From assembly GCF_024171925.1 (NCBI RefSeq), contig NZ_JAMTCO010000021.1, positions 62,001 through 126,000 of the forward strand: a DNA stretch of 64,000 nt. Direction: 5' to 3'. This DNA comes from Actinokineospora diospyrosa. Its GTDB lineage: Bacteria > Actinomycetota > Actinomycetes > Mycobacteriales > Pseudonocardiaceae. A program made the position numbers and the translations under genes. The notes beneath the pieces are model-generated. The model had not been told where the DNA came from, made no database searches, and worked only from the letters and a program-made list of their open reading frames with translations. Positions 1 to 64,000 of the stretch are shown here, in pieces; position 1 is the stretch's first letter; each line of letters opens with the position of its first letter.

Positions 1-493
1 TGCCTGCGCCAGCGAGCACCCGCCCCGGCCGCGGCCTTGCCCCCACCACCGTCCCCGAGCCTCGCCGTCGTCGCCCCCGGAGTTGTCCACAACCCCTCGC
101 GCTGTCCACAGCTCGCGGGCGAACCCCTTGACAGGCCCCGAAAAACGGTAGGCTGGAAGCGGGTGGCCCCCGGGTGGGTGGGGCTCTGCCGTCCGCCGGG
201 GTGGGGAACTTTCGGGGTGGGACGGCGTCGGCTTGCGACAGTGGTTCCGGTGCGGGGACGGGGCGTGGGGGACTGGGTTCGGGGGGACGGGGTGTGTGGG
301 GGACGGGGGTGGACTGGGGAGAGCCCAGGTGCGAGGCAGAGTGGGCCCGCGCGCAGGGCAAGGGCGTGGGCCCGAAGTCGGCTGATGGGCCTGCCGCAGG
401 CGGATAGGGCCGCCGGTGGTGGGTGAGGCTACCGGCGGGGTGGGCGTTCGGTGGGTGGTTGGACCACTCGGGCGGGCTGACCGGCAGCGGGGG
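1..493. other. Non-coding, G-rich start of window
   Basis: No reading frame here has convincing protein-like composition, a ribosome site or a recognisable domain. The plus strand becomes extremely G-rich between about 165 and 335. It lies at the 3' side of the histidine kinase gene that ends at 494 on the minus strand, so it may contain that gene's transcription end. What lies before position 1 cannot be seen. Confidence 0.6.
254..319 (+). other. Potential G-quadruplex cluster
   Basis: The plus strand carries seven runs of four or more G (starting near 254, 260, 267, 281, 289, 298 and 305), a run of three at 275 and a final run of four at 316, with loops mostly of one to five bases. This satisfies the usual G-quadruplex pattern many times over. 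It would be C-rich in a minus-strand transcript and G-rich in a plus-strand transcript. Function is unknown. Confidence 0.6.
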
Positions 494-2551
494 TCAGCGG
501 GCCGGGTGGTGGCGGGGTAGGCGGACGGTCACGGTGATGCCGGGGTCGTGGTGGTCGAGGGTTATGCCACCGTGGTGGGCCTCGACGATGGTTTGGGTGA
601 TCACCAGGCCGAGGCCGGTGCCGGGGATGGTGCCGTGCCGGACGTTGCCCGCGCGGAAGAAGCGGGTGAACAGCTTGTCGCGCTCCTCGGTGGGGATGCC
701 GATGCCGGTGTCGGCGACGCTCAGTTCCGCGGTGTCGTGGCGGTGGGCCAGCCGCAGGGTCACCGTGCCGCCGTCGCGGCTGTACTTCACGGCGTTGGAG
801 ACCAGGTTGTCCACGACTTGGCGCAGGCGGTGCGGGTCCGCCTCGATCACGAGCTCGTCGGGCAGGTCGAGGTCGATCCGCAGCTGTCTGGTGTCGGCCG
901 CGGGTCTGGCCGCGTCGGTGGCGGCGGTGACGATGGTCGACAGGTTGACCTCGCTCAGGCACAGGGTCGCGTGCCCGCTCTGCAGCGCGGCCAGGTCGAG
1001 CAGGTCGTCGACGACCGCGGTGAGCGTGCTCGCGTTGCGGTGCACGACCTCCAGCATCCGCGGGGTGTGCTCGTCGGTCGGCCCGTCGAGCAGCAGTTCG
1101 CTGTAGGCCAGGATCGAGGTCAGCGGGGTGCGCAGCTGGTGGCCGACCAGCGTGATGAAGTCGTCGCGGGTGCGGTCGAGCTGCGCGGCCAGGCCCGCGG
1201 TGTGCCGGTGGGTGGCGAACCGGCCGATCTGGCTGCTCACCGCCTGCACCGCGTCGGTCAGGTCGGCCCGGTCCTGCTCGTGGGTGTCGGCGAAGCAGGT
1301 CAGCACGCCGACCAACCCGCTGCCGTGCACGGGAACCGCCAGCGCCGCGCACAACCGCGGGTGCCGCGCGTCGCGCACACTGGGGACCCACAAGGCTTTC
1401 CCGTCCGCCCACACCGAGCCGGTGATGCCTTGGCCGCGGAACACCGGACCGGTGAGCGACGCCCCTGGGGACAGGTCCGCCGCCGCCCACTGCCCGGCGA
1501 GGTGCAGCTTGTCGGCGACCGCGTCCACCAGCCACAGCTGCGCGTACGGCCACGCCAGCGCCGCGGCGACCGCCTCGGCGAGCGCGGGAGCCGCGTCCAG
1601 CAGGGTCTTGGCCGACGCGAGCGCTTCGGCCACGCGCAGCTCGCAGGCCCGGAAGCGCTCGGCGCGCCGCTGCCTGGTCACCTCGTGGAGCACGACCACC
1701 GCGCCCGCCGCCTGGTGGTTCTCGTCGCGGATCGGGGTCGCGTTGGCCAGGTAGGTGCGCGCGGGTGCCCCGGGCGGTTTGATGATCACGTCGAGGTCCC
1801 GGACCGGCTGGCCCGCCAGCGCCCTGGCCAGCGGGGTGTCGCCGGGGGCGAGCCGCACGCCGTCGCCGGAGTGCAGGGCGGCGCCCAGGTTGTAGATGTC
1901 GGCCTGGCGGCCGTCGTCGGGCAGCGCGATGGCCTGGTGCATGGCCTGGTTCATCAGGATCAGGGTGCCCCGCTGGTCGCAGGCGGCGACCGGGCTGTGC
2001 ATGTTGTCGATCACCGCGTGCAGGAAGTCGCCAGGCGAGCGGGTGTGCTCGGCCGCGTCGAGCAGGGGCGCGGCGAGCTCGGCCGTGCGCAGCAGCGCGA
2101 TCAGCTCGTCGTCGGTCCAGCGCCGCTCGCCGGTGTCGGCGACCGCGAGGGCGCCCACCGCCCGCCCGTCGCGGTCGCGCAGCGGCACCCCCAGGTAGGC
2201 CCGCACGGCGCCGCGCCGCACGGTGCGGAAGTCGGCGTAGTCGGGCGACCCGGTCGCGTCCTGGACGACCAGCGGGCTGTCCACGCTGACCACCACCGGG
2301 CACAGCGACTCGGTCAGCGGCGCCCGCCTGGTCGAGGTGAGCGGCTCGCCGATCCCGAAGCAGCCCGCGAAGTGCACGTCCTCGCCGCCGACCAGCGTCA
2401 GCATCCCCATCGGCGCGCCGACGGCTTGAGCGGCCAACCGGGCGATCCAGTCGGCGCGGCCCGAGTGCGCGGGGATCGCCAGTTCCACCCGCCGCACCGC
2501 GGCGAGTCGCTGCGTCCCCGTCAGTACCGCCCCGTCGATCGCACCGGCCAC
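494..2551 (-). CDS. Sensor histidine kinase, GAF-PAS-GAF-HisKA-HATPase
   Basis: A 685-residue, apparently cytoplasmic sensor kinase. Order by eye: GAF domain (about 30-165), PAS-like domain (about 175-300, with MNQAMHQAI and ANATPIRDE segments), second GAF (about 310-440), HisKA dimerisation region with the H-box VGHQLRTPL (phospho-acceptor His near 471), then HATPase with the N-box DNLVSNAVKYS, G1 box VADTGIGIP and G2 box GTGLGL. No transmembrane helix is visible, so it probably senses a soluble ligand or redox state. The GTG start at 2551 follows a GGGG stretch about seven bases upstream. No response regulator gene lies beside it, so it is an orphan kinase whose partner is elsewhere. Ligand unknown. 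Confidence 0.9.
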   Translation of the reverse strand: MAGAIDGAVLTGTQRLAAVRRVELAIPAHSGRADWIARLAAQAVGAPMGMLTLVGGEDVHFAGCFGIGEPLTSTRRAPLTESLCPVVVSVDSPLVVQDATGSPDYADFRTVRRGAVRAYLGVPLRDRDGRAVGALAVADTGERRWTDDELIALLRTAELAAPLLDAAEHTRSPGDFLHAVIDNMHSPVAACDQRGTLILMNQAMHQAIALPDDGRQADIYNLGAALHSGDGVRLAPGDTPLARALAGQPVRDLDVIIKPPGAPARTYLANATPIRDENHQAAGAVVVLHEVTRQRRAERFRACELRVAEALASAKTLLDAAPALAEAVAAALAWPYAQLWLVDAVADKLHLAGQWAAADLSPGASLTGPVFRGQGITGSVWADGKALWVPSVRDARHPRLCAALAVPVHGSGLVGVLTCFADTHEQDRADLTDAVQAVSSQIGRFATHRHTAGLAAQLDRTRDDFITLVGHQLRTPLTSILAYSELLLDGPTDEHTPRMLEVVHRNASTLTAVVDDLLDLAALQSGHATLCLSEVNLSTIVTAATDAARPAADTRQLRIDLDLPDELVIEADPHRLRQVVDNLVSNAVKYSRDGGTVTLRLAHRHDTAELSVADTGIGIPTEERDKLFTRFFRAGNVRHGTIPGTGLGLVITQTIVEAHHGGITLDHHDPGITVTVRLPRHHPAR

Positions 2552-2756
2552 ACCAACACCCCAAACGATGATCCTCGTGTCTGGCCGGTCCCGGACCCGC
2601 CACCGTCCGGCACAGCATCCCCCCAGGTGATCGAATCGGCCACTCAGCGGCGACCCCGCCCGGCAGCGGTCCCGCTTCCTTTACCGGCGGGCGGGCCGCG
2701 GCGCCCGGATTGTCCATTGTGGAGTGGGTGCGGGCGGGGAAGTCGGTGCCGGGTGG

Positions 2757-2762
2757 TAGTTT
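2757..2762 (+). promoter_or_regulatory. Candidate -10 box of a leaderless start
   Basis: TAGTTT fits the actinobacterial TANNNT -10 pattern and ends six bases before the ATG at 2769. No Shine-Dalgarno sequence lies in between, so the transcript may begin at or next to the start codon. No clear -35 box is seen. Confidence 0.4.
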
Positions 2763-2768
2763 CCGGAC

Positions 2769-3389
2769 ATGGATCACGGGGTGGCGCTCACGGAGCGGGT
2801 CATCGAGTCGGTGCGGCGGGACCCGGGGCGCTCGCTCTACGACTACGTTCCCGTGCCGTGGGTGGTGGGTGAGCTGCGGCCGATGTCCCCGGCAGCCCTC
2901 GCGGAAGCCGTGTTCCCGTCCGGTCGGCCGCTGTCACCCAGTTTGCGAACCTGGCTCGCTTTCGACGTGGGCCTGTTGGCGCGGCACGGCTGGTTCACCC
3001 CCGACGGCGCCTTCGCCCCGCGCCCGCTGGACCGGTTGGTCGCCGAGGAGCTCAGCCAACCCTGGGCGGAGGACTTCGCCGCCCTCAACGACCGCTTCCC
3101 GGAGTGCTTCCTGCTGCCCGGCGGGTCGGATTCCCGGCGGCTGCTCGCCGTCGGTGAACCGGACTCGGTGGGGGAGTACCCGGTGCTGGCGCTGGACCTG
3201 GACGACCTGCCGTTCCTGGGGTTGATGTACCCGGGCTTCGACGTCTACCTCGGGCACACGGCCGGTTTCCTGACGATCCCCGGCCCCGGCTACACCGGGT
3301 TGTCCGAGGACCCCGTCCACGGTCGGCGGATGCGCGAGCACGCGGGCCACCGCTTCGACGGGGACCTGTACGTCCAGTTCCCGTTCTGA
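2769..3389 (+). CDS. Hypothetical protein, 206 aa
   Basis: A soluble acidic protein of 206 residues with no signal peptide or membrane segment. I do not recognise a catalytic motif. The central part (YPVLALDLDDLPFLG, then a Gly-rich turn and an aromatic C-terminus) has the overall look of a SUKH/SMI1-like fold, but the hallmark N-terminal helix motif is not clear, so no function is assigned. The start is set by the candidate -10 box six bases upstream. It is transcribed divergently from the histidine kinase with about 217 bases between the starts; that gap carries a TCCATTGTGGA near-palindrome at 2713-2723. It may have nothing to do with the kinase. Confidence 0.75.
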   Translation: MDHGVALTERVIESVRRDPGRSLYDYVPVPWVVGELRPMSPAALAEAVFPSGRPLSPSLRTWLAFDVGLLARHGWFTPDGAFAPRPLDRLVAEELSQPWAEDFAALNDRFPECFLLPGGSDSRRLLAVGEPDSVGEYPVLALDLDDLPFLGLMYPGFDVYLGHTAGFLTIPGPGYTGLSEDPVHGRRMREHAGHRFDGDLYVQFPF

Positions 3390-3534
3390 GTGCGGTGGCC
3401 CGCGGCCGGGCCAACACGACAAAACCGCGACAGCTACTCGGCAACCGCTTCCCGCGCCAGGCGGAAAGGGTGTTGGGTTGGCGGCGCTATCCGATCACCG
3501 TTCGTCGGAAATGAGTCGCCGGTTCAATGCGAGA

Positions 3535-3912
3535 TCAGGACCCCGCCGCGTCACCGCGGGCTGTGCGGCGCTGCTGCTCGGCGCGTTCCCGGCAGCGGCG
3601 CAGGAACTCCTCGTCGGCCGCCGCGTCGGTCGCGGCGAACCGCCCCGGCCGGTCGTACTCGGGGAACCGCGGCGCGGTCCGCTCGTACGCGGCGGGGTGG
3701 CGGGACCGGTCCCGCGCCGACTGGATCCCCTGCGGGCGACCGGCGATCAACCAGAGCAGGGACCCGACCAGCGGGAGGACCAGCACGATCAGCAACCAGC
3801 CGAACTTCGGCAGGTTGCGCGGTGCGCCGTCCGGCGTGGTGATCACGTCGACCAGGCAGAAGATCCACAGGGCCAGCGTCGCGAGCCCGAAAACACCACC
3901 GAAGTAGAACAC
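3535..3912 (-). CDS. Small membrane protein, PLDc_N-type
   Basis: About 125 residues. The N-terminal half has two hydrophobic helices (FYFGGVFGLATLALWIFCL and LLIVLVLPLVGSLLWLIAG) joined by a short loop ending in PKFGW. That is the hallmark of the phospholipase D N-terminal membrane-anchor family (PLDc_N), which in actinobacteria usually occurs without the catalytic domain. The C-terminal half is charged and Arg-rich (RFAATDAAADEEFLRRCRERAEQQRR). I chose the GTG at 3912 because GGGGG lies about eight bases upstream; an in-frame ATG at 3948 has only a weak ribosome site. Role unknown; the architecture is typical, not broken. Confidence 0.75.
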   Translation of the reverse strand: MFYFGGVFGLATLALWIFCLVDVITTPDGAPRNLPKFGWLLIVLVLPLVGSLLWLIAGRPQGIQSARDRSRHPAAYERTAPRFPEYDRPGRFAATDAAADEEFLRRCRERAEQQRRTARGDAAGS

Positions 3913-4168
3913 GTCTGCTACCCCCAAGTAGAAACGGACGGGCGCCATTCTAGGGGCACCCCGCGCGGGCGCCGGAACGCCCCCCGCCGTTGGTGAATTG
4001 CGGTCATGTTCCATTTCGGACCACGCCGAACATGACCGCCGCAGGCCGGAACACCGCCTTCGCTGACGGCCAAAGGGGCAGGACCGCGGACCGCGGTCAG
4101 GACGATCCTGACGCGCGCGGGGGTGGTGGCGCGCGAACTCAGGGCGCGAGAACAAGGGAGTCGAGTGC

Positions 4169-6169
4169 ATGGCTGGAGACATCAACCTCAACGAACAACT
4201 GGTGGCTCGCGCGGACGGCGCGACGCACGCGGTGGCGCACGAGTACGGCGAACTGGTGGTGGCCGCGGTGCCCGAGGGCACGGTCGCCGCGCTGGCGGTG
4301 GACGAGGACGGGCTCGACGAACTGGCCTCGATCGGGCTCGCCGCGCTGCGGTTGCGCGAGTCCGACGACTACGCCGAGGCCAAGGCGCAGCGGCCGTTGG
4401 ACGGGGCGAACTGGGGCGACGGCGACGCCCCCGACGCCCCGGACGGGGAAGTCGCCGCCGAGTCCTTAACGGACAGTGAAGCGGGTGCCGCGCTGTCGGC
4501 GCGGTTGACCGGCCGGGTGGCGGTCGGCATCGTGATCGTCAACGGTCCCACCGCCGACCTGCAGTTCACCGCGGCCGAGCGCACGAAGGTCGTCGCCGAG
4601 GTGCAGAACGGCCTCAGTTGGCTCGGCGCGCAGAGCAGTCCCGGCGGGGTCACCTGGGTGTACGACGTGCGCACGCCGTCGATCAGCACCCAGCCCAACC
4701 CGAGGGCGGACGACGGCGAGAAGGAGCCGCTCTGGCGCGACCCGGCGCTCAAGGCGATCGGGTTCGACACGGCCGCCGAGTACGCCGAGAAGTTGCGCGA
4801 CACCAAGAACACGAACTGGGCCTACGTCGCCTTCTTCACCAAGTACCCGGTCCGCCACTTCGCCTACGCCTCCATCGGCGGCCCCCGGCTGGTCATGCAG
4901 TACAGCAACGACGGCTGGGGCGTGGACAACATCGACCGGGTGTTCGCCCACGAGACCGGTCACATCTTCGGCGCCCCGGACGAGTACGCCTCCAGCGGCT
5001 GCGACTGCGGCGGCTCCTGGGGGCCGTGGGGCAAGCCCAACGCCAACTGCGAGACGTGCGCGACCGGCGGCGGCGAGCCGTGCATCATGAAGGCCAACAC
5101 GTGGGCGATGTGCCCGCACACCCCGTGGCACCTCGGTTTCCCGCAGGGGCAACGCTATTCCGGCGTGTTCACCGCGGGCACCGGCGGGCACGGGTTGTGG
5201 GTCAACGCCGACTGGTCGCACTTCGTGGCCAAGTGGCAGGAGTGGAGCGGCGCGGGGCTGCGGCTCGACGAACTGGAGATCAGCAAGCCGGGCGGCAACC
5301 TGCGCTACTCGGGCGTGTTCTCGGCGGGCGCGGGCGGACACGGTTTGTGGGCGCTGGTCGACTGGGACAACTTCGTCGCGAAGTGGCAGGAGTGGAGCGC
5401 GCAGGGGCTGCGGCTGGTCGACCTGGACATCACCGAGGTCGACGGGAAGCTGAAGTACTCCGGGGTGTTCCGCGAGGGCACGGGCGGCTATGGCTTGTGG
5501 GTCAACGCGGAGTGGTCCAACTTCGTGGCCAAGTGGCAGGAGTGGAGCGCCGCCGGGCTGCGGCTCGACGACCTCACGGTGACCTCGGTCAACGGGCAAC
5601 TGCGGTACTCCGGGGTCTTCAACGCCGGTACCGGCGGCTACGGGTTGTGGGCCCTCGCCGACTGGGACAGCTTCGTGGCGAAGTGGAAGGAGTGGAGCGG
5701 CGCTGGGCTTCGGTTGGTGGACCTGGACATCAGCGAGGTCAACGGTCAGCGCCGGTACTCGGGCGTGTACCGGGCCGGATCGGGCGGCTACGGGCTCTGG
5801 GTCAACACCGACTGGTCCAGCTTCCTCGAGAAGTGGCAGGAGTGGAGCGCCAACGGCATCCGCCTCGTGGACTTCGACATCACCCTGACCGGCGTCGAGG
5901 CGTTCGCCGACACCAACGCGGGCCTGCTCATCGAGGCCGCCTCGGCACCGCACACCCCGACCGCCGCCGGGGTCGGGTTCAATTCGGTCTCCCTGGCCGC
6001 GGTAGGGGAAAGCGTCATCCACAACGCCCTGGACGACGGCACCGGCGACCCGGCCCCCGGCACCGGCTACCTGCTCACCCCGACCGACGCGGGCCAAGGC
6101 GGCCGCTCCGACCTCGATGACTTGGTCCTGCCGGTGACCACCGGCTTCGGCTCCATGTCGATCGACTGA
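4169..6169 (+). CDS. Zinc metalloprotease with C-terminal tandem repeats
   Basis: A 666-residue protein. Residues 1-110 are a low-complexity acidic region. Residues about 115-330 form a zincin-like domain with HETGHIFGAPDEY at 261-273: His261 and His265 as zinc ligands, Glu262 as base, Asp271 as the likely third ligand. This pattern resembles M64-type or other HExxHxxGxxD peptidases. A cysteine-rich stretch (SGCDCGG..CETC..EPCIMK) follows and may give structural disulfides and a Met-turn. Then come five 50-residue repeats with GLW and AKWQEWS cores, which I match to bacterial tandem repeat domain 1 (BTRD1), and a C-terminal extension. No classical signal peptide is visible despite the extracellular look. 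Start ATG has GGGAG about eight bases upstream. Substrate unknown. Confidence 0.85.
   Translation: MAGDINLNEQLVARADGATHAVAHEYGELVVAAVPEGTVAALAVDEDGLDELASIGLAALRLRESDDYAEAKAQRPLDGANWGDGDAPDAPDGEVAAESLTDSEAGAALSARLTGRVAVGIVIVNGPTADLQFTAAERTKVVAEVQNGLSWLGAQSSPGGVTWVYDVRTPSISTQPNPRADDGEKEPLWRDPALKAIGFDTAAEYAEKLRDTKNTNWAYVAFFTKYPVRHFAYASIGGPRLVMQYSNDGWGVDNIDRVFAHETGHIFGAPDEYASSGCDCGGSWGPWGKPNANCETCATGGGEPCIMKANTWAMCPHTPWHLGFPQGQRYSGVFTAGTGGHGLWVNADWSHFVAKWQEWSGAGLRLDELEISKPGGNLRYSGVFSAGAGGHGLWALVDWDNFVAKWQEWSAQGLRLVDLDITEVDGKLKYSGVFREGTGGYGLWVNAEWSNFVAKWQEWSAAGLRLDDLTVTSVNGQLRYSGVFNAGTGGYGLWALADWDSFVAKWKEWSGAGLRLVDLDISEVNGQRRYSGVYRAGSGGYGLWVNTDWSSFLEKWQEWSANGIRLVDFDITLTGVEAFADTNAGLLIEAASAPHTPTAAGVGFNSVSLAAVGESVIHNALDDGTGDPAPGTGYLLTPTDAGQGGRSDLDDLVLPVTTGFGSMSID
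5153..5902 (+). repeat. Five in-frame 150-bp coding repeats
   Basis: Repeat units begin at 5153, 5303, 5453, 5603 and 5753, each 150 bases (50 codons) with exact period. Each starts (R/K)YSGV(F/Y) and contains GGxGLW and KWxEWS. Units 1, 3 and 5 have GLWVN at the centre, units 2 and 4 have GLWAL, giving an A-B-A-B-A order that suggests growth by duplication of two-unit blocks. Confidence 0.9.
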
Positions 6170-6176
6170 CACCCGC

Positions 6177-6226
6177 CGCCCGCTGCCGCGTCTCCGCTGC
6201 TGTATCTGCGGGCGCGGCAGCGGGCG
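6177..6226 (+). terminator. Long GC hairpin after the metalloprotease gene
   Basis: A perfect 14-bp stem: left arm 6177-6190 (CGCCCGCTGCCGCG), right arm 6213-6226, loop 22 bases. It begins eight bases after the stop codon. There is no T-tract, as is common for actinobacterial terminators. Confidence 0.7.
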
Positions 6227-6364
6227 TGTGTCTGCTTGGCAAGGAAGTGTCGCGGATTTGTCGAAAAGCCGGATGTGGTTGTGGGAGGTGGTGGAAAACG
6301 GACAGTAATGGACTCCGCGGGCTCCGCGATGCTCATGTCGGGACCGGAAGTGAGGAGTCCGACA

Positions 6365-7078
6365 ATGGCCACCGCTGAAGCGCTGGGAAACGCCTTCTTA
6401 TCGGCGTTCGAGAAGCTGGGTATCGATCCCGAGATGGCCCGCCGGGGCGTGTCCGAATACGCGACGGTGGAATCCTGGATCAATTCGCAGACCGCTCAGG
6501 CCGCGCTGGTCGGTGGGGCCGCGAGCGCCGTCCCGGGGGTGCACCACGCCGGGGTGTTCGTCGACGCCGCGGTGCTGATCCACAAGATGGCCATCATGAC
6601 CTGGGGCATCGGGTACAAGGTGGGCGCCGGGGTCGACGGCAAGCTCGACCTGGCCAACACGCTGGCCCTGTGGTCGGGCGCGGTCGACGAGGACGTGCTC
6701 GTCGTGGCTGGACTGGCCGCGGTGGCCGTGGTGGGCGCGGCCGCCAGCGGCGGTGGCACGGCGTTCGCGTACGCGGTCGCCGCCAAGATCGCGGGCAAGG
6801 TGGCCGGTGCGGGCGCGGCGGCCGCGGCCACCAAGCTCGGCGCGAAGGGCGCGGCCAAGGGCGTCGGCATGATCGCGGGGAAGTTGGCGAGCACGACCAT
6901 GAGCCATGTCGCGCCCCACCTCGGCGCGAAGATGGCGGCGAAGTTGGCCACCAAGCACGTGACCGGTTGGATTCCGGTGGTCGGCGCGGTGACGGCTGGT
7001 GGAATCAACGTGTGGGTCATGAAACGGCTCGCCGACTCGGCAACGGCGTATTACAGGGCGAAGGCGCGGTATTCCTAG
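6365..7078 (+). CDS. EcsC-like hydrophobic protein
   Basis: About 237 residues. The N-terminal third is soluble; the middle holds Gly/Ala-rich helices (VLVVAGLAAVAVVGAAASGGG; KIAGKVAGAGAAAAATKLGAKG) and the end repeats that style with WIPVVGAVTAGGINVWVMKRLADSA. The segment with VGGAASAVPG, then DAAVLIHKMAIMTWGIGYKVG, resembles the EcsC protein family, whose biochemical role is poorly known. The ATG at 6365 has an excellent ribosome site (GTGAGGAG about seven bases upstream), so longer in-frame upstream extensions are rejected. It lies alone between the hairpin at 6177-6226 and a convergent operon. Confidence 0.65.
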   Translation: MATAEALGNAFLSAFEKLGIDPEMARRGVSEYATVESWINSQTAQAALVGGAASAVPGVHHAGVFVDAAVLIHKMAIMTWGIGYKVGAGVDGKLDLANTLALWSGAVDEDVLVVAGLAAVAVVGAAASGGGTAFAYAVAAKIAGKVAGAGAAAAATKLGAKGAAKGVGMIAGKLASTTMSHVAPHLGAKMAAKLATKHVTGWIPVVGAVTAGGINVWVMKRLADSATAYYRAKARYS

Positions 7079-7109
7079 CGGCCATTGATCTGATCGGCGC
7101 ACGATCGGG

Positions 7110-7574
7110 TCAGCGGCCGGTGGTGCCGTCGACGAGTTCGCGGAGGATGTCGGCGTGGCCCGCGTGGCGGGCGGTTTCCTCGATCATGTGGGTGAGGACC
7201 CAGCGCACACTCGGCGCGGCGCGGGCGAGCGGCGCGCTGGGGTCGGTGCACTGGTCAAGGATCTCGTTGGCGCGCTTGACCGTGTCGCGATAGCCGGTGA
7301 CGACGTCGGTCACGGTGTCGGTCGGGGCGGCGTGGAAGGTCGCGGGCCAGTCGGTGACCTTGACGCCGAGGAAGTAGGAGCGCTCGACCTGCGTGAGGTG
7401 GTTGAGCAGGCCCAACAGGTTCGTCCCCGATGGCACGGCGGCCGTGCGGACCTGCGGCTCGGGGGCGCCTTCGACCTTCGCGGCGATGGACGTCCGGAGG
7501 TAGTCCAGGAACCCGCGCAGGGTCTCGATCTCGGTGCCGCCCGTTCGCGGCGGCGGCGTGTCACGGCGGCGCAT
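7110..7574 (-). CDS. DinB-superfamily (DUF664-type) protein
   Basis: A 154-residue four-helix protein. Histidines in LLNHLTQVE and in HMIEETARHAGHADIL sit where the DinB fold places its three metal-binding histidines. Actinobacterial members are often thiol-dependent transferases using mycothiol or similar cofactors, or are of unknown function. ATG at 7574 has GAGGAG about seven bases upstream. The methyltransferase stop is only 10 bases before this start, so both are probably one operon. Confidence 0.85.
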   Translation of the reverse strand: MRRRDTPPPRTGGTEIETLRGFLDYLRTSIAAKVEGAPEPQVRTAAVPSGTNLLGLLNHLTQVERSYFLGVKVTDWPATFHAAPTDTVTDVVTGYRDTVKRANEILDQCTDPSAPLARAAPSVRWVLTHMIEETARHAGHADILRELVDGTTGR

Positions 7575-7584
7575 CGTGTTCTCC

Positions 7585-8175
7585 TCAGGCACGGCGGATG
7601 AGCAGGACGTGGTCGGTGACCTTGGCGGTATTGCCGTCCGGTCCGGTCGCGACCCGGCTGGGCGAGTCGGCCCGCTCGACCGACCACGTGGTCGGGTCCA
7701 GGGCGATGGCGTCGGCCACCTCCCGCGGACCGGGGAATCGGGCTTGGCGGTCCCACGACCACGGCGCGGCCGAGCCGTGGTCGACGACCAGCAGCAGCCC
7801 GCCCGGGCGCAGGGCGTGCGCGGCGGCCCGGAAGACGGCCGCGCGGTCGAGGTCGAAGGGCGTGTGCAGGTAGTGCGCGTTGACCAGGTCGAACTCGCCG
7901 GGTGGGAACGAGTCGCGCAGGTCGTGCCACCGGGTGGTGATGCCGCGGTCGGTGAGGCGCTCGAGCGCGACGGTCGAGATGTCGGTGGCGGTGACGCGCC
8001 AGCCGCGGCGGGCGAGCCACAGCGCGTCGCCGCCGTTGCCGCACCCGAGGTCCAGCGCGTCGCCGGGTGGCGTGGTCGCGACCGCCTCGGTGAGGCGGGG
8101 GTTCGGGCGCGGGTCGGCTGGTGCCGGGCGGGCGGCGTAGGTGCCGTCCCAGAAGGTGACCGCGTCGGGGCTCAT
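7585..8175 (-). CDS. Class I SAM-dependent methyltransferase
   Basis: A 196-residue methyltransferase. Motif I is ALDLGCGNGGDALWLA (SAM-binding loop), followed by the acidic strand end TATDIS, then FDLVNAHYLH (motif IV position) and LRPGGLLLVVDHGS. It resembles small YdhU/thiopurine-type methyltransferases in length, but the substrate cannot be told. ATG at 8175 has GGAG five to six bases upstream. It heads a two-gene operon with the DinB protein and is divergent from the XRE-cupin regulator, which probably controls it. Confidence 0.85.
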   Translation of the reverse strand: MSPDAVTFWDGTYAARPAPADPRPNPRLTEAVATTPPGDALDLGCGNGGDALWLARRGWRVTATDISTVALERLTDRGITTRWHDLRDSFPPGEFDLVNAHYLHTPFDLDRAAVFRAAAHALRPGGLLLVVDHGSAAPWSWDRQARFPGPREVADAIALDPTTWSVERADSPSRVATGPDGNTAKVTDHVLLIRRA

Positions 8176-8225
8176 CGGGACTCCAATCCTCTGGACGCCC
8201 CCAGTGTTGGCGCAGCCGCCGCGAC

Positions 8226-8256
8226 TTGGCACGCGATCTTGCGGTTCTGGCAAGAT
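8226..8256 (+). promoter_or_regulatory. Promoter and palindromic operator of the XRE-cupin gene
   Basis: A perfect inverted repeat ATCTTGC (8236-8242) and GCAAGAT (8250-8256) with a 7-base spacer lies in the 87-base divergent gap. Its right arm contains CAAGAT, a plausible -10 box six bases before the GTG at 8263; TTGGCA at 8226-8231 is a possible -35, though the 19-base spacer is long. Placement fits autoregulation and control of the methyltransferase. Confidence 0.5.
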
Positions 8257-8262
8257 GGCCGC

Positions 8263-8859
8263 GTGGACCACGACGACGTGCTCGACGCGGTGGGGCCGCG
8301 GTTGCGGGCACTGCGCCGTGAACGGGGCATCACCCTGGCCGACCTCGCGGCGACGACCGGCGTGTCGGAGAGCACCCTGTCGCGGCTGGAGAGCGGGCTG
8401 CGCCGGGCGACCCTGGAGTTGCTGCTGCCGCTGGCGCGCACCTACGACGTCCCGCTGGACGACCTGGTCGGTGCCCCGCGCACCGGTGACCCCCGGATCC
8501 ACCTCAAGCCGATCCACCGGTTCGGGATGACGTTCGTGCCGCTCTCGCGGCGGCCGGGTGGGGTGCAGGCGTTCAAGATGATCATCCCGGCCGAGCTCCG
8601 CGAGCCGACCCCGCAGACCCACGACGGGTCCGAGTGGCTCTACGTGTTCAACGGGCACCTGCGGCTGGTCGTCGGCGAACGCGACCTGGTCCTGCCGCCG
8701 GGGGAGGCCGCCGAGTTCGACACATCCGTGCCGCACTGGCTGGGCAGCGCCGACGGCGGGGTCGTTGAGCTGCTCATCCTCTTCGGCCCGCAGGGGACGC
8801 GCGCACACGTACGCGCGGAGGGGAATACCGGGCGGCCCCGGCGCGCTGACCATGGGTGA
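8263..8859 (+). CDS. XRE-family regulator with cupin sensor domain
   Basis: 198 residues. The N-terminal helix-turn-helix (GITLADLAATTGVSESTLSR) is followed by a C-terminal single-fold beta-barrel cupin with segments SEWLYVFNGHLRLVVGE and PPGEAAEFDTSVPHWLG. This is the usual HTH-cupin repressor or activator architecture (SutR/PuuR-like), the cupin binding a small metabolite. GTG at 8263 is chosen for homology to the family start and for a candidate -10 six bases upstream, implying a leaderless mRNA. Divergent from the methyltransferase/DinB operon, its likely target. Effector unknown. Confidence 0.85.
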   Translation: MDHDDVLDAVGPRLRALRRERGITLADLAATTGVSESTLSRLESGLRRATLELLLPLARTYDVPLDDLVGAPRTGDPRIHLKPIHRFGMTFVPLSRRPGGVQAFKMIIPAELREPTPQTHDGSEWLYVFNGHLRLVVGERDLVLPPGEAAEFDTSVPHWLGSADGGVVELLILFGPQGTRAHVRAEGNTGRPRRADHG

Positions 8860-8920
8860 CATGCTTGGTGGACCGTCGTTGACAGATCGTCGTTGATTGA
8901 TCGTCGTGGGAGGTAGGGCG

Positions 8921-9817
8921 TTGAACCCGGAAGAGCTGTTCGAGGTCGACTCGGACGTCCCGGAGCTGACCGGCGCCGTGCTCCTGCACTACTTCAGCGG
9001 CTTCATGGACGCCGGTTCCGCCGGGTCGACCCTGGTGGAGCACCTGCTGGAGACGCACGAGCACCGCGTCATCGCCCGCTTCGACATCGATGACCTGATC
9101 GACTACCGGTCCCGCCGCCCGGTCATGACCTACGACACCGACCGCTGGCAGGACTACGACGCCCCCGAGCTGGCCGTCCGCCTGCTGCACGACGCGGTCG
9201 GCACGCCGTTCCTGCTGCTCACCGGCCCCGAACCGGACCGCCGCTGGGAAGCCGTCGTCGCCGCGGTCCAGACCCTGATCGAACGCTGGGGCGTCCGCCT
9301 GGCCGTCGGCGCCCACGGCATCCCGATGGGCGTCCCCCACACGCGTGAGCTGTCGGTGATCTCCCACGCCACCCGGCCGGAACTGGTCACCGAGCGGTTC
9401 CCGCTGAGCCGGGTGCAGGTGCCCGGCAACCTGTCCGCGCTGCTGGAACTGCGCCTTGGCCAAGCCGGACACGACGCCATGGGCTTCGCCGCCTACGTGC
9501 CGCACTACCTCGCCCAGAGCACCTACCCGGCCGCCGCCCTCGGCCTCCTCACCGCGGTGACCGACGCCACCGACCTGGTGATCGGGGCAGACGCCCTGCG
9601 CGCGGCCGCCAAACTGGCCGACGCCGAGGTCACCCGCCAGGTAGCGGAATCAACCGAGATCTCCGAGGTCGTCGAGGCCCTAGAACGCCAATACGACGCC
9701 TACGCCGAATCCTCCTCGCAGAACCTCCTCGTACCCGAGGGCGAACCAGTCCCGAGCGCAGACGAACTAGGCGCTGAATTCGAACGCTTCCTCGCCGAAC
9801 TACCCCGCGACCCCTGA
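8921..9817 (+). CDS. PAC2-family protein
   Basis: 298 residues. The sequence LLHYFSGFMDAGSAG, the central DIDDLIDYRSRRPVM and the GIPMGVPHTR segment identify the PAC2 (proteasome assembly chaperone 2-like) family, conserved in actinobacteria and usually encoded singly. Its bacterial role is not well established. The TTG at 8921 is chosen because GGGAGG lies seven bases upstream; another TTG at 8897 is in frame but lacks a ribosome site. The C-terminus is acidic and helical (EVVEALERQYDAYAE). A hairpin follows the stop. Confidence 0.85.
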   Translation: MNPEELFEVDSDVPELTGAVLLHYFSGFMDAGSAGSTLVEHLLETHEHRVIARFDIDDLIDYRSRRPVMTYDTDRWQDYDAPELAVRLLHDAVGTPFLLLTGPEPDRRWEAVVAAVQTLIERWGVRLAVGAHGIPMGVPHTRELSVISHATRPELVTERFPLSRVQVPGNLSALLELRLGQAGHDAMGFAAYVPHYLAQSTYPAAALGLLTAVTDATDLVIGADALRAAAKLADAEVTRQVAESTEISEVVEALERQYDAYAESSSQNLLVPEGEPVPSADELGAEFERFLAELPRDP

Positions 9818-9823
9818 TCGACA

Positions 9824-9855
9824 ATTCGCGCACTGACCGAAGATCGTGTGCGAAT
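9824..9855 (+). terminator. Hairpin after the PAC2 gene
   Basis: ATTCGCGCAC (9824-9833) pairs with GTGTGCGAAT (9846-9855), one mismatch, 12-base loop, starting seven bases after the PAC2 stop. No T-tract follows. Confidence 0.5.
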
Positions 9856-9977
9856 GGCGATCAAGAATGGCTCCATGTCCAGCTGATCATTGTGTGGCCT
9901 GCGACATGTGCCGATCTTTGATCGCTGGGTGCTAGCCTGCGCCCGGCATGGAACTGTCGGGCTAGAGGGGTGTCGCA

Positions 9978-10292
9978 GTGGGCGAGAATCAGGCCGTCTT
10001 CGTCACCCTCAAGTTGGCTGGTGGGCACTTCGGCTCGGATGACGAGCGAAAGGTGATCCGGGCTCTGGAGCACGACATCAGTGCCGCTATCGACGCCGCC
10101 GGCACCGGTGAGTACGACGGTGACGAGTTCGGTGGTGGTGAAGTGGTCCTTTACATGTACGGACCAGACGCCGACGCGCTGTTTGCCACGGTTGAACCGC
10201 TTCTCCGGCGGGAGCCGCGGTTCCCGGGCCACGCGATCGTCCGCTACGGCGAATCCGGTACCGCCACTCCCCGGCGGCAGGTCGACCTGTAG
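9978..10292 (+). CDS. Small hypothetical protein, 104 aa
   Basis: A soluble 104-residue protein with segments FVTLKLAGGHFGSDDERKV and GGEVVLYMYGPDADALF that predict an alternating strand-helix ferredoxin-like fold. I do not recognise a named family. GTG at 9978 is preceded by AGAGGGG. Just upstream a five-codon reading frame (ATG at 9948, MELSG, stop at 9965) ends on top of that ribosome site. Monocistronic between the PAC2 hairpin and the next promoter. Confidence 0.65.
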   Translation: MGENQAVFVTLKLAGGHFGSDDERKVIRALEHDISAAIDAAGTGEYDGDEFGGGEVVLYMYGPDADALFATVEPLLRREPRFPGHAIVRYGESGTATPRRQVDL

Positions 10293-10368
10293 GGGCTTGC
10301 GCGTTGCTGGCGGAGGGTTACGGACACGGGGTTGATCTACCCGGGTGTCACCTGATCGGGGGAGTGGC

Positions 10369-10374
10369 TAGTCT
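10369..10374 (+). promoter_or_regulatory. Candidate -10 box, leaderless HEAT-like gene
   Basis: TAGTCT ends six bases before the GTG at 10381. GTGTCA at 10345-10350 is a possible -35 with an 18-base spacer. No ribosome site is present between the -10 and the start codon. Confidence 0.45.
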
Positions 10375-10380
10375 CTGCGC

Positions 10381-12459
10381 GTGACTGCGCACCCCGAGGT
10401 CGACTGGGCCGAGCTCGAACACGCCTACGGCTCCGCCGAGGACACCCCTGAGTTCATCGAGGCCCTCCGCGGCGAGGACTGGGAAGACGCGATCGAGAAC
10501 CTCTCGGCGTCGATCCTGCACCAGGGGACGGTCTACCCGGCCACCTTGCCCGCGGTGCCGCTCCTGGTCGACATCGCGTTGGACGCCGAGGCGCCGGGGC
10601 GGCACGGGGCGTTGTGGTTCGTCAGCGCCTACGCCGAGTCCATCTCGCAGGGGGCCAGCGAATCGTCGCACTTCCTGCCCGAGGACACCGACATGGAGGT
10701 GTTCGACCGGGAGGCCCGTGCGGCCCTGGCCGACGCGGCCGCTCGGCTCGCACCGTTGCTCGAGGACGAGGACCCCGAGGTCCGCGCTGCGGTCTACCAG
10801 TTCGCCGCGTACCTGGTGGGGGACCCGGCGGCGGAAGCGTTCATGCCGTTGGTGCGCGCCCGGTTCGAGCAAGAGGACGACAGCGCGGCATCCGTTGCGT
10901 TGATGGAGCCGTTGATGCGGCACGGCCTGTTCACCGCGGCCGACTTCGAGACTGTGCTGGAACGTGGCGATGACGCGCTGACCTTTGCGGCGGCGTGGGC
11001 GGCGGTCGCGGAGCGGTTGGACTACCCGGACGCCGTGGACCACGTGCTGCGGCTGTGGTCGGAGCAGGCGGAGGAGTACCCGGGCAACGGCGAGGCCGCC
11101 TCGCTCTCGATCCTCGCCAGCCACGCTGGGCCGGACGCGATTCCGGTGGTGCGCGGCCTGGTCGGCACCGTCGACGCCGAGGTGGTGATCGCGGGCTGGG
11201 TCGAGGTCGCGTTGGCCTCTCGGGCCGCGACGGGGGAGGCGGTGGACGGGCTGCTCGCGGTGAGCCCGCGTGACGCCGCAACGGTGCAGGCATTGGCCCA
11301 GGTCTTGCCCGGCGCTCCCGACCGATCCGCAACGGTGTGCGACGCGGTGGCCGAGTTGGCCGATAGTGACGACCTCGCGACCGTCGCCGCCGTCGCCGCG
11401 CTGCTGTTCGCGGCCAAGGACCCGCGCTGGGTCGCGCCCGCCATCGCCGTGACCGCCAACGCCGAGGAGCCCAGTGTCGACCTGGGGCGGGTCCAGTCGT
11501 CCTTCGCCTTCGCCCTGATCGGCTTCCCCGCCGAGAACCGGGAGCTGGCCTGGGCGGCGACCGACCTCACCGAGGTCGCCAGGGCCGCGCTCGCCGCCTG
11601 GCGGACCCAGTCCTGGGTCGAGGTGCTCGCCGCCCTGCCGCCGAGCCCCGAGGTCGTCTCGGCGGCCCTCCCGCTGCGTGACGAACTGCCCGAGACGGTC
11701 AGCGAATTGTTGGCGCGCATCGCCGTAACGAACCCCGAGCTGGTCGCCCCGCACGCACCGACCGGCGACGGCCCATGGGCGCTGACCGCGCGCGCAATGG
11801 TGCAGCCGGACACCGACCTGGACGCAACGTTCCGGCAGGCGTGGGCGGCCAACGGCGGCGACGACAACGCCGACAACGACCTGATCGACACCTGGGCACA
11901 CCGGCCGTCCGAGGCCCTGCGCGAGGCCTGCCTGCGCGTGCTCGACGGCACCGCCCGGACCTCCTACCCCGAGCGGTTCGCCCAGCTCGCCGCCGCCAAG
12001 GTGGCCCCAGACGCCGCTTGGCCGACCGTGCGCGCGATCGTCGACGCCGCCGAGAACCCGCTCGCCGAGGCGGTCGACCTGGCCAAGGGCTACCCCGAGC
12101 ACCGCGCCGAGCTGGTCGAGCTGCTCGCCGACATCGCGGAGAACGGCCGCGAGACCTGGTCCGGCATCGACCTGATGTCCATGGCCGTCGCCACCCGCGC
12201 CCTGGTCGAACTCGGCGAGGTCGACCCCGCTGACGCCGTCGACACCGCCGTCGACCTGCTGTTCGACGCCATCCCCGAGCACAGCGCCGCCCGGCTCGCC
12301 CCCGTCGTCGGCGACATCCTCGCGGCCTGCCCGGACGCGCGGGGCACCGCGGCCGAGCGGCTTGCCCTGCTGCTCGACGGCGACCACCGCGTGCCCACCG
12401 CCAGCGAGACCATCGCCGACGACGTGGCGATCGTCGCCGCGCTGCGCAAGGGGCTCTGA
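10381..12459 (+). CDS. Large HEAT-repeat-like protein
   Basis: 692 residues, very acidic and almost wholly helical, built of Ala/Leu/Val-rich helical pairs typical of HEAT or armadillo solenoids (ARAALADAAARLAPLLED then PEVRAAVYQFAAYLVGD; EVVSAALPLRDELPETVSELL). No catalytic motif, signal peptide or membrane helix. Such proteins act as scaffolds; related genes occur scattered through actinomycete genomes, often as polymorphic-toxin accessory or immunity-like proteins, but no toxin is adjacent here. The GTG start fits the candidate -10 at 10369-10374. Function unknown. Confidence 0.75.
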   Translation: MTAHPEVDWAELEHAYGSAEDTPEFIEALRGEDWEDAIENLSASILHQGTVYPATLPAVPLLVDIALDAEAPGRHGALWFVSAYAESISQGASESSHFLPEDTDMEVFDREARAALADAAARLAPLLEDEDPEVRAAVYQFAAYLVGDPAAEAFMPLVRARFEQEDDSAASVALMEPLMRHGLFTAADFETVLERGDDALTFAAAWAAVAERLDYPDAVDHVLRLWSEQAEEYPGNGEAASLSILASHAGPDAIPVVRGLVGTVDAEVVIAGWVEVALASRAATGEAVDGLLAVSPRDAATVQALAQVLPGAPDRSATVCDAVAELADSDDLATVAAVAALLFAAKDPRWVAPAIAVTANAEEPSVDLGRVQSSFAFALIGFPAENRELAWAATDLTEVARAALAAWRTQSWVEVLAALPPSPEVVSAALPLRDELPETVSELLARIAVTNPELVAPHAPTGDGPWALTARAMVQPDTDLDATFRQAWAANGGDDNADNDLIDTWAHRPSEALREACLRVLDGTARTSYPERFAQLAAAKVAPDAAWPTVRAIVDAAENPLAEAVDLAKGYPEHRAELVELLADIAENGRETWSGIDLMSMAVATRALVELGEVDPADAVDTAVDLLFDAIPEHSAARLAPVVGDILAACPDARGTAAERLALLLDGDHRVPTASETIADDVAIVAALRKGL

Positions 12460-12584
12460 TCCGCACGGTTGCGCGACGGGTGCGGAGCGAGGGCTAAGTC
12501 GGTGCGCACCGGGACACCGGGGTGGTCGCGGGTTGACGATTGCTCCATCAGGAACCGAGCAGCACCACCGCGAAGGAGCCCCCG

Positions 12585-12857
12585 ATGACCGAGAACGAGA
12601 TGTCGACGCTGCGTGACGTTGCCGACAACGCGATCCTGTTCCACAACGGCCTCTGGGGCGGCCCGAGCGGGTTCCGCTGGGCCGACAACGACGGCAGCGC
12701 CGCGGGCAGCGTCCCGCAGTGGGAGTCCGAGTCCCTGGAGTCCCTGCTGCGCCGCGGTCTGGCCCAGATCCACCCGTGCACCGGCGGCGGCAGGCTCGCC
12801 AAGGTCCGCCTGACCAACACCGGCGCCGACATGCTCGACTGGCAGATGGCCGCTTAA
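12585..12857 (+). CDS. Small hypothetical protein, 90 aa
   Basis: A 90-residue protein starting at the ATG at 12585, which has GAAGGAG about six bases upstream. Notable segments are LFHNGLWGGPSGFRWADND and RLAKVRLTNTGADMLDWQMA. No known domain recognised. It ends in a 4-base tail-to-tail overlap with the CoA-binding protein gene on the other strand. Confidence 0.65.
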   Translation: MTENEMSTLRDVADNAILFHNGLWGGPSGFRWADNDGSAAGSVPQWESESLESLLRRGLAQIHPCTGGGRLAKVRLTNTGADMLDWQMAA

Positions 12858-13267
12858 GCCGGACCGAACTTCGGCCACTCGATGGCCGGGCACCGGTCCT
12901 GCACGAACCGCAGACCGGCGTCGACCGCGCGCTGACCAGCGGCGTCGTCGACGACCAGCAGTTGGAACCAGACAGCCTTGGCGCCGATCGTGATCGCCTC
13001 GTCGGCGAACGCGCCAGCGTCCTCAGACCGGCGGAAGACGTCGACGCAGTCGACCTGGAACGGGATGTCGGCCAGCGACCGGTACCCCGGCTTACCCCAG
13101 ACGGTCTCCGCCTTCGGGTGCACCGGAACGACGCGCTTGCCGTGCCGCTGCAGGAACCGGGCCACCCCGTGCGCGGGCCGTGCCGGGTTGTCGGCCAAGC
13201 CGATGATGGCCCAGGTGTCGCAGTTCGCGAGGATCCACTCGATGTCCCCGGGGTCAGCGGTGCTCAT
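12854..13267 (-). CDS. CoA-binding domain protein (YccU-type)
   Basis: 137 residues forming a single Rossmann-like CoA_binding_2 domain: TWAIIGLADNPARPAHGVA is the nucleotide loop, followed by KRVVPVHPKAETVWGKPGYRSLADIP and VDCVDVFRRSEDAGAF, all family hallmarks. Cellular role of this widespread family is unclear. ATG at 13267. Divergent from the NAD(P)-binding protein gene with only 36 bases between starts, so the two promoters must overlap. Confidence 0.9.
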   Translation of the reverse strand: MSTADPGDIEWILANCDTWAIIGLADNPARPAHGVARFLQRHGKRVVPVHPKAETVWGKPGYRSLADIPFQVDCVDVFRRSEDAGAFADEAITIGAKAVWFQLLVVDDAAGQRAVDAGLRFVQDRCPAIEWPKFGPA

Positions 13268-13303
13268 GCGCCCAGCCTCTCACAGCTGATACCGTCGCCC
13301 GCC

Positions 13304-14140
13304 GTGAGTGATCATGTGGTGACTGTCCTCGGCGCGACCGGCAAGACCGGCCGCCACGTGTTGACCCAAGCCGCCGCCCGGGGCTGGCGCGTCCGCGCCG
13401 CGGGCAGGCGCCCCGCCGAGTCCGGCGACTTCACCCCGTTCGACTGGGACGACGAGTCCACCTGGCAGCCCGCCTTCACCGGCGCCGACGCCGCCTACGT
13501 CGTCATCCCGTTCAACCACGCGGGCGCACCGGAGAAGGCTCCCGACGTCCTGCGCGCCGCTGCCGCCGCGGGCGTTCCCCGCATCGCCCTCCTGTCGACC
13601 ATCGACGTCGACCACGCCCCGGCCGACGACCCGACCAAGGTCGCCGAGCAGACACTGCTGTCCCTGGGTGTCGCCGCCGCGCTGATCCGCCCCACCTGGT
13701 TCCTCGACAACTTCACCGTCGGCTCCTTCCGCGGCATGCTCGAGACCGGTGAACTCCGCCTGCCCGCGGGCGAGGCCCCGTTCCCGTTCGTCGACACCCG
13801 CGACATCGCCGCCGTCGCCGTGGCGGCCATGGCCCCCGACGGCCCGACCGGCCCGCTCCCCGTCACCGGCCCCGAATCGGTCAGCCACCACGTCGTCGCC
13901 GAGGCGTTGCAGGACGCTCTAGGGCGCCCGTTCCGCTACATCCCAGTGGAGCCTGCCGAGTTCATCGCACTCCTCGAGTCTCGCGGCTTCACCTACTCCT
14001 ACGGGGACTTCCTCGCCGGAGCCCTCGGCAAAGTCGCCGACGGCACCTTCGTCATCCCCGTCGCCGACACGGTCGAGGTCCACTGCGGCAGGCGCGCCTA
14101 CACCCCGGCTGAGTTCGCCAAACACTTCGCTCAGAGCTAG
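13304..14140 (+). CDS. NmrA-like NAD(P)-binding oxidoreductase
   Basis: 278 residues. The N-terminus TVLGATGKTGRHVLTQAAARG is a Rossmann GxxGxxG loop; RVRAAGRRP follows as the second strand with Arg residues that favour NADPH. The rest (AAYVVIPFNHAGAPEK, IRPTWFLDNFTVGSFRG, FPFVDTRDIAAVAVAAM) matches the NmrA / SDR-a5 quinone-reductase-like family. Such proteins are NAD(P)-sensing regulators or reductases; the substrate is unknown. GTG at 13304 gives the shortest frame that keeps the first strand. TGATAC at 13288-13293 could be a -10, giving a very short leader. Confidence 0.85.
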   Translation: MSDHVVTVLGATGKTGRHVLTQAAARGWRVRAAGRRPAESGDFTPFDWDDESTWQPAFTGADAAYVVIPFNHAGAPEKAPDVLRAAAAAGVPRIALLSTIDVDHAPADDPTKVAEQTLLSLGVAAALIRPTWFLDNFTVGSFRGMLETGELRLPAGEAPFPFVDTRDIAAVAVAAMAPDGPTGPLPVTGPESVSHHVVAEALQDALGRPFRYIPVEPAEFIALLESRGFTYSYGDFLAGALGKVADGTFVIPVADTVEVHCGRRAYTPAEFAKHFAQS

Positions 14141-14200
14141 CTGGCCAGATCAGGCTGCGCTACTACGTGGATCCCACGCTTCAGGCCTATAGGACAGCGC

Positions 14201-15436
14201 CTAGTTGGGCTTAATCGCCGCGACCGCGGGGAGGATGGCGAGGGCGAGGATGCCGCAGGCGAGTGCGAGCACCGGGTAGCCCACGGTGCCGACCACGACG
14301 CCGGAGGCGAGGCCGCCGGAAGCTCCCGCGATGGCGACCGAGACGTCGATGGTGCCCTGGGTCTTGGCGCGGGTCGCCAGCGGTACGGCGTCGGTGATGA
14401 TGGCGGTGCCGGAGACCAGGCCGAAGTTCCAGCCCAGTCCGAGCAGCGCCAACGCCAGGGCCAGGAGGGGAACGGAGTCGCCGGGGGCGGTCGCGGCGAT
14501 GATCCCGGCGGCGAGCAGGGTGGCGCCCGCGCCGACGGCCAGGGTGATGCGGCCGTAGCGGTCGACGAGCCAGCCGGTCAGCGGTGAGGGCAAGTACATC
14601 GCGCCGATGTGGATGGCGATGACCAGGCCCGCCGCCGCGGTGCCGTGGCCGTGGTCGCTCATGTGCACCGGGGTCATGGTCATGATCGCGACCATCACCA
14701 GCTGGGTGAGCACCATGATCAGCGCGCCAGGCAGCGGTCCCGAGCGGTACCGCGGCCCCGGCTCGGTCCTCGGCTGCGCGGCGGACTCCGGCAGGGCCTC
14801 GGCCCGGGCGAGCAGCAGCGGGTCGGGGCGCAACCAGACGGCGAGCACGAGAGCGGCCAGGGCGTAGGCGATGCCGGAGAGCATGAACACCCCGGCCAGC
14901 TCCGGTAGACCGACGGCGAGCGCGAGGTGCCCGGTGGGCGCGGCCAGGTTCGGGCCCGCGACGCCACCGAGGGTGGTGGCGACCAGCACCGTGGACACCG
15001 CGCGACCCCGGTGGGCCGGGTCGGCGAGGTCGGCGCCCGCGTAACGGGCCTGCATGTTGGTCGCGGTACCGGCGCCGTAGACGAACAGGGCGATGAACAG
15101 CAGCACCGGGTTGCTCAACGCGGCCGCGATGATCACGCCCGCACTGCCGATCGCCCCGGTCAGGTACCCGATGGCCAGACCGGGGCGGCGCCCGCGGGCG
15201 TGCGAGACGCGGCCGATGGAGATCGCGGCGAGCGCGGACCCGGCGGTGGCCAGGGTGGTCGGTAAGCCTGCCAGGTTGGTCGACCCGAGCATGTGCTGCG
15301 CGAGCAACGCCCCGACGGTGACCCCCGCGGCGAGCCCGGCCCCGCTGAGGATCTGCGCGACGACCAAGACGGTCAGGACACGTCGCTGGGCACTGGCGCG
15401 CGGCGACGCCGCGGCGGCTGGGGTTGCGCTGGTCAC
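14201..15436 (-). CDS. MFS transporter
   Basis: 411 residues, 12 predicted membrane helices. Between helices 2 and 3 is GRVSHARGRRPGLAIGY, and in the second half LVDRYGRITLAVGAG, the A-like motifs of the major facilitator superfamily. The central loop is proline/glutamate-rich. It is most like drug-efflux-type MFS proteins; substrate unknown. GTG at 15436 has AGGAAAG about nine bases upstream. Neighbours give no pathway clue. A longer frame on the same strand continues upstream to 18373 but is merely open because of high GC. Confidence 0.85.
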   Translation of the reverse strand: MTSATPAAAASPRASAQRRVLTVLVVAQILSGAGLAAGVTVGALLAQHMLGSTNLAGLPTTLATAGSALAAISIGRVSHARGRRPGLAIGYLTGAIGSAGVIIAAALSNPVLLFIALFVYGAGTATNMQARYAGADLADPAHRGRAVSTVLVATTLGGVAGPNLAAPTGHLALAVGLPELAGVFMLSGIAYALAALVLAVWLRPDPLLLARAEALPESAAQPRTEPGPRYRSGPLPGALIMVLTQLVMVAIMTMTPVHMSDHGHGTAAAGLVIAIHIGAMYLPSPLTGWLVDRYGRITLAVGAGATLLAAGIIAATAPGDSVPLLALALALLGLGWNFGLVSGTAIITDAVPLATRAKTQGTIDVSVAIAGASGGLASGVVVGTVGYPVLALACGILALAILPAVAAIKPN

Positions 15437-15478
15437 GGTGTGTACTTTCCTGCGTGGCGGGGCCCGGTGATCGATTTC

Positions 15479-15790
15479 GTGGCGGAGCTCTCCACCCTGC
15501 CTGATCCAGTCGGACCACGCCGAACGGCACCGGACGCCCGGACTGTGTCCACAATGGCCTCGACGCACCCGGGCGAGATCTGCTCGCGCGGGTACCGAGG
15601 TGACCACGACCACTGAGATCTGTACTCCATATGGTCTATCGCTGGTAAAGTGGGAACCTCCGTGGCGGAGCTCCTCATGATCAGGCCAACCGCCGCCGGG
15701 CAGCCGGTGTGTGTCCACAGTGGTCTCGAATACTCGGGTGAGATCTGTCCGCGCGGACACTACGGTGGCGGCGAGAACCTGATGGGGGGA
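15479..15790 (+). repeat. Diverged tandem duplication upstream of the SUKH genes
   Basis: Two related segments of about 125 bases lie one after the other. Each begins GTGGCGGAGCTC (from 15479 and from 15663), and each ends with a block that reads TGTCCACA(A/G)TGG..CTCGA...CGGG(C/T)GAGATCTG (about 15545-15601 and 15711-15767). The second copy directly precedes the first SUKH gene. The region between them is AT-rich for this genome (CTCCATATGG). It looks like an old duplication of a leader or gene start whose first copy lost its gene. Confidence 0.55.
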
Positions 15791-15796
15791 GAGATC

Positions 15797-16381
15797 GTGT
15801 ACTGGACCGTGCGCCGTCGGCTGTCTGACTTCGCCACCCGCTTGAGCGTGTTGCGCGACCTCGATCGCCCACAGCCGGGCAAGTCGCACTACCGCGACAG
15901 CGACGGCAAGCACATGGACGGCTACGTGACTTTCGGTGCCGAGCGCCATCAATTCGAGTGCCAACCGCTCCAGCACGAGCAGGTGATCGCTCTGGAGCAG
16001 GCCATGGGTGTGCGGTTGCCCGAGCAGTTCCGCGAGTTCTTGTCGAGCATCGGAACCGGTGCGGGGCCGTACTACGGGATCGAGCCGTATGAAACGCTGC
16101 TCGAGTGCGCGCGTCCGGCATGTGCCCGACCGTTCCCCTGGGCCGAGGACGACACCTTCTGGCTGGACGAGTTCAGCGAATCCGATCCGGACGGCTGCTT
16201 GCCCATCGTCAGCTACGGGTGTGGCACCATCGTCGCCCTGATCACCGCTGGCGCTCACCGCGGCCGGGTGGTGTACCTCGGCTTGGACTTCGCGTGCGTC
16301 CCCGGACCGGATTTCCTCACCTTCTACGACAAGTGGCTCAACGAGAGTCTCGCAGAGCTCGAATCCGGAGAACGTAGCTGA
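15797..16381 (+). CDS. SUKH (SMI1/KNR4) family protein, copy 1
   Basis: 194 residues. The stretch LEQAMGVRLPEQFREFLSSI followed by GTGAGPYYGI is the classic SMI1/KNR4 core (helix, LP motif, GG turn), and CLPIVSYGCGTIVALITAG is the following strand region. SUKH proteins are a large superfamily, many members being immunity proteins against polymorphic toxins; the partner here is not visible. GTG at 15797 has GGGGGAGAG upstream. It is 18 bases from a paralogue in the same direction, so both are likely co-transcribed. Confidence 0.85.
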   Translation: MYWTVRRRLSDFATRLSVLRDLDRPQPGKSHYRDSDGKHMDGYVTFGAERHQFECQPLQHEQVIALEQAMGVRLPEQFREFLSSIGTGAGPYYGIEPYETLLECARPACARPFPWAEDDTFWLDEFSESDPDGCLPIVSYGCGTIVALITAGAHRGRVVYLGLDFACVPGPDFLTFYDKWLNESLAELESGERS

Positions 16382-16399
16382 ACCGGGTGGGGAGAGAAC

Positions 16400-17026
16400 G
16401 TGTACTGGAGCCTGCGGCGTCGGCTGGTGGAGATTGCGAACCGGCTGGGTGTGTTGTGTGAGCAGGATCGCCCTCAGCTGGGGAAGTCCGTCTTCATCGG
16501 CCGCGACGGTAGGCGGCTGGACGACTATGTGACGTTCGGTGCCACGCACCACAAGTTCCAGCGCCAGCCGGTGAAGCAGCCGCGGTTGCGCCAGTTGGAG
16601 AAGGCGATGGGGGTGCGGCTGCCCGAGGAGTTCCGGGTGTTCCTGGCCTGGCTCGGTACCGGTGCCGGACCGTACTACGGGATCGCGTCGTTCGAGAAGC
16701 TGCTCCAGGCTGCGGGCCCGGCGTGTGCCCGCCCGTTCCCCTGGGGCGAGAACGACACGTTCTGGTTGAACGAATGCAGTGACGCGGATCCGGATGGCTG
16801 TCTGCCCATCATCAACGCGGGCTGCGGCGACTACATTGCTCTGATCACCGCAGGCGCCCACCGCGGCCGCGTGGTTCACATCGGTTGGGACTTCGAGTGC
16901 GTGCCCGGGCCTGACTTCCTCACCTACTACGACCTGTGGATCATCGAGAGCCTTGCCAAGGTCAACTCCGGCGGGCACGTTGTGGGCGGTCCCGCGATGC
17001 CCAAGCGCAGATGGAGTGTCGACTGA
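16400..17026 (+). CDS. SUKH (SMI1/KNR4) family protein, copy 2
   Basis: 208 residues, a clear tandem paralogue of the preceding gene: both begin VYW(T/S)(V/L)RRRL, share GKS..DG...DYVTFGA, the LEKAMGVRLPEEFRVFL core, GAGPYYGI, ACARPFPW and TAGAHRGRVV. Divergence is mostly in surface residues, as expected for duplicated immunity-type proteins that follow changing partners. It carries an extra C-terminal tail ending KRRWSVD. GTG start preceded by GGGGAGAG. No toxin gene is adjacent. Confidence 0.85.
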   Translation: MYWSLRRRLVEIANRLGVLCEQDRPQLGKSVFIGRDGRRLDDYVTFGATHHKFQRQPVKQPRLRQLEKAMGVRLPEEFRVFLAWLGTGAGPYYGIASFEKLLQAAGPACARPFPWGENDTFWLNECSDADPDGCLPIINAGCGDYIALITAGAHRGRVVHIGWDFECVPGPDFLTYYDLWIIESLAKVNSGGHVVGGPAMPKRRWSVD

Positions 17027-17434
17027 GGTGTCCGAGCCGGTGCTGCCAGCTCGAGGTGTGAACGTGTCATCCACAGTGGATGGACGAGTGAAGACGTTCT
17101 GGTTCAACGACACGGTGGCCGGGCGGGCAGCGGCGGTACCTGTCCGGACACGATCGGGCCAGTCCCACGCCCAGGGGTGATGTCGGGATACCGCTAGCGC
17201 CACGGGCCGCCATCCTTTAGACCTACAGGTATGACGACCTTTCTCCGCCGTGGTCACCGCGGGGCGCGGCGCCTCGGCCACACCGACGGGTTCCCGCCGC
17301 CGACCGGCACCGCGGTGCCGACCCCATAACATCGTCCGGGGCGGTGGCAGGCGTCGCCGCAACCCCCACCTGATCGCCGCGGGCATGGCCCGAACCGGCG
17401 TACCAGAGCACGTCAACGGAGGAGAACACCCAGT
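17027..17434. other. Intergenic stretch without a supported gene
   Basis: About 400 bases after the second SUKH gene. Contains a TCCACAGTGGA near-palindrome at 17070-17080 and, immediately before the next gene, its ribosome site (GGAGGAG). No reading frame here has a ribosome site together with protein-like sequence. Confidence 0.5.
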
Positions 17435-18262
17435 ATGGACAGCATCCAGCGGGGTCGCGCCGAGACCCTGCGCGCCCTGCACGACGGCACCCTCGTGCTG
17501 CCGAACGCCTGGGACGCCGCGAGCGCGGCGGTCATCGCCCAGGCCGGGGCCACCGCGATCGCCACCACCAGCGGCGGCGTCGCCTGGTCCGCGGGGCGCC
17601 CGGACGGGCACGGCCTGACCCGCGAGGGCCTGGCCGAGCTGATCGGGCGGATCGTGCGGGTGGTCGACGTCCCGGTGACCGCCGACATCGAGGGCGGCTA
17701 CGGCGAGTCCCCCGAGGACGTCGCGGCGACGGTCCGCGCGATGGTCGCCGCGGGTGCGGTGGGGGTCAACCTGGAGGACTCGATCGCCCCCGGAGGGCCG
17801 CTGCACGCCGCCGCGGCCCAGGCCGAGCGGGTTCGCGCCGCTCGCGCGGAAGCGGTGGCGGCAGGGCTGCCGGAGCTGTGGATCAACGTCCGCACCGATG
17901 TGTACCTGTTCGGCATCGGCCCGGCCGAGGGACGCCTGGCCGACGTGCTGACCCGGGCGGAGGCATACGCCGCCGCTGGGGCCGACAGCCTGTTCGTGCC
18001 CGGTCTCGTGGACCTCGAGGTGCTGGCCGAGCTGGTGGCTGCCAGTCCGCTGCCGATCAACGTCATGGTCTGGCCCGGCGCGCCCACGGTGGCGGAGCTG
18101 GAGGCGGTCGGCGTCCGCCGGGTCAGCGTCGGTACCGCCATCGCGCAGTCGGCGTACGCGGTCGCGGCCGCTGCGACCACGGAGCTGCTGGGCAAGGGCA
18201 CCTACGACGCGTTGGTGGGCGGCCTCGACTACGGCGCACTCAACAGTGCGGTGACGCGCTGA
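17435..18262 (+). CDS. Isocitrate lyase/PEP mutase family enzyme
   Basis: 275 residues, a single TIM-barrel of the ICL/PEPM superfamily. Diagnostic pieces: VLPNAWDAASAAVIAQAG near the N-terminus, PVTADIEGGYG (Mg2+-binding Asp) and GVNLEDS (Glu/Asp metal shell), then WINVRTDVYLFG. The superfamily makes or breaks C-C or C-P bonds next to a carboxylate; this small subgroup usually resembles 2-methylisocitrate-lyase-like or oxaloacetate-hydrolase-like enzymes and lacks a known substrate here. ATG has GGAGGAG nine bases upstream. A hairpin follows the stop. Confidence 0.85.
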   Translation: MDSIQRGRAETLRALHDGTLVLPNAWDAASAAVIAQAGATAIATTSGGVAWSAGRPDGHGLTREGLAELIGRIVRVVDVPVTADIEGGYGESPEDVAATVRAMVAAGAVGVNLEDSIAPGGPLHAAAAQAERVRAARAEAVAAGLPELWINVRTDVYLFGIGPAEGRLADVLTRAEAYAAAGADSLFVPGLVDLEVLAELVAASPLPINVMVWPGAPTVAELEAVGVRRVSVGTAIAQSAYAVAAAATTELLGKGTYDALVGGLDYGALNSAVTR

Positions 18263-18268
18263 CCCAAC

Positions 18269-18307
18269 GAGGCCGTGCCGAGGATCGACTGCCCTTGGCG
18301 CGGCCTC
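18269..18307 (+). terminator. Hairpin after the PEPM-family gene
   Basis: GAGGCCGTGCC (18269-18279) pairs with GGCGCGGCCTC (18297-18307), 11 bp including one G-U pair, 17-base loop, starting six bases after the stop codon. Followed by TTC rather than a T-tract. Confidence 0.55.
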
Positions 18308-18443
18308 TTCACATGTCCAGACAGGAACATCCGAACCCCAGACCGGACCGCGCGAACAGAACCGCCAAGCCACTCGCCGACGGCTTCCCCACCGCCCCCA
18401 ACTGATCGGTTACGCGAACACCCCCGCCACCGATTGACCGATC

Positions 18444-20024
18444 ATGACCGTGTCTGACGCCCCCGACTGGCCAACCTGCGAGTCGAACGAACCCTGCCGG
18501 GGCGCCCAAGTCGGGAAGTCGGGGATGTGCCTGTACCACTCCGACGATGAAGGGCGTGCGCTTGTATTGCGCCCCCGAACCACCCCGTACGACTTCAGCG
18601 GTACCCGAATCACCGGCGAGCTCGCGGAGGCGCTGGCGAAACTCCCGCTCGATGTTGGGATCTGGCTGCGCGAGGCCGTATTCGAGGTGGACGTCAACTT
18701 CGACAGGGTGGAGTTCGGCCGTGCGGACTTCAACGGCGCGGAGTTCCGCGGCCACGCCAGCTTCCTGGATTGCCAGTTCAAGGGGCTGGTGATGTTCGAG
18801 GGGACGCGGTTCCGCAAGGACGCGATGTTCGGTGGGTCGACCTACCACGACAACGCTGACTACTCCGGCACCCTCTTCGAGGCCAAGGCCAGTTTCACTG
18901 GCGCCACCTTCAGCAAGGTCGCCTGGCTGGGGCCGTTCGTCGCCGACGAGGTCGATCTCGAAGGGGCCCAGTTCGACGGCCACGTCGAGGTGGTGGCCGA
19001 GACAGCGCTGGTCCAGGCGCGGCGGGTGCGGTTCGACGACACCGCGATCTTCCGGCTGCGCTATGCCGTGCTGGGCCTCGAAGGCGCCACCTTCGGTGTC
19101 TCGAGTTCCATCTCCGGCAGCGACCGGCCGTTCGTCGCCCATCGCACCGGCCCTATCGCCGCCTCGGCGGAGGTCGTACAGGGGTGGTTGCACCGCCAAC
19201 AGCGCGAGGACCCCGACACCGCGTGGAACCCGCTCCTGGTCTCGGTGCGCGACAGCGATGTCGGCAACCTGGTGCTCACCGATGTGGACCTCCGCTGGTG
19301 CCAGTTCGCCGGTGCGCGCAAGCTCGACCAGTTGCAGATGGAAGGCCGGTGTCCGCTCAACGAACCCCCGCACCGCCGCGGTCGGGCCCGCCGGGCAGTC
19401 TTGGCCGAGGAGCACTTCTGGCGTGCCGGGAGAGGATCGGGGACGTGGACCGCCGAGCACCCACTCGGCGAACAGACCAGTCAGATCCGTGCCGACCGGC
19501 TCGCCGCGCTCTACCGATCACTGCGAAAAGCGTTCGAAGACGGCAAGAACGAGGCGGGAGCGGGCGACTTCTACTACGGGGAAATGGAAGCCCGCCGCCA
19601 CGCCACCACCACAACCCGGCCGGAGCGGTGGATCCTCACCGCGTACTGGGCCCTCTCCGGCTACGGCCAGCGCGCGTCCCGGGCCTTCGCCGCCCTGCTG
19701 ATCCTGATCGCGGTCGTCACAGCCCTTCTCGTCGGCTGGGGTTTGCCCACCTCCGACCCGCAGCGGATCACCGGCGCGGTCCAGCCAACAGCCACCGTCC
19801 TCACCGTTGCCGAGCAGCAGACGAACCTGCCGCCCGGTGGGCAACGATGGACCTTGGCGCGCACCGAGAAGGCGCTGCAGCTCGCGACCGGCGCCGTGGC
19901 GTTCCGCGATGCCGGGCAGAAGTTGACCCCCGTTGGTACGTGGACGGTCACCTCTGCCCGGCTGGGCGGTCCGCTACTGCTGGCCCTCGCGGCGCTGGCC
20001 ATCCGGGCACGGGTCAAGCGCTGA
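18444..20024 (+). CDS. Pentapeptide-repeat membrane protein
   Basis: 526 residues. Residues about 70-230 contain pentapeptide A(D/N)(L/F)XX-type repeats (FDRVEFGRADFNGAEFRGHASFL and similar), which fold as a right-handed beta helix. Near the N-terminus a Cys/His set (CESNEPC, CLYH) may bind a metal. The C-terminal part has two hydrophobic helices (AFAALLILIAVVTALLVGWG and LGGPLLLALAALAIRARVKR), so it is membrane-bound. This architecture is widespread in streptomycetes and relatives and has no assigned function. ATG at 18444; no strong ribosome site. It ends in an 11-base overlap with the convergent racemase-family gene. Confidence 0.8.
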   Translation: MTVSDAPDWPTCESNEPCRGAQVGKSGMCLYHSDDEGRALVLRPRTTPYDFSGTRITGELAEALAKLPLDVGIWLREAVFEVDVNFDRVEFGRADFNGAEFRGHASFLDCQFKGLVMFEGTRFRKDAMFGGSTYHDNADYSGTLFEAKASFTGATFSKVAWLGPFVADEVDLEGAQFDGHVEVVAETALVQARRVRFDDTAIFRLRYAVLGLEGATFGVSSSISGSDRPFVAHRTGPIAASAEVVQGWLHRQQREDPDTAWNPLLVSVRDSDVGNLVLTDVDLRWCQFAGARKLDQLQMEGRCPLNEPPHRRGRARRAVLAEEHFWRAGRGSGTWTAEHPLGEQTSQIRADRLAALYRSLRKAFEDGKNEAGAGDFYYGEMEARRHATTTTRPERWILTAYWALSGYGQRASRAFAALLILIAVVTALLVGWGLPTSDPQRITGAVQPTATVLTVAEQQTNLPPGGQRWTLARTEKALQLATGAVAFRDAGQKLTPVGTWTVTSARLGGPLLLALAALAIRARVKR

Positions 20025-20808
20025 AAAGCCGCCCGTACCCGCTCACATCACGCGGCGACGTCCCGGCCGTGCGCAGGCTGTGCCACAGGCACGCCTGGTT
20101 CGACGTCACCACCGGCACACCCAGATCCGCCTCCAACGACGCCACCGCGTCCGCGCACCGGAACCCGTTGCCCGCCAACAGGATCCCGTCCGCCGACGAG
20201 GGGAAGTCGGCCCGCACCTGCCGGTAGACGTCGGCGGGTCGGACCTCCCACTGCGCGCCCGCGTCCCAGGTCTCCCAGGGCTTCAACGCGTCCCAGCCGC
20301 GGCCCAACCGGAACCGCTGGATGTCGACCGGCGGGTGCCCGGCCTCGGTGAAGTACGACCGGCCCACCTCGACGATCTCGTCCTTGAACCACGGTGGCAC
20401 CACCACGTAAGGCCGCGAGACCCCGACAGCGGCAAGGGCCGCGGCCGACGACTGCGCCGCCGTCACCACCGGGGTCCCGCCCGCGGCCGCGCTCGCCCGG
20501 GCGGCGAACGAGACGTCGAACGCGGGACCGCCGAACAGGCTGGACGTGGTGAAGCAGACGCAGATCGCGTCCAGCTTCATCCCGCCGAAGAACTCCAGCC
20601 CCCGCGCGACGTCCGGCGACGACGCGACCAGCTCGGCCGGGTCGTCACCGTAGTCCGATGTGCCCGGTTTGCGCGGGCTCTCGAACCGGGCCGCCACGAT
20701 GGACACCCCCGGGGGCGCCATCGACCAGAACTCCGACTCGGCCACCGGGTCCTTGTCGATGACCAGGACCCCGATCGCCGCGCGCCACCCCCACCGGTCC
20801 GACCGCAT
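20014..20808 (-). CDS. Asp/Glu racemase or maleate isomerase family enzyme
   Basis: 264 residues. Two cysteines sit where this superfamily keeps its catalytic pair: the first in ICVCFTTSS, the second in LAGNGFRCAD; the surrounding turns match maleate cis-trans isomerase / arylmalonate decarboxylase-type enzymes rather than the short glutamate racemases. Reaction would be racemisation, isomerisation or decarboxylation next to a carboxylate. It is the last gene of the eight-gene minus-strand operon; its ATG is one base after the exporter gene's stop (TGACATG), indicating coupled translation and a role in the same pathway. Confidence 0.75.
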   Translation of the reverse strand: MRSDRWGWRAAIGVLVIDKDPVAESEFWSMAPPGVSIVAARFESPRKPGTSDYGDDPAELVASSPDVARGLEFFGGMKLDAICVCFTTSSLFGGPAFDVSFAARASAAAGGTPVVTAAQSSAAALAAVGVSRPYVVVPPWFKDEIVEVGRSYFTEAGHPPVDIQRFRLGRGWDALKPWETWDAGAQWEVRPADVYRQVRADFPSSADGILLAGNGFRCADAVASLEADLGVPVVTSNQACLWHSLRTAGTSPRDVSGYGRLFSA

Positions 20809-20809
20809 G

Positions 20810-21700
20810 TCAGGTCCGCGCCGGGGTGAGCGTGGACAGCCGGTTCTCGGCGAAGGCCAGGGCGACCAGCACCACCAGCGTGCCGACGACCATGTTCCAG
20901 GTGATGGGCTCGCCCAGGGTGATCAGGCTGACCAGCACCGCGGTGATCGGGACCAGGTAGTTGACCGCCGAGGCGTTGGCCGCGCCCATGTCGCCGATGA
21001 GCCGGAAGTAGATCAGGTACGCCAGGCCGGTGCCGACGACGCCGAGCAGCAGGATGCTGATGACCACGCCGGGGCTGAAGTGCGGCGTCTTCCACGGGAA
21101 GAACGGCGTGACGATCGCCTGCAGCACCGTCGCGGTGATCACCTGCGTCGTCGCCGACACCAGCGGCGGGACGCCCTTCGAAGCGAGCATCTTCTTCACG
21201 TACACCGTCTGCAGCGCGTAGCAGAGGGCGGCGCCGAGCACCGCGAGCTGACCGACCAGCGACCCGGACGAGGTCGACCACGGGCCGATCACGATGACCA
21301 CGCCCGCGAAGCCGAGCACGAAGCCGACCCCCTTGCGCCACGTCGCGCGCTCGGCGGGCAGGGCGGCGGTCACCGCGGCCAGGGTGAGCAACGGGGTCGC
21401 GGCGATCAGCACACCGGCCATCGCCGCGCTCGTGCGTTGCTCACCCCAGGCCAACAGCAGGAACGGGGCCACCATGCCGAGTATCGCCGTCACCACGGTG
21501 TGCCCCCACACCGCCGCGTTCTTCGGTAACCGGCCCTTCGTGGCGGTCAGCACCGCGAACAGCACGATCGCGCCGAGCACCACCCGGCTCAGCACCAGTT
21601 GGGCCGGGGTCAGGCCGTCGACGGCGATCTTGATGAACGTGTAGCTGGCACCCCAGATGAAGGCCAACAGGATGAACAGGGCGATGTTCACTCGACTCAT
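20810..21700 (-). CDS. EamA/DMT-family transporter
   Basis: 296 residues with ten predicted membrane helices in two EamA repeats (first ALFILLAFIWGASYTFIKIA, second starting near GQLAVLGAALCYALQTVYVKK). DMT proteins of this type usually export amino acids or small metabolites. Placed between the TrpB2-type enzyme (24 bases upstream) and the racemase-family enzyme, it is a natural candidate for exporting the product of the cluster or protecting the cell from an intermediate. Confidence 0.85.
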   Translation of the reverse strand: MSRVNIALFILLAFIWGASYTFIKIAVDGLTPAQLVLSRVVLGAIVLFAVLTATKGRLPKNAAVWGHTVVTAILGMVAPFLLLAWGEQRTSAAMAGVLIAATPLLTLAAVTAALPAERATWRKGVGFVLGFAGVVIVIGPWSTSSGSLVGQLAVLGAALCYALQTVYVKKMLASKGVPPLVSATTQVITATVLQAIVTPFFPWKTPHFSPGVVISILLLGVVGTGLAYLIYFRLIGDMGAANASAVNYLVPITAVLVSLITLGEPITWNMVVGTLVVLVALAFAENRLSTLTPART

Positions 21701-21724
21701 GGGTTACGCGGTTTCCCTACGGGA

Positions 21725-23086
21725 TCAGACGAGAACGGGGGAGGGGATGCTGTCCAGGCCGTCCTGCAGCGCCTGGTCGCTGAGCGCGTCGTCGGACAGC
21801 GTCCCCGCCAGGTACTTCTGGTAGGCGACCAGGTCGAAGTCGCCGTGGCCGGACAGGCCGAGCAGGATGGTCTTGCCGACGCCCTCCTCCCGGCAGCGCA
21901 GTGCCTCGTTGACCGCGCCGCGGATGGCGTGCGTCGACTCCGGGGCGGGCACGATGCCCTCGGCCCGCGCGAACAGCACGCCCGCCTCGAAGCAGTCATT
22001 CTGGCGGACGGCGATCGCCTCCATAAGACCCGTCTCCACCGCGCGGCTCACGACCTGGGCGATGTTGTGCGCGCGCAGCCCACCGGCGTGCACCGCGGGC
22101 GGGATGAACTTGTGCCCGAGGGTGTGCATCCGGAACAGCGGGGTGAGCCCGGCCGAGTCGGCGTGGTCGTAGGCGATCCGACCCCGGGTCAGCGTGGGGC
22201 AGGCCGCGGGCTCGACCGCGATCAACCGGACGTCCTGCCCACCGGCGAGCTTCTTGCGCAGGAACGGGAACGCCAGACCCGCGAGGTTGCTGCCGCCACC
22301 GGCCGCCCCGACGACGATGTCCGGGTAGTCGTCGGCGAGCTCGAACTGCTTGACCGCCTCCTGCCCGATGACGCTCTGGTGCGCGCACACGTGGTTGAGG
22401 CCGCTGCCGCGGGTGTAGCCGTACTCGGGGTTGGCCATGGCGAACTGCAGCGCCTCGGACTTGGCCACCCCCAGGCTGCCCGGGTGGTCGGGCCGCTCGG
22501 CGAGCACCGCGCGGCCGGACTCGGTCTCGGTGCTCGGGCTCGCGGTGCAGATGGAGCCGTAGGTCTCCATCAGCGTCCGGCGGTACGGCTTCTGCTCGAA
22601 GCTGACCCGCACCATGAACACCTTGGTCTTCATGTCGAACAGCGCCCCGGCCAACGCCACCGCGCTGCCCCACTGGCCCGCGCCGGTCTCGCCGACCAGG
22701 CCCGTCTTGCCCGCCTGCTTGTTGTAGTACGCCTGCGCGAGCGCGGTGTTCGGCTTGAAGCTGCCCGTCGGCGCGACGCCCTCGAACTTGTAGTAGATCC
22801 GCGCGGGGGTGTCGAGCGCCTTCTCCAGTCGGCGCGCCCGGAACAGCGGGGTGGAGCGCCACTGCGCGTAGAGCTGGCGCACCGGCCCGGGGATCTCGAA
22901 CTCGGGTTCGGAGCTCAGCTCCTGCTCCACCAGCGCGGGCGGCATCGAGCGGGCCAGCGCGTCCAGGCTGACCGGCTGCCGGGTCGCCGGGTCCAGGATC
23001 GGGGCGATCCCACCCACGTCGACCGCCGGGTTGTACCAGGTGTGCGGGATGTCGGCCTCGGTCAGCTCGTACTTGATGTTGTCCAT
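21725..23086 (-). CDS. TrpB2-type PLP-dependent beta-synthase
   Basis: 453 residues, the length of TrpB2 rather than TrpB1 (about 400). Lys111 in GSFKPN is the PLP lysine; ETGAGQWGSA (133-142) is the substrate carboxylate loop with the general acid Glu133; AAGGGSNLAG binds the PLP phosphate. TrpB2 proteins condense serine or phosphoserine with indole, and relatives in biosynthetic clusters make other beta-substituted amino acids. No TrpA is nearby, so the nucleophile is not supplied by TrpA. ATG has AGGAG about nine bases upstream and lies 12 bases after the transglutaminase-like gene. The annotated role as tryptophan synthase should be doubted here. Confidence 0.85.
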   Translation of the reverse strand: MDNIKYELTEADIPHTWYNPAVDVGGIAPILDPATRQPVSLDALARSMPPALVEQELSSEPEFEIPGPVRQLYAQWRSTPLFRARRLEKALDTPARIYYKFEGVAPTGSFKPNTALAQAYYNKQAGKTGLVGETGAGQWGSAVALAGALFDMKTKVFMVRVSFEQKPYRRTLMETYGSICTASPSTETESGRAVLAERPDHPGSLGVAKSEALQFAMANPEYGYTRGSGLNHVCAHQSVIGQEAVKQFELADDYPDIVVGAAGGGSNLAGLAFPFLRKKLAGGQDVRLIAVEPAACPTLTRGRIAYDHADSAGLTPLFRMHTLGHKFIPPAVHAGGLRAHNIAQVVSRAVETGLMEAIAVRQNDCFEAGVLFARAEGIVPAPESTHAIRGAVNEALRCREEGVGKTILLGLSGHGDFDLVAYQKYLAGTLSDDALSDQALQDGLDSIPSPVLV

Positions 23087-23098
23087 GGTTGAGCGCTC

Positions 23099-23773
23099 CT
23101 AGCTGGCCTCGCCGGTGAGGGATCCCCCGGCCAGCTCGTCGTCGGATCGGAACAGCTTCGGGTGCGCGGCGCGGATGCCGTCCACCACGGTCTCGTACGG
23201 GAAGTCGTCGAACTCGCCGCGCATCCGCAGGAACTCCATGTGCCTGCGGCCGTTCTCGTCGTACGGGTGGTACAGGCTGTCGGACCGGCCGTCGAACTCC
23301 AGCGGCGCGATCTTGTACATCTTGCACAGCAGCTTGTTGAACACCGGGGTCGCCTTGACCCACTTGCCGTCCAGGTGCACGGAGGTGAGGCTGTGGAAGC
23401 AGAACACGTCCCCGCCGACCAGCTCGCGCAACCGCTCCGAGGACAGGTGGTTGCGCACGTCGCCGTAGACGATCCGGCTCGGCACGCCGACCGCGCGCAC
23501 GGCCGCCGCGTACACAATGGACTTGTGCACGCAGAATCCCCTGCGCTTCTTGAGGATCGCGCTGGCGGTGAACTCCTCGCGCGTCATCCGGCTGCCGTAG
23601 ACCTCGTAGTTGATGCCGTCGCGCACGGCGTAGTACAGCCGCACGGCCTTCTCCAGGTCGCTTAGCCCCTCCTCCGGGATGGCTTTTGCCACGAACTCCT
23701 GGACTGTGTCGGAGTTGTAGTCGAGGAACTCGGTCTCCCGAGTCAACTCGTCTCCCACGGTGTGTCCCCTCAT
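23099..23773 (-). CDS. Transglutaminase-like cysteine enzyme
   Basis: 224 residues. Cys81 in RRGFCVHKS and His127 in CFHSLTSVHLDGKWV align with the first two residues of the papain-like transglutaminase triad; at the third position the usual Asp (W-x-x-x-D-P) is replaced (WVKATPVFN, Thr142). Related stand-alone proteins act in biosynthetic pathways as amide-forming transferases from carrier proteins or as peptidases; which applies here is unknown. The ATG at 23773 overlaps the dehydrogenase stop as ATGA, indicating coupled translation. A GTG at 23758 is an alternative start. Confidence 0.75.
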   Translation of the reverse strand: MRGHTVGDELTRETEFLDYNSDTVQEFVAKAIPEEGLSDLEKAVRLYYAVRDGINYEVYGSRMTREEFTASAILKKRRGFCVHKSIVYAAAVRAVGVPSRIVYGDVRNHLSSERLRELVGGDVFCFHSLTSVHLDGKWVKATPVFNKLLCKMYKIAPLEFDGRSDSLYHPYDENGRRHMEFLRMRGEFDDFPYETVVDGIRAAHPKLFRSDDELAGGSLTGEAS

Positions 23774-24909
23774 AACCCCATCATCGCCGCGACGCGCTGC
23801 CGCTGGATCTCCGTGGTGCCCGAGTAGATCGTCCCGGCCACCGCGTTGCGCACGTCCTTCTCGACCCCGTACTCGGTCATGTACCCGTACCCGCCGAACA
23901 CCTGGACCGCGGCCAGCGCCGAGGCCAGGTTCGCCTCGCTGACCACCAGCTTGGTGATCGCGACGTCGGTGGTGACGTTCTTGCGCGCCACCAGCTTCTC
24001 GGCCGTGTCGTAGAGCCACTTGCGCGAGGTCTCCACCCCGATCCGCATGTCCACCAGCTTGTTGGACACCGACTGGAACGACCCGATCGACTGGCCGAAC
24101 TGCTTGCGGGAGCGGGCGTGGCGCACGCACTCGCGCAGTCGGTGCTCCATCTCGCCCAGGTTCACCACGAACGACAGCAGGATCTCCCACTTCATCACGT
24201 GGTCGAGTACCAGGAACCCGGCACCCGGCCTACCGACCGTGTTCGAGGCGGGCACCCGGACACCGTCGAGGAACAGCTCGCTCAACGGCGAGGTGCGCAG
24301 TCCCATCTTGCTCATCGGCGTGCCGAAGTGCAGGCCGGGGGAGTCGCGCTCCACCAGGAAGGTGGTGATCGCGTCCGGCGCCCCCGCGGTCCCGGTGCGG
24401 GCGTAGACCATGACCGTGTCGGCGATCGGACCGTTGCTGACGAAGGACTTCGACCCGTTCAGCACGTAGTGGTCACCGTCGAGCACGGCCGTCGTCCGCA
24501 TCGCCATCATGTCCGAACCCGCGTCGGGCTCGCTGATCGCGTGCGCCCCGATCGCCGTGCCCGCGCACACCCCGGGCAGGTACCGCTGTTTGAGCTCGGC
24601 GGAACCGAAGCGCTGCAACGGGATCCCGGTGCTGACCACGTGCGTGGTCACCGAGAACGGGAACCCGCCGTCGCGGCAGCTCTCGCCCAGCCCCTCCAGC
24701 ACGTACATGGTGGTCAGCAGGTCCGCGCCCAGACCGCCGTACTCGGCGCCGAAGGGCAGGCCGAGCAGCCCGGACTCGCGCACCAGCGCCCACCCCGTGC
24801 GGGAGAACTCGCCGGTCGGGTCGCGTTCCAGGTGGTCCTCGCCCGCCGCGGCGCCCAGCTCGGCCGCCGCGGCGCGCAAGGTCCGCTGCTCGTCGGTCCA
24901 GACGATCAC
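23770..24909 (-). CDS. Acyl-CoA dehydrogenase family enzyme
   Basis: 379 residues, full-length FAD-dependent acyl-CoA dehydrogenase fold: N-terminal helices with LGLPFGAEYGGLGADLL, central FAD/substrate loop AIGAHAISEPDAGSD, C-terminal VFGGYGYMTEYGVEKDVRN and IYSGTTEIQR. In the typical medium-chain enzyme the last block reads YEGT and its Glu is the base; here that residue is Ser, so the base must be elsewhere, as in some other subfamilies. Beside a stand-alone adenylation domain and carrier protein, it is likely to oxidise a carrier-bound aminoacyl thioester rather than a fatty acyl-CoA. I chose the GTG at 24909 (GTGA overlap with the cupin stop); a GTG at 24918 is possible. Confidence 0.85.
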   Translation of the reverse strand: MIVWTDEQRTLRAAAAELGAAAGEDHLERDPTGEFSRTGWALVRESGLLGLPFGAEYGGLGADLLTTMYVLEGLGESCRDGGFPFSVTTHVVSTGIPLQRFGSAELKQRYLPGVCAGTAIGAHAISEPDAGSDMMAMRTTAVLDGDHYVLNGSKSFVSNGPIADTVMVYARTGTAGAPDAITTFLVERDSPGLHFGTPMSKMGLRTSPLSELFLDGVRVPASNTVGRPGAGFLVLDHVMKWEILLSFVVNLGEMEHRLRECVRHARSRKQFGQSIGSFQSVSNKLVDMRIGVETSRKWLYDTAEKLVARKNVTTDVAITKLVVSEANLASALAAVQVFGGYGYMTEYGVEKDVRNAVAGTIYSGTTEIQRQRVAAMMGL

Positions 24910-25292
24910 GGGGAACACTCGTAATGGGAGAACCCGTCGGCGTCGAGGTTGTGCCGCTCGTCGCCGCGCAGCGCCGGGGTGAAGATGCTGACCAGCTCCA
25001 GGTCCTGGTCCGGGCCCGCGATCAGGAAGTGCGCGTCGTGCTCGTCGAGCGCGTAGAGCACGCCCGGTTCGAGCCGGTGCGTGATCCCGTCCGGGGTCTG
25101 GATCTCCCCGGAGCCCGCGATGCAGTAGCAGGCCTCCAGGTGCTGGCGGTACTGCAACCGGGACTTGGTGCCCGCGCGCACGGTGGTGTGCGCGACGGAG
25201 AACCCCATGTTGTCCGGTCTCAACAGGAACCGGTAGCTCAGACCGTTACCCCAGTCGACGCACGCGACCTCGGAGCGGCTGCGGACGATCAT
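24906..25292 (-). CDS. Ectoine-synthase-like cupin (EctC family)
   Basis: 128 residues aligning over its whole length with EctC: it begins MIVRS, has NMGFSVAHTTVRAGTKSR, then YRQHLEACYCIAGSGEI, LYALDEHDAH and VSIFTPALRGDE. Glu53, Tyr80 and His88 occupy the positions of the EctC metal ligands with nearly the same spacing. EctC cyclises N-gamma-acetyl-diaminobutyrate to ectoine by water loss. No EctA or EctB gene is present; instead the gene overlaps the carrier-protein stop by one base and the dehydrogenase start by four, so it should act on a substrate of this cluster. Calling it ectoine synthase would probably be wrong. Confidence 0.85.
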   Translation of the reverse strand: MIVRSRSEVACVDWGNGLSYRFLLRPDNMGFSVAHTTVRAGTKSRLQYRQHLEACYCIAGSGEIQTPDGITHRLEPGVLYALDEHDAHFLIAGPDQDLELVSIFTPALRGDERHNLDADGFSHYECSP

Positions 25293-25549
25293 CAGGCTGG
25301 CCCTTTCACGAGAGCGGACTCAACGAAGGCGTCGATCGCGCGGATCGACCGGAACTGCTCTGGGGCCAGGTCGAAGTCCTCGACGGGCAGGTCGAAGCGC
25401 TCGCCGAGCCAGCCGATCAGCCGCAGCAGGTCGAGGCTGTCCACGACGCCGTTGGCCAGCAGGTCGTAGTCGGCGTCGAGTTCGTCGGCCCGGATGTCGG
25501 GGGCGAACTCGGCCACGACGTGGCGGGTGATCTCATCGATGCGGGACAT
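25292..25549 (-). CDS. Stand-alone acyl/peptidyl carrier protein
   Basis: 85 residues, one four-helix carrier domain. The phosphopantetheine site is Ser38 in GVVDSLDLL, preceded by DYDLLANG; the rest (LGERFDLPVEDFDLAPEQFRS) is typical of acidic carrier proteins. The ATG lies 23 bases after the adenylation-domain stop, with AAGGGA about ten bases upstream, and its stop overlaps the cupin start (TGATG). It presumably holds the amino acid activated by the neighbouring enzyme while the dehydrogenase and perhaps others act on it. Confidence 0.9.
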   Translation of the reverse strand: MSRIDEITRHVVAEFAPDIRADELDADYDLLANGVVDSLDLLRLIGWLGERFDLPVEDFDLAPEQFRSIRAIDAFVESALVKGPA

Positions 25550-25572
25550 CGTCTCTGGTGATCCCTTCCGTG

Positions 25573-26943
25573 CTAGACCCGGTCGGCCAGCAGCTTCTTG
25601 CGGTCGACCTTGCCGGTCGAGGTGCGCGGGAACTCCTCGGCGGCGAGCTCCACCGAGGACGGCACGGCGGTGCGCGGCAGCAGCCGCGCGCAGTGCGAAC
25701 GCAGGGTGAGGCTGTTGGGCCGGGCACCGCCGACCGCCCGGACCAGCGCGTGCAACCGGTACCCCGCCTCGTCGTCTGGCAGGGCGAGCACGACGACGTC
25801 GGCGACCTCGGGGTGCGACTGCAGGGCCGCCTCCACCTGCCGCAGGTTGGTCCGCACACCGCGGACCTTCACCTGGTGGTCGGCGCGGCCGTCGAGGTGG
25901 AAGACCCCATCGGCGTCGCGGCGGACCAGGTCCCCGGTGCGCAGCCAGGTGTGCCCGTCGAGCTCGACCCACTTGTCGGTGATCGCGGTGTCGAGGTAGC
26001 GGCCCGCCTGGAACGGGGTGCGCACCAGCAGTTCCGCGCCGTCCACCCGCACCTCGACCCCGTCGATCGGGCGGCCGATCGGGACCGGGTCGGCGCTGCC
26101 GGGATCGGAGTCGTGGATGAGGCTGTCGTTGGTCTCGGTGCAGCCGTACACGTTGCGGATCCGGGCTTTGGGGAACAGTTCCGGCAGCCGCGCCAGCAGC
26201 GCGGGGGGCATGGCGTCGCCGGTGTGCACGAGTTCGCGGACGCCGGGGAACGGGCTGTCGGCGACCTCCAGCAGCCGCCGGTAGAACAGCGGGACCGCCT
26301 GCACCACCTCGACCGGCGCGTGGGTGAAGGCGCGCAGCAGGTAGCGGGCGTCGAGCGCGCGTTCCTGGTCGGTGAGCACGACGTGCCCGCCGACGCGCAG
26401 CGTCGTCCAGATGTCGAGCAGGCACAGGTCGAAGTTCAGCGGGGCGTAGTTGAACACCACGCTGCCCGCGGTGATGTCGAACGCCCCGGCCGCCCAGTCG
26501 GCGAAGCGGTCGATCGCGGCGTGCGGCAGCGGCACGACCTTGGGCAGGCCGGTGGAGCCGGAGGTGGTCAGCATCGGTCCGATGCCCTCGAGGTCGGGCA
26601 CCTCGTCGGCGGGCTCGCCGGTGTCCACGGTGGTCAGGTCCGCGTGCACGACCTGCCCGCAGCCCGCCTGCCGGTAGAGCGCGGCGCGCGCGTCGGTGCC
26701 CAAGTCCGTCGGCGGCAGCAGGAACGGTCGCCGCTGCGCCCAGCAGGCGAGCACGAGCGCGACCGACTCGGGGGACTTGCGCACGTGCAGCCCGACCGGT
26801 CGCCCGGGGGTCAGCCCGTCGAGCACCCGCAGCGCGTCCTCGACCAGCGCGCGCAGCTCCCGATAGGACACATCGGCGCCATTGAACGACAATGATGTTC
26901 CTTTGGCGCCGCTGTCGATGAGACCGGATAAATGGTCTCCCAT
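25573..26943 (-). CDS. Stand-alone amino acid adenylation domain
   Basis: 456 residues. Core motifs: A3 TTSGSTGLPK (126-135), A4-like FDLCLLDIW (171-179), A5 NVYGCTE (264-270), A7 WLRTGDL (333-339), A8 GRADHQVKVRG (352-362), A10 STGKVDRKK with Lys445. Asp172 sits where NRPS A-domains keep the Asp that binds the substrate amino group, so an alpha-amino acid is likely. The first pocket residues (D-L-L) resemble proline-activating pyrrole enzymes but the remaining pocket positions I can align do not, so the substrate stays open. First gene of the operon. ATG at 26943 follows GGGGG; upstream in-frame extension is unsupported. Confidence 0.85.
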   Translation of the reverse strand: MGDHLSGLIDSGAKGTSLSFNGADVSYRELRALVEDALRVLDGLTPGRPVGLHVRKSPESVALVLACWAQRRPFLLPPTDLGTDARAALYRQAGCGQVVHADLTTVDTGEPADEVPDLEGIGPMLTTSGSTGLPKVVPLPHAAIDRFADWAAGAFDITAGSVVFNYAPLNFDLCLLDIWTTLRVGGHVVLTDQERALDARYLLRAFTHAPVEVVQAVPLFYRRLLEVADSPFPGVRELVHTGDAMPPALLARLPELFPKARIRNVYGCTETNDSLIHDSDPGSADPVPIGRPIDGVEVRVDGAELLVRTPFQAGRYLDTAITDKWVELDGHTWLRTGDLVRRDADGVFHLDGRADHQVKVRGVRTNLRQVEAALQSHPEVADVVVLALPDDEAGYRLHALVRAVGGARPNSLTLRSHCARLLPRTAVPSSVELAAEEFPRTSTGKVDRKKLLADRV

Positions 26944-27428
26944 AAAGGCCCCCGATTGATATGCATTCTGCCTTTCCGAGACGCTAGCGACGACCGGTCG
27001 GGCCACGCAAACCGCCGAATGGGTGACGGACTTGGCGCTCCTATCCCAGATTGAACTACCTCGGGCTAGTGGTCGCTACTCCGAATGTGCCAGTCGCACC
27101 ACCCGGTCCGCGCAGCGGGAATGGTGGTACGAGCGGTGTTCACTATTGAATTCCCGAACCCCTGTTAACGCATTGGTTCGCTTTACCGCTATACGAATGC
27201 GGGGAAGTGGTGTAGGTGCCGCCCGCGGCCCACCGGGTGGACGGTGTTGACAACGCGACTGTCCAGGGTGGACGTGCCAATCGGACGGCGAACGGTCCAG
27301 TCCCGGGCCGCGCGGTGGCGGGATTCGGCCGTGCGGCGCACGCCGGTGGTACGGTCTCGGCCCGGGCGGGCAGGCCATAGTGGACGGAGCAGTGCGCGCA
27401 CCCGGGACCGCGCCAGCCGTCCGAGCCG
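26944..27428. promoter_or_regulatory. Upstream region of the biosynthetic operon
   Basis: About 485 bases between the operon start and the antiporter stop, both on the minus strand. No credible gene. The part from about 27130 to 27205 is AT-rich for this genome (TATTGAATTC, TGTTAACGC, GCTATACG), which fits a promoter for the minus strand operon. I cannot pick a single -35/-10 pair with confidence. Confidence 0.45.
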
Positions 27429-28961
27429 CTACCGGCCGATGTGGTGGGCGGCCTGCCGCAGGTCGATCTCCTCGACGATGTCGCGGGCGACGTCCTCGGT
27501 CAGCTGGCGGCGCATGACCGCCTGGCCGACCGCGAACCGCTGGGCGTCGAACGAGGCGTCCGGGTCCCCCTCCGGCAGGCTCGCCGCCGTGGCGATCTTC
27601 CGGCCGTGCGCGCGCATCCGCGTGTACTCGGCGCGCTCGGCGGTCAGGTCGAACCCCAGCTTGCGGGTCAGCCAGCTGATCGTGGTGCCCTGGATGAGCA
27701 GGGTGCCGAGGGTGACGATCAGCGCGATCGCCTGGACCTCGTCACGACCCGGGAACGGCTCGCCCGCCGAGGTGAGCTCGGGGACACCCGCCGCCGCGGC
27801 CAGGGTGAGGATGCCGCGCATCCCGGTCCACCCGACCAGCGTGCTCTCCTTGGTCGTCGGCGGCGCCACCGGCTCGCCCCGCTTGCGGCGGCCGTCGCGG
27901 GCGGGCAGGAACCGGGGCGCGCGGACCAGCCGCCGCTGCGCCCGCTGGTGGTGCGCCTTCCAGCGTCCGAACAGGCCGAACACGGCCACGAACCGGAACA
28001 CGATGGCCGCCACCAGCAGCACGCCAGCCGCGATGAGGGTCCGCGCCACCGCGGTGTCGTCGGCCACGTCGAGGTCGTGCAGGACGAACCGCAGTTGCAG
28101 GCCGATGTAGGCGAACACGAACGTCTCCAGCAGGAAGTCCATCACCTGCCAGACGCCGTCCTCCTGCAGCCGGGTCCGGTGCCCGCCGGGGTACTGGTGC
28201 CGCGGGTCGAGCGCGAGGTTGACGCTCATCGAGAACGCCGCGGCCACCACGGCCAGGATCCCCGAGGCGTGCGCCTGCTCGGCGGTCAGGAAGGCGGTGA
28301 ACGGCAGCAGCATCACCAGCGCCGTCTCCAGCGTCGGGTTGCCCAGCCGCTTGCGGATCACCAGCCCGACCAGCGCGAAACCGGCCCCGATGGCCAGCCC
28401 TATGCCTGCGGTGCGGAAGAACTCGACGAAGCCGCCGAGCCAGGTCGCGTGTGCCCCGTTGACCGCGGCCACCGCGATGGTGAACAGCGTCAACGCGGTC
28501 GCGTCGTTGACCAGGCTCTCCCCGGTCAGGATCGAGGTCACCCGCTTCGGCATGCCCATCTCGGCCCCGTGCGACACCGTCGTGATCGTGTCCGGCGGCG
28601 CCAGCACCGAGCCGAGCACGAACGCGGCCGCCACCCCGATCGAGGGCAGCAGCAGCGAGGCCAGCCACCCCAGCACCCCCGCGGTGAGCACGACCGTGAC
28701 GACCCCGAGGTAGATGATCGCCCGCAGGTTCGCCCCGAACCCGGAGATGGACGCCCCGCGGGTGGCCGAGTACAGCAGGGGCGGGATCACGTGCGCGAGG
28801 ATCAACTCGCTGTCCAACTCCAACCGGGGCACCCCGGGGATGAACGACGCCCCAGCGGCCAAGACGACGATCAACCACCCCGGTTCGACGCGCTTCTTGC
28901 GCGCGATCGCGGTCACCGCGATGCCGAACCCGATGATGAGCAGCAGCTGAACGCCATTCAC
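27429..28961 (-). CDS. Na+/H+ antiporter, CPA1 family
   Basis: 510 residues, about 12-13 membrane helices. The helix with LGSVLAPPDTITTVSHG and the following LTGESLVNDATALTLF carry the Pro-Asp and Asn-Asp residues of the CPA1 ion-binding site. A basic cytoplasmic loop (RWKAHHQRAQRRLVRAPRF) divides the transport domain, and GWTGMRGILTLAAA is the usual late motif. The C-terminal 75 residues are cytoplasmic and helical. Likely role: pH and sodium balance at the cell membrane. The GTG at 28961 sits six bases after TAGAGT, suggesting a leaderless transcript. Confidence 0.9.
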   Translation of the reverse strand: MNGVQLLLIIGFGIAVTAIARKKRVEPGWLIVVLAAGASFIPGVPRLELDSELILAHVIPPLLYSATRGASISGFGANLRAIIYLGVVTVVLTAGVLGWLASLLLPSIGVAAAFVLGSVLAPPDTITTVSHGAEMGMPKRVTSILTGESLVNDATALTLFTIAVAAVNGAHATWLGGFVEFFRTAGIGLAIGAGFALVGLVIRKRLGNPTLETALVMLLPFTAFLTAEQAHASGILAVVAAAFSMSVNLALDPRHQYPGGHRTRLQEDGVWQVMDFLLETFVFAYIGLQLRFVLHDLDVADDTAVARTLIAAGVLLVAAIVFRFVAVFGLFGRWKAHHQRAQRRLVRAPRFLPARDGRRKRGEPVAPPTTKESTLVGWTGMRGILTLAAAAGVPELTSAGEPFPGRDEVQAIALIVTLGTLLIQGTTISWLTRKLGFDLTAERAEYTRMRAHGRKIATAASLPEGDPDASFDAQRFAVGQAVMRRQLTEDVARDIVEEIDLRQAAHHIGR

Positions 28962-28967
28962 GCGGCC

Positions 28968-28973
28968 ACTCTA
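28968..28973 (-). promoter_or_regulatory. Candidate -10 box of the antiporter gene
   Basis: On the minus strand TAGAGT lies six bases before the GTG at 28961. It fits TANNNT, and no ribosome site intervenes. Confidence 0.45.
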
Positions 28974-29288
28974 GGTGCGGGCACCCCGTGTCGCAGCGGC
29001 GCCCGGCGCCCGCCAACAACCAGCGCCCGATCTGCCCCATTCAGGTAGTTATCGTGGATCTGGGGGCTGCGGCGGCGTTGGGCGGAGCAGGTGATCCGAG
29101 CGGCCCTGGCCAGGTTGCCACCGGGGCCGCGGGCTGCAGACAGCACCTGTGGCTTCTGGCGAACGCCGCGTCCCCGCCGCAGTGTGTGGACGAGGTGACG
29201 CGACCTCGCCCGCGAAGCTGATCTTGATGGCAGGCCGGAGGTGAACCCGAATGGCCATTCGTTGCCCCGCCTCGGTCTTGGCGGTCGG
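28974..29288. other. Intergenic stretch with a partial copy of the next gene
   Basis: No intact gene. Around 29203-29233 there is a 31-base block about 84% identical to bases inside the neighbouring membrane protein gene (about 29372-29402): read on the minus strand both encode (A)I(G/K)ISFAGE. It looks like a fragment left by a partial duplication. Confidence 0.35.
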
Positions 29289-29786
29289 TCATCGGCGGAG
29301 TAGGCGGTCCCAGGGGCGCTCGCGGTCTCGGGCGAACGGGGTGTCCATTGCCAGGCCGCGCGGGATGAGGACGGCGGCCTCGCCTGCGAAGCTGATGCCG
29401 ATGGCGAGTTGGTAGGGCCGGGCGCCGTCGTGCATGCCGAGCTTCACCGCCAGCAGCGTGTACGCGCCCGACACCACCACGCCCGCTACGACCAGGGCGA
29501 GGCTCCACTTGGTGTAGCGCTGCCAGAGTTCGCCGTTCTTCGTGTAGATCGTGGCGGTGGCCCCACGCGCTGCGCCGAAGGCGAAGCCGACCACGCAACT
29601 GCCCACCACCCAGGCGATGTCCGCGCCGGTCAAGTCCGGGAACCGCACCACCCCCCACACGCCGATGGCGCACAGCACCAGCGGCGGTGCCACGACGTCG
29701 CGCCAGTTGAGTGGTTCGCCGATGACGCGCAGCGCCACCACCACGATCGCACCGATGACGAAGACCGCGACCGGCCAGCTGTTCAC
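29289..29786 (-). CDS. Small integral membrane protein
   Basis: 165 residues with four to five predicted membrane helices (VAVFVIGAIVVVALRVIGE; VVAPPLVLCAIGVWGVVRF; IAWVVGSCVVGFAFGAARG; LALVVAGVVVSGAYTLLAV) and a short cytoplasmic-looking tail. Its layout, with GATATIYTKNGELW between helices, resembles the DUF1453/CcdC-like group of unknown function. GTG at 29786 has GAGGGGG five to six bases upstream. It is divergent from the TetR gene and the operator lies between them, so it is a plausible target of that regulator. Confidence 0.7.
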   Translation of the reverse strand: MNSWPVAVFVIGAIVVVALRVIGEPLNWRDVVAPPLVLCAIGVWGVVRFPDLTGADIAWVVGSCVVGFAFGAARGATATIYTKNGELWQRYTKWSLALVVAGVVVSGAYTLLAVKLGMHDGARPYQLAIGISFAGEAAVLIPRGLAMDTPFARDRERPWDRLLRR

Positions 29787-29824
29787 CCAGACCCCCTCAC
29801 CCGGGCGGGCACCCGCCACGGATT

Positions 29825-29870
29825 TAGCACGCTCATGCCAGGAACGAGCGTAGCACCACCGTGCTATAAA
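29825..29870 (+). promoter_or_regulatory. TetR operator overlapping its own promoter
   Basis: A perfect inverted repeat TAGCAC (29851-29856) - CACC - GTGCTA (29861-29866) overlaps TATAAA at 29865-29870, a candidate -10 box five bases before the GTG of the TetR gene. A third TAGCAC half-site is at 29825-29830. This is the expected arrangement for autorepression plus control of the divergent gene. Confidence 0.6.
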
Positions 29871-29875
29871 GGGTC

Positions 29876-30487
29876 GTGCCGAAGATCGTCGTGCCCGAGG
29901 AGCGCCGCGCGGCGATCAGCGACGCGGTGATCCGGGTGGTGCGGCGGGCGGGGGTCGAGGGGGCCACGCTGCGCACCGTCGCCGACGAGGCCGGGTTGGC
30001 GATCGGGTCCGTCCGGCACTACTTCGGCAGTCACGAGGACGTGCTGATCTTCACGATGCGCGAGCTCGGCCTGCGGATCGGGCGGCGCATCGGCACCCAC
30101 GTCGACCGGCTGCTCGGCACCGACCCCGACATCGACCGGCGCGCTGCGGTCGAGGACCTGTTCGCCGAGTTCCTCCCGCTCGACCCGATCCGGTGGGACG
30201 AGGCCGTGGTGTGGCTGGCTTTCACCACCGCCGCACGCACCCGGCCGTCGTTGCGCGACACCGCGGTCGAGCAGCACGCGTTCATGCGCGGCCTGATCAC
30301 CCGGGTCCTCCAGGAGGCGACCGCGCGCGGCGCCCTGCCCGACCGGCTGGACCTCGAGGTCGAGTGCCTGCGGCTGTCCGCCCTGCTCGACGGGCTCACC
30401 CTGCAGGCGGTGCTGCACCCCGAGAACACGACGCCCGACCTGCTGCTGGCCGCACTGCGGCGGAGCCTGACCGCGCTCCAGTCCTGA
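29876..30487 (+). CDS. TetR-family regulator
   Basis: 203 residues. N-terminal DNA-binding helices: AAISDAVIRVVRRAGVEG then ATLRTVADEAGLAIGSVRHYF with the recognition helix ending in HYFGSHEDVL. The C-terminal ligand-binding domain resembles the TetR_C_6 / BetI-like group. GTG at 29876, probably leaderless. Candidate targets are its own gene, the divergent membrane protein and the MMPL transporter 164 bases downstream. Effector unknown. Confidence 0.9.
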   Translation: MPKIVVPEERRAAISDAVIRVVRRAGVEGATLRTVADEAGLAIGSVRHYFGSHEDVLIFTMRELGLRIGRRIGTHVDRLLGTDPDIDRRAAVEDLFAEFLPLDPIRWDEAVVWLAFTTAARTRPSLRDTAVEQHAFMRGLITRVLQEATARGALPDRLDLEVECLRLSALLDGLTLQAVLHPENTTPDLLLAALRRSLTALQS

Positions 30488-30651
30488 CACCCCCGGCTGT
30501 CACTCGAACGGGGATCTCATTGCGCGCGACCGGCGTTCTCGGGCAACGCTGGTAACGGACCACTGTGGACCCGGCGGGGCCGGGCGAATCGGAGCGTGGT
30601 GACCGTGCCGAGGTCGGCGTCACTACGCGGGCGAAGGCGCGGGTGGCTGTC

Positions 30652-32847
30652 ATGGCGGTATTGCTCTATAGGCTCGGGTTGTCCTCTGTGCGACGTCGCG
30701 TGCTTGTGGCGCTGGTGTGGCTATTCGTGTTCGTGGCCTCCGGCGTGGGTGCGGTGACGCTGTCGGGGGAGACGGTGACGACGTTCCGCATCCCCGGGCA
30801 GGAGTCCACGACCGCGCTCGAGCTGATGGGGGAGCGCTTCGGCGCGGCGTCCAGCGGCGGGTCCGCTCAGGTCGTGATCGAGGCGCCCGCGGGGCGCACG
30901 TTGCTGGAGACCGAGGTCGCCGAGCGGGTCAGCGGAGTGGTCACCGAGCTGAAGCGGCTACCGGGAGTCGTGGGCGTCAGCAATCCGGTGGACCCGGCCA
31001 ACCCGGTCGTGTCGGCGGACCGGCGCATCGGCTACGCCACGGTGTCCTACTCGGTGCCCGCGCCCGCGGTGACCGAGGACCAGCGGACCGCGCTGCTGGA
31101 GGCGGTCGAAACGGCCCGGACCGACGGGCTCGTCGTCGAGGTGCGCGGTGACGTGTTGCAGGCCACCGGCCAACCCGGCGGTCCGGCGGAGGCCATCGGT
31201 GTCATCATCGCGTTGCTCGTGCTGGCGGTGACCTACGGCTCGCTGGTCAGCGCCGGGATGAACCTGCTCACCGCGGTCGTCGGCGTCGGCATTGGCGCGA
31301 TGGGGATCATCACCCTCACCGGGTTCATGGACCTGCAGGCGACCACCCCGGTCCTGGCGGTGATGCTCGGCCTGGCGGTCGGCATCGACTACGCCCTGTT
31401 CATCGTCACCCGGTTCCGACACGAGTTGTTGGCCGGGCGCTCGGTGGAGGAGTCGGCCGCGATGGCGGTCGGCACGGCCGGGTCGGCGGTGGTCACGGCG
31501 GGACTGACGGTCGTGATCGCGCTGGCCGGGCTGTCGGTCGCGGGCATCCCGTTCCTCACCGAGATGGGCCTGGCCGCCGCGGGCACGATCGTCGTCGCGG
31601 TCCTGATCGCGGTGACCCTGGTGCCCGCGATGCTCGGCTTCATCGGCCGCAAGGCACTGCCGCGCCGCTCCCGCGAAGAGGGCTCGCCGGTGCACGTCGA
31701 CCACGGCTTCTACCGCCGCTGGGCCAACGGCGTCACCCGACACCCGTGGCTGTCGCTGGTGGCCGCGGTGGTCGCGCTGCTGGTGGTCGCGATCCCGGTG
31801 CTGTCGCTGAAGACCTCCCTGGTGCAACACCCCGACCGCGACAGCACCCAGGCCAACGCCGAGCGGTTGATCGAGACCGGGTTCGGTCCCGGCTTCAGCG
31901 CGCCGCTGCTGGTCCTGATCGACGGCCCGGACGCGGTCACCCGAGCCCCGGCGATCCGCGACCAGGTCGCCGCCCAGGCCGATGTCGCCGTGGTCGCCGC
32001 CGCGCGGCCCAACCCGGCCAACACCGCCGCGCTGATCACCGTGATCCCGGCGTCGGGCCCGGACTCCACCGAGACCAACGACCTGGTCCGCGCCCTGCGC
32101 GACAACATCGCCGACACCGACGGCGCCCGCGTCTACGTCACCGGCACCACCGCGGTGAGCATCGACATCTCGCACAAGCTCGACCAGGCCCTGCCGCTGT
32201 ACCTGGCGCTGGTCGTCGGCTTGGCGTTCATCCTGCTGATCCTGGTGTTCCGCTCCATCCTCGTCCCGGTGGTCGGCGTGCTCGGCTTCCTGCTGACGAT
32301 CGGCGCGGTGCTGGGCGCGACCACCGCGGTCTTCCAGTGGGGCTGGCTCTCGGCGGTGGTCAACAGCAACTCGACCGGCCCGCTGATGTCCTTGTCCCCG
32401 ATCATCATCGTCGGGATCCTCTTCGGACTCGCCATGGACTACCAGGTGTTCCTGGTGTCGCGCATGCACGAGGCCTACGCCCACGGCACCGAACCCCGCA
32501 GCGCGATCACCACCGGCTTCGGCCAATCCGCCCCCGTCGTGGTCGCCGCCGCCACCATCATGTTCGCCGTCTTCGCCGGCTTCGTCCCGGAGGGCGACGC
32601 GACCATCAAACCCATCGGCTTCGCCCTGGCCATGGGCATCCTGTTCGACGCCATCATCGTCCGCATGGTCGCCGTCCCGGCCGCCCTGACCCTCCTCGGC
32701 CACAGCGCCTGGTCGCTGCCCAGCTGGCTGCACTGGCTCCCGGAGTTGGACGTGGAAGGTGCCGCCCTCGAACGCGACATCCCGACCCAATCCGCCACGG
32801 AGCCCACACCTACCTCCACCCGCCCCCATTCCGACGTCCACCACTAG
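30652..32847 (+). CDS. MMPL-family RND transporter
   Basis: 731 residues with two RND repeats: one N-terminal helix, a periplasmic-type domain, then five helices, duplicated. The conserved membrane motifs are GIDYALFIVTRF in the first half and AMDYQVFLVSRM in the second, carrying the Asp-Tyr pairs of the proton relay. Actinobacterial MMPL proteins export lipids or hydrophobic compounds, or confer drug tolerance. ATG at 30652 is favoured because the membrane anchor begins right after it; a GTG at 30643 is equally in frame. Position behind the TetR gene suggests a regulated exporter. A hairpin covers the stop codon. Confidence 0.9.
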   Translation: MAVLLYRLGLSSVRRRVLVALVWLFVFVASGVGAVTLSGETVTTFRIPGQESTTALELMGERFGAASSGGSAQVVIEAPAGRTLLETEVAERVSGVVTELKRLPGVVGVSNPVDPANPVVSADRRIGYATVSYSVPAPAVTEDQRTALLEAVETARTDGLVVEVRGDVLQATGQPGGPAEAIGVIIALLVLAVTYGSLVSAGMNLLTAVVGVGIGAMGIITLTGFMDLQATTPVLAVMLGLAVGIDYALFIVTRFRHELLAGRSVEESAAMAVGTAGSAVVTAGLTVVIALAGLSVAGIPFLTEMGLAAAGTIVVAVLIAVTLVPAMLGFIGRKALPRRSREEGSPVHVDHGFYRRWANGVTRHPWLSLVAAVVALLVVAIPVLSLKTSLVQHPDRDSTQANAERLIETGFGPGFSAPLLVLIDGPDAVTRAPAIRDQVAAQADVAVVAAARPNPANTAALITVIPASGPDSTETNDLVRALRDNIADTDGARVYVTGTTAVSIDISHKLDQALPLYLALVVGLAFILLILVFRSILVPVVGVLGFLLTIGAVLGATTAVFQWGWLSAVVNSNSTGPLMSLSPIIIVGILFGLAMDYQVFLVSRMHEAYAHGTEPRSAITTGFGQSAPVVVAAATIMFAVFAGFVPEGDATIKPIGFALAMGILFDAIIVRMVAVPAALTLLGHSAWSLPSWLHWLPELDVEGAALERDIPTQSATEPTPTSTRPHSDVHH

Positions 32848-32860
32848 CCCCATGGTGGAC
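32836..32860 (+). terminator. Hairpin at the MMPL stop codon
   Basis: GTCCACCA (32836-32843) pairs perfectly with TGGTGGAC (32853-32860), nine-base loop containing the TAG stop region. No T-tract. Confidence 0.4.
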
Positions 32861-32894
32861 AGGGTGGCCGGGTCCGGTTCAGACTGGCGGGCAC

Positions 32895-33356
32895 ATGAAC
32901 CCGCTGCTGTTCCTCGACGTGGACGGCCCGCTGATCCCCTTCGGCGGCCGGGACTACGAGGTCTTCACCGACGCCGAGTTGGGCAATCCGTTGCTGGCCC
33001 GGGTCAACCCGGCGCTGGGGCCTCGCCTGCTGGCCCTGGGCTGCGACCTCGTCTGGGCCACGACGTGGTTGGACGAAGCCAACGAGTGCGTCGCCCCGCT
33101 GCTCGGCCTGCCCGCGCTCCCGGTGACGACCTGGCCGGACGAGGACGACACCGGGCTGCACTGGAAGACCCGACGCATCGTCGAGTGCGCCGCGGGCCGC
33201 CCCTTCATCTGGGTCGACGATGAGCCCACCGACGTCGACCGGGCCTGGGTGGCCGATCACCACCCGGAACCAGCGTTGATCCACACTGTCACCGCCGAGG
33301 TGGGACTGACCGCTCGCGACTTCGACACCATCTCGCAGTGGCTTGCACGTAGGTGA
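32895..33356 (+). CDS. HAD-like hydrolase, small
   Basis: 153 residues. LLFLDVDGPLIPFGG is HAD motif I with the two Asp residues (DVDG), WATTWLDEAN supplies the motif II Thr region, and PFIWVDDEPTDVD is the motif IV acidic pair. There is no cap domain, as in small phosphatases or phosphotransferases of unknown substrate, a group common in actinobacteria. ATG at 32895 has only a weak ribosome site. No pathway partner nearby. Confidence 0.75.
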   Translation: MNPLLFLDVDGPLIPFGGRDYEVFTDAELGNPLLARVNPALGPRLLALGCDLVWATTWLDEANECVAPLLGLPALPVTTWPDEDDTGLHWKTRRIVECAAGRPFIWVDDEPTDVDRAWVADHHPEPALIHTVTAEVGLTARDFDTISQWLARR

Positions 33357-33451
33357 GGTCAGGGTTGCTCGTGCGGGCACCCATCGAGGCAGGCTCACAG
33401 CGGTCAACACGGTGATACTGGCGTTTGGACCCATGGCGTAGGGAGAGTGCG

Positions 33452-34507
33452 ATGCGCAGAACACTCGATACCACGCATGACGAGTCGCCGGAGCACCGTC
33501 CAATGGCGAAGGCTCGCGAAGACATGCGGCCGGACTTGCGAGCCGCGCTCATGCTCCAGCGGACCGCGGGAAACCGCGCCACCAGTCGACTGCTCGACGC
33601 CCGGGCGGTCGGGGGTGAGGTCGAGGGCGGTGTCGTCGTGGACCAGCGTTCGGGTTCCGGCACGCCGACTGTGCAGCGGGATGGCGTGGAGGACGTGACA
33701 GTGGCGTTCGGTGGGCCGGTGCGCAGCGCGACGACGCCCGCGGGGATGGTCGACCGGATCGCGCCCGGGCGGTCGGTGCCGCTGGCGCTGACCGTGGGCA
33801 ACTGGCACACGCCGATGGCACCGATCACGCTCAGCGTCACCGGTGTCGGCGCTGGCGGGGTCGCGACCGTCAACGGGGGTGCCACCGCGCAGGTCCAGGG
33901 CAACAGCACGGTGACGGTCGCAGGCGGGGACCAAACCGCCGTCGGGCACGGGGCCCAGCTGCGGGTCACGGCAACGCTGGGGCGTCGCACGATCGCCGCT
34001 TCGGCGCCGTTCGCGGTGTGCGCGATCCCGACCGACTGGACGGACACGCTGATCGGGCCGGTGACGGGGGACCGGCGCGGGATCAAGGTCCAGGACGGCT
34101 GGTCGTCGGACGGGGCCGGGGGCATCGGCGAGCTGGCCGAGACCGAGATCTCCGAGCAGGTCCAGTACTCCGGCGGGACGGGGTGCTTCACCGGGATCAA
34201 CCGGGGCACCAACTCCGGCTACCTGCCCGGCCACCAGCTGACCGCCGACACCCACGCCATCGCCGCCTCGGCGCTGACCGGCGAGGGCCACCTGCTCGCC
34301 TCGCAGGTCTCCACCTTCAACGAGAAGCGCACCGGCGCCACCGACGTCCCGATGACCAACTCGGGGATGGAGGTCGTGCGCGACGTGCGCCCCAAGTCCG
34401 GCGGCACCCTGGAGATCGAAACCAGCAAACACGGCGCGGCCACCGCCGCCCGCGGCTTCAGCTCCGCCGCGGGCACCGCCGCCATCTCCCTCCGCCAGGA
34501 CGTCTGA
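33452..34507 (+). CDS. Protein with LQxxAGN leader motif (possible eCIS-type cargo)
   Basis: 351 residues. After a charged N-terminus comes LMLQRTAGNRATSRLL (about residues 34-49), a helix strikingly like the LQxxAGNxAVxxLL leader found in actinobacterial proteins linked to extracellular contractile injection systems (from memory, not searched). A Gly/Thr/Val-rich region follows (about 85-200), looking like two Ig-like beta-sandwich modules, then a C-terminal domain (LAETEISEQVQYSGGTGCFTG, QVSTFNEKRTGATDVPMTNSGMEVV) that I do not recognise. No Sec signal. ATG has GGGAG seven bases upstream. Its stop overlaps the next gene's start by one base. No contractile-system structural genes are in the window. 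Confidence 0.7.
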   Translation: MRRTLDTTHDESPEHRPMAKAREDMRPDLRAALMLQRTAGNRATSRLLDARAVGGEVEGGVVVDQRSGSGTPTVQRDGVEDVTVAFGGPVRSATTPAGMVDRIAPGRSVPLALTVGNWHTPMAPITLSVTGVGAGGVATVNGGATAQVQGNSTVTVAGGDQTAVGHGAQLRVTATLGRRTIAASAPFAVCAIPTDWTDTLIGPVTGDRRGIKVQDGWSSDGAGGIGELAETEISEQVQYSGGTGCFTGINRGTNSGYLPGHQLTADTHAIAASALTGEGHLLASQVSTFNEKRTGATDVPMTNSGMEVVRDVRPKSGGTLEIETSKHGAATAARGFSSAAGTAAISLRQDV

Positions 34508-34950
34508 TGCTCTACACCCGCGAAGGCGACAACCTGGTCCCCGCCACCCCCGCCGCCCAACAACTCGCCACCGACTACCCCACCTGGCCCGACAAGGGCC
34601 CAACCATCGACGGCACCCGCATCAGCATCAACTCACCACAATCGCACTACCGCCCATCCGACCCCATCCACATAGTCCACGCCGTAGAAATCCTCACCCC
34701 CGGCCAAGACCTCCACGTCATGGGCCCCAAACCCATCCACGGCGAATGGGTGGACGACGTACTGGCCACCGACCCCCCAACCCCCACCCCCCTAATCCCA
34801 CCTCTCTACGACGGCCGCGTCCTCCCGTCCCCTGGTGTCGACACGAACTACGAGGTGACCACCTACACCTTCACCACCCCCGGCACCCACACCATCCAGT
34901 GGCGCCTCGGCCCACTCACCTCAAACCTGCTCACCCTCAAGATCAGCTAG
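34507..34950 (+). CDS. Hypothetical protein coupled to the leader-motif protein
   Basis: 147 residues, beta-rich, with TRISINSPQSHYRPSDPIHI and YEVTTYTFTTPGTHTIQWRLGPLTS, resembling an Ig-like or carbohydrate-binding sandwich. The ATG shares its A with the upstream TGA stop (TGATG), so the two products are made together and may form a complex or a cargo/partner pair. Its codon use is unlike most of the window: many CCC, ACC, CAC, CAA and ATA codons, giving a C-rich, G-poor coding strand. Confidence 0.6.
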   Translation: MLYTREGDNLVPATPAAQQLATDYPTWPDKGPTIDGTRISINSPQSHYRPSDPIHIVHAVEILTPGQDLHVMGPKPIHGEWVDDVLATDPPTPTPLIPPLYDGRVLPSPGVDTNYEVTTYTFTTPGTHTIQWRLGPLTSNLLTLKIS

Positions 34951-35272
34951 CTAGCGCCCAACGGACCCTGCTGAGCAGGCCCGACGACGCACACTGACCA
35001 AGTGGCGCCCATCGGTGGCCAAGACCAACACCGCCGACTCCTGCCGTTGCTGCTTGTTTTGGCGGCGACCCAACCAGGCGCCGGAAGTCCTGCCGCTCGC
35101 TCGCGCCCAAGTACCGCCGGACGAGGTGGGCGCGTACTCGCTCGTCCAGCTCAGGACAGCTGACGGACGCATTGTTGCCATCGAGAGATCCGACCTGGCT
35201 CACTGATCCGATGCCGACCTACTGCATTCCGGCGTAGACCCAGTCGCCCAAGCCCAGCCCGCTCAACGTCAA
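34951..35272. other. Intergenic stretch, possible small gene fragment
   Basis: About 320 bases. A 63-codon plus-strand frame at 35015-35206 ends in a plausible peptide (DEVGAYSLVQLRTADGRIVAIERSD) but its first half is cysteine- and arginine-rich and it lacks a ribosome site, so I treat it as a remnant at most. Confidence 0.35.
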
Positions 35273-35821
35273 CTAGCGCACGGCCAGCGGCACCCGACTG
35301 GACTGTGGTCGATCGGCCCGCAACCGCTCCGGCCAGTCGAACGCCAACGGGTCTCGAGTCGACGTCCATTGCTCGTCCAGGGCCCGCAGCGCCCGGTAAG
35401 CCGCCGCGACCTCGGCATCCGTCCACGGAAAAGCGGACTCCGCCATCGACCCCCACGCCGAGCGCACCGCCGCAGTCGAGATCGGCTCGTTGTGCTCGAC
35501 GAAGTGGTGGAACGTGCCCGCCATGATCTCCGCGATGTTGAGGGCTCGGCCGACTGACTTCAGCAACGTTGAGCTGTGGGCCTTGGCTGTGCGCTTCGGC
35601 CTCCCCGAGGCAACGGTCATGTTGTCGAACACGGCCCCTGCGGCTATGCACCCGAACACGCCCGTCCCGATGCCCAGTTCCCGCTCCGTCACCGCGTGCG
35701 CCAGGTCGTGCGGAACCCTCCACTTGCGACTGTAAGAAGGCAGCAGCAGGACGATCCCGTCGGACCGCGTCACCCGGGTCAACGACTCGCCCCGGGGGTC
35801 GTGCTGGAACTCGACGCGCAT
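35273..35821 (-). CDS. Conserved hypothetical protein with HDLAH motif
   Basis: 182 residues, soluble. The sequence KWRVPHDLAHAVTERELGIG has a His-Asp-x-x-His motif like a metal site, followed by FGCIAAGAVFDNM and a helical C-terminal half with many Ala/Glu. Similar proteins occur in many actinomycetes without an assigned function; I cannot name a reaction. ATG at 35821; longer in-frame extensions upstream are Pro/Arg-rich and non-protein-like. Confidence 0.65.
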   Translation of the reverse strand: MRVEFQHDPRGESLTRVTRSDGIVLLLPSYSRKWRVPHDLAHAVTERELGIGTGVFGCIAAGAVFDNMTVASGRPKRTAKAHSSTLLKSVGRALNIAEIMAGTFHHFVEHNEPISTAAVRSAWGSMAESAFPWTDAEVAAAYRALRALDEQWTSTRDPLAFDWPERLRADRPQSSRVPLAVR

Positions 35822-36038
35822 GGCCACGCAGTGTGGACCACGGCGGGCGCGCGGGCGAGTGAATATCGGCGAACCTCCATTGTGGACAGACAACCATGTA
35901 CGCAGCGTGGCCGAAGAAGGGAAGGCGGTCTCGATCGGGTGGTGGACGGGCTGAGGAGGCGTGCCCGGGGCCCGCGCGGTGAATGCTCGCCTCGGAGTGT
36001 CACCGCAGGAGGTGGCGCCTGAGGTAGGAGGTAGTGCG

Positions 36039-36539
36039 GTGAAGAAGTGGACAGTGGCGGTGCTCGCCCTGGTACTCGCGACCGGGCTCGTCACGGCCCC
36101 GGCGGCCTCGGCCGAGCAGGTGAACGGCGGCCTCAGCGGTTACTGGGTGCTGCGCACCCCCGAAGGCGCAGGCCTGGTCGAGCGAGACGGTCAGATCGGG
36201 CTCGGTGCCCCGAACAGAGCGACCCGGTGGCGGTTCGTGCAGACCGGCCCCGGCCCGACCTACCTGATCCTGGACAACGACCGGCGCGGGTGGGTGCTCC
36301 CCGCGGCGACCCCGTCCGCGCCGGTCCGGGTCAGCCCGTTGGTGCTGCTGCCCACGGACCCGCGCGGCCTGCGGTGGACGATCCACACCAACCGCAAGGG
36401 CGGCGCCGTCGAGGTCACCATCAGCTCCGCGCTGAACGGCTGGCCGGTCGTGCCCAACGGCGGCTATGACCCGCGCCTGGTCGTGGTCCCGGAGACGTTC
36501 GCCCCGGTGACCTACCTCGCCACCAGGGTGGGCCGCTGA
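36039..36539 (+). CDS. Secreted beta-trefoil-like protein
   Basis: 166 residues. The GTG at 36039 has AGGAGG eight bases upstream and opens a clear Sec signal peptide (two Lys, a Leu/Val-rich core, cleavage after ASA near residue 25). The mature part shows three related strand groups (GYWVLRTPEGAGLVERDGQ; TYLILDNDRRGWVLPA; RWTIHTNRKGGAVEVTI), which suggests a beta-trefoil such as a ricin-type lectin or a protease-inhibitor (I66-like) fold. Probable extracellular role; target unknown. Confidence 0.7.
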   Translation: MKKWTVAVLALVLATGLVTAPAASAEQVNGGLSGYWVLRTPEGAGLVERDGQIGLGAPNRATRWRFVQTGPGPTYLILDNDRRGWVLPAATPSAPVRVSPLVLLPTDPRGLRWTIHTNRKGGAVEVTISSALNGWPVVPNGGYDPRLVVVPETFAPVTYLATRVGR

Positions 36540-36613
36540 CGCCACCCCGTCACGTCTGCCCGGCCGCCGACGATTGATCTTGGTCGGAGCAGGCTGGCGA
36601 GGTGGGAGAAGTC

Positions 36614-37666
36614 ATGGCGGGCGTCATCATGGGGCACGGGTCGCACGTCGGGGACGACGTGGTCACGGTGCCCGCCGGGCTGCCGGTGCACTTCTTCACC
36701 GACGAGGGCTCCCCGCTGCTGATGGTCAACCTCCTGGAGCTGATCAAGCGGGACAACCCCAGGACGCCCATGCACACCGCGAAGCCGGGCGTGGCCGTGC
36801 TCAACTACCAGTACGCGCCGTTCCAGCCGCACGAGCTGCGCGCCATCGCCCAGGCCGACCAGCTCGACCTGCCGCACGTCGTCGTCGGCACGGAGGCCCA
36901 GCGCACCGCGCTGCGCCTGTGCGAGGACCCCAAGGGGTGCCCCGCGCAGGGACCGCACCGGTGCGCCGGGGTCTTCGGCCGGGCGGCGGCGGGCGGCTGG
37001 TCGGCGCTGCTGGTGGTGTCCTGCCGGATCCTGACCGGGCACACCCAGCCGCCGACCGTCGCCCTGATGACCCCCTCCGGCAAGCGCGACACCTCGGTGT
37101 TCGACGCGCTGTTCGCCTGGGTGTCCGGTTTCGTGCCGCAGGCCCCCGCCGCGCAGGACACCACCTGGGCGGCGCTGTCGGCGGCCGAGCGGATCCGCCT
37201 GATCGCCTCGGATGACGAGATCCGGCTGTGGGCCGACTGCCTCGACCTGCGCACCCGGATCGCCGCGGTGGCCCGGCCCGCGGCGCTCGCCCTGGTCAAG
37301 GCCGCCCCGGTCCTCGTCCGGTTCCGGCTGCTGCGCGACTACCCCGCCCACCGCGACCTGGTGCGCGACGGGACCACCCTGTCGCCCGTCGAGCTCAAGG
37401 CGATCGCGGACTTCCCGAAGGCGCCGTTCGACGACCAGGTCCGCGAGTGGCTCGACCTGGACCTGGAGGACGCCGTCCGCTGGATGGCCGACCCCGTCAT
37501 GACGTCCTGGGCGACCGCCTTCAACGCGTTGGAGATGTTCGACGCGGGTCTGCGCGGACCGGGCTTGCTCGCCATGCTGGGCAGGCTGGACCCGGCGGGC
37601 AAGGCCTTCGCGCAGGGAGAGCCCGCCCTGGTCGAGTACCTGACCCGCAACTCGCTGCGGATCTGA
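36614..37666 (+). CDS. Putative Stv-adhesin-like domain protein
   Basis: 350 residues. The first 110 residues, with VIMGHGSH, TVPAGLPVHFFTDEG and HVVVGT, resemble the putative adhesin Stv domain found in polymorphic-toxin proteins; the match is by eye. A cysteine-containing segment follows (LCEDPKGCPAQGPHRCAGVF, then VVSCRILTGH), and the C-terminal half is helical (RIAAVARPAALALVKAAPVLVRFRLLRDY). No signal peptide. ATG has GGGAG about seven bases upstream. Function unproven. Confidence 0.6.
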   Translation: MAGVIMGHGSHVGDDVVTVPAGLPVHFFTDEGSPLLMVNLLELIKRDNPRTPMHTAKPGVAVLNYQYAPFQPHELRAIAQADQLDLPHVVVGTEAQRTALRLCEDPKGCPAQGPHRCAGVFGRAAAGGWSALLVVSCRILTGHTQPPTVALMTPSGKRDTSVFDALFAWVSGFVPQAPAAQDTTWAALSAAERIRLIASDDEIRLWADCLDLRTRIAAVARPAALALVKAAPVLVRFRLLRDYPAHRDLVRDGTTLSPVELKAIADFPKAPFDDQVREWLDLDLEDAVRWMADPVMTSWATAFNALEMFDAGLRGPGLLAMLGRLDPAGKAFAQGEPALVEYLTRNSLRI

Positions 37667-37712
37667 TCGCCCCAGGCGCTCCTCCCACTGAGTGGCGGGC
37701 AGGATGTGCGCC

Positions 37713-38054
37713 GTGGAGCACCTCGTTGACCTGGACGTCCTCGCGGACCGGCTCCGGCCGGTCATCGAGCAGTGGCGGCACGCGGCCACTGTCGGACCGC
37801 TGACCTGGCGCGACGAGACAGCCTCCTGGCCCCAACCGATCACCCCCGATCGCGCGGACATCCAGGCCCCGGAATCGCTGGGTCTCACGCTGCACCGCCA
37901 CGATGACCTGTTCGAGATGGTGGTCTGGACAGGCGGCTGGGCCGACGTCGGCTACCTGCTCAACGACGAGATCCACAACTCCCGCCCCGAGTTCCACGAC
38001 GTCGAAGCGGCCTACGCCGCCGTGGTCGAACAGGTCGAGATCTTCCTCGCCTAG
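37713..38054 (+). CDS. Small hypothetical protein, 113 aa
   Basis: A 113-residue acidic soluble protein (DVLADRLRPVIEQWRH; LFEMVVWTGGWADVGYLLND; DVEAAYAAVVEQVEIFLA) that looks like a small alpha/beta protein such as those found as immunity partners. No named family recognised. I prefer the GTG at 37713: CAGGAT, a possible -10, ends seven bases before it; ATG at 37704 and GTG at 37692 are in frame too. Confidence 0.6.
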   Translation: MEHLVDLDVLADRLRPVIEQWRHAATVGPLTWRDETASWPQPITPDRADIQAPESLGLTLHRHDDLFEMVVWTGGWADVGYLLNDEIHNSRPEFHDVEAAYAAVVEQVEIFLA

Positions 38055-38557
38055 GCCGTGCGCAGCGGATGACGACGGCCAGGGCAGCTCCCACACGACG
38101 GCGGCCGGGCTCGACTAGACACCCTGACCACCGCACCCAGCGGAAACGTTGCCCCCAGCTGGAGGTTCGGAGCGCAGCCCCGGTCGTCGTGCCCGTGCTG
38201 GTGATGATCGCGGTAATCCCTCTCGGCACTTCGGCACCGACGTTGCTGACCGTGGTCGGGAGGGATCTTCGCGGCGATGAGCCTTGGATTTCGGTGCGGG
38301 CCAGGTGCAGGCGGCGTCAGGTGCGCGGCGGCGTGGTCGGCGCGATCGAGGACCACTACGCCCGTGCCCGGCGCCGAGTACGAACCTGTCGCGGTCGACG
38401 TCGAAGGTGTGTTCCGGTACGTCGTTGCGGGTGCTCAGGGTGCGCGACTGGCAGAAGCTGACGACGGTGATCGGGTGGGTGGAGGCCTCCGCGCTGGCCG
38501 CGCAGGCCGAGGCGACGGTGTAAACACCAGCGCGGATCCCCGAAAGGGAGACCTGCC
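38055..38557. other. Intergenic stretch without a supported gene
   Basis: About 500 bases between a plus-strand and a minus-strand gene. Frames are open on both strands only because of high GC; peptides are Arg/Pro-rich with no ribosome site. A decayed gene cannot be excluded. Confidence 0.5.
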
Positions 38558-39265
38558 CTAACGCGGTGGCCGCACGCAGAACTCGTGGCCGTCGGGGTCG
38601 GTCATGACTGCCCAGTCGACGTCGCCTTGGCCGATGTCGGTCCGGGACGCGCCGAGGGAGATGAGCCGGTCGAGTTCTGCCTGGTCCGCGGCCAGGTCGA
38701 AGTGCAGGCGGTACTTGCCGGTCTTCGGGTCCAGTGGCGGACCGCCCCAGGTGATCTTCGGGCCGCCGTGCGGTGAGCGGATCGCGGTTTCCTCGTCTTG
38801 GTCCCACACCAGCGGCCAGCCCAGCGTCGCGCTCCAGAAGTAGCCGACCGCCTGGGAGCCGTCGCTCGCCACCGCGCCGATGAGCCCACAATCGGCGAGG
38901 AACTTGTTGCCCGGCTCGATCACGCAGAACTCGTTGCCCTCGGGGTCGGCGAGCACCACGTGCTCCTCATCCGGCCCCTGCCCGATGTCGATGTGCGCGC
39001 CGCCGAGCGAGATCGCCTTGGCCACCCGCTGCCGCTGGTCGTCGAGCGACGTGCTGGTGAGGTCGAAGTGCATCTGGTTCTGCCCGACCTTGGGCTGATC
39101 GCTCGGCACGAACCGGATCCGGAACCCGGTGTCGTCACCGGGCACCACCGCGACTCCGCCCAGCGGGTCGTCGGCTGTCTCCCAGCCCAGCAGGTCCGCC
39201 CAGAACCGGGCCAGCCGGGTGGGGTCGTGCGCGTCGAAGCACAGCGCGAGCAAGCGCGAGGTCAT
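38558..39265 (-). CDS. Two-domain VOC (glyoxalase-like) protein
   Basis: 235 residues with two vicinal-oxygen-chelate halves. Each has the pattern: DPTRLARFWADLLGW ... HFDLTS ... VVLADPEGNEFCV (first) and SQAVGYFWSATLGWPL ... HFDLAA ... AVMTDPDGHEFCV (second), giving the His and Glu metal ligands. This looks like the glyoxalase/bleomycin-resistance subgroup PF18029-like pairs common in actinobacteria; substrate unknown. ATG at 39265 (MTSRLLALCFD). Confidence 0.85.
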   Translation of the reverse strand: MTSRLLALCFDAHDPTRLARFWADLLGWETADDPLGGVAVVPGDDTGFRIRFVPSDQPKVGQNQMHFDLTSTSLDDQRQRVAKAISLGGAHIDIGQGPDEEHVVLADPEGNEFCVIEPGNKFLADCGLIGAVASDGSQAVGYFWSATLGWPLVWDQDEETAIRSPHGGPKITWGGPPLDPKTGKYRLHFDLAADQAELDRLISLGASRTDIGQGDVDWAVMTDPDGHEFCVRPPR

Positions 39266-39397
39266 GTCCGCATCATCCCGATCGTCGGCCGCGCACGCCC
39301 AGTGCGCCGTTGGGCACGCTAGGAGCCGGGGGAGCACCACGCAACCGGTTTAGCGCCAACGGCGTGCGCTGGTGCAATCTGGACAGGAGTTACGGGA

Positions 39398-40927
39398 TTG
39401 ACGATGGGGGTTGGTAAAGAGATGGTCATCGAACGCGCGCGCACCAACGTGATCGTGGTCGGCGGGGGCCCGACCGGTCTGATGTTGGCGGGCGAGTTGG
39501 TGTTGGCCGGGGTTGGCGTGGTTGTGCTGGAGCGGCTGGCCGAGCGCACTGGACAGTCGAAGGCGTTGAACCTGCAGCCCAGGACGGCGGAGGTGTTTGA
39601 CCTGCGCGGATTGATGGAGTCGGCGCGGCGGTATTCCCTCGGCACGTGGGCCAGCGGCCATTTCGGTGGGCGGCCGTTGAGCTACGAGGGTTGGCAGACC
39701 AGGCACCCGTACCAGGTGCACATCCCGCAGGCCGGGGTCGAGCGCACGCTGGAGGAACGGCTGGACCAGCAAGGAGTCCAGGTCTTGCGGGGCCACGAAC
39801 TGCTTGAGCTCACCCAAGACGACGCGGGCGTCACCGCTGTCGTCCGCACCCCGACAGGGGAGGTGGAGTTTCAGGCGGACTACCTGGTCGGCTGCGACGG
39901 TGGCCGCAGCACAGTGCGTAAGCAACTCGGTGTCGAGTTCCCCGGAACCGACGCCAGCGTGTTCGCCTTCGTCGCGGACATCGTCCTCGAGGACGTGCCG
40001 TCCACGATCCCCACCCAGCTGCGGTCGGTGCGCGACGCGATCGCCAAGAACAGCGAACGCGGGGTCGGCGGGCTGATCCCGATGGGCGAACCCGGCCTTT
40101 TCCGGCTCGCCTTCACCGACCGGACAGCGACCGCAGACGTCCAGTCAACCCCGGTGTCCGACGCGGAAGTGGCCTCCGCGATGCGCCTCCTGTACGGGGA
40201 TGATGTTGTGATCTCGAAGGTCCTCTGGGCCTCCAGGTTCACCAACGCCACCCGCCAAGCCGCCCACTACCGCGTCGGGAGAGTGCTTCTGGCTGGCGAC
40301 GCCGCGCACATCCACTTCCCTGCGGGCGGTCAGGGGCTGAACCTCGGCGTCCAGGACGCGATGAACCTCGGCTGGAAGCTCGCCGCTGAGGTCAAAGGCT
40401 TTGCGCCGCAAGGACTTCTGGACACCTACCACGCCGAACGGCACCCCGTTGGTGAGCGGGTCTTGGACAACACCCGGGCTCAAACCCTCCCGCCGCGGCC
40501 GTCCCCGGAAACCCTCGCGATGCACCGCTTGATCACCGAGTTGGCGCACCTGCCAGAGGCCAACCGGCACCTGGCCGGCCTGGTGTCCGGTTTGGACATC
40601 CGCTACCCCGTCGAGGGCCCCGATCACCCCCTCCTCGGCGCCCGGCTCCCCGACATCGCGCTGACGACCGGCTGGGCCAGCACTCTCTTCCACTCCGGCG
40701 GCGGTGTCCTCCTCACCACCGATCCCAGGCACGCTCAGACCGCCCGCCCCTGGTCTACCCGCGTAGTGACAACAGTCGAATCCGACCTTGGTGACTTGGA
40801 AGCTGACGCCGTTCTGGTCCGTCCAGACGGCTACGTGTGTTGGGTTGCCCCGCTCGGTGGTGCACCCGACGACACCAACCGGTTGGAGCGCACGCTAAGC
40901 ACCTGGTTCGGCCAGGCTCGAACCTGA
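39398..40927 (+). CDS. FAD-dependent aromatic hydroxylase-type monooxygenase
   Basis: 509 residues, class A flavoprotein monooxygenase. VIVVGGGPTGLMLAGELVLAG binds FAD; LVGCDGGRSTVRK is the DG motif; GRVLLAGDAAHIHFPAGGQGLNLG is the GD motif. A C-terminal thioredoxin-like domain follows (VVTTVESDLGDLEADAVLVRPDGYVCW), as in PheA/TetX-like and rifampicin-hydroxylase-type enzymes. It may hydroxylate an aromatic antibiotic or polyphenol. The TTG at 39398 is eight bases after AGGAG; ATGs at 39404 and 39422 are alternatives. A TCCACTGTGG motif lies just past the stop. Confidence 0.85.
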   Translation: MTMGVGKEMVIERARTNVIVVGGGPTGLMLAGELVLAGVGVVVLERLAERTGQSKALNLQPRTAEVFDLRGLMESARRYSLGTWASGHFGGRPLSYEGWQTRHPYQVHIPQAGVERTLEERLDQQGVQVLRGHELLELTQDDAGVTAVVRTPTGEVEFQADYLVGCDGGRSTVRKQLGVEFPGTDASVFAFVADIVLEDVPSTIPTQLRSVRDAIAKNSERGVGGLIPMGEPGLFRLAFTDRTATADVQSTPVSDAEVASAMRLLYGDDVVISKVLWASRFTNATRQAAHYRVGRVLLAGDAAHIHFPAGGQGLNLGVQDAMNLGWKLAAEVKGFAPQGLLDTYHAERHPVGERVLDNTRAQTLPPRPSPETLAMHRLITELAHLPEANRHLAGLVSGLDIRYPVEGPDHPLLGARLPDIALTTGWASTLFHSGGGVLLTTDPRHAQTARPWSTRVVTTVESDLGDLEADAVLVRPDGYVCWVAPLGGAPDDTNRLERTLSTWFGQART

Positions 40928-41193
40928 AGAGTGTCCACTGTGGTCTGTTCACCGAAGCTGCCGCTCGGGAATTCGAGGCCCGAAGTACGGCTCGTGTGAG
41001 GTGGAACGGCTGGTAGGCCTATGGGCGGCAGGCGGCGATGGGCCGGATGGCGCAACTGTGGTGCGCAAACGGCGGATTGCGCCTGGAAGTGCGTGAGGTG
41101 AGTGTCTAACGCACCAACCATGCAGACTGTGGGGGCTTCTCGTGGTGTTGGTTCTGGGGCTTCGCCCCTGCAGTCAATCCGTGAAGGGGACGA

Positions 41194-42357
41194 TTGCTGG
41201 TGTACTTGCGTAGAGGAGGGGTGGCGGTCCGGCGGCTTGCCGTGGGGACCGCGATCGCGCTGATGGTGGGTGGTGTGCTCTCGGTCGAAGCGCAGGCCGA
41301 GACCGGGGCGCCTGCCAAGCAGGCCGCCGACTCGGTGACCATCAAGAAGTTCGGCTCCGCTGATCTCAAGCGGGCGTCGAAGAAGGCAAACCAGCTCGCG
41401 GCGACCAACGTCCAGGGCCGCGGTCGCGTCAAGGAACACCTCGGTGACGCCGTCCGCGACGGGCGCCTGGTCGACGACAGCGCGCTCAGCGTGACCGAGT
41501 TGGCCGACCCGATCCAGGCGGGGAAGAACATCACCCTCGTCTGGGAGGATGACAAAGCGCCGGAGTCGTTGCTATACGGCCAGAACAAGCGCGCGGGCGG
41601 CCAGGGGGACTCCGTCGCGATCGAGCTGCAGATGGCCCGCCCGCAAGGCGCGCCCGCGCGGGCCAAGCGCGGTCAGGAGGCCAAGGGCGGGACCGGGTAC
41701 GCGGGCGCGTTCGGCATCACCGGCAGCCTGGTCGAGGGCGATCACGGGTGCTCCACCGGGTGGTTCGCCCCTCAGTACCTGGCCGAGAAGGACCACAAGA
41801 TCGTGTCCTGCTACCAGGTGCTGGAGCTGGACAAGACCCCGGTCTGGGTCTACAACCGCTGGTCGATCTGGACCCCCGCCACGCCGTCGGTCCTCTGGAG
41901 CACGGTCGCGACCCTGGACTTGGACGTGCGTTCCAGGCCCTGGAAGGGCCAGGAGGGCAAGGTCAAGCAGCTCGTCGACTGGGCACCGCGCAGTGCTGAC
42001 ATGATCAACAAGTGTGACCAGCCCAAGGAGTTCACCCTCGAGGCGACGGCGGGACCGTTCAAGGGCACCGCCAAGGTGAACGCCAACACCTGCCGGGAGT
42101 ACATCGTCGACGTGACGGCGGGACAGGGGACCTCGAACACCATCGCGGTGAACTACATCGCCGACAGCTGGGGTTCCTCGCGCGAGGGCCAGATGTACGT
42201 CGACGTCGCGGGCAAGTACGACGCCGTCGACGCGACGGTGAACGTCGAGTGGGCCGACTACAACTACATGGAGATCGGCATCTGCGACGCGGATCCGTGC
42301 TTCTTCTCCCCGGACGCGAACGAGCGCTGGGTCAAGAAGGACCCGGGCTGGAACTGA
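41194..42357 (+). CDS. Secreted hypothetical protein
   Basis: 387 residues with an N-terminal signal peptide (RRLAVGTAIALMVGGVLS, cleavage after AQA near residue 35). The mature chain is beta-rich with paired cysteines (HGCSTGW..VSCYQVL; NKCDQPK..NTCREYI; GICDADPC). No catalytic motif recognised. Start is uncertain: TTG at 41194 is four to five bases after AAGGGG, GTG at 41200 about ten bases after it; GTG at 41221 touches a GAGGAGG run. A strong hairpin follows 49 bases after the stop. Confidence 0.65.
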   Translation: MLVYLRRGGVAVRRLAVGTAIALMVGGVLSVEAQAETGAPAKQAADSVTIKKFGSADLKRASKKANQLAATNVQGRGRVKEHLGDAVRDGRLVDDSALSVTELADPIQAGKNITLVWEDDKAPESLLYGQNKRAGGQGDSVAIELQMARPQGAPARAKRGQEAKGGTGYAGAFGITGSLVEGDHGCSTGWFAPQYLAEKDHKIVSCYQVLELDKTPVWVYNRWSIWTPATPSVLWSTVATLDLDVRSRPWKGQEGKVKQLVDWAPRSADMINKCDQPKEFTLEATAGPFKGTAKVNANTCREYIVDVTAGQGTSNTIAVNYIADSWGSSREGQMYVDVAGKYDAVDATVNVEWADYNYMEIGICDADPCFFSPDANERWVKKDPGWN

Positions 42358-42406
42358 CGCGATAGTGGGTCGACGTTCTGGGTCGCGCCACTAGTTGTCG
42401 CTGAGT

Positions 42407-42445
42407 CCCGGGCGGGTGCCGTGCGTACCGCGGCACCCGCCCGGG
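42407..42445 (+). terminator. 15-bp perfect hairpin
   Basis: CCCGGGCGGGTGCCG (42407-42421) pairs perfectly with 42431-42445, nine-base loop. It lies between the secreted protein stop and the hydrolase start 28 bases later, so it would either end the first transcript or attenuate the second. Confidence 0.75.
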
Positions 42446-42473
42446 CCGGGCTGTCGATGTGGATGGGGGAGCG

Positions 42474-43745
42474 GTGGTCAAGGGAGTGCGGTTGAGGTCG
42501 CGTCGAGCGTTGGTGTTCTTGAGCTGCCTGCTGGTCCTGGTGGTGGCGGGGATCATCACCGTCCGGTTGGCGCAGGGCGACGACAAGCCGACCGAAGTGG
42601 CGCGTAGCGCGGGCGAGTCCGCCTGCAGCGCGAGGAAGACCCGCGAACACTGCGACGAGATCCACCTGGACGGCCGGACCTGGAGGTACGCCTACCGGCC
42701 CGCGGAGAAGGCGACCGCGGATACCGTCCTGCTGGACTTCGGAGGTCCTGGGCTGTCAGCGTTGTCCGGAAGCCTTGGCCTGGGTCCGTTCCTCGAGGCC
42801 TATCCGCAGCTGTCGAAGCGCTACAACTTCCTCGTCATCGAAGAACCCTGGGTCATGCGCGCGCTGCCGGATGGCTGCGACGCCGCGATGTCGGGCTACT
42901 ACCTGGCTTACCGGGACGCCACCGGTGGTGGGGTCGCCGCGACCAAGTCCATGGTGGACAAATGTGATCTGCGGGGCGGTGGATGGGGATTCGACCGCGA
43001 GTCCTACGGCAAGCTGGTCAAGGCGATCGCCCAGAAGCACGGCAGTCAGCTCAAGGGGTTCATCGGCCACTCGTGGGGTGCCACCCGCTTGGCGTATCTG
43101 GGGAAGGACGCCCCGGAATGGTCGATCCTGCTCCGTCCCTTCCCCGTTGGCGTTGACAGTGAGACACTCGTGCGGACGCGGGCCCAACTGACCGCCACGT
43201 TGTACCCGGCGGTCGCGCAGGTGACCGGGAGCAGGATCGACACCAGGTCGCTCGAGGTGACCCAATTCGACCAGGCGTCCGCCATCGTCGACCTCGGGTA
43301 TGTGCCCAGCGAGTACCTGGCCGCGGAATCCGCGGGCGTGCGCGACGGATCCGGGTTGGCGCAGATCGGCAAACTGTCGGACGCGCTGTGGGGCCGCTAC
43401 GGCACGGACTCGCTCTCCCCGGGCAACCTCGCCCAGTTCCAAGAGATCTGCGCGGTCGTGGGCCCGCTCGCCGCGCAACCCTTGACCATCACCACATCCG
43501 CCGACGCCCTGGCCGCCCGCTTCGCCCCCTGCGCCGGGTTCTCCAGGAATGGCCTCGTCGCGTCCGCCTCCCCGACGACCTGCGTGGTCACCTCGAAATA
43601 CGACTCGGTCGCACCCGAGGGATTGGCCAGGTCGACCTATGGTACGTTGCCCGGCAACGTGAAGTTCGTTGACACCGACGAGAAGTCGCATTCCTCGTTC
43701 GCCGGTATGGAAGCGTGCCTGACCCATGTGGGAATTGCCAACTAG
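42474..43745 (+). CDS. Membrane-anchored or secreted alpha/beta hydrolase
   Basis: 423 residues. An N-terminal hydrophobic helix (ALVFLSCLLVLVVAGIITV) after a basic stretch acts as signal or anchor. LLDFGGPGLSA is the oxyanion loop and FIGHSWGATR the nucleophile elbow (catalytic Ser); a candidate acid and base are SKYDSVAP and EKSHSSF near the end, as in the tripeptidyl-peptidase/proline-iminopeptidase-like hydrolases of streptomycetes. Cysteines flank the early region (SACSARKTREHCD). Start is a choice among GTG codons at 42459, 42474 and 42489; 42474 follows GGGGGAG closely. Confidence 0.75.
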   Translation: MVKGVRLRSRRALVFLSCLLVLVVAGIITVRLAQGDDKPTEVARSAGESACSARKTREHCDEIHLDGRTWRYAYRPAEKATADTVLLDFGGPGLSALSGSLGLGPFLEAYPQLSKRYNFLVIEEPWVMRALPDGCDAAMSGYYLAYRDATGGGVAATKSMVDKCDLRGGGWGFDRESYGKLVKAIAQKHGSQLKGFIGHSWGATRLAYLGKDAPEWSILLRPFPVGVDSETLVRTRAQLTATLYPAVAQVTGSRIDTRSLEVTQFDQASAIVDLGYVPSEYLAAESAGVRDGSGLAQIGKLSDALWGRYGTDSLSPGNLAQFQEICAVVGPLAAQPLTITTSADALAARFAPCAGFSRNGLVASASPTTCVVTSKYDSVAPEGLARSTYGTLPGNVKFVDTDEKSHSSFAGMEACLTHVGIAN

Positions 43746-43801
43746 GCCGCGCCGGGTCGTGACTGCGACGCCTCGCCTGGGCGGGTGAAGGGGAACGGTA
43801 C

Positions 43802-44569
43802 GTGGCAGTAGGGGGAGTTCTGGTGGCCGGGGCGCTGCTCTTGGCGGTCCCGGTGGCGGCCTTGGTCTACGGCGTGCGGAAGTTCCGGACCGAACCGCGG
43901 AGCTGGACCGTGTTCTGCCTCGGCTGTGTCGCGCTGATTGTTCCGTGGTGCCTGGCGTTGCTGGAAAAAGCGCGCATCGTGCGAATTGGCGGCACGCCGT
44001 CGAACGTTTTCGAGAAGGCCGTCAACGCGGCGATGGAACTGTTCTCCATCGCGAGCCCGGTGGGTGTCGTCCTGCTGGTGGTCGCGTTCGTGATGAGGAG
44101 CAGGGCGGCAGCGCCGGTCGACGAGCAGCACCCGGGTGAGCCCGCGGATCCTGGGGATCCAGCGCCGCGCAAGGCGACCACCGTGCGGTTGTGGCCCGTG
44201 CTGGTCATCGGGGCGTGCGCCACAGTGGCCGCAGCGGTCATCGGCTACTCCATCCCGGTCGACGACGCGTCCCCCAGCTTCGTCCAAGGGACCGTGGACC
44301 GGGTCGACGACCAGCTCTCCACGTTCGTCTTCAAGCGGGACGGCCTCGACCTGTCGGGGGTCGGCAACACCTACCCGCTCGACAACCCGATGTGGGTGGA
44401 CCACACGGGGCAGAAGCACCTGAACAGCCGCCCCGAATGCCTGACCACCCCCCTGACCCACCCAGCGCGAGTAGAACTGGCCCTCCTGGACGTCCAGGGC
44501 AACCCGGACGCGGGCTTCGGCAACTACAGGCTCCTGTTCTCCGTCCGCTGCCTCGACCGCGTGGCATAG
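43802..44569 (+). CDS. Membrane protein with C-terminal extracytoplasmic domain
   Basis: 255 residues. Four predicted membrane helices (ALLLAVPVAALVYGV; FCLGCVALIVPWCLALLE; ASPVGVVLLVVAFVM; VLVIGACATVAAAVIGYSI) followed by about 100 residues outside the membrane with two cysteines (RPECLTT, SVRCLDR). No known domain. GTG at 43802 has AAGGGG eight bases upstream. Same strand as the hydrolase, 56 bases downstream, so the pair may be co-transcribed. Confidence 0.65.
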   Translation: MAVGGVLVAGALLLAVPVAALVYGVRKFRTEPRSWTVFCLGCVALIVPWCLALLEKARIVRIGGTPSNVFEKAVNAAMELFSIASPVGVVLLVVAFVMRSRAAAPVDEQHPGEPADPGDPAPRKATTVRLWPVLVIGACATVAAAVIGYSIPVDDASPSFVQGTVDRVDDQLSTFVFKRDGLDLSGVGNTYPLDNPMWVDHTGQKHLNSRPECLTTPLTHPARVELALLDVQGNPDAGFGNYRLLFSVRCLDRVA

Positions 44570-44628
44570 CCACTGCCCCCGCCGCGCAATGTCCTTAGTG
44601 GACCAAGTGGCCTCGGTGGATCCCTGGA

Positions 44629-45072
44629 TCAGCCGATCCGGTCGACGACATGATCCCCGGTCCGGCACACCCACACCGCGATCCCGTCCCGCAGTTCGGG
44701 GTGCTGGCCGACCCGGTGCTGCGGACACACCGGCCACACGACGCGATCGCGCGAGGCGATGAGCGACTGCGCGGCGTCGGCGATCCAGACCAGGGCCAGC
44801 GCGCGGGTCACCGCCCACACCTGGTCGTGGCCGACGGTATTGCCATCCACCCGCATCTCCGGCCGGTGCCCGAGCGCCGCCTCCGCCTGATCGAGGACCA
44901 CCGGCACCAGTTCGGCCACCAGCTCCCGCTGCCGCTGGGCGGCCAGTTCCTCGACGTACCAGGCAGGTGCGCTCCCGTGGCTGTCGAACACCTCTTCCAA
45001 CCACGGGCGCACCAGCGGGTCGTGGACCTCGGACCCGAGCACGGGTTCGAGGTCCACGACCCAGGAACTCAC
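44629..45072 (-). CDS. Candidate immunity protein for the RHS protein
   Basis: 147 residues, soluble. The N-terminal half is helical and acidic (DPLVRPWLEEVFDS; QRQRELVAELVPVVLDQAEAAL). The C-terminal end has WPVCPQHRVGQHPEL and AVWVCRTGDHVVDRIG, a Cys-x-x-His and Cys...His pattern that could bind zinc. The GTG at 45072 overlaps the RHS stop as GTGA, so translation is coupled. In polymorphic toxin loci the gene directly after the toxin encodes its immunity protein, which is why I propose that role; similar proteins with this zinc-like end also occur alone in actinomycetes, so it could be unrelated. Confidence 0.6.
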   Translation of the reverse strand: MSSWVVDLEPVLGSEVHDPLVRPWLEEVFDSHGSAPAWYVEELAAQRQRELVAELVPVVLDQAEAALGHRPEMRVDGNTVGHDQVWAVTRALALVWIADAAQSLIASRDRVVWPVCPQHRVGQHPELRDGIAVWVCRTGDHVVDRIG

Positions 45073-48000
45073 CAGATCATCCCGACGTACCAAAAGCCGA
45101 ACCTGCCGTAGAGGGTGAGAGTGCCGGACGCGGAGAACGTCATCCTGTCAAATGGTCCCAGATAGCAGGTCCAGAACGTCCAGCAGTAGTACCCGCCGCG
45201 GGCCCTGGACCCCAGGTTGGAGTACCAGCTCCCGTGGAAGGTGTACATCCCCAGCTCACCGTGGGAGTAGCTGCCACCGCCGATGCGCCACCCGTTCGCC
45301 GTGAACGAGTACCCGAACCCGGCGCGGATGTAGGCCCACGCCCACACGCCGTGGAACCGGAACCACCACTGCATCGAGCACCGGTTCCCGTCGCAGATCC
45401 GCTGCATGCCCGCGCACCCCGAGGCGTTGCACCTGCTGAACTGCCGTGCCCACAACCTGCCGTCGAGGTCCTGGTTGTTGACCGGGTCCTGGTTGGCGTA
45501 GTCGTAGGCGTTGGCCGAGCCGCCCGCGACCGGGTCGGTCTGCAAGAACCGGCCCAGCGACGGCGAGTACAGCCGGACCCCCATGAGCATCACGCCCCCG
45601 AGGGACTCGGCCGACCGCAGGTGCGTGCCGAGGTAGCCGTACCGCGCGCCGGAGGTCTGGTTGCCGAACTCGTCGGAGTTCCGCACCACCGGTGCCTGCC
45701 CCGCGGTCAGCGGGAGGGCCACCACGACGTCGTCGTGCAGGTTGGTCAGCTGCAGCACGGTGCCCGCGCTGCCCGTGGTCGCGGCGAGGCCCTCCGCTGG
45801 CGCCAGCACGTTGCGCGTGAGGTCGCCGTTGGAGCTCTCCACGATCCACCGGGGGCTGTCGCTGTCGCCGTCGTAGTGGTTGACCTTGGTGCCGGTCGGC
45901 TGCCACGTGCCGCCCACGTTCGACTCGGTTGCCGAGGTCCGCACCCGCGACCCGGTGTCCAGCGTCCAGGTCTGCCTGCGGTCGCCCACCGTCACCCGCT
46001 GCGCGAGGTCATTGGCGTAGTAGGCGAACGTGGCGCCACCGGGGAGCGTGGTGGTGCGACCGAACGCGTCGTAGGTGATCCCGGTGTCGACCAAGCGGTC
46101 GGCCGAGTCGTGGGTGTGCGTCTTCTGCGTGCCGCCCGAGGTAGGGCAAGGTGCGTTAGGCAGCGCCGCCGCGGTGGTCAACGACTTACGGTTCGAGTGC
46201 TTGTCGAAGGTGTAGGTACGCCGCGTGCACACCGCGTCGGTGGTGTCATCGACACCGGCGAGCCTGCCGACAGCGTCGTAGCGGTAAGACTGCGACGACA
46301 CGCGGCCCGGCGAACCGACGTGACTGAGTCGTTCGCCGTGCACGGACAGGGTTGCCGAGTCGCTCAGCAGCACCGCCCCATCGGAGTCACGGGTGTAGAC
46401 CCGCGATACCGCTTGCCCGGTGGGGTCGGCCGACTGCCGCATCGTGTAGCCGCCCGGCAGCCGCTGCTCGGACACGGATCCGTTGGCGTCGTACCGGGTG
46501 CCGAACTGGCCCGCCACCGAGTCCGTCCGCCCCGTGACGACCCCGCGCGCGTCGATGGCGGTGTCGTAGCTGGACACCGCGGTCGCCAGCGTGGACTCGG
46601 TCTCCCGGACCGGGCGGTTGAGCAGGTCGTACTCGGCGGTGGACACCCCGTTGTCGGCATCGGTGTAGGACACCTGGCGACCCAGCTTGTCCTTGACCCG
46701 GGTGATGGTCCCGCCGGTCGTCGACGTCGTGCTGGTGACCGCTCCCGTCGCCTGGTCGTAGGCGGTGGTCACGTCCGGGACCGCGGTACCGGCCGACCCG
46801 GTGATCGACACCAGGGTGGTCCGACCCGCCGCGTCGTGGGTCGTGGTCGCCGTGCGGGTGCTGCCGTTCGCGGTCTCGACCAGCTTGGTCACCTGGCCGA
46901 AGAGCCCGTACTCGGTGGTCTTCACCGGTAGCGCCGACGGGTTGGTGCCGCCGCCGGTGATGGCGCCACCCGGCCCGGTGGAGCACACCAGGCCCGACCA
47001 CTCCGGGCGTCCGGCGCACGCGCCGGTGCCGGGTCCGGTGTAGTAGGCGGTCACCGTCGTGCCCGCGTCGGTGCCGGTCGAGTCGGGCGCCAGGGTCTTG
47101 ACCACCCTGCCCTGCGCGTCGTACTGCGTGGACGTGGTGATCGCCAGGCCGCCCGGGTCCTTGGTGGTGGACGTGGCCAGCCCCTTCACCCAGTCGAACC
47201 CGGTGGCGGTGACCCGCGTGTCGGCGTGCAGCACGGGCTGTTCCCGCAGCTGGGCGCCGACGGTCACCGAGGTCACCTGGTCGCGGATGGTGGCCGAGCC
47301 GTCGGTCGGCCTGCCCGAGTCGTACTCGGTGACGGTCCTGGTCCGCGCGGCGACGCGGCTGCCCGCCGCGGCCACCGTGGTCGTGCCGTCGACGAGCGCG
47401 TTCACCAGCCCGATGTGGTGCAGGGGACCGAGCTCCTCGACCTTGCGGGTCCCGTCGGGGGAGTAGGTGACGCGGGAGGACAGCAGTTCCGCCCGCTCCG
47501 CGCTCGGCAGGCCCGCGATCCCGAGGGCGGTGAGCCGCGCGTCGGTGGACAACGCCAACGCCCGGTTCGCCGCGGTCAGGTCCCGCACCAGGTTGCCGAA
47601 CTTGTCGCGCTCGCTGGTCGTGATGTTGCCCGCGGGGTCGGCGGTGTTGACGCGCTCACCCGAGGGGTCGAGGTAGTGCACCGTCGCCCGGCCGTAGCCG
47701 TTCGCGGGCAGGTCCGACCCGGTCGAGGAGGTGGGGACCGAGTCGGCCGGGAAGATCGCGGTCGCGTCGGTCGGTGCCTGGTGCTGGCCCCACGTCCGCA
47801 CCTCGGTCGTGCCCAGTTGGCGCGGCGCCGCCGAGCCGGTGGTCGGCACGCCGTAGACCACGGTGGTGGTCGAGGTGCCCGAGACGACGTCCCGGCTGCC
47901 CTGCTGCAACGCGGGGCGGGTCACCTTGAGCAGCATGCCGTCGCCCGAGGTCGCCGAGCCGCCCGCTGAGCCGTAGACGAAGGTCCACGGCAGCAGCCCG

Positions 48001-51000
48001 GGCGGGGTCAGCGTGGTGACCCGACCGGCGGCGTCGTAGTCGTAGCCGGTCTTGAGCGCGGGGGAGACCCGCGGGTCCCACACCTCCCGCAGCCTGCCCT
48101 GGTCGTCGTAGGCGTACGCGGCGACGGCAGTGGCGACCGAGGCGGTCCCGCCGGGCGGGGTGGCCCACAGGGTCAACTGGCGCAGTTGCCCCGCGTAGTC
48201 GCCCAGCGTCGAGCCGGTGGCGGTCGTCGCGGTGGCGTAGCCGAACTCCAGGACACGGCAGCCCTGGGTGGCCGGGTCGCTCTGGCAGGCCGCCGCGGTC
48301 GCCGCACCCGGTGCGATGAGCCGCTTGGGCCGGGCGAGCGTGGTCCCGTTCACCACGACCTTCTCCGACACGACCACGGTGGTGCTGTCGGTGAGCCCGT
48401 TGACCAGCGAACTGGTCACCTGCCAGGTCGTGGCCGCCGGGTCGACCTTGCCGAACGCGGTGACCGTGCCGATGGTGTCGGTCAGGGTGAACCCGGTGCT
48501 GAAGCCGCCGGTGAGCGTCAACGACTCCGCGCCGACCTGCGGCACCCAACCGGTGCTGGTCGCGTTCGCGGTGAACGACACCGCCGAGCCGTCCTCCAGG
48601 ACCACGTCGAGCGCGGTGTCGGTGGTGCGGCGCAGGTGGGTGTACTGCGACTTGCCCGACTCCGCGCTGATCCCGGACACCCACTCGTCACCGAGGATGG
48701 CCGCCTGCCCCTCCTGCGTGGACCCCGCGTGCGGTGCCCGCGAGTTGGCGGAGCGGGTGAAGGAGAGGCCGAAGAAGGAGGCGTCGGTGCCCTCGAGGGA
48801 GTGATTACCGGTCAGCAGGTTGACCGACCCGGGGCCGATCTCCTCGCTGGTGGCGCCGTCGGCGTCGCGGTCGACCACGAGCTTGAGCGGCCCGGTGGCG
48901 CCCAGGGCGCTGTTGGGGCCGGTGAAGTCGGCCTTGACCTGGATCGCGCCGTCCGGGGTGACCGTGTCGGTGGCGGTCCACACCAGAGTCGGCGTCCGGC
49001 CCGCGGTCATCGCGACCGGCCACGAGGTGAGGGCCTGGCCGTCCTTGGTGACATGGCCGGGCGGGACGGTCGTCCACGGGTCGGCGTCGGAGCGCCGCCA
49101 CAGCAGGGTCGCCTGGTCGTACTTGGTGTCGGCCTCCACGGCCACCGCGACCCGTCGGGCGGTGTGGGTGCCCTCGGACGGGGTGTCGAAGCCACCGGGT
49201 CCGGCGTGGAAGGTGTAGTTGACCGCCTCGGACCTGTTGTCCGCGCGGTCGACCGACCGGACCTTGAGCGTGTGGGTGCCGTCCTTGGGCGGGGTAGCGG
49301 TGAAGGACACCGCGCCGGGGGCGCCGCCGGTGGGCACCTTGGTCCACGTGTCGCCGTCGAAGCTCCACTCCAGCCAGTGGTGGTCGGCCGCGGGTGGGGT
49401 GGCGGTGAACGTGCCGGACTGCCCGCCGCCCTTGACCCACTGGGTCGACGGGTAGTCGGTGGAGTTCAGGCCGGTGGGCGCCGACGGGGCGGTCGTGTCG
49501 ACGACGAACGAGGTGAACGGCGACCACGTGGTGCTCCAGTGGGTGCCGTCGAAGGCGGTCGTGCGGAACTTGTAGGTCTGCCCGTTGGTGAGCTTGCCCG
49601 CGTCGACGGTCGCGGTGGCGACCTGACCGGCGGGCACGTTCTCCATGACCTGCGTGTCGACCACCGTGCCCGCGCTGTTCTGCACCTCGAACACCGCGCG
49701 CAGAGTGTCGTTGTCGGCGTCACCGGTGCGGTAGCGCAGGGTCGGGGTGGTGGTGTTGACGCGGAACTCGCCGCCGTAAGAGAAGAACGGCGGACCAGCC
49801 TGGGCGTCGGTGCCGTCCTTGGGGCGGTAGTTGTACGTCACCTCCAGCGTCGGGATCTGGTTGGCCGCCGCGTTGCCGGAGTAGAAGCGCTTCCAGCCGT
49901 AGGTGTCGGCCTCGTTGCCCGCGCGCAGACCCATGCTCGAGCGCGGCTGCCGGGTGCCCGCCCAGTACGCGACCAGACTGGTCGCGTCCACAGTGGAGTA
50001 ACCGGGGTTGTTGCACGTCCCGCCCGAGCGGCGGGTCTCGGTGGGGCTCGCGTGCTTGGTCAGCATCGCGGGCTGGTTGGTCCACCGGGTCGCGCTGGTC
50101 GCCTCGTCGGCCGCCCAGACCTGCCACTCCCTCGGGTCGCACGACCAGGAGTGGTAGTTGAACAGCCGCAGCTTGGCGTCGGTCACCAACGCGTCGGCGA
50201 TCGGCGCGGTGTCCCAGGTGATGAACGAGCGGGCCACCGTCTTGATCGTGTGCGCCGCGTCGTCGTAGGTGCCCGGCCAGCCGATCTTCAGGTCGACCGA
50301 GCCGGACTCGTCGGTGGTGACGTCGGACTCGACGAAGGTGTCGAACACGGTGCCCAGCCGGGTCGTGGACGGGTCGACGCGCACCGGGAAGGTGGTCGCC
50401 GGATCGGCCAGGAACGCCGGGTCTGGGCTCAACCGCAGCTCGATGGTCCCGCCGCGCTGCTGGATGTCCATCCGCACCGGCGCGCGGCGGGTGTGCTCGC
50501 CGGAGTTCTTGTCCACAGTGGAGTCCCACATGACCGGGGCGGGCATGGTCGCCACCGGCTTGCCGGACTTGCGGTCGGTGAACGCGACCCCACCATCGGC
50601 CTGGGCGGTCGCGACAAGCCCGTCCGCCTTGAGCGGCAACGTGTAGCTCACCGGCCCGGCAGGCCGCTTCTTTATGTCGACGAACTGCTCAAACCCGCCC
50701 CGCGTAAGCGAAACCACGACGTCGGCCCCCGGCACGGCGTCGGGGTAGGTGGCGGTCGGACCGTCCAGTCGCGGCGCGGGAAGCCCACCGGGCCATTGCA
50801 GGGTGATCGCCTCGGTACCGGACCCGAGGGTAACCAGATCCCTGACGGGTTCCACAGCTCCGAGCGCCTTGGCACGGATGCCACCAGCGCCCGCCAACCG
50901 GGCGCCGCGCGGATGTGCAGGCGCGGCAACGGAACCGTCAGCTTGCGCGCGCAGGGTGAGGTCGACATCGACCCACTTCCCGTCGCGCTGGAACCGCTTG

Positions 51001-51287
51001 GGCCCTGACGACAACTCCGAGGTCAACGTGCCACCCGGATTGGCCCACGTGGTCGTCGACTCAGACCGCTCGGACAACGCCTCAACCCGACGCCCGGACA
51101 ACCGAGCGGCAAGCCGCGCCGACGGAATGTCCGGTGCCTCAGTGATGTGCTTGAGCTGCCCAACCGGCGCCGCAGCCGGCGCGGCCGCGGTTGGAACGGC
51201 GGTGAGAACCGGCAACGCCGGCGCGGTCAGCAGTAGCGAAAGGATGATGAGCGCGCGCGGACGCGCGCCACCGCGAGGTGGTGACAT
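45069..51287 (-). CDS. Giant secreted RHS/YD-repeat protein
   Basis: 2072 residues. Signal peptide at 1-36 (ALIILSLLLTAPALPVLTAV). Residues about 40-500 form a DNRLRE-type N-terminal region seen in actinobacterial RHS proteins, with Ig/fibronectin-like modules near 520-780. From about 850 on there are YD/RHS repeats (YAYDDQGRLREVWDPR, YDYDAAGRVTTLTPPG, YDALNRP-like). The RHS core ends in GVRLYSPSLGRFLQTDPV and NQDPVNNQDLDG, after which the 128-residue C-terminal tip begins. The tip holds about 11 Trp, 10 Tyr and 11 Phe plus six cysteines. RHS shells enclose and deliver C-terminal toxins. ATG has GGGGG seven bases upstream. The exact activity of the tip is unknown. Confidence 0.85.
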   Translation of the reverse strand: MSPPRGGARPRALIILSLLLTAPALPVLTAVPTAAAPAAAPVGQLKHITEAPDIPSARLAARLSGRRVEALSERSESTTTWANPGGTLTSELSSGPKRFQRDGKWVDVDLTLRAQADGSVAAPAHPRGARLAGAGGIRAKALGAVEPVRDLVTLGSGTEAITLQWPGGLPAPRLDGPTATYPDAVPGADVVVSLTRGGFEQFVDIKKRPAGPVSYTLPLKADGLVATAQADGGVAFTDRKSGKPVATMPAPVMWDSTVDKNSGEHTRRAPVRMDIQQRGGTIELRLSPDPAFLADPATTFPVRVDPSTTRLGTVFDTFVESDVTTDESGSVDLKIGWPGTYDDAAHTIKTVARSFITWDTAPIADALVTDAKLRLFNYHSWSCDPREWQVWAADEATSATRWTNQPAMLTKHASPTETRRSGGTCNNPGYSTVDATSLVAYWAGTRQPRSSMGLRAGNEADTYGWKRFYSGNAAANQIPTLEVTYNYRPKDGTDAQAGPPFFSYGGEFRVNTTTPTLRYRTGDADNDTLRAVFEVQNSAGTVVDTQVMENVPAGQVATATVDAGKLTNGQTYKFRTTAFDGTHWSTTWSPFTSFVVDTTAPSAPTGLNSTDYPSTQWVKGGGQSGTFTATPPAADHHWLEWSFDGDTWTKVPTGGAPGAVSFTATPPKDGTHTLKVRSVDRADNRSEAVNYTFHAGPGGFDTPSEGTHTARRVAVAVEADTKYDQATLLWRRSDADPWTTVPPGHVTKDGQALTSWPVAMTAGRTPTLVWTATDTVTPDGAIQVKADFTGPNSALGATGPLKLVVDRDADGATSEEIGPGSVNLLTGNHSLEGTDASFFGLSFTRSANSRAPHAGSTQEGQAAILGDEWVSGISAESGKSQYTHLRRTTDTALDVVLEDGSAVSFTANATSTGWVPQVGAESLTLTGGFSTGFTLTDTIGTVTAFGKVDPAATTWQVTSSLVNGLTDSTTVVVSEKVVVNGTTLARPKRLIAPGAATAAACQSDPATQGCRVLEFGYATATTATGSTLGDYAGQLRQLTLWATPPGGTASVATAVAAYAYDDQGRLREVWDPRVSPALKTGYDYDAAGRVTTLTPPGLLPWTFVYGSAGGSATSGDGMLLKVTRPALQQGSRDVVSGTSTTTVVYGVPTTGSAAPRQLGTTEVRTWGQHQAPTDATAIFPADSVPTSSTGSDLPANGYGRATVHYLDPSGERVNTADPAGNITTSERDKFGNLVRDLTAANRALALSTDARLTALGIAGLPSAERAELLSSRVTYSPDGTRKVEELGPLHHIGLVNALVDGTTTVAAAGSRVAARTRTVTEYDSGRPTDGSATIRDQVTSVTVGAQLREQPVLHADTRVTATGFDWVKGLATSTTKDPGGLAITTSTQYDAQGRVVKTLAPDSTGTDAGTTVTAYYTGPGTGACAGRPEWSGLVCSTGPGGAITGGGTNPSALPVKTTEYGLFGQVTKLVETANGSTRTATTTHDAAGRTTLVSITGSAGTAVPDVTTAYDQATGAVTSTTSTTGGTITRVKDKLGRQVSYTDADNGVSTAEYDLLNRPVRETESTLATAVSSYDTAIDARGVVTGRTDSVAGQFGTRYDANGSVSEQRLPGGYTMRQSADPTGQAVSRVYTRDSDGAVLLSDSATLSVHGERLSHVGSPGRVSSQSYRYDAVGRLAGVDDTTDAVCTRRTYTFDKHSNRKSLTTAAALPNAPCPTSGGTQKTHTHDSADRLVDTGITYDAFGRTTTLPGGATFAYYANDLAQRVTVGDRRQTWTLDTGSRVRTSATESNVGGTWQPTGTKVNHYDGDSDSPRWIVESSNGDLTRNVLAPAEGLAATTGSAGTVLQLTNLHDDVVVALPLTAGQAPVVRNSDEFGNQTSGARYGYLGTHLRSAESLGGVMLMGVRLYSPSLGRFLQTDPVAGGSANAYDYANQDPVNNQDLDGRLWARQFSRCNASGCAGMQRICDGNRCSMQWWFRFHGVWAWAYIRAGFGYSFTANGWRIGGGSYSHGELGMYTFHGSWYSNLGSRARGGYYCWTFWTCYLGPFDRMTFSASGTLTLYGRFGFWYVGMIW

Positions 51288-51805
51288 ACAAAGACCCCCA
51301 GGTCAGGCCGGCCAGTCGACTCGGCCCAGCGAGCATCACCGCCACACCACCCCAGCGGCAATCCACCAAAAGGCCTATAGCCCCAACACCCCTGGTCATC
51401 CCCATTGCGGGCCTCCGGCAGTTCCCACCCCACACCGGCAGATCTCACACCCCCATGTCGTGTCCCGTCCAAACCCTCGAATCCCGCCTTAGACACCCGC
51501 CCAATCACCCATTCCCGCTCCCGGTGACGACGGCACGGATGATGCAACGAGTCATCGAGTAACCCAAGAGGCCACGCAGCGCCCAAGGTCGTACCGCCCC
51601 GACGTGCAGCTGCCTATGGACGGCCGATCGCCGCCAGCTCTGAAAGCTGGCCTGCTACGAACAAGCCAGCCACGCCATCCACGTGGACGGTGTTCCCCAC
51701 CAACACCCCGGCCTGTCTCGCACAGTGCCCGTGGCAATAGCCGAGCCTTGGGTTCATCACGGCCTGCACCGTCCGCTGGTCGATCGTGTGGGCAGCCTGG
51801 TGCGG
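51288..51805. other. Intergenic stretch upstream of the RHS gene
   Basis: About 520 bases holding the RHS promoter region on one side and the end of the HD-protein operon on the other. No supported gene; open frames are Pro/Arg/Thr-rich without ribosome sites. I cannot pinpoint the RHS promoter. Confidence 0.5.
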
Positions 51806-52372
51806 TCAGCGGTCGCGCCAGGCGAGTGGGGACACGTGGAGGGCCGCGTCGGCGATTCGTCGGGCGGTGTCGGTTTGGAGGTTGTTGTGGGCGGAGTTGA
51901 TCCATCCGTCGACGCGCTGGACGCCGATCTCCCGGTATTCGACGGCTTGGAGCAGCATCTCCAGTTTGTCCGCGTCGGCGGCACACAGCGCCTCGCGCGT
52001 GTCGCGTGCCTCGTACTCGTCGACGGCGTGGCGCACCATGTCGCGGGCGCGGGCTGGGAGGGCGGCGGTCTGGTCAGCGGTGATCTGGCGTGGGTCTGGC
52101 TTGGAGAGGTATTTAGTGGCGGTGTGCGGGAGGTCCCCGGTCCGCGTCTCCTGGGTGTCGTGCCAGAGCGCGAGCAGCGCGGCGCGGGCGGGGTCGGCGT
52201 TCTCCTCGACGGCGATGATCGCGGCGAGTTGCGCGACCCGCATGGTGTGCTCGGCCACCGACTCCGGGTCTCGAACACCGGCGTGCCACCACCCGGTGCG
52301 CCTCATCCTTTTCAAGATCCCCAACTCATAGCCGAAGGCCGCAAGAGCGGTGGCATCGTCTGGCACGGTCAC
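51806..52372 (-). CDS. HD-domain phosphohydrolase, YfbR/HDDC2-like
   Basis: 188 residues. SVAEHTMRVAQLAAII provides the first His, ALWHDTQE the HD pair, and AADADKLEMLLQAVEY the last Asp, the metal-binding set of the HD domain. The overall match is to 5'-deoxynucleotidase YfbR/HDDC2-type proteins. Likely reaction: removal of phosphate from nucleotides; exact substrate unknown. It begins eight bases after the stop of the HTH regulator on the same strand, so the two form one operon. Confidence 0.85.
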   Translation of the reverse strand: MTVPDDATALAAFGYELGILKRMRRTGWWHAGVRDPESVAEHTMRVAQLAAIIAVEENADPARAALLALWHDTQETRTGDLPHTATKYLSKPDPRQITADQTAALPARARDMVRHAVDEYEARDTREALCAADADKLEMLLQAVEYREIGVQRVDGWINSAHNNLQTDTARRIADAALHVSPLAWRDR

Positions 52373-52380
52373 GGTTTCTC

Positions 52381-53769
52381 CTAGCGGCTGGCGAGACGAA
52401 GCGCGTAACGCAGCCCAGCGAGTTGGTCTCGACCCAGCGGGGTGAGCGTCGGGGCGGATGAGAGTTGGTCGAGTGCGGTGGTGACCTTGGCCCGGACGGC
52501 GACCGGTCCGGCGAGCAATGAAGGCCGAGAGGCGATCAGGGCGTGCAGTGTGTGGAGGTTGAGCGCCAGGTGAGGTGATCCAGGGACCATGCGGTCGGTC
52601 AGGTGGTGCAGGAGTCTGGCGCCGACCCAGGCTTGGGTGTTGCTGTCCGCCATGAACTCGTCGCTGGTCTGCTCGCTGGGGAGTTCACCGATCCAGTACG
52701 CCCAGTAGTTCAGGTTCGCGACCTCGGCGCCGCCGCCCACAGTGCGTTCGACGAAGTCGTGCAGGTGGGTGCCTTCGCCCATCGACGCCAACGCGACCGA
52801 GGCCGACCGCGCCTCTAGCAGATGGGTGATGTCGTGGTCTTTCACCGGCTGGCGCCCGGCACGAGTCCATTCATCCCGGAGCCAGTGCACGACTTGGGGC
52901 CTACTGTCGAATCCGAGCAGATATACCGCCTGCCGACGCAGGAGCGCCTCGTTGGCTCCCCTTCCTCGTTCGGCCACGGTCAGCAGGTGGTCGAAGAACC
53001 GCGCCACCTGTTCATTCGATAGCGCCGGTCGCTCGGAGAAGGTGCTCGTGGGCGCTTTCGATACGAACTCGGCAAGGTGCTGCGGCATGATCCCCGTGAG
53101 AGGCCAGGTGATGAGGTTGGTGATGGAACGGCGGTGCACGCTAGCCGCCAAGGGGTGTGTATCGGCATCCACCCACTGTCCGCCCGCCGTGATGGCGGTC
53201 GACAAGACCTGGTCAGCCTCAACCGCCTCCCGAAGATGGCGCCCCGTCGACGCAGGCGACCCCAGACGAGCCAGCCGAGCGCTCAGGCGAAGGAAAACTC
53301 CCGCCCGCAGCGTCCCCAGCGGCTGCCACCCCGACTCCCAGCCCTGCACGGCGGACAGGTCCACCCCAAGCGCGGCGGCGAGGCCGCTCTGAGTCAGCCC
53401 GGTCGACCGGCGGGCAAGCTTGAACACCTGCCCAGACACCAAGCCCGACCCCGACTCATCGGTCAGGTTCTGCCCGGATGGCCTCGCCGGGTGGAGACGA
53501 TCCTCGAAGTACCGAGCAAGCGACCCTCCTGCGGGTTCGCTCAACAGCAATCTGAAGCGCAGGGTGGCGTCCGTGTCGGCTCGACCCAGCGCGGTGTCCA
53601 GGATCGCCTGCGTGTCCGGCCGAGGTGACGTATCCGCCTTGAGGGCCTCCCACTTGGCGACCGTGCGCACGGCCACCCCCAAGTGCTCGGCGAACGCACG
53701 CACACTCAAACGCAGGGCGCGGCGCAGAGCACTAGCCTCCCGGCCAGTCCAGTGACCCACCGACGCCAT
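52381..53769 (-). CDS. HTH regulator, module 1 (with HD protein)
   Basis: 462 residues. N-terminal helix-turn-helix: GHWTGREASALRRALRLSVR then AFAEHLGVAVRTVAKWEA, followed by TSPRPDTQAILDTALGRAD, nearly the same as in two other genes in this window. A second Cro/C1-type HTH lies at about 125-180 (TGLTQSGLAAALGVDLSAVQGWE), unlike the other two paralogues. The C-terminal 270 residues are helical without a recognised domain. ATG at 53769 has GGAAGGAG six bases upstream. It is divergent from module 2 and preceded by the shared direct repeat at 53825-53841. Likely controls its own operon. Confidence 0.8.
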   Translation of the reverse strand: MASVGHWTGREASALRRALRLSVRAFAEHLGVAVRTVAKWEALKADTSPRPDTQAILDTALGRADTDATLRFRLLLSEPAGGSLARYFEDRLHPARPSGQNLTDESGSGLVSGQVFKLARRSTGLTQSGLAAALGVDLSAVQGWESGWQPLGTLRAGVFLRLSARLARLGSPASTGRHLREAVEADQVLSTAITAGGQWVDADTHPLAASVHRRSITNLITWPLTGIMPQHLAEFVSKAPTSTFSERPALSNEQVARFFDHLLTVAERGRGANEALLRRQAVYLLGFDSRPQVVHWLRDEWTRAGRQPVKDHDITHLLEARSASVALASMGEGTHLHDFVERTVGGGAEVANLNYWAYWIGELPSEQTSDEFMADSNTQAWVGARLLHHLTDRMVPGSPHLALNLHTLHALIASRPSLLAGPVAVRAKVTTALDQLSSAPTLTPLGRDQLAGLRYALRLASR

Positions 53770-53790
53770 GCACGCTCCTTCCCTGCGCCC

Positions 53791-53841
53791 ATACAACCAC
53801 GGCGCCACACCCTCGGTGCGTCGCAAGTGCACCGGAAGTGC
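53791..53841 (-). promoter_or_regulatory. Module 1 operator and promoter
   Basis: On the minus strand GCACTT (53841-53836) and GCACTT (53830-53825) form a direct repeat with an 11-base period, one helical turn. It lies 56 bases before the module 1 start. GTGGTTGTAT follows at 53800-53791; the same ten-base box (T or C at the eighth base) occurs after the repeats of modules 2 and 3. Confidence 0.65.
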
Positions 53842-53928
53842 AACACCCAGTCCTTCAACCAGATATGCCGAAGCTCCGCTTTCCGCACCAAGATCCTGGA
53901 CGGATCGAACCACTGTGGCACCTCCTTA

Positions 53929-53967
53929 GCACTTGAACTGCACTATGGCTAGGGTGCGTGGTTGCAT
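53929..53967 (+). promoter_or_regulatory. Module 2 operator and promoter
   Basis: On the plus strand GCACTT (53929-53934) and GCACTA (53940-53945), again with an 11-base period, end 46 bases before the module 2 start. GTGGTTGCAT follows at 53958-53967, 12 bases after the repeat; in modules 1 and 3 the gap is 24 and 22 bases, about one helical turn more. Confidence 0.65.
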
Positions 53968-53991
53968 AGAGCCTTGAAGGAGGTACGGCCC

Positions 53992-55068
53992 GTGGCTTCA
54001 GTGCGCCAGTGGACGGGACGGGAGGCTCAGGCGCTTCGCCGTGCCCTACGCCTGAGTATCCGAGCGTTCGCTGAGTACCTTGGCGTCGCGGCCCGCACTG
54101 TGACCAAGTGGGAAGCTCTTGGTGCGGATACTGCACCCCGGCCGGACAAGCAAGCGATCTTGGACACTGCGTTGTCCCGGGCTGATGCTGACGCCAAGGT
54201 GCGCTTTGAGCTGTTGCTTGTGCAAGACGGCAGCGTTCCGCTCAAGGCTTACTACCAGTCAGCGCCTCGCGAGTGGGACTACGAAACCTGGACAGATGAC
54301 CTCGGGCGGGCCGCGGCCTGCCTGGCTCGCCAGGACTTCAAGTTCGCTGCCAGCCTGGTTGACCGCTGGCTGCGTCGGTTCGACCCACACGGTTTGGATA
54401 CCCACGGCCTGTATCTGCACGCCTGTTCGCTGGTGCTTCTAGGTGACTTGCAGCGCGACCAAGGCGAGATCAAAGGTCCGTTGTCAGCCCGCCAGACCTA
54501 CCGCAAGGCCCACCAGCTTTTCCTGGACTTGGCCGTTCCTCGACGGGCGGCGCAGGTGGAGCTGTCTCTGGCAGTGGTCGAAGAGATGAGCGGCCGACTG
54601 CAGCAGGCCGCCAAGCACTACGAGCTTCTAGTTGACGACAGGCGGCTGAGTCCTCGCGACCACGCCCGTGCACAGCTATGGGTCGGCACGGCCCTGACCA
54701 AGGATGGCAGTACCGCCTACGCCGTACAGGTCATGGATGAAGCCACTCATCGCTTCGAAGACCTGGAAGAACCGGCGGACTGGTCGGTGGCCCACCAGAA
54801 GCTGGCACTAGCTCACCGGGGCGCGGGCGACCTGTCAGAGGCCTTGCGCTACATAGATGTAGCGCTGTCCACTCGGGCGACTGATTCCCCGATGCAGCGT
54901 GTTCGGCTGGATACGGCCCATGCCCACATCCTGCTGTCCGACAAGGCCACAGCGGGCAGCGGTGTGCACCTTCTGGCCCACGCCGCGGAGACAGCCCGTG
55001 ACTACGGCATGTCCCACCAGTTGGCCAGCATCGAGGGTATCCGACACGCCTTCGAGCGGACGCAATGA
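53992..55068 (+). CDS. HTH-TPR regulator, module 2 (with YdcF protein)
   Basis: 358 residues. N-terminal HTH nearly identical to modules 1 and 3: RQWTGREAQALRRALRLSIR, AFAEYLGVAARTVTKWEA, then APRPDKQAILDTALSRAD. The C-terminal 260 residues are TPR-like helical repeats (AACLARQDFKFAASLVDRWL; AAQVELSLAVVEEMSGRLQQ; AHQKLALAHRGAGDLSEALRY), suited to binding a peptide or protein ligand. GTG at 53992 has GGAGG eight to nine bases upstream. Its TGA overlaps the YdcF start. A CCACTGTGG motif lies at 53910-53918 between modules 1 and 2. No sign of foreign composition. Confidence 0.85.
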   Translation: MASVRQWTGREAQALRRALRLSIRAFAEYLGVAARTVTKWEALGADTAPRPDKQAILDTALSRADADAKVRFELLLVQDGSVPLKAYYQSAPREWDYETWTDDLGRAAACLARQDFKFAASLVDRWLRRFDPHGLDTHGLYLHACSLVLLGDLQRDQGEIKGPLSARQTYRKAHQLFLDLAVPRRAAQVELSLAVVEEMSGRLQQAAKHYELLVDDRRLSPRDHARAQLWVGTALTKDGSTAYAVQVMDEATHRFEDLEEPADWSVAHQKLALAHRGAGDLSEALRYIDVALSTRATDSPMQRVRLDTAHAHILLSDKATAGSGVHLLAHAAETARDYGMSHQLASIEGIRHAFERTQ

Positions 55069-55745
55069 CACGGAGGAAGAACAGCTTTATGGCACCGGCA
55101 GACATTACCGAATCCCACTGGCGTGACGCTGAACTAATCTGGGACTACCACCAGATGGGGCATGAACTGCACCCCTGTGACGTTGCCATTGGGCTTGGGA
55201 GTCATGACCTGGGTGTGGCCAGTTATACAGCGCAACTGTACCAAGCGGATCTGTTCCCGCTAGCGGTGTTCAGCGGTGGCAACAGTGCTACCACGGCCAG
55301 CCGCTTCCCGCGTGGTGAAGCCGTCCATTATCGCGAACACGCCATCACCTTGGGTGTACCGGACAGTGCCATCCTGATTGAACCCAAAGCGGGCAACACT
55401 GGTCAGAACATCGCATTCTCCCGGGCCGTGCTTGCCGCGCACGGCCACCAACCGCAGAGCGTGCTGCTCATCTCCAAGCCCTACATGGAACGTCGCGCTT
55501 TTGCTACCTGCCAAATGGCGTGGCCGGACGTTGAGGTGATCTGCACTTCCGAACCGTTGAAATTTTTGGATTACGCACACTCCATCGGCGATGAGAAGCT
55601 GGTCATTGATATGCTCGTCGGTGATTTGCAACGGGTCATCGAGTACCCTAAGCGGGGATTCGCCGCCCCGCAGGACGTGCCAGCGGAAGTCCAAGCCGCA
55701 TACGAACGGCTCATTGCTGCCAGCTTTGACAGCCGCCTGCTGTAG
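55065..55745 (+). CDS. YdcF-like (DUF218) protein
   Basis: 226 residues. DVAIGLGSHDLGVASYTAQL, FPLAVFSGGNSATTASRF, GVPDSAILIEPKAGNTGQN and VLLISKPYMERRAFATCQ follow the DUF218/YdcF pattern, a Rossmann-like fold with a conserved SGG and late Glu; some members bind SAM, but the reaction is not settled. ATG at 55065 overlaps the regulator stop (ATGA); an ATG at 55089 behind GGAGGAAG is a good alternative. Together with the regulator it forms module 2. Confidence 0.85.
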   Translation: MTRRKNSFMAPADITESHWRDAELIWDYHQMGHELHPCDVAIGLGSHDLGVASYTAQLYQADLFPLAVFSGGNSATTASRFPRGEAVHYREHAITLGVPDSAILIEPKAGNTGQNIAFSRAVLAAHGHQPQSVLLISKPYMERRAFATCQMAWPDVEVICTSEPLKFLDYAHSIGDEKLVIDMLVGDLQRVIEYPKRGFAAPQDVPAEVQAAYERLIAASFDSRLL

Positions 55746-55759
55746 CGACCTTTCACGCC

Positions 55760-55923
55760 ATGCAACGCTTGCGAACCTGTGCCATCCACCAACCCAACTT
55801 TTTCCACGACTGCTGACGCTGGCCAAGCTCTACGCCGCTGACGTCTGGGTGGTCTTCGATGACGTGCAATTCAACGCGCGGGGCTACCAATACCGCAGGT
55901 CGCCGACTAGACCACCAGCATGA
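55760..55923 (+). pseudogene. Broken WbqC-like gene fragment
   Basis: From the ATG at 55760 the frame reads a start peptide containing CAIHQPNFF, the hallmark N-terminus of WbqC-family proteins, then stops at a TGA after 18 codons. One base of frame change at the T/C run (about 55798-55805) restores PRLLTLAKLYAADVWVVFDD and VQFNARGYQYR, the rest of the WbqC N-terminus. After about 50 codons similarity ends. So this is a frameshifted and truncated copy, 14 bases after the YdcF gene. WbqC family genes often accompany YdcF or glycan genes. Confidence 0.75.
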
Positions 55924-56017
55924 GCGCATGTGGCGTGGCTGTTACTCCATGCTTCTGCAGCGGCCGTTACCTGGCGTTCCAGGGATCGGCGGGTTGGCCG
56001 TGGCGGAGTGTGTGGAG

Positions 56018-56857
56018 TCATTGTCGTAGTACGTTTGTAGCGGTGGTGTCTCCTGCGGTGGCGCGGATGATGAATGAGCCGAGGGTGTGTAGGTCTCTGA
56101 TGCCTTGTAGGACGGGCAGGCCTTCCCAGTCGCGTAGGTCGTGTCCGTAGGCGTGGGCGAAGCGGTTGAGTTCTGTGGTGGTGCGGCCTAGGCGGATGCC
56201 CTGGTAGGTGTTGGCGAGGTCGAGTTCGCGTGGGCCGGTGCAGGTCTCGTCCCAGTCGCCTAGTCGCCAGCGTCTCTGTGTGGGGTCGTGGACGAGGTTG
56301 CCGGGATAGGCGTCGCCGTGCAGGTGTCCTTCGCCCAGGGGGAACTGCAGGGAGTCGTACGCGGTGAGCAGCCTGTCGGCGGTTGTGGTGATCCACTGCT
56401 GGTCGTCGGGATCGAGCGTGCCCGTGGCGGCCAGTGTCCGTCGGAGTGGTTGCAGGGGTTGGTGTCTGGGCAGGGGGATCGGCGGTGTGGGGAGTTTGTG
56501 GAGCTCGCGGAGAATGTGGCCAAGTTCAGCCGGGTCTGCTCCGCCCGCTGAGGCGTCTTGTGGGTAGTGCACCCAGAAGGTGATCACGGTGCCGTCGTCG
56601 AGGACGACCGGGGCGGTGTCGGGCAGTGGTTCGGTCACCGGGAGGCCGTGGTCGAGGAACCAACGCGTGATGACGACCGCGCGCTCGGCGGCGGTGGTGT
56701 CACCGGAGTGCACGCGGGCGACTGCGTCCGCCTTTGGTAGGAGGTAGACCGCGGTGGCGTGACGGTGCAAGAGGGTCAACCCTTGCGCGTCCAGCCCCGA
56801 CTCGTCGGCAGCGGCCAGCACGTTCTCACGGGTGTGGTCGTCAGGAGGAGCGGGCAC
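56018..56857 (-). CDS. Aminoglycoside-phosphotransferase-like kinase, module 3
   Basis: 279 residues. GHLHGDAYPGNLVHD is the catalytic loop (HxDxxxxN form) and WRLGDWDETC the DFD-equivalent Mg2+ site; VYLLPKADAVARVHSGD and DDGTVITFWVHY correspond to the N-lobe. It belongs to the APH/choline kinase-like family; the phosphate acceptor is unknown and drug resistance should not be assumed. The GTG at 56857 has GGAG seven bases upstream and overlaps the regulator's 3' end by 17 bases. Coding strand is C-rich and G-poor compared with most of the window. Confidence 0.85.
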   Translation of the reverse strand: MPAPPDDHTRENVLAAADESGLDAQGLTLLHRHATAVYLLPKADAVARVHSGDTTAAERAVVITRWFLDHGLPVTEPLPDTAPVVLDDGTVITFWVHYPQDASAGGADPAELGHILRELHKLPTPPIPLPRHQPLQPLRRTLAATGTLDPDDQQWITTTADRLLTAYDSLQFPLGEGHLHGDAYPGNLVHDPTQRRWRLGDWDETCTGPRELDLANTYQGIRLGRTTTELNRFAHAYGHDLRDWEGLPVLQGIRDLHTLGSFIIRATAGDTTATNVLRQ

Positions 56858-58115
56858 TATCTGCTCCTATCCGCCGCGGTGGCATCAGATCGCCGAGGAA
56901 GGAGGACGCGAGTCCGGTCCCGGCGATCGTGGTGATCAAACGATGAGTGCGAGTGATGGCCGTCGGTAGTTGGGCGATGCGCTCGTGTTGGTTGAGTGTG
57001 CGCAGTGGCGCCAGCGCGGCCGCGGCACCGTCCAGGTCGCGTTGGGCCAGGTGGGTGTCGGCGATGATCACGCGAGTCAACGCCATGTCCCCGTACGAGC
57101 GTTGCTCGGTGGAGGCGGCGGCGTACCGATCGAGGGCGTCGAGAGCGTGTCTGCGTGCCTCGGTGAACTCACCCAGCAGGTCATGGGCTCCCGCGCGGTA
57201 GTAGACGGCCTTGGTGGCGGGGAAGGTGAAGATGCCCCCGAAGGAGGTCACCTCGTCGTTAGACCCGGCCGAGTCGAGCACGTCGTCCAGTCTGCGCAAG
57301 GCCTGGTGCGCGCGTGCTGAGTCGCCGACGCGTGCCGAGATCCGGGCCTCCAACGCCAGGGCACGCCGGTGAGTTTGTGGTGCCAGCGTGGGCGGCGGGG
57401 TGCTGAGGAATCGCAGCGCGGACACGGGGGTTGGTCCCCACTCCAACGTCAACGCCGCGCTGCCCCGCGCCCAGACCCGGAGCGCATGGCTGTCGGCGGC
57501 CTCCGCGCAGCGCTGCGCGGTTCCCAGTTGGGTCTGGGCGGCCGCGGTGTGACCGAGGTTCTGCGACGCCGCGGCGAGCAGCAGGCACCCGACCCCGGCC
57601 GCGAGGTAGGCGTCGCGCAGCTGCCGTGGCCGCAGTCCGCGCCGGATGAGGGTGAAAGCCAGGTCTTGAGCCTGAACGATGTGGTGGACGAGATCCTGAA
57701 CCGGGGTATGGACGTATGCGGTGGCCAACTCGGCCAGCCGAACACACAACCAGTCCACCTGCGGATCGTCGATCGCGGTGGCCGCCAGCAGCCTGTCGAA
57801 GTCTGCTGCGGACTGTGCCGCACGCTCGATTCCGTCCCGCCCGTGTAGGCCCCCACTGCCGATCCGGGCAAGCGAGGTGTCCCCGCTCAGCAGAAGCTCG
57901 AAACGCAGCTTGGCGTCGGCCTCCGCCCGGCTCAGCGCGGTGTCCAGGATCGCCTGGGTGTCCGGCCGAGGCGAGGTATCCGTCTGGAGCGCCTCCCATT
58001 TGGTGACCGTGCGCACCGCCACCCCCAAGTGCTCAGCGAACGCGCGCACGCTCAGACGCAGGGCACTACGTAGCGCATGAGCCTCACGGCCAGTCCAGTG
58101 CCCCACCGACACCAT
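56841..58115 (-). CDS. HTH-TPR regulator, module 3 (with APH-like kinase)
   Basis: 424 residues. N-terminal HTH nearly identical to modules 1 and 2 (GHWTGREAHALRSALRLSVR, AFAEHLGVAVRTVTKWEALQ, SPRPDTQAILDTALSRAEAD). The C-terminal 320 residues are TPR-like helices (AAGVGCLLLAAASQNLGHTA; ALALEARISARVGDSARAHQ; RVIIADTHLAQRDLDGAAAA). ATG at 58115 has GGAAGGAG six bases upstream, as in module 1. The sequence from the ribosome site back to the direct repeat is also conserved with module 1. It overlaps the kinase gene by 17 bases. Confidence 0.85.
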   Translation of the reverse strand: MVSVGHWTGREAHALRSALRLSVRAFAEHLGVAVRTVTKWEALQTDTSPRPDTQAILDTALSRAEADAKLRFELLLSGDTSLARIGSGGLHGRDGIERAAQSAADFDRLLAATAIDDPQVDWLCVRLAELATAYVHTPVQDLVHHIVQAQDLAFTLIRRGLRPRQLRDAYLAAGVGCLLLAAASQNLGHTAAAQTQLGTAQRCAEAADSHALRVWARGSAALTLEWGPTPVSALRFLSTPPPTLAPQTHRRALALEARISARVGDSARAHQALRRLDDVLDSAGSNDEVTSFGGIFTFPATKAVYYRAGAHDLLGEFTEARRHALDALDRYAAASTEQRSYGDMALTRVIIADTHLAQRDLDGAAAALAPLRTLNQHERIAQLPTAITRTHRLITTIAGTGLASSFLGDLMPPRRIGADSARSS

Positions 58116-58136
58116 GTGCACTCCTTCCCAACGCCC

Positions 58137-58185
58137 ATACAACCACGGCATCACGCCCGGTACCTCAGAAGTGCACCATAAGTGC
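58137..58185 (-). promoter_or_regulatory. Module 3 operator and promoter
   Basis: On the minus strand GCACTT (58185-58180) and GCACTT (58174-58169) form the same 11-base-period direct repeat as in modules 1 and 2, 54 bases before the start. GTGGTTGTAT follows at 58146-58137. Confidence 0.65.
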
Positions 58186-58352
58186 CACACCCGGTCATTC
58201 CGCTCCACACCGCTGATGACCACGCTCATTGGCAGGCGCCCAACGCAGGCGGAAGCCGTCAATGACTTCAACTCAACGAGGACATCCCATTGACACCCCT
58301 GGCAGTCGGGTGCCCCCAGGACAAAGCACACAGCGATGAGCGAGGAGCGGTG

Positions 58353-58493
58353 ATGAGCGTTCTCCCGTCAAGCCCGTCCAAACCTGCCATCTTCCCTACG
58401 CCAGGTCAGCTGGATCTCGCGGTGGCAGGACGCTGGGAGCATTCTCACTTGACCTTCACGATGCTCGCGATAGGTGCGGGAGTCGGGTCATGA
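58353..58493 (+). CDS. Small protein, 46 aa
   Basis: A 46-residue frame (MSVLPSSPSKPAIFPTPGQ at its start) with GAGGAG five to six bases before its ATG. Its TGA overlaps the next start as ATGA. No known domain; the good ribosome site and coupling support it as a real small gene or a leader peptide for the following genes. Confidence 0.5.
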   Translation: MSVLPSSPSKPAIFPTPGQLDLAVAGRWEHSHLTFTMLAIGAGVGS

Positions 58494-58765
58494 CCGTGGG
58501 GCGGGACATCCTGGCTGTTGTTGTCGCGGTCGACAGTCCGTTGGGGCGGGTAGCGCGGGCTGTGGATGTGCTGAGCTCGCACGTTCCCGCGGTCGCACAG
58601 CCGCTGGTGTGTTCTTTCTGTGTGGGGTCGGGGTGGCCGTGTCGTTCGTTTCTTGACGCGGCGCAGCACGTCAACGATCGCGGTGTGGACGTGGGCATGG
58701 TGGTGCCGGTGGATCTGCACCCGGTGCTGTGGCCCCAGAAGAAGCCCGCTGCTCGGGTCTCCTGA
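58490..58765 (+). CDS. Small cysteine-containing hypothetical protein, 91 aa
   Basis: 91 residues. Starts in a 4-base overlap with the 46-residue frame. Contains LVCSFCVGSGWPCRSFLDA, a three-cysteine stretch seen in small actinomycete proteins, and ends in VDLHPVLWPQKK. Function unknown. Its stop is four bases before the XRE-type gene start, so it probably belongs to the same transcript. Confidence 0.6.
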   Translation: MTVGRDILAVVVAVDSPLGRVARAVDVLSSHVPAVAQPLVCSFCVGSGWPCRSFLDAAQHVNDRGVDVGMVVPVDLHPVLWPQKKPAARVS

Positions 58766-58769
58766 ACCG

Positions 58770-59522
58770 ATGACGTCACGGAACCAGAACTTGCGTGCCT
58801 TGGTGATGGGCGCCGTGATCCAGGCGCGCATTCTCGAGTCCGGTCGCACCCAGCGAGAGGTGGCCGAGGCCGGTGAGATCGACCACGCCACACTGTCCCG
58901 TTTCCTCAACGGCACCAGGAAACTCCCCGATGGTGACTTGTCGGTGCTGGCGTGGGCGGTCGGTATCACCTCCCGAGCGCAGCGGCGTGCGCTCGTCGAA
59001 CTCAACCGTGATCACGACAAGACCACGTGGTGGATCAACACCACCACCACGCCGTTCGCCGAGGCGATCGACACCGTGATCCGCGACCACACCAGGGCGC
59101 TCGCGTTGTTCTCGCCGCACGCCATTCCCGCCGAACTCACACAACCACGCCCACACACGCCAACCACCGGGCAGTACTACATCGGACGGTCCGCGCTCGA
59201 CCGTCTCGACCCCAGCGACCCGACAACACAAGACAGGCTCCAGCGTCTGCTCCAGCTCACGGGATCCAGCCGGATCGGCATCCGCGTCACGAGCCCAATG
59301 GTCTTCCCGCACTCGTTCCAGGTGCTCACCCTCGACACCGGTCACACGGTGGTGAAGGTCGAGATCCTCGACCGCGCCCTCTACCTCGAGGACGCCGAGG
59401 ACATCACCCGGTTCCGGCGCGCCATCGACATGATTGACCACCACTCCGCCAACCACGCCGCGACCGTCGCGATCCTGGAACGAGTCGCCAAACCCAAGAC
59501 AGGTAACAGGATCACCGCGTGA
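58770..59522 (+). CDS. XRE regulator with DUF5753-type C-terminus
   Basis: 250 residues. HTH at about 15-70: MGAVIQARILESGRTQREVA then EAGEIDHATLSRFLNGTRKL. The C-terminal part (TTWWINTTTTPFAEAIDTVI; QPRPHTPTTGQYYIGRSAL; IGIRVTSPMVFPHSFQVLT; ALYLEDAEDITRFRRAIDMI) resembles the DUF5753 domain of actinobacterial Cro/C1 regulators that are usually paired with a small DUF397 protein; no DUF397 is seen next to it. ATG at 58770. Likely controls the small-gene chain around it. Confidence 0.7.
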   Translation: MTSRNQNLRALVMGAVIQARILESGRTQREVAEAGEIDHATLSRFLNGTRKLPDGDLSVLAWAVGITSRAQRRALVELNRDHDKTTWWINTTTTPFAEAIDTVIRDHTRALALFSPHAIPAELTQPRPHTPTTGQYYIGRSALDRLDPSDPTTQDRLQRLLQLTGSSRIGIRVTSPMVFPHSFQVLTLDTGHTVVKVEILDRALYLEDAEDITRFRRAIDMIDHHSANHAATVAILERVAKPKTGNRITA

Positions 59523-59562
59523 CAGCGCGCGAGATTCGGCCACACACCACTGAGGACACACC

Positions 59563-60216
59563 ATGACCGACACCCTCACCGACCGCACTACCACGGCACA
59601 ACTGCTCTACAACTACGACCACGCCCCCACCACCGTCGACCCCGCCACCCACACGGCCACCGTGGAGATCCCGGTCGTCAGGGTCCCCGGAATGCCGGAC
59701 CTGATCCTGGACAGACCCGACCCCGACGAGGTCATCCACTGGGCGTCCCTGACCGCCGACGGTTCACTCACCCGGCACGAGACCGCGAACCGGTGGGCCT
59801 TCGACCCCACGGGACTGGCCGAAAGCACTGTTCCCGGCACGCACCTGCGGTGGATCCAATGGCCCCTGATCATCGCCCTCTACACCGAGGCCCTCGACCC
59901 CACCGGCCACTGCCGCGCCGCCCACGGCTACCACCGTGACGCGCTCACCTTCCACCACCTCGGCGACCTGCGCGGCACCGTCGTCCAAGGCTGCCGCCGC
60001 TGCAGCGACGACCACCCGCCCAACACCGTGGCGTCCGCCCTCGTCCGCGCCATGGGCGGCCCCACACTCGCCCTCACCGGAACCATCGCCTGGCTCGGCC
60101 AATGGAACGACTGCGAACCCGGCGGCCCCCACGGCCACAACACCCTCGGCGACGAAGAGTTCGGCGTCCTCTCCGGTATCGCCCACACCCTCCGCGCCAC
60201 ACCCGGGCGGCCGTGA
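59563..60216 (+). CDS. Hypothetical protein, 217 aa
   Basis: 217 residues, soluble, with a His/Cys-rich segment GHCRAAHGYHRDALTFHHLG then QGCRRCSDDHPP that could bind zinc, and TLALTGTIAWLGQWNDCEPGG near the end. No family recognised. It starts 40 bases after the XRE-DUF5753-type gene. The coding strand is C-rich (many ACC, CAC, CCC codons), like the following genes. Its TGA overlaps a small frame as GTGA. Confidence 0.6.
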   Translation: MTDTLTDRTTTAQLLYNYDHAPTTVDPATHTATVEIPVVRVPGMPDLILDRPDPDEVIHWASLTADGSLTRHETANRWAFDPTGLAESTVPGTHLRWIQWPLIIALYTEALDPTGHCRAAHGYHRDALTFHHLGDLRGTVVQGCRRCSDDHPPNTVASALVRAMGGPTLALTGTIAWLGQWNDCEPGGPHGHNTLGDEEFGVLSGIAHTLRATPGRP

Positions 60217-60317
60217 CCTCACCCAACACCACAACCATCGCCGCCTTCCCCGAACCCCACCACCCCGACGACCTACTAGCGCCCCGCCTGGCCATCGGCC
60301 GCGCACCCACACCGTGA
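60213..60317 (+). CDS. Possible 34-aa coupled small protein
   Basis: GTG at 60213 overlaps the upstream TGA (GTGA) and opens a 34-codon frame with AAFPEPHHPDDLLAPRLAIG. Overlap and composition suggest it could be translated; nothing else supports it. Confidence 0.3.
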   Translation: MTSPNTTTIAAFPEPHHPDDLLAPRLAIGRAPTP

Positions 60318-60434
60318 GATCCCGAGCCCAAGACCGACTGCCAACCAACACACACAGCACCGGACGACTGCCAACCGTCTCGTAGAGTCCCTGCGCTCCA
60401 ACACGAACGTGACATCAACGAAAGCGGGCGATCA

Positions 60435-60821
60435 GTGAGCCGAACCCCGATGGGCTGGCCCGCGGTCGCCCGCTGCATCGACCAACGCCTCACAGAGCTG
60501 GGCCTGAGTCAACGCGAACTCGCCAAACGCGCGCAGGTCTCCCAAGCCATCATCCGCGAACTGCAATACAACACCGTCCAACGCAACCGCGGCCCCCGAA
60601 CCCTCACCGCCCTCTCCACCGCACTCCACCTCCACCCCGACCACCTCTCCCAACTCCTACTAGGTAACACCCCGCCACCTCCAGACACCGAACCGGAGGA
60701 ACAGGACCCGGTGGCGGCACGACTGGCGGCCATGGAACAACGCATGACCGACATGGCGGCGACCCTCGACAGGTTCCGCGTTGACCTGGCGATGATCCTG
60801 CACAACACCCGCCGCGACTAA
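60435..60821 (+). CDS. Miniature HTH protein, tandem copy 1
   Basis: 128 residues. WPAVARCIDQRLTELGLSQ then RELAKRAQVSQAIIRELQ is a Cro/C1-type HTH, followed by NTVQRNRGPRTLTALSTAL and HPDHLSQLL. The C-terminal 50 residues include a helix (AARLAAMEQRMTDMAATLDR) that could form a coiled coil. GTG start with GAAAG about 12 bases upstream. First of three paralogues in a row. Confidence 0.75.
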   Translation: MSRTPMGWPAVARCIDQRLTELGLSQRELAKRAQVSQAIIRELQYNTVQRNRGPRTLTALSTALHLHPDHLSQLLLGNTPPPPDTEPEEQDPVAARLAAMEQRMTDMAATLDRFRVDLAMILHNTRRD

Positions 60822-60872
60822 AGTCCCGACACCACCCCTCACCGCAGACCCCACATCGACGCCCGGGACACC

Positions 60873-61334
60873 ATGACACCCCAGCAACCCCACCCCGACG
60901 ACACCAACGACAACTGGGCCAACGTCGCGATCACCATCCAACAACGCATGGCACACCTGGGCATCGACACCGACCAACTCGCCGCACGCTCCCGAGTCTC
61001 ACTCAAGACCGTCCAGGAACTCGTCCACAACACCACCCAACGCAACCGCCACGCCCTCACCCTCGCCCGACTGTCTCGGGCTCTCGAACTCGACCCCGGT
61101 CACCTCCGCCATCTCGCGAGCACCCCCATCGAAGCGGCCATCACCATTGAGCTCGGTAAAGCCGACCTCTCACCAGACCTCCGCACTCTCTTCGTGACCA
61201 TGCTCGCCAAGCTCAACACCGAACTCGACCAGATACGAGCCGACTACACGACACTGAAACACCAAGCAGCGGAAAGCGCACACCCACCAAAGAACGAGGC
61301 AGCGCCGGCAGACCTCGACGCTGCGGCACCATGA
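60873..61334 (+). CDS. Miniature HTH protein, tandem copy 2
   Basis: 153 residues. Same plan as copies 1 and 3: WANVAITIQQRMAHLGIDTD, QLAARSRVSLKTVQELV, NTTQRNRHALTLARLSRAL, DPGHLRHLA, then a longer helical tail (LRTLFVTMLAKLNTELDQIR). It is the most diverged of the three and has no cysteine near the start. Its TGA overlaps copy 3 as ATGA. Ribosome site weak. Confidence 0.75.
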   Translation: MTPQQPHPDDTNDNWANVAITIQQRMAHLGIDTDQLAARSRVSLKTVQELVHNTTQRNRHALTLARLSRALELDPGHLRHLASTPIEAAITIELGKADLSPDLRTLFVTMLAKLNTELDQIRADYTTLKHQAAESAHPPKNEAAPADLDAAAP

Positions 61335-61726
61335 GTACACAGCCCCAAGACTGGGACGCCGTCGCACGCTGCATCACCCAACGCCTCACCGAACTCGGCT
61401 GGCAACAACACGATCTCGCCGCCCGAGCCGACGTCTCCCAATGCACCATCCGAGAAATCCAACGCAACACCATCCAACGCAACCGCAGCCCCCGAACCCT
61501 CACCGCACTCTCCACCGCCCTCAAACTCCACCCCGACCACCTCCAAGCACTCCTCCATGAACGCACCCCACTCCCAGCAGACGCCGCAACCGACCGGCCC
61601 GAACTCGACGCCATCGAACAACGACTCGCCGACATGAACGCCGTGATCAAAGAAGTACGCCTCGACCTCGCCAGAGTCCTCTACATCCTCCGCCAACACA
61701 GCAGACCAAAAGCCGCAAGACACTAG
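61331..61726 (+). CDS. Miniature HTH protein, tandem copy 3
   Basis: 131 residues, closest to copy 1: WDAVARCITQRLTELGWQQ, DLAARADVSQCTIREIQ, NTIQRNRSPRTLTALSTAL, HPDHLQALL, then LDAIEQRLADMNAVIKEVR, a likely coiled coil. ATG overlaps copy 2's stop. Three related HTH-coiled-coil proteins in a row could form mixed oligomers. Confidence 0.75.
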   Translation: MSTQPQDWDAVARCITQRLTELGWQQHDLAARADVSQCTIREIQRNTIQRNRSPRTLTALSTALKLHPDHLQALLHERTPLPADAATDRPELDAIEQRLADMNAVIKEVRLDLARVLYILRQHSRPKAARH

Positions 61727-62120
61727 CTAAGATCTTCGGCGCTTCACCAATAGTCCACACAAGACAACGCTGGCTGGCGGCGCCTGGGAGAACTCGTCAT
61801 GAGGACCGATCGCGCAGGAGATAACAACCTCCTCGGTGTCCGAACAGGTCCGCAACGCCCGCGCGAACCCCGGGCCGTGGTGACCCAAGTGGACGGACGC
61901 TCGAAGGCCCGGCCCGCGTCCTCACCGCCCCCGAGGACGTCGACCTGGCCGGAGTCCTTCTACACCGCCGCTACCACCCACCCCCGGCGTCAATCCGAAC
62001 CGCGTGGTCATCGAGATCACCATCGTCCGCGCCCTCGTCACCGTCTGTCCCTGACCGTCCCGCTGGGCCAATCGGGTGAGGGGCGTGCCCCGCCATGATC
62101 GTCGGCTTTACCTTCACACC
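61727..62120. other. Intergenic stretch with a possible gene remnant
   Basis: About 390 bases before the NACHT gene. Around 61898-61985 one frame reads LEGPARVLTAPEDVDLAGV and LLHRRYHPPP, and after a frame change 61986-62053 reads GVNPNRVVIEITIVRALVTV then a stop. This looks like a short decayed gene, but I know no relative. Confidence 0.3.
62109..62114 (+). promoter_or_regulatory. Candidate -10 box of the NACHT gene
   Basis: TACCTT fits TANNNT and ends six bases before the ATG at 62121, with no ribosome site in between, which suggests a leaderless transcript. Confidence 0.4.
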
Positions 62121-64000
62121 ATGACGCGGCCCCGAAGACGGTTGCTCGCCGCCGTAGGACTGCTGGTGGCCATCGGTGGTGCAGGCGGCATTGTTTGGTC
62201 ACTGCTGCGCCTGCCCGGGGGAACGCTGAGCGCACTGGACGCGGCGGCGAGTGTGACCGGTCTGCTGGTCGCGGTCCTGGGGCTGTGGCTCGCGGTGGCC
62301 GCGGGCAGGCCGGGCGATTCCAGCCTGGACGACGCGCAGCGCGGGTTCGCCGCGGCGGTCCGCGCGCAGTGGAACCAGGAGATCGGAACCCGCAGGCTCC
62401 GGCTGCCGCGACCGATCCGGCTGAGTTGGGCACCGACCAGGCGGGCCGACATCGGTGCCAGCGCCGAATTGGTCGGTGCGCCCGCCCCGGCAGGTCGGCT
62501 GGGTCCGCTGGGCGACAACCCGGCGGTGGAGTTGGTCACCGCGTTCCGCGCGTTGCCGGGCAGGCAGTTGGTCGTGCTCGGCCGACCGGGCGCGGGCAAG
62601 TCCGTGCTCGCGATGTTCCTCGCCGTGGGGTTGGTCGACGGCCGCGCCGACGACGACCCGGTGCCCGTACTCGTGTCCGTCGCGGGGTGGAACCCGAAGG
62701 TGCCCCTGCGCCGCTGGCTGGCCCGACGCGTGCACGAGGAGTACCCGGAGGTCGTCACCGCCCGTCAGGCGGCGGCCCTGGTCGACCAGAACCGCGTCGT
62801 CGCCATCCTCGACGGCCTCGATGAGATGCCCCGGTCGCTGGGTGTGGCGGCACTGGCCGCCATCGACGAGATCGCGGGCGACGGGTTCTCGGTCGTGGTC
62901 ACCAGCCGGGCTAAGCACTACGCGGCCCTGGTCGCCGCCGTCGGGCGACCGCTGGCCCGGGCCGCGGTGATCGAGGTCAAGCGGGTGTCGCCGGAAGACG
63001 CGAGCACCTACCTCGGTGACGGCGACGCCGGGACCGGCGACAGGTGGACCCCGGTCGTCGACGGGGTGCGGTCCGACCCGACCGGACCGCTGGCCGCCGC
63101 CCTGTCCACACCACTGATGCTCTACCTCGCCCGCACCGTCTACCGGGCGGCGAGGAGCAGGCCGGAACAGTTGGTCCAGTGCGCGGCCAACGGTGGGACA
63201 GACGCGGTCGAAGCCCACCTGCTGCGTCGCTTCGTCCCCACCGCCTACGCTGCCGAGGACACCACCTACGCCGAACCGCGCGACACCGGCAGGCGCGCCT
63301 ACCCCGCCGACCGGGTCGCCCGATGGCTGACCACGCTCGCCGGACCGCTGGCCGCGGCCTCACCCGGCGGCCAACGGCTGGACTGGCGGCGGTTCGACCG
63401 CGCGGCCCCGAGGTTGATGGTTGTCACGCTCCTGACCTTGGTCTGCGGCGTGGTCGGCGGACCACTGGGCTGGGTGTTCGCCCTGACCTTCGACCACGCC
63501 CCCGGGCGCGCGACGGCGTTTGGCGTCGTCACCGGTCTGGCGGCCGGGGTTATCGGAGGTCTGGGAACCACCCGGCGCGACGCGGCCGACGGCGGCCAGG
63601 TCACCGCTACGGCGTTCGCCATGACCTCGCTGCGGGACGGACTGGCGGGCTCGGTGGTCGCCACTACGGGTATCACCCTCCTCGCGTCCGGGGCCACGGG
63701 GTGGTTCCACGTGGCGAACCTTGCCCGAGTCGTGTTCACCACCCTGTTCGCGGGAGTCCTCCTAGCCGGGCTTGGCAACGCCCTCGTCGTGGTCAGATCC
63801 GCCGTACCCAACTCCCGGCGGCTCAGAGCGCGTGACGACGGGGTCGCGGAACGAGTGATGCCTGTGGCGCTGATCGGTGGCGCGGTCGCCGCGACGGGGA
63901 CGGGCTGGATGGGCGGCTCGGTGAGTGGTGCCGCTGTCGGTGGCCTCCTAGGGACACTGATACTCACCGGAATGCTGTCGCTGTTCGTCACGCTGGCCAA
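62121..64000 (+). CDS. NACHT-type NTPase with membrane segments (cut by window end)
   Basis: At least 626 residues; no stop before the window ends. Residues 1-75 hold two hydrophobic helices (LLAAVGLLVAIGGAGGIVW; VTGLLVAVLGLWLAVAAG). GRPGAGKSVLA (about 156-166) is the Walker A loop; VVAILDGLDEMP the Walker B with the extra acidic residues typical of NACHT NTPases; VVVTSRAKHYAALV the sensor strand; LSTPLMLYLA the following helix. From about residue 430 more membrane helices follow. Many bacterial NACHT proteins act in anti-phage defence, while actinomycete membrane forms are mostly unstudied. ATG at 62121 is probably leaderless. Confidence 0.8.
   Translation, partial: MTRPRRRLLAAVGLLVAIGGAGGIVWSLLRLPGGTLSALDAAASVTGLLVAVLGLWLAVAAGRPGDSSLDDAQRGFAAAVRAQWNQEIGTRRLRLPRPIRLSWAPTRRADIGASAELVGAPAPAGRLGPLGDNPAVELVTAFRALPGRQLVVLGRPGAGKSVLAMFLAVGLVDGRADDDPVPVLVSVAGWNPKVPLRRWLARRVHEEYPEVVTARQAAALVDQNRVVAILDGLDEMPRSLGVAALAAIDEIAGDGFSVVVTSRAKHYAALVAAVGRPLARAAVIEVKRVSPEDASTYLGDGDAGTGDRWTPVVDGVRSDPTGPLAAALSTPLMLYLARTVYRAARSRPEQLVQCAANGGTDAVEAHLLRRFVPTAYAAEDTTYAEPRDTGRRAYPADRVARWLTTLAGPLAAASPGGQRLDWRRFDRAAPRLMVVTLLTLVCGVVGGPLGWVFALTFDHAPGRATAFGVVTGLAAGVIGGLGTTRRDAADGGQVTATAFAMTSLRDGLAGSVVATTGITLLASGATGWFHVANLARVVFTTLFAGVLLAGLGNALVVVRSAVPNSRRLRARDDGVAERVMPVALIGGAVAATGTGWMGGSVSGAAVGGLLGTLILTGMLSLFVTLA

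What the first reader, a model, noticed from the sequence alone, without database searches (positions are those of the whole stretch)
20014..26943. Compact biosynthetic operon joining A-domain, carrier, EctC-like cyclase, dehydrogenase and TrpB2
Eight minus-strand genes with overlaps or gaps of at most 24 bases encode an adenylation domain, carrier protein, EctC-like cupin, acyl-CoA dehydrogenase, transglutaminase-like enzyme, TrpB2-type enzyme, EamA exporter and racemase-family enzyme. I know no described pathway with this set. A reasonable model: an amino acid is activated and carrier-bound, oxidised, joined or transferred by the TrpB2 and transglutaminase-like enzymes, and cyclised by the EctC-like protein before export.
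Basis: partly seen in the sequence, partly recalled or inferred. Interest (0 to 1): 0.85.

Follow-up and report, generated by a model that had tools for sequence, protein, structure and literature searches.

The report
Operon building an aminopyrrole amino acid
Eight bacterial genes most likely turn glutamine into a small reactive ring (aminopyrrole, as in the antibiotic showdomycin) and then join it to serine to give a new exported amino acid; the same ring-making gene set is reused with different finishing enzymes in many other bacteria.

Summary
In detail: eight tightly packed minus-strand genes (20014-26943) encode A domain, carrier, EctC-like cupin, prolyl-PCP-type dehydrogenase, transglutaminase-fold protein (TG), TrpB2, EamA exporter and an AMDase/EutA-like protein. 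The host is an Actinokineospora; five named relatives carry the same eight genes in order. The first five genes are a widespread cassette: 74 other loci (duplicates removed) hold A+PCP+EctC-like+dehydrogenase, 53 of them also TG, with a nearly invariant A-domain code. Five are joined to a C-glycosynthase and phosphatase, the showdomycin arrangement. The proposed showdomycin route and a known side reaction of EctC give the chemistry: Gln is cyclised to an amidine, activated, loaded, oxidised to a 2-aminopyrrole-5-carboxyl thioester, and released. Here TrpB2 replaces the C-glycosynthase. It lies in a cassette-only TrpB2 clade; an indole-pocket aromatic residue is Ala in 14 of 14 type-I members. 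I infer that it couples the aminopyrrole to a serine-derived aminoacrylate, giving a beta-(aminopyrrolyl)alanine (perhaps oxidised to a maleimidyl-alanine). The racemase-like gene lacks both racemase cysteines and shares a slot with UbiD/UbiX or an unknown protein, so I read it as a decarboxylase. The core chemistry is known; my searches of a CC-licensed paper library found no description of the TrpB2 branch or product.

The parts
25573..26943 (-). Stand-alone adenylation domain; code positions D172 L173 L176 Q215 V239 T241 V265 D273 S274 (DLLQxTxDS)
   Evidence: AMP-binding 4.7e-39; code the same in 32 of 33 aligned A domains incl. the window, one with Phe for the third residue; of 41 further A domains 38 exact on seven of these positions, 2 with one change, 1 outlier
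25292..25549 (-). Carrier protein (PCP) with phosphopantetheine Ser38
   Evidence: PP-binding 2e-4, over cut-off; S38 in at least 95% of 33 rows
24906..25292 (-). EctC-like cupin, predicted glutamine cyclase (forms the cyclic amidine)
   Evidence: Ectoine_synth 2.9e-33; iron ligands and most substrate residues kept, Asn38 position changed; split 100/100 from 9 EctC rows taken as ect-type
23770..24918 (-). Prolyl-PCP-type acyl-CoA dehydrogenase, predicted aromatising oxidase
   Evidence: best solved relative is prolyl-ACP dehydrogenase 4irn, 3.5e-94; Glu245 in 34 of 34 cassette rows
23099..23773 (-). Transglutaminase-fold protein, predicted thioester hydrolase (Cys81, His127; Thr142 where the family usually has Asp, as I recall)
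   Evidence: Transglut_core 6.6e-16; Cys81, His127 and Thr142 in 25 of 25 rows
21725..23086 (-). TrpB2 (Lys111, Glu133; indole-pocket position 339 is Ala), predicted aminopyrrole + Ser/phospho-Ser beta-substitution
   Evidence: NF009057 5e-192; tree and residue contrast
20810..21700 (-). EamA-family exporter, predicted exporter of the amino acid product
   Evidence: EamA 6.9e-42
20014..20808 (-). AMDase/EutA-like protein without Cys at either racemase position, predicted decarboxylase of the aminopyrrole carboxylate
   Evidence: Amdase 2.4e-15, EutA 1.3e-18; Cys positions lost; never found together with UbiD or c14 in 74 loci
27007..27028 (-). 22-base conserved block 63 bases before the A-gene start, probable promoter/operator element
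   Evidence: same block upstream of the operon in L033-L036, not found in L037

Best explanation
The operon makes a non-protein amino acid from glutamine and serine. (1) The EctC-like cupin condenses the alpha-amine of L-Gln with its side-chain amide to give the cyclic amidine 2-amino-1-pyrroline-5-carboxylate (ADPC). (2) The A domain adenylates it and loads the PCP, pulling an unfavourable equilibrium. (3) The dehydrogenase takes two electrons, giving 2-aminopyrrole-5-carboxyl-S-PCP. (4) The transglutaminase-fold protein hydrolyses the thioester. (5) TrpB2 adds the nucleophilic pyrrole carbon next to the amine to the PLP-aminoacrylate of Ser or O-phospho-Ser, giving beta-(2-amino-5-carboxypyrrol-3-yl)alanine. 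(6) The AMDase/EutA-like protein removes the ring carboxylate; oxidation and deamination, as in showdomycin, could then give beta-(maleimid-3-yl)alanine. (7) EamA exports it. Shown here by sequence: gene set, conservation, catalytic residues, cassette linkage. Taken from literature: steps 1-4 as proposed for showdomycin. Inferred: which enzyme does step 4, and steps 5-7.
For: EctC of Halomonas elongata makes ADPC from Gln as a side reaction (PMC6344544, passages), with equilibrium toward Gln and very low efficiency (PMC5924519, passages). Showdomycin as proposed: SdmE cyclises Gln, SdmC activates, SdmD carries, then oxidation, hydrolysis, C-glycosidation (PMC8724604, passages). The same cassette sits with a PsuG/AlnA-like C-glycosynthase in 5 of 74 loci (enzyme family). 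The A code is shared by all variants. EctC-like residues are kept. TG is present in 18 of 18 loci with TrpB2, 5 of 5 with PsuG and 45 of 45 with a Rac, UbiD or c14 gene; the 21 loci without TG have none of these, all are TrpD-type, and 19 of 21 have a ketosynthase or MbtH match. All 19 cassette or TrpD-linked TrpB2 form one side of a 100/100 branch against 29 others, none of which has EctC, PCP, ACAD or TG in the short flanks held. The host has two other trpB-trpA pairs.
Against: No metabolite or enzyme of this operon has been measured. I did not see the S. showdoensis sequence; that SdmE is EctC-like is inferred. The kept EctC residues also occur in EctC relatives outside the cassette (L029, L030), so they support amidine chemistry, not glutamine as such. 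The Asn38 position, a carboxylate contact in EctC, is Ala here, which could also fit a PCP-bound substrate; the host's own ect-type EctC has His there. Six TrpD loci have TG but none of Rac/UbiD/c14/TrpB2/PsuG. TrpB2's nucleophile and bond site are untested; its structure prediction failed. The slot could be a step other than decarboxylation.
Confidence: 0.58

Rival explanations
1. The A domain loads proline and the dehydrogenase makes ordinary pyrrole-2-carboxyl-PCP (Plt/Red/Pig logic); EctC-like and TG act elsewhere.
For: The dehydrogenase's best relatives are prolyl-ACP/PCP dehydrogenases; the A domain hits a prolyl-PCP ligase at 5.6e-39.
Against: An EctC-like gene accompanies A, PCP and ACAD across very different clusters and in a Vibrio plasmid. 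The code has polar Q, T, D, S where pyrrole-type proline enzymes have mostly hydrophobic residues (that proline code is recalled, not retrieved).
Confidence: 0.1
2. The window operon supplies aminopyrrole in trans to the second locus of this genome (UbiD-TrpC-TrpF-TrpB2-TrpD-PCP, contig C9), so the real product is a tryptophan analogue built on a fused pyrrolopyrrole.
For: No A, EctC, ACAD, TG or TrpA match in the 16 kb held around the C9 locus (Pfam). The two genomes with the closest TrpD (G657 84%, G660 74%) also hold window-type EctC-like and TrpB2 genes.
Against: The window TrpB2 differs from the TrpD-linked TrpB2s at the indole pocket (Ala vs Tyr) and sits in the other sub-clade. Of the eight genomes with a window-type TrpB2 (at least 81% identical), G132, G659, G663 and G664 gave no TrpD match at 1e-20. 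Only three genomes carry the pair.
Confidence: 0.12
3. TrpB2 forms an N-C bond (ring N or exocyclic amine to beta-carbon), giving an N-linked beta-heteroaryl-alanine.
For: PLP fold-type II beta-substituting enzymes make N-linked heteroaryl alanines (recalled); the nucleophile site is untested.
Against: The TrpB family's Lys111 and Glu133 are kept in 19 of 19; showdomycin chemistry on the same ring is at carbon.
Confidence: 0.15
4. The transglutaminase-fold protein is an amide synthase joining the carrier-bound ring to an amine made by TrpB2.
For: Transglutaminase-fold amide formation from carrier-bound acyl groups is known (andrimid AdmF, recalled); Cys81 and His127 are intact.
Against: TG is also present with PsuG, Rac-only and UbiD heads that have no obvious amine partner, and absent in 21 TrpD loci, 19 of them with a ketosynthase or MbtH match, where the ring could stay on the carrier.
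Confidence: 0.08

Closest known systems
Showdomycin (sdm) biosynthesis, Streptomyces showdoensis
   Same: Proposed Gln cyclase, separate A protein, separate PCP, oxidation and hydrolysis before C-glycosidation (review passages); PsuG-type loci found here carry the same five genes plus a Rac homologue
   Different: No match to the cassette-type C-glycosynthase or HAD phosphatase in the 64-kb window; TrpB2 and EamA instead, so an amino acid rather than a C-nucleoside. The sdm sequence itself was not compared
Ectoine synthase EctC
   Same: Cupin family, iron ligands Glu/Tyr/His, cyclic-amidine chemistry
   Different: Separate branch, Asn38 position replaced, no ectA/ectB neighbours; the host keeps an EctC with an aminotransferase III and a GNAT gene beside it on another contig (L032)
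TrpB2-type tryptophan synthase beta
   Same: PLP Lys, catalytic Glu, 638-bit match to NF009057
   Different: No trpA beside it; position 339 Ala instead of Tyr; cassette-only clade
Prolyl-PCP dehydrogenase systems (AnaB, RedW, PigA)
   Same: Stand-alone A + PCP + ACAD; catalytic Glu aligned
   Different: Extra EctC-like cyclase and TG; A-domain code with polar residues
Arylmalonate decarboxylase / EutA / maleate isomerase superfamily
   Same: Family profile matches below curated NCBIfam cut-offs but above Pfam's
   Different: Neither catalytic Cys position holds Cys

Membership tests
showdomycin-type aminopyrrole cassette | EctC-like Gln cyclase with iron ligands and amidine-forming residues | tested here: met
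   11 of 12 checked positions kept in 32 of 32 EctC-like rows (window included); the Asn38 position is A, C or T in all 32. Substrate itself not testable
showdomycin-type aminopyrrole cassette | stand-alone A domain with the cassette's shared code | tested here: met
showdomycin-type aminopyrrole cassette | PCP and prolyl-PCP-type dehydrogenase with base Glu | tested here: met
showdomycin-type aminopyrrole cassette | release of the free acid (TG) | not testable with these tools
   gene present with Cys/His; activity unknown
showdomycin-type aminopyrrole cassette | sequence relationship to the S. showdoensis sdm genes | not tested
   no named S. showdoensis record was reached; primary papers not held
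showdomycin (the C-nucleoside pathway itself) | C-glycosynthase and HAD phosphatase | tested here: not met
   no match to the cassette-type PsuG or HAD in the 64-kb window
ectoine synthase (ectABC) | ectA and ectB neighbours | tested here: not met
   neighbours differ; an ectABC-like set lies on another contig
ectoine synthase (ectABC) | Asn38 | tested here: inconclusive
   Ala here, but the host's own ect-type EctC has His at that position
tryptophan synthase beta | PLP Lys and catalytic Glu | tested here: met
   K111 and E133 in 19 of 19 cassette-type and 29 of 29 other TrpB2
tryptophan synthase beta | aromatic residue at the Phe306-equivalent indole-pocket position | tested here: not met
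   Ala339 in 14 of 14 type-I rows; Tyr in 29 of 29 other and 5 of 5 TrpD-linked rows; the role of Phe306 is recalled
Asp/Glu racemase superfamily racemases | two catalytic Cys | tested here: not met
arylmalonate decarboxylase | catalytic Cys188 | tested here: not met
   aligned residue is Gly; resemblance only
pyrrole-2-carboxylate (Pro) pathways | proline-specific A-domain code | tested here: inconclusive
   only the leading DLL agrees with the proline code, which is recalled, not retrieved

The most novel reading that the evidence does not exclude
The five-gene aminopyrrole cassette is a general platform: one Gln-derived ring that is fed to interchangeable heads. These are TrpB2 (new amino acids, as in the window), a C-glycosynthase (C-nucleosides), a shadow tryptophan pathway (TrpD-TrpF-TrpC-TrpA, with or without TrpB2 and UbiD/UbiX) that would build a pyrrolopyrrole counterpart of indole or tryptophan without chorismate, and a free-ring export branch with deaminase and SMR pumps found even on a Vibrio plasmid. 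The window's own product would be an undescribed amino acid, beta-(aminopyrrolyl)- or beta-(maleimidyl)alanine, an amino-acid counterpart of showdomycin.
Probability: 0.5. Interest if true: 0.85.

Novelty: new variant of a known kind. Interest (0 to 1): 0.7.

Why it matters
Czech et al. 2018 (PMC5924519, passages read) state that the biochemical properties and function of solitary EctC-type proteins, found outside ectABC, are unresolved. This work gives a large group of them a concrete, testable job: making a glutamine-derived cyclic amidine for carrier-bound aromatisation. It also points to a TrpB2 branch that would use a new nucleophile, to a possible second route to tryptophan-like amino acids, and to a predictable set of reactive natural products, mainly in actinobacteria.

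Tried and rejected
Considered and rejected: an ectoine or hydroxyectoine pathway (no ectA/B here, separate branch); tryptophan supply (two other trpB-trpA pairs); showdomycin itself (no cassette-type C-glycosynthase in the window); a racemase (no Cys).

Led nowhere: TrpB2 structure from one sequence (pLDDT 34). The c14 family, which stands where other cassettes have Rac or UbiD in 11 loci, folded with pLDDT 82 but had no PDB match at E 0.001, no Pfam match at 0.001 (one member) and no NCBIfam match at 0.1 (two members). The hmmsearch with alignment A1 and a fragment search did not print the prolyl-ligase alignment, so the proline-code comparison stayed recalled. The ten paper searches listed no paper that I could recognise as describing a TrpB2/aminopyrrole operon; the library holds only CC-licensed PMC papers, most listings were judged by title and abstract start, and the two primary showdomycin papers are not held.

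A rule that weakened: in the first set TG went with exactly one of Rac/UbiD/c14 in 25 of 26 loci, L043 having none; in the further loci six TrpD loci had TG and none of the three, and the contig-limited L144 also had none. The never-more-than-one part held in all 74. A slot gene lying outside the roughly 20 kb held would be missed.

Loci without all four of A, PCP, EctC, ACAD: 15 of 55, 5 of 42. Three other ACAD genes (L050_5, L051_14, L052_5) left out of the Glu245 count; L029, L030 and L032 left out of the EctC residue count. In one search, 41 of 45 loci gave an A match at 1e-40; L176 is an outlier in the code, and L145 (a duplicate) is among the 41.
Full report
OBSERVATION. The window lies in an Actinokineospora genome: this is inferred from the closest named EctC-like genes, 82-94% identical, in five Actinokineospora genomes; the window is G000 contig C21. 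The A gene is preceded by 485 bases and then a co-directional Na+/H+ exchanger gene. A 22-base block 63 bases before the A start recurs upstream of the operon in four of the five named orthologous loci (L033-L036, not L037).

CONSERVATION OF THE OPERON. The eight genes occur in the same order and strand in A. terrae, A. globicatena, Actinokineospora sp. NBRC 105648, A. enzanensis and A. xionganensis. Of 16 genus genomes searched, the host included, 12 have the EctC-like gene at E 1e-25 and 8 a TrpB2 at least 81% identical to the window's. Flanking genes are shared between some of these loci (L033 with L034; a few between L035, L036 and L037) but not by all, so the eight genes are the unit.

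A WIDER CASSETTE. I compared loci holding an EctC-like gene with the window proteins and with family representatives from my own gene calls. In the first set (55 loci), 40 hold A, PCP, EctC-like and ACAD together, 38 after removing duplicates. In a further set of 42 loci, 40 of them from the genus of G500 (evidently Streptomyces, since its members match named Streptomyces records), 37 hold all four, 36 after one more duplicate. A recount gave 74 in all, with one remaining near-identical pair. Eleven loci around less similar EctC genes (L010-L020) showed no A, PCP or ACAD match within their short stretches of about 3.3 kb. Prevalence of the EctC-like gene: 14 of 394 genomes drawn from the class (E 1e-25) and 40 of 392 from the genus of G500 (E 1e-30). 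A copy with the type III head lies on a plasmid of Vibrio sp. THAF191d, and a TrpB2 copy in Nonomuraea gerenzanensis, its A gene on the other strand.

THE HEADS. Downstream genes fall into classes (families checked on one or two members). Type I: TrpB2, as in the window; in 11 loci TrpB2 comes with an unknown protein, c14, 9 of these 11 also with an ATP-grasp ligase and 7 with MutE. Type II: TrpD and TrpA between PCP and EctC-like, TrpF and TrpC after; some with TrpB2 and UbiD/UbiX, others with MbtH or ketosynthase genes. Type III: DsbA-like protein, two SMR pumps, a deaminase, the AMDase/EutA-like gene, MarR. Type IV: a PsuG-family C-glycosynthase (PDB relatives: pseudouridine-5'-phosphate glycosidase, then AlnA) with a HAD phosphatase and the AMDase/EutA-like gene; L150 carries both type III and type IV genes. 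A small further group has UbiD/UbiX, SMR pumps and a styrene-monooxygenase-like protein.

WHY GLUTAMINE AND AMINOPYRROLE. Type IV is the showdomycin arrangement. A review (PMC8724604; passages read) gives the proposed route: SdmE cyclises L-Gln to 2-amino-1-pyrroline-5-carboxylate, SdmC activates it, SdmD carries it, oxidation and hydrolysis follow, then SdmA and SdmB act. The primary papers are not held. The title of Ren et al. 2021 (a pyrrole intermediate) was seen in reference lists; that the intermediate is 2-aminopyrrole-5-carboxylate I recall. Another paper notes a trpF gene close to the showdomycin cluster (PMC13055916; outline, abstract and passages), which fits a link with the TrpF-bearing loci. 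One genome survey reports a cluster '52 % similar to showdomycin' (PMC11985029, passages), so such loci may already carry that automatic label. Independently, ectoine synthase of H. elongata converts Gln to the same cyclic amidine (ADPC) in a side reaction (PMC6344544, passages), with very low efficiency and equilibrium toward Gln (PMC5924519, passages). Adenylation would pull it forward. The window EctC-like protein aligns with P. lautus EctC and keeps the positions of Trp21, Ser23, Arg25, Thr40, Tyr52, Glu57, Tyr84, His92 and Phe106. Only the Asn38 position, a carboxylate contact, changes (Ala here; Ala, Cys or Thr in the 32 rows counted, window included). Against reading too much into this: two EctC relatives outside the cassette keep most of the same residues, and the host's own ect-type EctC has His at that position.

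SAME SUBSTRATE IN ALL TYPES. The A-domain code (D L L Q x T x D S; positions assigned by motif, mapping recalled from GrsA) is the same in 32 of 33 rows of the first set, the other having Phe for the third residue. Among 41 further rows, 38 are exact at seven positions, 2 have one change and 1 (L176) is an outlier. The heads differ but the loaded substrate appears to be one. The leading DLL recalls proline-activating enzymes of pyrrole pathways (recalled), and the polar Q/T/D/S would suit an amidine. ADPC to aminopyrrole needs only a two-electron oxidation. The dehydrogenase's best solved relative is prolyl-ACP dehydrogenase 4irn, and its Glu245 aligns with the Glu of the 'WE' motif of that enzyme; Glu245 is in 34 of 34 cassette rows.

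ROLE OF TG. Cys81, His127 and Thr142 are in 25 of 25 rows. Over the 74 loci TG is present in 53: in 18 of 18 with TrpB2, 5 of 5 with PsuG, 45 of 45 with a Rac, UbiD or c14 gene. It is absent in 21, all TrpD loci with none of these, and 19 of the 21 have a ketosynthase or MbtH match. That fits release of the free acid where a soluble enzyme follows, and retention on the carrier otherwise. Against a clean rule: six TrpD loci (L146-L149, L153, L160) have TG without any of these genes, and L042 and L049 have TG together with MbtH or ketosynthase matches.

THE THIRD SLOT. Among the 53 TG loci, Rac occurs in 29, UbiD in 5, c14 in 11, none in 8, and no locus has two of these families. UbiD is a known aromatic decarboxylase family and Rac's relatives include arylmalonate decarboxylase, so I infer that the slot removes the ring carboxylate. 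Rac has no Cys at either racemase position, so its mechanism cannot be the usual one. Kinship among loci means these counts are not independent events.

TRPB2. In a tree of 48 TrpB2 rows, 19 rows from cassette or TrpD-linked loci are one side of a 100/100 branch against 29 others drawn from the class; none of the 29 has an EctC, PCP, ACAD or TG match in the short flanks held. Inside, the five TrpD-linked rows (two of them the C9-type loci) split (99/97) from the 14 type-I rows (100/99), among them the window. Lys111 and Glu133 are kept in all 48. Position 339 is Ala in 14 of 14 type-I rows, Tyr in 5 of 5 TrpD-linked rows and 29 of 29 others. It aligns with the Tyr of the SAGLDY motif of the host's own TrpB1, the Phe306 position of Salmonella TrpB that lines the indole site (recalled). 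Position 110 is Phe in 8 of the 19 and His in the rest. So type-I TrpB2 probably uses a nucleophile other than indole, and aminopyrrole is the one this operon should make. The two closest solved relatives, 6hul and 4qys, are archaeal TrpB2 enzymes (organism and O-phosphoserine use recalled), so the serine donor is open. No usable structure model was obtained.

THE HOST. It also has two trpB-trpA pairs, an EctC beside an aminotransferase III and a GNAT gene (L032) and a second TrpB2 locus, UbiD-TrpC-TrpF-TrpB2-TrpD-PCP, on contig C9. Cooperation between that locus and the window operon is possible and is kept as a rival.

VERDICT. Established by sequence: the operon, the cassette, residue conservation, the TrpB2 clade, the exclusivity pattern. 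Literature-based: the glutamine-to-aminopyrrole route. Inferred: TrpB2 coupling, decarboxylation, export, and the product. The core is known in kind; the TrpB2 head and the general platform were not found described in ten searches of a CC-licensed library.

Noticed in passing
L101 (G000 contig C9 240000-256000), 4812-10061: A second locus in the same genome with UbiD, TrpC, TrpF, TrpB2, TrpD and a carrier protein but no A domain, EctC, dehydrogenase, TG or TrpA match in the 16 kb held; similar TrpD genes (84%, 74%) in two related genomes that also hold window-type EctC-like and TrpB2 genes.
   Followed up: partly
L042, L110, L023, L046, L180 and others: Cassettes with TrpD, TrpA, TrpF and TrpC, some also with TrpB2 and UbiD/UbiX: an apparent shadow tryptophan pathway starting from glutamine; one on plasmid pSCL4 of Streptomyces clavuligerus.
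   Followed up: partly
L181 (Vibrio sp. THAF191d plasmid): A type III cassette (A, PCP, EctC-like, dehydrogenase, TG, DsbA-like, two SMR pumps, deaminase, AMDase-like, MarR) in a gammaproteobacterium, so the cassette has probably moved between phyla.
   Followed up: partly
L054:14948-15466 and seven relatives (alignment A2): Family c14 (about 170 aa, invariant KWYDI and T-x-H-E-x-R-x-W motifs), no Pfam/NCBIfam match in the members tried and no PDB fold match at E 0.001; sits where other cassettes have a decarboxylase-like gene.
   Followed up: partly
L054:4939-7898; also L047, L053, L142: A PabAB-like (chorismate-binding + GATase) and a pterin-binding (dihydropteroate-synthase family) gene beside type-I cassettes; possibly self-resistance or precursor supply.
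   Followed up: no
L108 (G192 contig 5): A shadow-tryptophan cassette whose EctC-like gene is missing; no EctC-like match at 1e-25 elsewhere in that genome.
   Followed up: partly
L183 (Rhizobium jaguaris plasmid) and L060-L063: EctC-like genes 52-56% identical to the window's; in R. jaguaris it is followed by NRPS genes, without the cassette, so another use of EctC-type cyclases is likely.
   Followed up: no
window 13310-14137: NmrA-family gene whose relative also lies just after the operon in L035, L036 and L037; here it is 6 kb away, perhaps only shared neighbourhood.
   Followed up: no
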